Shown one piece after another: positions 1 to 19,194 of a stretch of DNA of 19,194 nt. The DNA lies in assembly GCA_029942215.1 (NCBI GenBank), contig JAOZTM010000002.1:1-19194 (forward strand). Direction: 5' to 3'. This stretch comes from Metamycoplasmataceae bacterium (lineage in GTDB: Bacteria > Bacillota_I > Bacilli_A > Mycoplasmatales > Metamycoplasmataceae). The notes beneath the pieces are model-generated. The model ran no database searches. It had not been told where the DNA came from and saw only the letters and a program-made list of their open reading frames with translations. Made by a program: the position numbers and the translations under genes. Position 1 is the first letter of the stretch. Each line of letters starts with the position of its first letter.

Positions 1-22
1 AATATTCTACTACTTTAACAAC

Positions 23-988
23 TTATTTTTGGTTTAAGCTATTAATTTTTTCTGTCAATGAAACTCTGTTTTTACTTTTTATTTTTAAGGCATCTTTAAT
101 TGGTGTGCTTACCATTTCTTGTTTAATTTCACCAATTGCAAGTCCTGATTGATCATCTTTAAGTAACTCAACAGCTTTAATACCCATTCTTGTTGCCAAT
201 ATTCTTTCATTCACTGACGGTCTTCCACCTCTTTGAACGTGTGCTAATTTAATAGCTTTAGTAACAACGCCTGTTTTTTCTTGTAACTCTTTAGCTATGT
301 CTTCAATACTATCAAAAAGGAATTCAGAAACTAATATTATTACAGAACGTTTTCCTTTTGCTTTTTGATCTTTAACAATAGTTACTATTTCATCGACTGA
401 TTTTTTAGCTTCATTTGTAATTATTATTTCAGCACCAGTTGCAATCCCACTAAATAAAGCTAGATCTCCACAACCGTGTCCCATAACTTCAACAATCGCT
501 GTTCTACCATGTGAACGCATTGTGTCTCTAATCTTTTTAACACTTTCAGTAACTGTTTCTAATGCAGTGTTATATCCGATTGTGTAATCAGAAGAAGCTA
601 TATCATTATCAATTGTCCCTGGAAGAGCGATAGTCTTAACTCCAATTTCATGAAGTAACTGAGCACCCATATAAGAACCATCTCCACCAATAACAACTAA
701 AGCTTCGATACCTAACTTATCAAGTTGAGCTTTTGCCTCTAGTCTTACTTCTGGATTCTTAAATTCTGGATACCTTGATGAATAAATGAATGTTCCTGCT
801 GATGATAGGTGTCTATTTATTTCAAGTCCTTTAGCTGGAACTATATTTCCTTGATGAAGACCTTTATATCCTTCATAAACTAAGAACACTTCAATCCCAT
901 GTACTTCCGCCATTTTAACAACTGCTCTTATGGCAGTGTTCATCCCTGGTGCATCTCCACCTGATGTTAGTATTGCAATTTTTTTCAT
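23..988 (-). CDS. pfkA: 6-phosphofructokinase (ATP-dependent)
   Basis: Phosphorylates fructose 6-phosphate to fructose 1,6-bisphosphate with ATP, the committed step of glycolysis, in the cytoplasm. The 321-residue length is normal for bacterial PfkA (about 320). The sequence shows the N-terminal nucleotide-binding GGDAPGMN (residues 10-17), GGDGS (101-105) and the catalytic TIDND (125-129, with Asp127 at the usual catalytic-base position), and the substrate-binding HVQRGGRPS near residue 250. The start has a strong Shine-Dalgarno site (AAAGGAG, 5 bases before ATG). The gene diverges from deoB. The window ends 22 bases past its stop, so any downstream partner such as pyruvate kinase cannot be seen. 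No in-frame TGA is present, as the protein has no Trp. Identification is secure from motifs and length. Confidence 0.97.
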   Translation of the reverse strand: MKKIAILTSGGDAPGMNTAIRAVVKMAEVHGIEVFLVYEGYKGLHQGNIVPAKGLEINRHLSSAGTFIYSSRYPEFKNPEVRLEAKAQLDKLGIEALVVIGGDGSYMGAQLLHEIGVKTIALPGTIDNDIASSDYTIGYNTALETVTESVKKIRDTMRSHGRTAIVEVMGHGCGDLALFSGIATGAEIIITNEAKKSVDEIVTIVKDQKAKGKRSVIILVSEFLFDSIEDIAKELQEKTGVVTKAIKLAHVQRGGRPSVNERILATRMGIKAVELLKDDQSGLAIGEIKQEMVSTPIKDALKIKSKNRVSLTEKINSLNQK

Positions 989-996
989 TTCTCTCC

Positions 997-1041
997 TTTA
1001 CAATTCTCTATAAAGTATTATACTTTATATAGAGGTATCAA
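997..1041. promoter_or_regulatory. Divergent pfkA/deoB promoter region with inverted repeat
   Basis: The 52 bases between the two start codons contain a perfect inverted repeat at 1009-1029 (arms TATAAAGTA and TACTTTATA, spacer TTA), extendable to CTCTAT and ATAGAG at 1006-1034 with a two-base slip. On the plus strand TTTACA (997-1002), 16 bases, TATACT (1019-1024) fits a promoter for deoB. On the minus strand TATAAT (1017-1022) fits a -10 for pfkA; the nearest -35-like TTGATA (1036-1041) is only 13 bases away, so its -35 is uncertain. The two -10 boxes overlap, so polymerase could occupy only one promoter at a time. The repeat may be an operator, or only the result of back-to-back -10 boxes. 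Confidence 0.55.
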
Positions 1042-2231
1042 TGAAAAAACAAAATAGAATAATATTAGTAGTTACAGATTCACTTGGGATAGGTGAAGAC
1101 AAAGGCGCAGAAAGATTCGGAGATAAAGGTGCGAATACATTTTTACACATAAGTGAAACTGGTCTTTTAAACATTCCAACTTGAAAAAAATTAGGTATTG
1201 ATTCAATAGCTAAATTAACAGGTTTTAATAAAGCAATTGATCAAACTGCTTATATGGCTAAAATGCAAGAATTTTCAAATGCTAAAGACACACTTGCTGG
1301 ACATTGAGAAATGATGGGAATTAAAACATCTGATCCATTTCCTTCATATACAGATACTGGTTTTCCAAGAGAACTATTAGATAAACTTGAAGAAGCATTC
1401 GATGGAAGAAAAATCATTGGAAACAAATCTTCTTCAGGAACTGAAATATTAGATGAGTTTGCTCAAGATGAAATAGATAATAATGAAATCATTGTTTACA
1501 CTTCATCTGACTCAGTATTACAAATATGTGGACATGAAGAACACATGGGATTAGATAATCTTTATAGATACGCGAAAGCAGCTAGAGAGATTTGTAATTC
1601 TAAACCAGAATGAAATATGGGAAGAATAATTGCTAGACCATATTTAGGTAAAGATGGAGTATGAAAAAGAACTTCAAACAGGCATGACTACTCAGTTAAA
1701 CCACCAAAAGCGACTATCTTAAATTACTTACAAGATGCAGGAACAAAGGTTATCGGAGTAGGTAAAATCAGTGATGTATTTGCAGGAGAAGGTATCGATG
1801 AAACACATAGTTCAACATCTGATGAACATGGAATGGATATTACGATAGATCTAGTTTCAAAGAAAACTTCTAATGAATTTATCTTTGTTAATTTGGTTCA
1901 ATTCGATTCTGATTTCGGACACAGAAGAAACCCAGAAGGTTATGCTGAAAACATAAACAAATTTGATATTAAATTAGCTAAGCTTATTAATGCTATGGCA
2001 GAGGATGATCTATTAATAATCACATCAGACCACGGAAACGATCCAACATTCCCTGGATCAGATCACACAAGAGAGCAAGTTCCAGTAACAATGTTCTCTA
2101 AGTCATTTGAAGGTAAACCTAAAAAACTTGAGACGTTTGAAGGATTTGGAACTGTTGGAAACATAGTTGCTAAAAACTTCGGAGTGGAATTGGTTGATAC
2201 AGGTGAAGACAGAATAAAAGAACTAATCTAG
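1041..2231 (+). CDS. deoB: Phosphopentomutase
   Basis: Interconverts ribose or deoxyribose 1-phosphate and the 5-phosphate, linking nucleoside breakdown to the pentose and glycolytic pools. It is an alkaline-phosphatase-superfamily enzyme with two Mn ions. The full protein is 396 residues (family about 390), read through several TGA codons as Trp (for example in GHWEMMG). Visible residues are Asp13 in the N-terminal VVTDS metal motif, Thr84 in KDTLAGHWE (the position phosphorylated in the Bacillus enzyme), KIIGNKSSSGTEI, NRHDY, FDSDFGHRR, and the C-terminal metal ligands in SDHGNDP and SDHTRE. ATG at 1041 follows AGAGG (1031-1035) by 5 bases. No other deo genes are adjacent; its neighbour is divergent pfkA. 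A naive standard-code reading breaks it into pieces, but it is intact. Confidence 0.95.
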
Positions 2232-2242
2232 TTCTTTTTTTT
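2217..2242. terminator. Shared terminator of deoB and the LtrA-family gene
   Basis: A 9-base-pair stem (AAAGAACTA / TAGTTCTTT, loop ATC) is followed on the plus strand by five more T (2238-2242). Its 3' arm contains the deoB stop codon (2229-2231). On the minus strand the same stem is followed by TTTTATTC, so it can also end the convergent membrane-protein transcript, whose stop is at 2241-2243. Confidence 0.8.
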
Positions 2243-3725
2243 AGTGATCAAGACTTTCAAGTTCAAGAGCCGCTTCACTTATTGTTCCTGTACGTTTAAT
2301 CATATTTTTAGATATTAAGTAAGAATATCCCGCAGTGAAGGTTAATATGCTTAATCCAACTGCCAACAATATATAAACTAGATCGAGTTCGAAGCCGAGT
2401 TGAACAAGCACAAGAAGAGCTATAGTAATCGGGAACATTAATAACGACAACAAGAAGAAGTGAACTTTTTCTTTTGTAATTATTGATGAGTAAAGTGTTT
2501 TTTTAGGAACAACAACCAATGAGAATATAGCAATTATTGCAAAGAATCCCAATACACCTGATACATATAATGTTGGATATGTCGAGTGAATCGCAATTTT
2601 TAAGTCGATAATTTCAAAAGGTTTTGCTGCAGCCAACAATGAAGGATTATTATACAAATCGTGCATTGCATTTGCGTATGAAGTTAACATACTTGTAGTG
2701 AATAGAATAAACGCGATTATCAATATATGCATAAATGAATATAAATATTTGTTTCGCTTAATTACCTTATAGTCGATTTTGTGTATAAATGTTTTATAGG
2801 TGTATCACATCAACATAATTATCAATATATTTAAAATCATTTCGCCAAACAATTCTCCGTAATGCCCTTTGTTCCCACTCAATGAAGTTAAGTTAAATAG
2901 GATCGCTTCTCCAAATGTGATGATTATAAGAAGGTGATGTCTCTCTTTATTTCTTTGAGATACTGTCATCTCTCTATTTTTTGTCTTGTTATTTTTTATA
3001 GAATTTAATGTGCCTACTACTTCTGAGATTATTATTCCTGTAACAATGATAATCAGGAATAAATCTTCTTTTCATAACTCTTTTGTTCCTGAAATCGTAG
3101 TGCCTAACATTCCCAACTCCATAAGAGTCACATAAAGAACGGTCCCAAACATTGTTATAAAGAAAGTTCAAAAAGACTTTTTCCGATTCTCTTTCGCATC
3201 TACAGATATTATGTCTTTACCAACTTTATAAGTTATTGAATAGAATAGGAAGAACGTTCCCTGTGTAATAATAAGAGATAGTAACAAACCATACTTAGCA
3301 AAGAATCCGTTATCTATCGTTAATGTTACGGCTTGTAATGAAATTGAGACCAAAAGAATGAAAGTGAATATGTGAGCTATTGCCGTTTCTCCACCATTGT
3401 GAGAAAATCATTTATTGAATTTTTTTCAAGTCAATCAAAGAATTGAGAAGTTGATAATTCAAAAAATAATTGAGACTGCAGTTTCTTTTTCATGTATTCT
3501 TGCACCTTGTAAAATCCCGATGTCTAAATGATGCAATCCTAATGCGCCAGGTATTCCCTTGGCAAGTAAAGCAAAAACGAAAACGATACCAAGATCGAAA
3601 AACAGTTCTAAGAAAGAAGTTTTATTCTCGTCATTTTTGATGGCTAAATTATTTCTTTTTATCATTAAAGAAAAAGTTTTAGTCAGCATATTCGAATTTT
3701 CTTTTTGTTTCTTTTGATTATCCAT
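2241..3725 (-). CDS. LtrA-family (low temperature requirement A) membrane protein
   Basis: Polytopic membrane protein of 494 residues read through several TGA (Trp) codons. LtrA was named from a cold-sensitive Listeria mutant and its biochemical role is not established. Two family signatures are visible: SFLELFFDLGIVFVFALL after an approximately 38-residue charged N-terminus, matching the LELFFDLVFVFA motif, and ERHHLLIITFGEAIL mid-protein, matching the ERxxLxxIIxLGE motif. Many hydrophobic segments (about ten or more by eye) alternate with short loops, and the C-terminal tail is acidic. ATG at 3725 has no Shine-Dalgarno site, and a TATAAT box lies 6 bases upstream of it. An alternative start is Met13 (3689), also without a clear ribosome-binding site. 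The gene stands alone between a tRNA terminator and the deoB terminator. Family assignment is firm; function is unknown. Confidence 0.85.
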
Positions 3726-3731
3726 ATGTGA

Positions 3732-3737
3732 ATTATA
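3732..3737 (-). promoter_or_regulatory. -10 box of the LtrA-family gene (leaderless)
   Basis: A perfect TATAAT ends 6 bases before the ATG at 3725, so transcription should begin at or within a base or two of the start codon. There is no Shine-Dalgarno site in between. The -35 would fall inside the terminator of the upstream tRNA transcript and no good -35 match is visible there. Confidence 0.55.
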
Positions 3738-3748
3738 AATTAAAACAT

Positions 3749-3768
3749 AAAAAAAGCACCTTACGGTG
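3749..3768 (-). terminator. Terminator after the tRNA-Lys gene
   Basis: On the minus strand CACC-GTAA-GGTG-C is followed by seven T. It lies 3 bases past the CCA end of tRNA-Lys and ends the infC-rpmI-rplT-tRNA transcript before the LtrA-family gene. The stem is short (4 GC-rich pairs) but the T tract is good. Confidence 0.7.
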
Positions 3769-3771
3769 ATT

Positions 3772-3847
3772 TGGTACGCTGTACAAGATTTGAACTTGTG
3801 ACCAATTGGTTAAAAGCCAACTGCTCTACCTACTGAGCTAACAGCGC
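3772..3847 (-). tRNA. tRNA-Lys (anticodon UUU)
   Basis: A 76-nucleotide cloverleaf. The acceptor stem GCGCTGT pairs with ACAGCGT, with one G-U at the end, followed by ACCA with the CCA encoded. The D arm begins AGCTCAGTAGG, the anticodon loop CTTTTAA sits on the TTGG/CCAA stem and gives UUU, and the T arm contains GTTCAAATC. It is 3 bases downstream of tRNA-Leu and surely cotranscribed with it. Confidence 0.96.
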
Positions 3848-3850
3848 TTA

Positions 3851-3938
3851 TGGTGCCCGAGACTGGACTTGAACCAGCACAGTATTGCTACCGGGGGATT
3901 TTAAGTCCCCTGCGTCTACCAATTTCGCCACTCGGGCA
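3851..3938 (-). tRNA. tRNA-Leu (anticodon UAA)
   Basis: An 88-nucleotide tRNA with the long variable arm typical of class II (Leu/Ser). The acceptor TGCCCGA pairs with TCGGGCA, followed by CCA encoded in the DNA. The anticodon stem GGGGA/TCCCC carries the loop CTTAAAA, giving UAA. GTTCAAGTC marks the T arm. It starts only 21 bases after the rplT stop with no convincing promoter between, so it is probably processed from the ribosomal-protein transcript. Confidence 0.96.
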
Positions 3939-3944
3939 TATAAG

Positions 3945-3961
3945 AATACTCAAAGAGTATT
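3945..3961 (-). terminator. Hairpin between rplT and tRNA-Leu (leaky terminator or processing site)
   Basis: A perfect 7-base-pair stem (AATACTC / GAGTATT, loop TTT) overlaps the rplT stop codon. It is followed by CTTATAT rather than a true T run, so it is a weak terminator at best. It may instead protect the rplT mRNA 3' end or mark the cleavage that releases the tRNA precursor. Confidence 0.5.
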
Positions 3962-4313
3962 ACTTTAATGCTTTTTTAGCTTCTTCAACAATTAAGTCGA
4001 AAGCTTTAGGTTCATGTATAGCCAATTCTGACAACATTTTCCTGTTAACTTCAATGTTAGCTTTTTTAAGACCGTTCATGAATACTGAATAATTCATTCC
4101 TCTTTGTCTTACAGCTGCATTGATTCTGGCAATTCATAATTTTCTAAAGTTTCTTTTAACTGTTTTTCTATCTCTAAAACCATAAGTTCAAGATTTAACA
4201 ACTTGTTGTTTGGCAACTTTAAATCCTATTGATTTGTGACCTCAATACCCCTTAGCGAGTTTGATTCACCTTTTTCTTCTTCTTCTTGATACTACTCCGC
4301 CTTTTACTCTCAT
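3960..4313 (-). CDS. rplT: 50S ribosomal protein L20
   Basis: L20 binds 23S rRNA early in 50S assembly and in many bacteria also represses its own operon by binding the leader RNA. The 117-residue protein (family about 118) begins [28 protein letters not shown], a very basic L20 N-terminus, and includes [33 protein letters not shown] and the C-terminal [12 protein letters not shown]. Trp residues are encoded by TGA. ATG at 4313 follows AGGAGG with ideal spacing. It is the last protein gene of infC-rpmI-rplT and lies just ahead of two tRNA genes. A standard-code scan misses this gene. Confidence 0.96.
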
Positions 4314-4323
4314 AGTTTACCTC

Positions 4324-4512
4324 CTAGTACAATCCCTTAAATCTCTTCATATCTGAAGGAGACATAAGTGTTGACTTTCTCGATTGACGTTTTTGTTTTG
4401 TTGTTTTGTTTTGTGCTAAGTGAGATCTGTATGCTTGACCTCTTTTAATTTTTCCAGTACCTGTTACTTTAATTCTTTTAGTAAGGGCACTTTTAGTTTT
4501 CATCTTTGGCAT
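4324..4512 (-). CDS. rpmI: 50S ribosomal protein L35
   Basis: Small basic protein of the large subunit, 62 residues (family about 64). It begins [31 protein letters not shown] and contains NKTTKQKR, both diagnostic of L35. Its Shine-Dalgarno site AAGGAGG and ATG lie inside the last codons of infC, with a 20-base overlap in another frame, so its translation is probably coupled to infC. rplT follows after 10 bases. Confidence 0.97.
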
Positions 4513-5077
4513 TAGGTGCCTCCTTAATTTTCTTCTTCTTATCTCTTTGGATATACATATCTAAGAATCTTCCACCATTCAATGTTGGTGGTTTCTGAAT
4601 CTCAGCTATATCTTCAAGAGTCTTATAGAAATCATCTAGTTTATTAAAACCTAATTCTTTCTTAGCCATCTCTCTACCTCTAAACTTTAGGGAAATTTTA
4701 ACTCTGTCGCCTCTCATAATAAATTCTCTGGCTTTTTTTGACTTTGTCATAAGATCGTGATCACCAATCATTGGTGTCATTCTTATTTCTCTATTGTTAG
4801 TTACAGATTGACTAGCTTTTGCATCTTTTCTTTTTTTCTTACGTTCATATTTGAACTTACCGTAATCTAAGATCTTAGCTACAGGTTGTTTAGGGTTATT
4901 TGAAATAACAACTAAATCTAATCCTTCATCCTCGGCTTTTGCAATAGCATCTGCTTTTGACATCAGTCCAAGTTTTTCTCCTTCTGAAGAAATTATGAAT
5001 AATTTCTGGAAGGGGATGAATTCATTAACCATGTGTTCTGCTTTAGGTCTTTTACGATTGTTTACTCGTCTAGCTAT
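4493..5077 (-). CDS. infC: Translation initiation factor IF-3, probable AUA start
   Basis: IF-3 binds the 30S subunit, prevents premature 50S joining and checks start-codon and initiator-tRNA pairing. The N-domain has [21 protein letters not shown] and [25 protein letters not shown]. The C-domain has [18 protein letters not shown]-like [23 protein letters not shown] and the closing GGRFLDMYI. An ATG at 5032 has no ribosome-binding site. Fifteen codons further upstream and in frame, ATA at 5075-5077 sits 6 bases after AAAGGAG and gives [15 protein letters not shown] before that Met. ATT immediately upstream is possible but too close to the Shine-Dalgarno site. A non-AUG start is a known autoregulatory feature of infC, since IF-3 discriminates against it. 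With the ATA start the protein is 194 residues. Confidence 0.93.
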
Positions 5078-5083
5078 AATAAG

Positions 5084-5090
5084 CTCCTTT
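5084..5090 (-). promoter_or_regulatory. infC Shine-Dalgarno site that decides a non-AUG start
   Basis: AAAGGAG is 6 bases upstream of the in-frame ATA (5075-5077) and 3 bases upstream of ATT (5078-5080). The first ATG lies more than 50 bases from it. Spacing therefore favours ATA. Confidence 0.8.
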
Positions 5091-5095
5091 ATAAT

Positions 5096-5205
5096 AAAAA
5101 GTGGTTTAAACCACTTCTCGACTACAATATAGAATATTGGTGTAGCGTGTACCTATGTAATTAACATCAGGTGAGAAGTGAATCTTCTTTCTGCAACAAT
5201 GTTGC
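5096..5205 (-). promoter_or_regulatory. infC-rpmI-rplT leader with attenuator (possible L20/IF-3 control)
   Basis: In transcript order the leader contains a GCAACA/TGTTGC hairpin (5193-5205), then segment A AGAAG (5184-5188), B CACTTCTC (5173-5180), a hairpin with CTAC/GTAG and AATAT/ATATT pairs, C GAGAAGTG (5112-5119) and D CCACTT followed by T (5096-5104). A pairs with B, B pairs with C over 8 perfect bases (antiterminator), and C pairs with D to form a terminator (AAGTGG-TTTAAA-CCACTT plus T run) ending just before the infC Shine-Dalgarno site. Mutually exclusive B:C and C:D pairing is the layout of an attenuator. In Bacillus the same operon is controlled by L20 acting on its leader. Whether this leader binds L20 is inference. 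Confidence 0.7.
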
Positions 5206-5211
5206 TCTTAA

Positions 5212-5220
5212 ATAATACCA
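5212..5220 (-). promoter_or_regulatory. Candidate promoter of the infC operon
   Basis: TATTAT (5212-5217) is preceded by TGG, an extended -10 arrangement. It would start the transcript near 5205, just at the first leader hairpin. No strong -35 is visible upstream. Confidence 0.45.
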
Positions 5221-5242
5221 AATAATGAGCTTAATAATCATT

Positions 5243-5273
5243 TTGTTTAAATAAACATGAAAAATAGTAAAAT
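5243..5273 (+). promoter_or_regulatory. Candidate ppa promoter (leaderless)
   Basis: TAAAAT (5268-5273) matches TATAAT at 5 of 6 bases and ends 6 bases before the ATG at 5280. TTGTTT (5243-5248), 19 bases upstream, is a weak -35. There is no Shine-Dalgarno site, so the mRNA probably begins at the start codon. Confidence 0.5.
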
Positions 5274-5279
5274 TAGATT

Positions 5280-5834
5280 ATGAAAAAAGAAATAATAGTA
5301 AATATCGAAATCCCAATGGGATCAAAAGTAAAATATGAATACGACAGAAAGACAAAAAAAATAGTAGTAGACAGAATCCTAAGAGAAGGGTTTGAGTACC
5401 CAGCTAACTACGGTTACGTAGAAGAAGCATTAGATTGAGACGGAGACGAATTAGATGTATTAGTATTCTCACCAGAAAGATTCCTTCCAGGTTCAGCTTT
5501 AAAAGCTAGAATCGTTGGAGCGATGAAAATGATGGATGATGGAGAAACAGATACTAAACTAATCGCTATCCACTCAGACGATTACAGATTAGATGAAATT
5601 CTAACTCTTGAAGATGTTCCAAAGAAATGATTAAAGCAAGTAGAAACATTCTTTACAACATACAAGAACTGAAAAAGATCTGGAATTACTTCAGTATCAG
5701 GATTCGAAAACCAACCATACGCAATCAAAGAATATGAAGAATGTGTTAAGTTAATGGACGAACATGGAAACTTAAGTAAAGAAGACTTCATTTATGAAAT
5801 GAAACAAAAACACCCAGAAAAATATACTGGTTAA
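5280..5834 (+). CDS. ppa: Inorganic pyrophosphatase (family I)
   Basis: Hydrolyses pyrophosphate to two phosphates, pulling nucleic-acid and aminoacyl-tRNA synthesis forward; soluble and Mg-dependent. The 184-residue protein (family about 175-185) begins [22 protein letters not shown]. It has [13 protein letters not shown] and the metal signature DGDELDVLV (54-62; the usual Pro after the second Asp is Glu here). Later come [22 protein letters not shown], and FFTTYKN followed by Trp-Lys. All three Trp codons are TGA, so a standard-code scan does not see the gene. ATG at 5280 is chosen because the family begins there and a -10 box lies 6 bases upstream; there is no Shine-Dalgarno site. It diverges from the infC operon and converges with topA. 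Confidence 0.95.
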
Positions 5835-5836
5835 AT

Positions 5837-5867
5837 AAAAAAATGGATTATTCCATTTTTATTTTTT
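5837..5867. terminator. Bidirectional terminator between ppa and topA
   Basis: AAAAATGGA and TCCATTTTT (5839-5847 and 5852-5860) form a 9-base-pair stem with a TTAT loop. On the plus strand ATTTTTT follows. On the minus strand the stem is followed by TT-ATTT. The topA stop (5859-5861) lies at its edge, so the two convergent genes share it. Confidence 0.85.
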
Positions 5868-7709
5868 CGTTCATTTCTTTTTACCAAAGAATGTTCTTTT
5901 TTGATTTGGATCTGATTCTGTGTGTACACATTCAGGGAAGTTAGAACATCCAAAGAATTTTGTATTATCTTTTTTGTTTCTTCTTACAATTAATGGTTCT
6001 CCACACTTGGGACAATCTTTACCTGCAGGAATTGAAAGCATCTTTGTAACTTCTAAAGTTTCAGTTGCTTCTTCAAGTTCCTTTTCGAATTCTGCTCAGA
6101 ACTCGTCAAGTAATTGTTTGTAGTCCATTTTGTTTTCAGCAATCTTATCAAGCTTAGTTCCTAACTCTGATGAATATTCTTCATTCATTATATTAGGGAA
6201 TGCAGCCGTTAGTTTATCAAAGATAATTCCAGCAAAGTCTGTAGCTACAAGCGCTTTACCTTCTTTAGTAACATAGTCTCTAGTTTTAAGAATGTTAATA
6301 GTTGTTGCGAATGTAGAAGGTCTACCAACACCAATTGAATCAAGCTTCTCGATTAGAGAACCCTCGTTATATCTTGAAGGAGGTTTTGTTTCATGTGCTT
6401 CAACTTTATATTCTTGAACATCAACTTTATCACCGATTGTATATTTAGGCAATTCCTTAGCAGCTTCATATCCAGATGCTTTATAGTATCCGTCAAAAAT
6501 TATTTTTGAAGATGTCATTTTAAAGTTATGACCATTTACTTCTAATTCATATCTAAGCGTTTCTCTTCTAGGTACTTTCATTAATGATTGAATTGTGTTT
6601 GTATAAATTAACTTATATACTCTGTACTCGTTCGAACTCAAGCTAAAGATTCCTTTTGCTTTTTCAGGCGTCATATTAAGATTAGTAGGTCTGATCGCTT
6701 CATGGGCATCTTGTGCTCCAGCGAATCCTGTAATTTTTTCAGCTAAGTATTCAGCACCGTATTTATCAGTGATGAATTGTTTAGCTTTAACAATGAAACT
6801 TGCAGACATTCTTGTTGAGTCTGTTCTTGGGTATGTAATAAGTCCACCATCTCCATAACCTTCATAAAGTCTTTGAGCAGCTCTTTGAATTGATTGAGAT
6901 GAGATTCCTAATTGTGAATCAGCCTTCTTATATAGAACAGCTTGTTTGAATGGAGTTCTTGTGTTGTCGTTTTTCTGAGATGTTTTAATATCAGTAACTA
7001 CCAAAGGTCCTTTGAAATCTTTTTCATACATCTTCACGTCTTCAGCTGAAATTCATTCTTTGTTATCTTCATTTTTTGGATTATAAAATTTAGCAACAAC
7101 ATCCTCGTTGATGATTGCGTTTCCTAAGAAATAGTGAACTGGAACGAAAGCTTTAATCTCTCTTTCCTTTAAAACTACCAATTTAAGGGCAATAGACTGC
7201 ACTCTTCCTGCAGAAGGTGAGTTAGGTGTGTTTGAAATCTTTCTTCTCATTAGAGCCGAAAGTTTATAACCAATGATTCTATCAAGAATTCTTCTGGCAA
7301 TTTGAGAGTTAACAAGTGCTTCGTCAAGCATTGATGGAGCTTCCATCGCAGCATTAACAGCTTCCTTTGTAATTTCGTTGTATCTTATTCTTTTGTATTT
7401 ATCTTTTAATTTAAGGATGTCTACAAGATTATCTCCGATAGCTTCCCCTTCACGATCTGGATCGGTTGCGATATAAACTATCTCAACTTCTTTAACTGCT
7501 TTTTTAAGTTTTGCAATTACTTCCTTCTTCTTTGGGTCGGGTTGATAGTTGGGTGTTCATGTCTCCATATCCACTCCAAATCTATGTACTCCAGACGACG
7601 GTAAATGCACTATATGACCTACCGATGCCATAACTTTATAATCTTCTCCTAGGTATTTTTCTATTGATTTTATTTTATTTGGTGACTCTACTATTACTAA
7701 TTTCTTCAT
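5859..7709 (-). CDS. topA: DNA topoisomerase I (type IA)
   Basis: Relaxes negative supercoils by single-strand cleavage through a 5'-phosphotyrosine link. The 616-residue protein is shorter than Bacillus TopA (about 690). The Toprim domain has Glu8 in VIVESP and DPDREGEA (Asp83, Asp85, Glu87). Next comes [12 protein letters not shown], and the active-site Tyr is in [12 protein letters not shown] (Tyr293). [13 protein letters not shown] follows, and the protein ends with one four-cysteine zinc element (CPKC ... GCSNFPEC) and a short basic tail. It is read through TGA codons as Trp. ATG at 7709 lacks a close Shine-Dalgarno site (AAGG is 12 bases away) but has a well-spaced promoter directly upstream. 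It follows dprA, as in Bacillus (smf-topA). Having a single zinc element is the main difference from longer homologues. Confidence 0.97.
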
Positions 7710-7715
7710 ACTAAT

Positions 7716-7744
7716 AGCATACCTTAAAAAAATAATTATTCCAA
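7716..7744 (-). promoter_or_regulatory. topA promoter (leaderless)
   Basis: TTGGAA (7739-7744), exactly 17 bases, then TATGCT (7716-7721), which ends 6 bases before the topA ATG. Each hexamer matches its consensus at 4 of 6. Transcription would start at the start codon, independently of dprA. Confidence 0.6.
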
Positions 7745-7777
7745 AAACTGCTTAAAAATGGTCCGTCAAAAAGCTTA

Positions 7778-8503
7778 TTAATTTGAAATATCCTGGATTT
7801 TTGTGATTAGGTTTGCGCCTTGTTTGATCAAGTCATCGTTTCCGTTGTCTTCCATGTCATCGCCAACGAAACAATAAACATCTTTACCTAGATTAAGGAA
7901 GTTAGTTATTAAAGAGTTGATGCCACCATTTTTCTTTGAGTTAAGCAAAATAAGATTTTCTGCAAATGCTGCGATGATTCTATTCCTATTTGCAAAATGG
8001 CTCTTCTCGACATTCTTTGCTGGGGGATACTCAGTGATCAATAAATCATCCTTATTGTACTCATTGTTCATATAAGGCTTATCAAGCCCGTTTGCGAGCA
8101 CATACATACTTGGTGCGTCATTGTGTTCTGCAATGTCTACATCAATACCTTTATAGGAAGCTGAGACAATACTGTAGTTAAGGTTGATCTCTGGTAAAAA
8201 ACTTTTAATCCTTTCTATTGAAATATCAGTTGAATCATTTCCAGTAAAAGAAATGAATTTCCTTTTGATTAATTCTGTGTTTCCTTTTAATCAAAGAACA
8301 AAGGGAGGCTTGTATGCTTCCTTTAGTTTGTTGGGATATTCAATATCCAGTATTGTAATTATTTTGTAATCACTTTTCTTTATGTCTGCTTCAAGCTTAT
8401 TCATATCTTTGACTGAAACCTTTTCTCTAGACTCCAGTGCTTTAAAAATCAAATCTCAATTGCCCTTATACTTGATGGCGAAGTAAATTAAAACTATATT
8501 CAT
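7778..8503 (-). CDS. dprA: DprA/Smf-family protein, degenerate
   Basis: DprA protects incoming single-stranded DNA and loads RecA during natural transformation. This 241-residue version is shorter than Bacillus DprA (about 300) and appears to hold only the Rossmann-like core, without clear SAM or winged-helix domains. Family marks in order are YPNKLKEAYKPPFVLWLKGN (YPxxL...PPxvLxxkGn), SASYKGIDVDIAEHN in place of SGxAxGID..AH, ANGLDKPYMNNE, LLITEYPP (about 154-161) and HFANRNRIIAAF (RNRII at 173-177). The IaiVGSR segment is replaced by KFISFTGND. ATG at 8503 follows AGGAG. TGA encodes Trp. It begins with the same upstream box as the comEA-like gene. No terminator separates it from topA. The family is clear, but DNA binding may be altered. 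Confidence 0.88.
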
Positions 8504-8514
8504 TTTTCTCTCCT

Positions 8515-8538
8515 CACCTCTATATGTATAAAAAAGTG
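8515..8538 (-). promoter_or_regulatory. Shared competence-gene box, copy 1 (dprA)
   Basis: On the minus strand this is CAC, six T, then ATACATATAGAGGTG, directly followed by AGGAG and the dprA start. It is identical to the copy at 11026-11050 except for one T. It lies right after the holA terminator and is the only promoter candidate for dprA. TACATATA placed just before the expected transcription start could act as a -10 element for a special sigma factor. That role is inference. Confidence 0.65.
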
Positions 8539-8546
8539 GGGGCAAT

Positions 8547-8567
8547 AAAAAAATAATTAATTATTTT
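8547..8567 (-). terminator. Terminator after holA
   Basis: An 18-base perfect palindrome (AAAATAATT / AATTATTTT, 8550-8567) contains the holA stop codon and runs into further T on the minus strand. The stem is all A-T pairs, so it may be inefficient. Confidence 0.6.
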
Positions 8568-9478
8568 ATTAAATTAAGAATGAACAAATCCAATGCTTTG
8601 TCTTTATCGACTAGTCCTGATTTAATGTTCTTATCTAAGTTAGCTAAGTCTACGACTGTCTTCTTGATTCTATCAACTGAATCGTAATTCAAGATATCGT
8701 TAGCTTTTTTGATTCTAAATATGTGAATCTTTGTTTCGTCAGCAATTCTTTGATTTGGAATATTTTGCTCTTTATATGCAGAAACAAGTATTGCAAGATT
8801 TAGCACAGAAGCTATTTGAGAAATAATTATTGTTGCTTCCGTTTTTGCTTTTAACAATTTATTGTATGCCAAAACTATTCCATGTTTATCAAAAGATGCA
8901 ATTGCATTTGAAAGTTCGAAACCTGAATCTAATTGATATTCGCCAATTGAAATCTCAACCATCTCTTTTGTGATATCAAATGATTCCATTAGTAACTTAT
9001 CAATTTCCATAATTATGATTCTTAAATTATTTGGAAGTTTACTTGAAAGGTGAATAACAGCTTCTGGCTTAATTGTTCCACCCTTAGCTTTAACAATATC
9101 TTTGATAGTGTCAACTAAATCTTTATCTGATACTTTCTTCTTCTCGATAGTTGTTCATGATTCAAAGAAGAATTTAATAAGTGGATTCTTTTTATCAAGC
9201 TTAGAACCAAATGTTACTGCAACAAGCTTTATTGATTCTCCAACAGATTGAACAGCATCAATTAATTGATCTGCATCTTTATTATTTCCAAATGCTTTTA
9301 TATCTTTTAAGATTATGTACTTACCTTCATCAAACATTGAAATAGTAGAAAGCTCAGAAACAATATCAGCAAGATTACTGTCGTGGTCAAAAACTATAGG
9401 ATCAAATGTTTGTTCCTTAGATATCTTGCTTAATTCTTTTTCAATTAAGTATTGTTCCTCGCCATAAATAAATATCAT
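8561..9478 (-). CDS. holA: DNA polymerase III delta subunit (clamp-loader)
   Basis: Delta opens the beta sliding clamp in the clamp-loader complex. The 305-residue protein (Bacillus about 345) begins MIFIYGEEQYLIEKEL, which matches the family start xxYGxexxLixxxl. It continues with SELSTISMFDEGKYIILKDIKAF and VAVTFGSKLDKKNPLIKFF (the family's usual lDKR-type region). It ends with the helical collar, ELSNAIASFDKH ... AKTEATIIISQIASVLN. No Walker motifs are present, as expected for delta. One TGA (9155-9157) encodes Trp. The 5' end overlaps comEC by 34 bases. Position right after comEC is the same as in the Bacillus comE locus. A TATAAT within comEC could give it an independent promoter. Confidence 0.92.
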
Positions 9479-10767
9479 ATCTTTCCTATTATAAAAGATG
9501 CGAGGGATAATATGTAGAAAAATTGAATAGTAAAAAGATTTGGTTTTGGGATTTCAATCAAAACATTTATATCTTTCATTATTCCAAGGAACCAAAGAAA
9601 GGCTCAGTAAACATGATCCATCATTCCTTTTATAGGGAAGAACAATAATGTTACAGAGTAAAGAACAACTAATATGGGAGTAAAAACAATTCCCATCAGG
9701 AATCCCTCGGGTGCGAAATAACCATTTATATAAATTGAAATTGGAAGTGTTGCGAGATATACACCAATAGAAATAACTAAAAACTTCCTGAAGTCATTCT
9801 TGAACTTCAAATCATTTATTATCATAATCACTGCAGTAGCAAGAAATGTAAAGATAAATGAAAGCGAAGTAACCGAATACGGTTTATAAATCATCATCCC
9901 TGACATTGTTAGTGAAAGCAAAATTATATTGTGGACTTTTGATTTTAAAAATTTCTTATTTATAAAAACCAAGACATGAAGGAAAAAGGCCCGACTTGCA
10001 GATAGTGGGAAGTTCATAAAAAATAGATAGATGAAAATTACCATCAGTGGTAGCCACCCCTCAAAATATTTATCGAGTCTTAAAAGTTTTAATGCTTTAT
10101 TGATCCCTATATAGAAAAGAGAGATATGGAATCCTGATATGACAAACAAGTGTACTATGGAAAGTTCCACAGCTACGTTGTATGCTTCTTTAGTTTCTGG
10201 AGTTTTTATACCAAGAAGAACTAGAGGAGCAATAGAGCGATAACTTTCTGGCCCATTTGTTATGAAGGTAAAGGCCTGCGCTCTCAAATCGTTTGATGAT
10301 GAAACGATATGCACTGTAGGATTGGATATTATATTTTCGACATTCATTGTTTTCAAATAAGCTACGTAATCAAAAGTAGCCGTTGCAAAGTTCTTTGGTG
10401 TTTCTACAATTCCAGAAACTTCTATCTCATCAAAAAGATTGAATTTATCTTTTGATCTAACTAGAACATTGTTTCCATCAATTTTTATTATCGGTCCTGA
10501 AGACGTTATTTTTTTGATTTCGTAAATGCCAGAAATTGATTTCGATAAATGATTTTGATTTTGAAGAAACATTGAAAGAGCAACGATTGAATAAAGTAGC
10601 AATGCTCCAAGTAATATGTACGGTCTCCTAAGAGTGAATAGAAAAAGCAAGATAGATGCCGAAAGAAACATGTAATCAATTTTGTTTCTAAAAGTTAAAA
10701 ACAAAGTCATTGATAATAGAGCGCCGAACAGATAATCAACATTACTTGATTTGAATAGTCATGTCAC
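9445..10767 (-). CDS. comEC: ComEC/Rec2-family DNA-uptake channel, without nuclease domain
   Basis: ComEC forms the membrane channel for single-stranded DNA in transformation. The 440-residue protein has two or more N-terminal membrane segments, a soluble beta-rich region with a DUF4131/OB-like pattern (about 75-155), then the competence domain with the signature IVHLFVISGFHISLFY (about 205-219), MNFPLSASRAFFLHVL and several further membrane segments. It stops after the membrane domain and lacks the C-terminal metallo-beta-lactamase-like domain of Bacillus ComEC (776 residues). GTG at 10767 is chosen because GAGGAG precedes it by about 10 bases; the first in-frame ATG (10710) has no Shine-Dalgarno site and would remove part of the N-terminus. 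It overlaps the comEA-like gene by 26 bases and holA by 34. Of five Trp codons two are TGG, unlike the TGA-only neighbours. Confidence 0.88.
9488..9493 (-). promoter_or_regulatory. Candidate internal -10 box for holA
   Basis: A perfect TATAAT inside the 3' end of comEC lies 9 bases before the holA ATG, followed by AGGAAAG. No -35 consensus is evident at 16-18 bases. It could keep the essential holA expressed when the competence genes are off, but a chance match in AT-rich DNA is possible. Confidence 0.4.
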
Positions 10768-11026
10768 GAGTTATTATCTCCTCAAGTTCATAATCATCTT
10801 TTAACATCTCTCAGGGCTCACCGAGATTCAATTTATAAATTGCTTCATAAAATGTTGTTCCATACTCTACTGTTATAGGTTCTTTATATAATGTGTCTGA
10901 ACTTCTCACTACATAGTAGTCTCTTTCCTTTTCTGTGGACTTGGAATGTCTAGTCAATAAGAAAACAGTTATAGCTGCTGCTACAATTATTATAAAAATT
11001 AAACTTATAAAAATCTTTTTCTTCAC
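10742..11026 (-). CDS. Small membrane-anchored protein, ComEA-like by position
   Basis: A 94-residue protein with a basic start (MKKK), one membrane segment (about residues 5-24) and an extracellular part. The part after DYYVVRSSDTLYKE reads PITVEYGTTFYEAIYKLNL ... ELEEIITRDMTIQI, a pattern that could be a degenerate SLBB/beta-grasp unit like the one in ComEA. The DNA-binding helix-hairpin-helix of ComEA is not visible. The call rests mainly on its place directly upstream of, and overlapping, comEC, as comEA is in Bacillus. The start is GTG at 11026 (no ATG available); GAGG sits only one base before it, too close to act as a Shine-Dalgarno site. One TGA (10811-10813) is read as Trp. It could also be an unrelated membrane-anchored protein. 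Confidence 0.6.
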
Positions 11027-11050
11027 ACCTCTATATGTATAAAAAAAGTG
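11026..11050 (-). promoter_or_regulatory. Shared competence-gene box, copy 2 (comEA-like/comEC)
   Basis: On the minus strand this is CAC, seven T, then ATACATATAGAGGTG; the last G is the first base of the GTG start codon. It matches the dprA copy at 8515-8538 apart from one extra T. It lies just past the rbfA terminator. If TACATATA is the -10 element, the mRNA would be leaderless or nearly so. Confidence 0.65.
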
Positions 11051-11057
11051 CCCGAAT

Positions 11058-11083
11058 AAAAAAACAAATAATTATTTGTTTTT
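11058..11083 (-). terminator. Terminator of the rimP-nusA-ylxR-infB-rbfA operon
   Basis: A perfect 24-base palindrome (11060-11083; core CAAATAATTATTTG) contains the rbfA stop (11072-11074) and ends on the minus strand in a run of seven T. The stem is mostly A-T with one G-C pair. Confidence 0.7.
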
Positions 11084-11419
11084 ATTTTCCATTTTAATTT
11101 CTTGAAGAAGCCTGTCAATTCTTGCTCCTTCTTCTTGTGAAGCATCGTGTTTGAAGTGAATTTCAGGAACCTTTCTTAACCTAGAAGAAGACGCTAATCT
11201 TTTTCTAACGAATCCGGAAGTCTTCAAAAGATATTCCATTGATCTATCTTTATTTCTTAAGAAAGTAACATACACGTTCAAGTGTGAACCATCATTTGAA
11301 AGTTTAACACTTGTAACTGTTGTAGAAGAAATGTTTGCATTAACTATTTCCTCACCAATGATTTCTGAAACTGATTTTAAGAATGCAGTCTCTTTTCTTT
11401 TGTTAGCAACTGAAGCCAT
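11072..11419 (-). CDS. rbfA: Ribosome-binding factor A
   Basis: RbfA is a single-KH-domain protein that binds immature 30S subunits and helps 16S rRNA maturation. The 115-residue length is normal (about 115-120). It begins [25 protein letters not shown], has VTSVKLSNDGSHLNVYVTFL (beta core of the KH domain), then GFVRKRLASSSRLRKVPEIHFKHDAS and the closing GARIDRLLQEI, all typical. Its ATG overlaps the infB stop in TAATG, so translation is probably coupled. It is the last gene of the operon. Confidence 0.96.
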   Translation of the reverse strand: MASVANKRKETAFLKSVSEIIGEEIVNANISSTTVTSVKLSNDGSHLNVYVTFLRNKDRSMEYLLKTSGFVRKRLASSSRLRKVPEIHFKHDASQEEGARIDRLLQEIKMENKNK

Positions 11420-13215
11420 TAAACTTTCACCTCAACATCAATGAAGAATTCAAGGATGTCCCCCTCTTTGATATCGTTGTACCCTTTAATATGACAACCA
11501 AACTCTTTTCCATTCTCAACTTTTTTAGCTTGATCAGGTCCTCTTTGAAGTGAATCAAGTACACCTTCATGAATAACTTCTCCGCCTCTAATTAATCTTA
11601 CGAATGATTTAGAAAGAACATGTCCTTTAACAACTTCAGAACCGGCAACATTACCAATCTTTGAAGCAGGGATAATCATTTTAATAACAGCTTCACCAAT
11701 AACTTGTTCTTCATATTTAGGTGCTCTCATGCCTGAAATAATTTTCTCTACATCTTCGACCATCTTGTAAACGATTGAATATGTTTCTATTTGAACATTT
11801 TCTTGTTTCGCAAAAGAAGCGTTATCTTTGTTTGGACGCATATTGAATCCATAAATTAATGCTCCTGATGCTTGTGCAAGTAGAATATCTGATTTAGTAA
11901 TAATACCAACAGTTGCACTAACAACATTAATAACAACTTCGTCATTTGAGATATTTCCAAGAGCATACTTAACAGCTTCTGCAGTTCCTTGTGTATCTGA
12001 CTTAACAATTATATTAAGGATTTTCATTCCGTCTTGAATTTGTAATGCTTTTCTTGCTTTTAAAACTATTTGCTTATCTGCAAATGCTTTATCTTTAGCT
12101 AATTCTTTGGCAAATTTTTCATTCTTGAAACCATAGAACTTATCTCCTGCAATTGGAGAATAATTTAAACCTGTAACAACAACAGGAGTTCCTGGTCCAG
12201 CACTTTCAATAATGTTTCCATTTGTATCTTCAAGTGATCTAATACGACCATGCTTTGATCCAGCAACTAAAAAGTCCTTCTTAAGAAGAGTTCCGTTTGA
12301 AACGATTAAAGTTGCAACAACACCTTTACCAGTTGTTACTGATGATTCAATAACAGTTCCGATAGAAAGTCTGTTTGGATTACCTTTTAATTCAAGTAGT
12401 TCTGACTGTAATAAAATGGCAGTAAATAATTCGTCAATTCCTTCACCTTTAAGTCCAGAACCATAAACGAATTGTGTATCCCCTCCTCAATCGTCAGCAA
12501 GAACATCAAGAGAAGATAAATCTCCCTTAACCTTTTCAGCATCTGCTCCAGGTTTATCCATTTTGTTAACAAAAACAATGATTGGAACTCCAGCAGCTTT
12601 TGAATGAACAATAGCTTCTTTAGTTTGAGGCATAACACTATCTCCAGCATCAACAACTAATATAACAATGTCAGTTACATTTGCTCCTCTAGCTCTCATT
12701 GCTGTAAATGCTTCGTGGCCAGGTGTATCAAGGAAAGTAATTTTCTTATCTTTGTGTTCAACTTGGTATGCACCAGTATGTTGAGTAATCCCACCAGCTT
12801 CAGTTGAAGCAATATCTGATTTTCTGATTTTGTCAATTAAAGTTGTTTTACCGTGATCAACATGACCCATAATTGTAACGATAGGGTTTCTTTCAACAAG
12901 ATCCTTTTCGTCATCTTTAATTTCAATAACATCCATGAAGTTAGAAGCATCGACTTGATCTTCTTTTTGGAAGTCAAATTCATACTCCATACATAGTTCA
13001 GCGATTTCTTCTTCTCCAAGTGTGTGATTGATATTGAACATTTTTCCCTGTTCGAAAAACTTAGTGATTATTTCTGTAGCACTTTTGTTTATCTTGCCAG
13101 AAAATTCTCCAATTGTCATTGGACCAGAAAATATAAAGATTCCATCTTTAAGTTCTGTATCAACTGATTTCAATTGTTTTTTAATATCGTCTTGATTTAA
13201 TTTTCTATTATCCAT
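11419..13215 (-). CDS. infB: Translation initiation factor IF-2
   Basis: IF-2 is the GTPase that brings initiator tRNA to the 30S subunit and promotes 50S joining. The 598-residue protein has a short N-domain (about 110 residues before the GTPase), far shorter than in E. coli. GTPase motifs are GHVDHGKT (117-124), [11 protein letters not shown] (140-150), DTPGH (163-167) and NKMD (217-220), followed by the G5 loop around [10 protein letters not shown]. Domains II-IV follow, with [19 protein letters not shown] and the C-terminal GFGC-like [21 protein letters not shown]. One TGA (12487-12489) is Trp. ATG at 13215 follows AAAGGAG. It sits 2 bases after the ylxR stop and overlaps rbfA by one base. 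Confidence 0.98.
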
Positions 13216-13217
13216 TT

Positions 13218-13466
13218 TTACTCCTTTATTTTTTTAATTAGTTCTTGATAAACTTCGCTCGGAACTTGCCCTTTGAAAGCTTTATGTAATACTTTACCAT
13301 TAATTATTCTATCTGCTAACTTAGGGTTTTTAGTGACGTATGCGCCTCTTCCACCTTTATTAGAATCAATCTCATATTTGCCTTCTTTTGTTTTTGATAT
13401 TCTGATCATCTCACTAGTTTTTTTTGTTTCACCAGTAACAACACATTTTCTTTCAATGTTAGTCAT
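13218..13466 (-). CDS. ylxR: YlxR/RnpM RNA-binding protein
   Basis: A small basic protein of 82 residues from the DUF448 family, usually encoded between nusA and infB. Bacillus YlxR has been reported to bind and modulate RNase P. Visible family features are [20 protein letters not shown] (family RxCxxCxxxxxxxxLxR; the second Cys is Thr here) and [15 protein letters not shown], matching the GRGaYvc motif, again with Cys missing. The start overlaps the end of nusA by 8 bases and lacks its own Shine-Dalgarno site, so it depends on coupling to nusA. It is followed 2 bases later by infB. Confidence 0.92.
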
Positions 13467-14883
13467 TTAAAAAGTCTGGATCAATATCAGCCAGTTCTTC
13501 ATTGAATTCAAAGTCTTCTTGAATTTCATCTAATTCGTCTTTTGAAAAATCAATATCAGCAAACATGTCTTCTGTAGCTTGGATAGCTGCGCCTGCTTCA
13601 TCATCGAAGGCTTCCATATCTTCTGTAAAGTTTTGGATGTCTCCATCAAGTGAATCAAGTTTAACTGAACTACCAAATGTTCTTTGAGGTCTTTGTCCGC
13701 CGCCTCTAGAGTTCAATCTTTCTCCAGATTCGATGATAGCAACTTCAGCTTCAGTAAGGTTTCCGTTTCATTCAAATTCAATCCCTTTTTCTTTAGCTTC
13801 ATCAATTGACACAATGTCTAGTCTTGTAGATGTTAGTTCAACTGCAAGTCTAGCATTAGAACCTCTTTTACCAATTGCAAGTGTTTGATGTTTATTAGGG
13901 GTAATAACAACCTTGTGACCTTCGATAACTTTACCGTCAGCATCTTTTTTATCAACTATTCCAATAACTTTAGCAGGTGCCATAGCACTTGCGATAAATG
14001 AATTTTTATCTTCTATTCATGGAATGATATCAAGTTTTTCTCCATCAAGCTTAGCAATGATAGCTTTAATTCTAGTTCCATTAGAACCTATTAATGCACC
14101 AACTGCATCAACACCTTCTACATTTGTTTTAACTGAAACCTTAGCTCTAATTCCTGGCATTCTTGAGATAGTAACTATTTCAACAATTCCTTCAGCAATC
14201 TCAGGAACTTCAACTTCAAGTACTCTCTTGATCATTTCTTTTGAACCATTTGATACTATTATTTGCGCATCTTTAGATTCTTCTAAAACGTCTTCAACAT
14301 AAACCTTAACTCTTTCACCGATGTTAAGTTTGATATTTGGGTTTTTAAACTTTGAAGGCATGAATGCAATCGTTTGATCTTCAAGAACTAAAATAGCATG
14401 TGTAGTTGATGATGATGTAACAACAGCAGTAACCATTTCTCCTTTAAGACCTTTGTGTTTTGAATATACAGCAGCTTTTTTCTTTTCACGAACACTTTGA
14501 ACAATCATTTGTTTGATTCTTCCTGCGATATTTTTTGAGTAAGATAAAAAGTCAACTTCGTCAGAAATTACGTCTCCGTCTTTTGCGGTCTTCTTAATTT
14601 TCTTAGCATCTTTCAAACTTATTTCAACAGCTTTGTATTCATCGGCAACTTCCTCATCAACAACATACTTAGTGTTATTGATCAATTTCATTTCTTTTTT
14701 ATCAAAATCAAGAGTGAAATCTAAATCTGCATCTGGGTCAAATTTAGAATGAAATGATTTCTTAACTGAATCTGAAATGATTTCTACTATCTCCTCAACG
14801 CTCAATAAATTTTGTGTTGCTAGTTGTTCTATTGCTTCAAAAAATTGTTCCATGTTTACTTCGTTTTTTACTTCTTTTGACAT
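13459..14883 (-). CDS. nusA: Transcription elongation/termination factor NusA
   Basis: NusA binds RNA polymerase and nascent RNA, enhancing pausing and hairpin termination. The 474-residue protein has the N-terminal polymerase-binding domain (about 1-130), an S1 domain (GEMVTAVVTSSS ... RVKVYVEDVLEESKDAQIIVSN), KH1 with VGALIGSNGTRIKAI and KH2 with LAIGKRGSNARLAVELT. It ends with a tail of about 110 residues rich in Asp and Glu and without clear repeats. Two TGA codons are Trp. ATG at 14883 follows AGGAAAGG and is 1 base past the rimP stop. The acidic C-terminal tail is unlike the Bacillus protein (about 370 residues, ending soon after KH2) and may be autoinhibitory, by analogy with E. coli; that is inference. 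Confidence 0.97.
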
Positions 14884-14884
14884 A

Positions 14885-15325
14885 TTATGCCTTTCCTATT
14901 TTTGCAAATATTTTTATTTCGTTTATGTTGTTCTTCTTTACTTCTTGCTTTCTAAATTGCCCTTTGGCATTTCACTTAATAACCAATGCATCATTAGTGT
15001 CTTCAATTAAGACTCCAATGAATTCCTGATTATCATTGATTGATTCATTCAGTGTAATTTTTACATCCATACCGATATTTACTTCAAGATTATTTAAATC
15101 AATTTCATGATCTGTTCCTCTTGAATAAACATCTAGAATATATTCATTATCTGTTTGGTCAATTTCATCAATGAAGGTTGATACTTCTTTTGAAATTTTA
15201 ATCACTTCATCAAAATCCGAAACTTTCAATTCTACATTTAAGAATGTATTTCCGTCTCTTTCTTCAAAGAAAACTTTACTTACTGTTTTCTCGAATTTTG
15301 AGATGATTTGTTTTTCAATTTCCAT
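14885..15325 (-). CDS. rimP: Ribosome maturation factor RimP
   Basis: RimP supports 30S assembly at the S12/S19 stage. The 146-residue protein (family about 150) has ISKEVSTFIDEIDQTDNEYILDVYSRGTDHEI, which corresponds to the family's YxLEVSSPGxxRPL stretch with the usual SSPG reduced to SRGT. Next comes DVKITLNE and EFIGVLIEDTNDALVIK, ending in a basic tail (FRKQEVKKNN). One TGA (14972-14974) is Trp, and the reading continues to TAA at 14885. AAAGGA lies 5 bases before the ATG. It is the first gene of the operon with nusA, ylxR, infB and rbfA. The sequence is divergent, but position and core pattern make the call safe. Confidence 0.9.
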
Positions 15326-15338
15326 ATATCCTTTCCAT

Positions 15339-15369
15339 AAAAAAATAAGCTACCAATAGGTAACTTATT
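15339..15369 (-). terminator. polC terminator, possibly an attenuator of the nusA operon
   Basis: An 11-base-pair stem (AATAAGTTACC / GGTAGCTTATT with one T-G pair, loop TATT) is followed by seven T in total on the minus strand. It ends only 13 bases before the rimP start, leaving almost no room for a separate rimP promoter. Confidence 0.85.
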
Positions 15370-15391
15370 GCTCTATTCTATTGACTCTAAT

Positions 15392-15397
15392 ATTATA
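15392..15397 (-). promoter_or_regulatory. Candidate -10 box upstream of the rimP operon
   Basis: TATAAT overlaps the polC stop codon. A transcript from it would start near 15385 and pass through the hairpin at 15339-15369 before reaching rimP. No clear -35 is seen. Confidence 0.35.
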
Positions 15398-18300
15398 TAG
15401 AAAAATCTAGTGCTATTTGATTAGATTCAGAGAAACTATCAAGTATTCCTAATTCATCAAATTTAGCGATTGAAGTTTTGTTTAATGAAGTTCTTTTCTT
15501 AATATCTTCTTTTGAAACAAACTCTTTTTCGTTACGTGCTTCAACTATTGAGAATGCAACAGCATCACCTAATCCTTCAATTACTGAGAATGGAGGAATC
15601 AATGTATTATCTTTAATAACTCATTCATTTGCTAATGAATAGCTCATATCAATATTTCCAATTTTAATTCCACGAGCTAATGCTTCGTTTGCAATTTCTA
15701 GAACTGGAATTAAACCAACTTCTCTATTCGTTAGTTTATCTTCTCCACGTGCATACTTACGAGATTTTCAATCTTTAACTGTAGCTTCAATCATCGCCTT
15801 ACCTTTAATGATAGTTTTTATATCAAAGTTGTCAGCTCTAGTTGTAAAGTAAGTTGCGTAGTATTCAATTGGGAAATAAAGTTTATATCATGCTACTCTT
15901 CAAGCCATTGTTACATATGCTACGGCGTGAGCCTTAGGGAACATATATTTGATTTTAAGAAGTGAATCAATATATCAATCTTCAACTTCATGTTCTTTAA
16001 GTAATACTTTTCATTCTTCAGTAAGTCCCTTACCTTTACGAACACTTTCCATTATTTGGAATGATTTCAATGGATCTACACCTTTGGCAAGTAGATCAAT
16101 CATAATATTATCTCTACATGAGATAACTTCTGAAAGTGTTTTACCTTCGTTTCTAACTAGTATCTCCGCATTAGTTGCTCAAACATCTGTACCATGTGAT
16201 AAACCTGAAACAGAAACAAGGTCACCAAATGAATTTACATTTGCATTCTTTAACATTCCTCTAACAAACTCAGTACCAAATTCTGGAATACCCATTGCTC
16301 CAGTGCTTTCACCCATTATGTCTTCTGGCTTAATACCAAGAGCTTCTGGTGAAGAGAACAATGAAATAATTTTCTCATCCATCATCGGAACATCAGTTGC
16401 AGTTTTTCCAGTCAGCTTTTCTAAAAGTCTTAAAGCGGTTGGATCATCATGCCCAAGCAAGTCAAGTTTAAGAACGTTGTCATGAATAGAGTGGAAGTCA
16501 AAGTGTGTAGTTCTTCAATCAGCATTAACATCATTAGCTGGATAGTTTATTGGTGTAAAGTCTTCAACATCAAATTCAGATGGAATAACGATAATCCCGC
16601 CAGGGTGTTGTCCTGATGTTCTCTTTGTTCCCCTAACTCCTTTAGCTAAGTATTCTGTGAATGGTCTAGAAAGAGTGATTTCTTCTTCTTCAGATCATCC
16701 CTTTACATATCCATAAGCGGTCTTTTCTGCAACTGTAGAAATAGTCCCTGCTCTGAAGGCGTGCTTCTCACCAAATAGAACTTTAACTTCGTTATGGATG
16801 ATTGGTTGGTAATCACCAGAGAAGTTTAAATCAATATCCGGAACCTTATCAGCATCAAAACCAAGGAAAGTTTCAAATGGGATATTTTGACCATCTCTAT
16901 GTAAATCAATTTCACAATTAGGACATTTCTTTGCTGGAAGATCGAAACCTGAATTTAATTCTGAATCTAAAAAGATTTCAAAGTGCTTACATTTTTCACA
17001 AATGTAATGTGGTTCCAAAGGATTAACTTCGGTTATCTTTGATAATGTAGCAACAAGTGAAGAACCAACAGAACCCCTTGATCCAACTAAATATCCATCA
17101 TCTAATGATTTCTTAACTAATAGGTGCGAGATTCAATAGATAACAGCAAACCCATATTTAATAATAGGTTCAAGCTCTCTCTTGATTCTTTTTTCAATGT
17201 GTTCAGGTAATACATCTCCGTAAATTTCTTTTGCTGTTTTATAAACAAGGTCAGTAAGTTCTTTATCTGAATCACCGAACTTAGGTGTGTACAATTTATC
17301 TTTAATTACCTTTGAGTCTTCAATCATGTCAGCAATTTTATTTGTGTTTTCAATAACTACTTCTTCAACTAGTTTAACATCACCTAAAAATGCGAAAGCT
17401 TGAATTGCTTCTTCTGTAGTTAATAAGTGTTGATCTGGGTAAACTGCATTTTCTTCATTAAATCTATAAAGGTAATGTCTTGCACCGCCAAGTCCTTTGG
17501 CTGCAATATAAACCTTGTGGTAAGCCTTATCACTTGGATTAAGATATCTTACATCACCAGTTGCAACAACGAGTATGTTTTGTTTCTTAGATTCTTCAAC
17601 AACAAATCTAATCATCTCTTCGATGTCTTCTTGTTTAGTTCCTCTATTAATCATGTGTAAGTAATTTTGAATTGGTTGAATTTCAATATAGTCATATAGA
17701 GAGATCTCTTTTATCACTTGTTCTTTTGAACCATAGAACATTCTATCTACCAATCTTGATTTCAATCCACCAGACCCTAATAAAACATTCTTCCTATTAG
17801 CAAGTTCTTCCATTATTAATTTTGTTCCTCTTGCATAGTTGGTTGTTAATGCCGCAGAAGTTAATTTAAAGAGCTCTTTAAGACCTTCTTGGTTTTTTGC
17901 TAGTAAAGTTACTTGATTAGAAAATGCCTTAGCTTTAAGGTCCTCTGATTTGAATTCAAATAGTTGTGTTTGCGTTTTAATTCCCATTGCTTCTAAAAGA
18001 GATAATGCTTTAACTCAAATTCTCGCAAGCACTTCAGCATCATAGTCAGCACGGTGAGCGGTTGTTGAATCATAACCAACACTTAATCTTGTTGCAACAT
18101 TCCCTAACCTAAATCTTTTAGCTTCTGGATGAATCATTCTTGCAACAACCATTGAATCAATAACTGGATCGCTAAGTGTTTCAAATCCAAACTTTGATAG
18201 TTTTTCATTTACAAAAGAAATATCAAAATTAGCATTGTGAGCCACAAGCGTATGTCCCCTTAAATAATCAGCCATTAATTTGGCTCCTTCTTTTTGATCA

Positions 18301-19194
18301 ACCGCATCTTTAACATCGTCGTTTGTTATTCCTGTTAAGCTAGTTGTGAATTCTGAAACTGGATTAGTTGGTTTAATGAAGAATTGTTTCTTTTCAACGA
18401 TAGAGCCATTACGCATTTTAATTGCACCAAATTCAATTACTTCTTCAAGTATTGGTGAAAGCCCAGTTGTTTCAATATCAAAAATTACATATTCATCTGA
18501 AACAAGTGTTTTGTCTGATGGGTTGTAGATTGCTCTAGCGTTCTCAGAAATCACGCCAAGAGATGCGCCATAAATTGGTTTAACAGTTGTTCCTTTAGTT
18601 GCATGATAAAAATCAGGGAAAGATTGAATTGAATCAGTATCAACAATTGCAACTGCAGTGTGTCCTCACTTCTCAGCATTAGCAACTAATTCGTCAGCAG
18701 ATAATATTCCATCCATTGCACTCATTCTTGTTCTTACACTTAGTTCAACTCTTTTAACTTTAGCCTTGTCTTCCCTTACTTCTTTGAATGCTTTTCTTCT
18801 AGAGATTTTTGAAACAGCAATTACCGCCTCTTTAAGATAAGGGTCATGCTCGTACTTACCTTTAATAGTTACTAGGTCACCTGGCTTGTATGATAATAGC
18901 TCTTCATTAGGATTATCCATCTTCATGAATGACTTAGCGTATATAGCGTCAGTATAATCAGTAACTGAAATTGAAAAGATTTCTCAACCTGACTTAGTTG
19001 TCTTTCTTTTAATGTCAAAAATTTCAACGTCTAATTGAACAAGGTTAGCATTCACTTCTGGCAACTCTTTAATAGTGAATTTTTGGTATCCACTTTTTCT
19101 TCTAACATCTGTTTCAACTATAGGCTCTGGAGAACCTTCATTTATTTTGAAAGCTTCAACTCTATTTTTCTCTTTTTCAATTTCTAAAATATTA
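15393..19194 (-). CDS. polC: DNA polymerase III alpha subunit, Gram-positive type (5' end beyond window)
   Basis: The replicative polymerase with built-in proofreading. About 1266 C-terminal residues are visible of a usual 1440 or so; the start lies past the right edge. Read in transcript order: an OB-fold region (about 18800-19194), PHP part 1 (about 18560-18745), a DEDD exonuclease ([21 protein letters not shown]; 18015-18520), PHP part 2 (to about 17300), [13 protein letters not shown], a zinc element (CEKC ... CPNC, about 16900-17010), the catalytic [13 protein letters not shown] (about 16800-16840), then fingers and the C-terminal domain ending in TAA. Many in-frame TGA codons are Trp, with no true stop. 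The PHP metal ligands are mostly lost. It is followed by a terminator and the rimP operon. Confidence 0.97.

Follow-up and report, generated by a model that had tools for sequence, protein, structure and literature searches.

A promoter-like box in front of competence and recombination genes of a Metamycoplasmataceae bacterium, and a candidate SigH-type factor to read it

Seven transcription units in the genome of a Metamycoplasmataceae bacterium (assembly GCA_029942215.1), among them those of comEC, dprA, ruvAB and radC, are preceded by copies of one promoter-like box, and the same assembly encodes a sigma-factor-like protein at the locus where sigH is found in Firmicutes. Comparison of the sequences leads us to favour, with a probability of roughly three in four, the reading that a small competence–recombination regulon has this box as its promoter and is driven directly by a SigH/ComX-type orphan sigma factor, the gene of which lies at the ancestral sigH locus. 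We infer all three parts of this scheme, namely the box as promoter, the sigma-like factor as its reader and DNA uptake as the outcome. A preliminary description of the DNA had taken the element for a site recognised, in a mollicute, by a competence regulator or an alternative sigma factor; that proposal is supported by seven sites of com/rec type, by recurrence of the box in a congener and by the sigma-like gene at the sigH locus.

The box and its copies

The window, by which we mean the whole stretch of DNA analysed (positions 1–19,194 of contig JAOZTM010000002.1, forward strand), contains two full boxes, and direct reading of the sequence confirms that they are the same 24 bases save for one inserted T (Table 1). 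Eleven bases separate box 1 from the dprA start codon. In box 2 the GTG codon at which the comEA-like gene starts comes 5 nt after TACATATA, its first base being the last of the box. At deoB only a partial form is present (1024–1037), as had been described. Two exact matches to the 14-mer TACATATAGAGGTG occur in the window, with four more at three mismatches; none of 200 shuffled controls reached six matches. No consensus sigma-70 site was found on the box itself. The pair originally noticed is thus real, but it amounts to two of seven copies, and the block that the copies share extends to about 45 bp.

Table 1. Features of the window around the two boxes
Feature	Position	Strand	Description	Basis
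dprA	7778..8503	-	DNA_processg_A, PF02481	E 3e-29
Box 1	8515..8538	-	CAC-T6-ATACATATAGAGGTG, 24 bases; T6 tract, TACATATA (-10-like), GAGGTG	sequence read directly, alignment
-35-like element of dprA block	8542..8552	-	TTTTTATTGC	alignment
holA	8561..9478	-	DNA polymerase III delta, last in comEA–comEC unit	family search
comEC	9445..10767	-	Competence, PF03772	E 9e-22
comEA-like gene	10742..11026	-	94 aa; NCBIfam MAG0490 ComEA	E 5e-5, below cut-off
Box 2	11026..11050	-	CAC-T7-ATACATATAGAGGTG, 25 bases; T7 tract, TACATATA	sequence read directly, alignment
-35-like element of comEA-like block	11055..11065	-	TTTTTTTATT	sequence read, alignment
AT-rich palindrome	11062..11081	-	AAACAAATAATTATTTGTTT; rbfA end, terminator-like, upstream of box 2	sequence read

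Pattern searches of the whole assembly (448 kb, 75% complete) yielded seven real copies. The 19-mer TTTTWTACATATAGAGGTG, with up to three mismatches, gave six matches against none in the reversed control; one of the six falls within the coding sequence of lepA (LepA confirmed) and was counted as chance. The pattern CTTTTTTATACATATA at the same tolerance was as frequent in the assembly as in the control (28 matches each), although every one of the five closest matches, with no or one mismatch, is a box site. Of the four with two mismatches, two show one and the same variant, CTTTTTTAGATATATA, which precedes ruvA and the MG284-family gene. A longer pattern, TTTTATTGCNCCNNCTTTTTTANANATATA, gave six matches against none in the control, missing comEA because of the extra T there. 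When all seven copies are aligned, omitting the one comEA T for register, 22 of 50 columns are invariant, including TTTTTATT. Two conserved blocks with promoter-like spacing emerge, TTTTTATT at the -35 position and the T tract with TACATATA (or its variant AGATATATA) downstream of it, followed by the ribosome site or start codon. With each copy left out in turn, a 16-mer PWM scored the copies at 16.6–22.3 bits, compared with 8.2 for the best of 69 other upstream regions of this genome, from which box-holding regions had been left out.

Genes behind the boxes

The seven units are those of dprA, comEA-like/comEC/holA, ruvAB, a double-glycine-like peptide with radC, a gene of the MG284/MPN403 family, and two small ORFs which carry coiled-coil-like repeats. 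The radC and ruvA identities come from family searches, whilst ruvB was named from its translation. The comEA-like protein matches positions 2–95 of the 162 in its profile, so that the C-terminal half is not seen. The MG284/MPN403-family gene exceeds the cut-off of its family (E 1e-18), and the C-terminus of its product weakly matches the ArpU transcription-regulator model (E 0.0012; 5 of 17 members at E <=0.1); the family has no significant match among solved structures. For the double-glycine-like peptide the sole NCBIfam match, far below cut-off, is to the MPN313 family (E 0.049), MPN313 being presumably the same as MG220. No recA was found among the box sites of this 75% assembly.

Occurrence before many unrelated housekeeping genes had been named beforehand as an observation that would count against a dedicated regulatory site. 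The pattern searches did not show this: com/rec genes, or else small genes of unknown function, follow the seven sites, and the sole housekeeping gene behind a box is holA, at the end of the comEA–comEC unit.

The sigma-like gene and its locus

The preliminary description had also called for a search for an orphan sigma factor gene, and a sigma-like gene is indeed present. It is an ORF of 168 aa, downstream of cysS and between rlmB and secE–nusG (C27 order: cysS, rlmB, sigma-like ORF, secE, nusG; cysS, secE and nusG confirmed by Pfam), and it occupies the same locus in the congener. A Pfam search of the assembly finds a single sigma match, at a contig end behind a DnaG-like gene, which was taken as RpoD; the Pfam-based conclusion that this genome has no second sigma factor was dropped after the synteny search had found the ORF.

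Evidence for the nature of the protein comes from its family. A profile built from 13 members of other genera recovers the ORF with E 1.1e-20, against 0.06 for the best of 152 other ORFs of this genome, and the best PDB match of the family profile is SigH (3mzy, 1.6e-12). The family alignment comprises 19 of 27 sigma candidates, the eight more divergent ones having been left out. Eighteen of these 19 match the sigma-70 superfamily model TIGR02937 at E <=0.1; the SigH model is matched by four (best 1.3e-11), FliA/WhiG by 11 (best 9e-9) and SigBFG by nine (best 3.5e-6). At the level of the family, the sequences indicate a small protein that contains regions 2 and 4 of sigma-70. Taken by itself, the protein gives NCBIfam matches of 1.6e-5 and 0.0083 only, both below cut-offs, and no sigma match in Pfam, and a profile built from its four closest family members yields only weak sigma matches in the PDB (0.02).

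The profile finds 13 of 14 held-out sigma candidates, missing that of G015. Of the 29 family genomes examined, 25 have a member downstream of rlmB at a distance of up to 3 kb. Eight of the 29 were chosen since Pfam had shown a second sigma factor there; among the other 21, 17 have a member. The distance from rlmB is 1.4 kb in G002 and 2.5 kb in G021. No factor was found near rlmB in G010, G013, G015 or G020. Loci L148, L151, L152 and L153 were left out because they failed to re-align.

The box in related genomes

The congener (G001) keeps the gene order comEA-like, comEC, holA, dprA. Its comEA-like and MG284-like genes have the box core, its ruvA a less exact form and its dprA a degenerate box at most, and the sequence surrounding the retained cores differs. 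A lack of conservation where relatives keep the gene order had been named as a second observation against such a site; in the congener the first three of these genes do conserve it, ruvA less exactly, and dprA at most in degenerate form.

A search of 57 other genomes with TTTTTTATACATATAGAG at up to two mismatches gave 23 matches against 35 in the reversed control; these are chance, and relatives were therefore compared gene by gene. Within single relatives, this genome being excluded, unrelated com/rec genes share box-like sequence more than control genes do (58 pairs, mean 13.5, versus 577 pairs, mean 9.6; p 6e-10, the genomes being related and not independent), and in seven of 26 relatives the top com/rec pair outscores all controls. 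No sharing is seen in G002, G006, G021, G026, G029 and G033, among others. A PWM made from this genome's boxes alone gives higher scores to the upstream regions of com/rec genes in relatives (86 regions) than to controls (226 regions; p 5e-8, again for genomes that are not independent), with 19 of the 86 and 12 of the 226 scoring at least 4. For this test comEA and recA genes had been moved from controls to targets by protein identity; before the move (72 targets, 238 controls) the difference was likewise significant (p 4e-6). The dprA of G020 was left out as it has no start codon in reach. In G005, recA (PF00154) and ruvA have a box in common. Forms of the box are found again, patchily, at com/rec genes of the congener and of certain other genera. 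A contig search with DprA also found two distant MAGs, which were left out of the analysis.

In five genes, representing three genera, among the 16 read at the comEA position, exactly 5 nt lie between the box core and the start codon; the core is RACATATA in G000, G001, G004 and G016 and TACATATG in G007. NCBIfam identifies full ComEA proteins in G004 (E 1e-47) and G016 (E 2e-49); the G007 gene is comEA by position only. A membrane-segment rule applied to 19 further comEC loci picked out a comEA-position gene at 10 of them; the other nine were dropped. From this spacing a leaderless comEA mRNA is predicted.

Proposed mechanism

We infer solely from the distribution of the box that the sigma-like factor may direct com gene transcription. 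The reader would be RNA polymerase carrying the orphan SigH/ComX-type factor encoded in the cysS–rlmB–sigma–secE–nusG cluster, with TTTTTATT(GC) as the putative -35 element and TACATATA, or AGATATATA, as the -10 element. Transcription would start about 6 nt past the -10 element, so that the comEA mRNA would lack a leader and the other mRNAs would begin just before the Shine–Dalgarno sequence. When active, the factor would turn on all seven units together: comEA-like/comEC as the DNA channel, dprA as the loader of incoming strands and ruvAB for branch migration, along with radC and the double-glycine-like peptide, the MG284/MPN403-family protein and its MHO_1580-family partner, and the two coiled-coil-like repeat proteins.

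Alternative explanations

The box could instead bind an activator or repressor, such as the MG284-like protein, at or beside an ordinary RpoD promoter. That protein, with its weak ArpU match, is itself the product of a box gene, RpoD is the only Pfam sigma match in the assembly, and the -10 region of the boxes agrees with TATAAT in four to five of six letters; moreover, upstream of box 2 and on the far side of the palindrome, there is a sigma-70-like site (TTGACA-16-TAAAAT, 11 of 12 matches, minus strand 11118–11091); the region holds 17 such sites against 14.6 expected. We nevertheless consider this improbable: the conserved parts sit at the expected -35 and -10 positions, TATAAT itself occurs in none of the seven boxes as against 18 of 69 other upstream regions of the genome, the assembly does encode a sigma-like protein of the kind required, and the constant start-codon spacing at the five comEA-position genes is better explained by a -10 element. 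Far less probable still is a dispersed repeat or translation element spread before these genes without common regulation. The radC-peptide and ruvAB copies do share similarity further upstream than the box, but all seven copies stand directly before a ribosome site or start codon with otherwise different flanks, the congener keeps the core at the same genes amid different surroundings, and in the window Rfam finds two tRNAs only, with no family on the box, and there is no tandem repeat.

A third possibility is compatible with the promoter function and concerns its purpose: the regulon might exist for recombination rather than DNA uptake, serving antigenic variation or repair in the way of M. 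genitalium sigma-20. It includes ruvAB and an MG284-family gene, the comEA-like protein is short with no visible DNA-binding half, and sigma-20 controls recA and ruvAB according to the review PMC9262362. Since full boxes stand at comEA-like/comEC and dprA in this genome, which would provide the uptake channel and strand loader, we think it rather unlikely.

Comparison with known systems

MG284 belongs to the sigma-20 regulon of M. genitalium, and we know of no control of comEC or dprA by sigma-20. With sigma-20 (MG428) and MPN626 of M. pneumoniae the present candidate shares the character of an alternative sigma factor of a mycoplasma, and with the former ruvAB in the regulon, a box standing before ruvA. 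The review PMC9262362 lists recA, ruvA, ruvB and genes of unknown function under sigma-20, and identifies RrlA, an accessory protein, as mg220. MPN626 lies behind the terminator of mpn625 (PMC12494982), unlike the gene described here in the rlmB–secE slot. In Fisunov et al. 2016 (PMC5138195), putative alternative sigma factors of Mollicutes are partial sigma-70 homologues and 'primarily species-specific'; here, by contrast, synteny shows one slot near rlmB filled in most of the genomes examined.

The candidate resembles SigH of Lactobacillus sakei and Staphylococcus aureus and streptococcal ComX (sigma-X) in being a small putative orphan sigma factor. Outside the streptococci such genes sit in the order cysS–rlmB–sigH–secE–nusG, which is also the order seen here. 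SigH-type factors have low protein identity between species, and that of L. sakei, at the same cysS–nusG locus, drives late com genes and dprA (PMC3364868). The core differs, being TACATATA and not the streptococcal TACGAATA (consensus as first quoted for this DNA); six of eight letters agree, as had been noted, but this is a resemblance only, the boxes here lacking that -10 sequence. Unlike the SigH and ComX regulons, moreover, the seven units include no pilus genes, comEA is predicted to be leaderless, and ruvAB, the MG284-family gene and small repeat proteins are added. Among the literature matches listed, we recognised no paper on a competence regulon or a SigH of mycoplasmas.

Implications

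To our knowledge, this wall-less group has been thought to have no competence programme. The set of boxes and the extra sigma-factor-like gene suggest a dedicated one. A wider proposal, to which we would give slightly less than even odds, is that mycoplasmas of this family hold a genuine competence programme, in which SigH at the ancestral Firmicute locus would directly command a pilus-less ComEA/ComEC/DprA uptake machine, recombination helpers and a secreted-type peptide, the sigma-20 regulon of M. genitalium being a derived remnant. The analysis puts names to a candidate regulator and to a regulon, and adds a few partners of unknown function. Given the sigma-like ORF in the sigH position and the promoter-like box at comEC, dprA, ruvAB and radC, regulated DNA uptake in mycoplasmas becomes directly testable, and the finding could link the recombination regulon of M. 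genitalium with Firmicute competence.

The box in the window and in the rest of the genome

The preliminary description placed near-identical elements, differing by one T, in front of the two DNA-uptake units and read them as the site of a competence regulator or alternative sigma factor. Sequence reading confirmed both positions and the one-T difference. TACATATAGAGGTG occurs in two exact copies in the window, where its four remaining matches each carry three mismatches. The genes behind the boxes were identified from window ORFs translated with TGA as Trp. An Rfam scan found no family at either box, and a search for consensus sigma-70 promoters placed none on them; sigma-70-like sites across the region number 17, against 14.6 in shuffles.

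The genome-wide search proposed with that description was made as three pattern searches of the own assembly (448,001 bases, 59 contigs, 75% complete) and inspection of the matches, and it yielded seven sites, the dprA, comEA-like/comEC/holA, ruvA-ruvB and radC units among them. All seven share a long block, TTTTTATT, 7-10 bases, T6-7, A and then TACATATA or AGATATATA, which lies immediately 5' of a ribosome site or start codon. Aligned over 50 columns, the seven copies are identical in 22 once a single T is omitted from the comEA copy for register. Leave-one-out box scores range from 16.6 to 22.3 bits, and the maximum among 69 further upstream regions of this genome is 8.2. TATAAT is found in none of the seven box regions (55 bases scanned) versus 18 of the 69 others (last 60 bases). 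An additional match, in lepA, lies within coding sequence and was rejected.

Features of the window, of other contigs of the same assembly (C5, C11, C14, C34) and of related genomes (G numbers; L numbers denote extracted loci, own ones included)
Feature	Location	Strand	Remarks
Box 1	window 8515-8538	-	precedes dprA (PF02481)
Box 2	window 11026-11050	-	precedes one unit: short comEA-like gene, comEC (PF03772), holA (PF06144/PF21694)
comEA-like gene	window 10742-11026	-	first half of ComEA only
Sigma-70-like site	window 11118-11091		11/12 matches; near rbfA end, upstream of box 2 and a palindrome
Box site, ruvA-ruvB	C5		RuvA confirmed; RuvB named from translation
Box site, 82-aa peptide	C14; L017 6225-6470		peptide between box and radC (RadC E 6e-26); double-glycine-like leader, ..LSQDEKEQTYGG then WAW..
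Box site, 116-aa gene and second ORF	C34 661-1011 and 1-668 (L284)		second ORF truncated by contig end
Box sites (two), small ORFs	C5, C11		coiled-coil-like repeats
Repeat-protein genes	L015 9329-9706; L016 5626-5934; L202 2051-2608; L220 537-1145		own genome, G016, G019
Two adjoining tRNA genes	window 3775-3937	-	
ORF	window 3850-4092	+	overlaps one of the tRNA genes; probably spurious

Partner genes

The protein of the 116-aa gene belongs to the MG284/MPN403 family, its match to NF045770 (E 1e-18) exceeding the cut-off. That model is matched by all 17 homologues aligned, five of which also touch the ArpU regulator model. The ORF following it resembles the MHO_1580 family below cut-off (1.8e-8), and the corresponding neighbours in the congener G001 and in G007 are full members (1e-44 and 4e-15). 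The own genome, G001 and G007 (L284, L283 and L281) share this succession of an MG284/MPN403-family gene and an MHO_1580-family gene.

Among the loci collected for comparison the 82-aa peptide has no relatives; its sole match, a non-significant one (E 0.049), is to the family of MPN313, which we take to be the M. pneumoniae counterpart of MG220. MG220 is identified as RrlA, a sigma-20 accessory protein, in a review (PMC9262362). The peptide may act as a secreted signal or be bacteriocin-like; alternatively, it may be an accessory protein resembling RrlA. Family searches with the small repeat ORFs of C5 and C11 gave no match. Coiled-coil-like repeat proteins stand behind box-type promoters in three genera, and those of G016 and G019 touch the DUF16 model, below cut-off only.

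Conservation in relatives

The expectation that relatives with the same gene order would keep the box was borne out in part: in G001, which has comEA-like, comEC, holA and dprA in this order too, it is present at the comEA-like and MG284-like genes, with TACATATA kept and a different upstream part, and dprA has a degenerate form at most. ruvA of G001 carries CTATACATATTTA. Elsewhere, CAGAATACATATATA is common to the MG284-like gene, comEA and a coiled-coil gene of G016, and TTTTTACATTTATACA to ruvA and recA of G005; blocks peculiar to one genome are shared by dprA and a repeat-protein gene in G019 and by dprA and ruvA in G027.

Two comparisons bear on this, and it is their direction that counts, the p-values being too small because related species are non-independent: in the relatives (own genome excluded), within-genome upstream likeness is greater between competence/recombination genes than between these and other genes (58 versus 577 pairs, p = 6e-10), and a matrix from the own boxes only distinguishes the upstream sequences of competence/recombination genes (86) from controls (226), with p = 5e-8 and, at score 4, 19/86 versus 12/226. 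The best competence/recombination pair stands above all controls in only 7 of 26 relatives.

At the comEA position of the own genome, G001, G004 and G016 the start codon follows TACATATA or GACATATA at a distance of exactly five bases, and in G007, whose protein is assigned to comEA by position only, it follows TACATATG at five bases; the other 11 of the 16 genes examined lack this spacing. Full-length ComEA (166 aa) is encoded in G004 and G016 (E 1e-47 and 2e-49), and the proteins of the own genome and G001 are short and below cut-off (5e-5 and 5e-4). Because the spacing is identical in three genera, it speaks for the TACATATA-type core as a -10 element. From the usual distance between a -10 element and the first transcribed base, the comEA mRNA is predicted to start at the start codon, i.e. 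to be leaderless.

A sigma-like gene between rlmB and secE

Pfam gives a single sigma match in the own assembly. A second match at E 10 or better was obtained in 19 of 58 relatives searched, 6 of the 19 over cut-off; that of G003 proved false. Thirteen of the 19 sit immediately after rlmB, with three more (G002, G021, G051) within about 2.5 kb of it, and the slot downstream of rlmB was therefore examined in 20 genomes, the own one included. The orphan sigma gene that the preliminary description had asked after has a candidate here, a 168-aa sigma-like ORF in the order cysS, rlmB, ORF, secE, nusG (cysS, secE and nusG named by Pfam).

The protein is 41% identical to its counterpart in G001 and, taken alone, falls below all curated cut-offs; a profile from the four closest members gives weak sigma matches. 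A profile of 13 members from other genera reaches it at E 1.1e-20, the next best of 153 own ORFs (a longer form of the sigma-like ORF among them) scoring 0.06, and recovers 13 of 14 held-out candidates, missing G015. Against solved structures the family profile matches SigH (3mzy) at 1.6e-12, with other sigma factors after it. Of 19 members, 18 match the general sigma-70 model, 11 that of FliA/WhiG and 4 that of SigH. A member lies near rlmB in 25 of 29 family genomes examined. The 29 include 10 that had served for training and 8 chosen for a Pfam second sigma match there; among the 21 outside those 8, 17 have one. In G005 (L106) recA stands immediately 3' of the orphan sigma gene.

A proposed competence regulon

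The best-supported reading is that an orphan SigH/ComX-type sigma factor drives the uptake and recombination genes through the box. Such a factor would recognise TTTTTATT(GC) and TACATATA, and this recognition would activate both groups of genes together; we infer both the step from sigma factor to box and that from regulon to DNA uptake. A study of Lactobacillus sakei (PMC3364868) offers a precedent, with SigH activating late com genes and dprA, and describes SigH as having low sequence identity across species; its gene lies at the cysS-nusG locus, like the sigma-like ORF here. Sigma-20 of M. genitalium (PMC9262362), alongside MPN626 in M. pneumoniae (PMC12494982), is a second precedent. Among the matches listed by literature searches, none dealt with SigH or a competence regulon in mycoplasmas, many subscription papers being outside their reach. 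What appears to be new is a SigH-type competence regulon in a wall-less lineage, distinguished by a box of its own, by comEA mRNA predicted to be leaderless and by the presence of an MG284-family gene.
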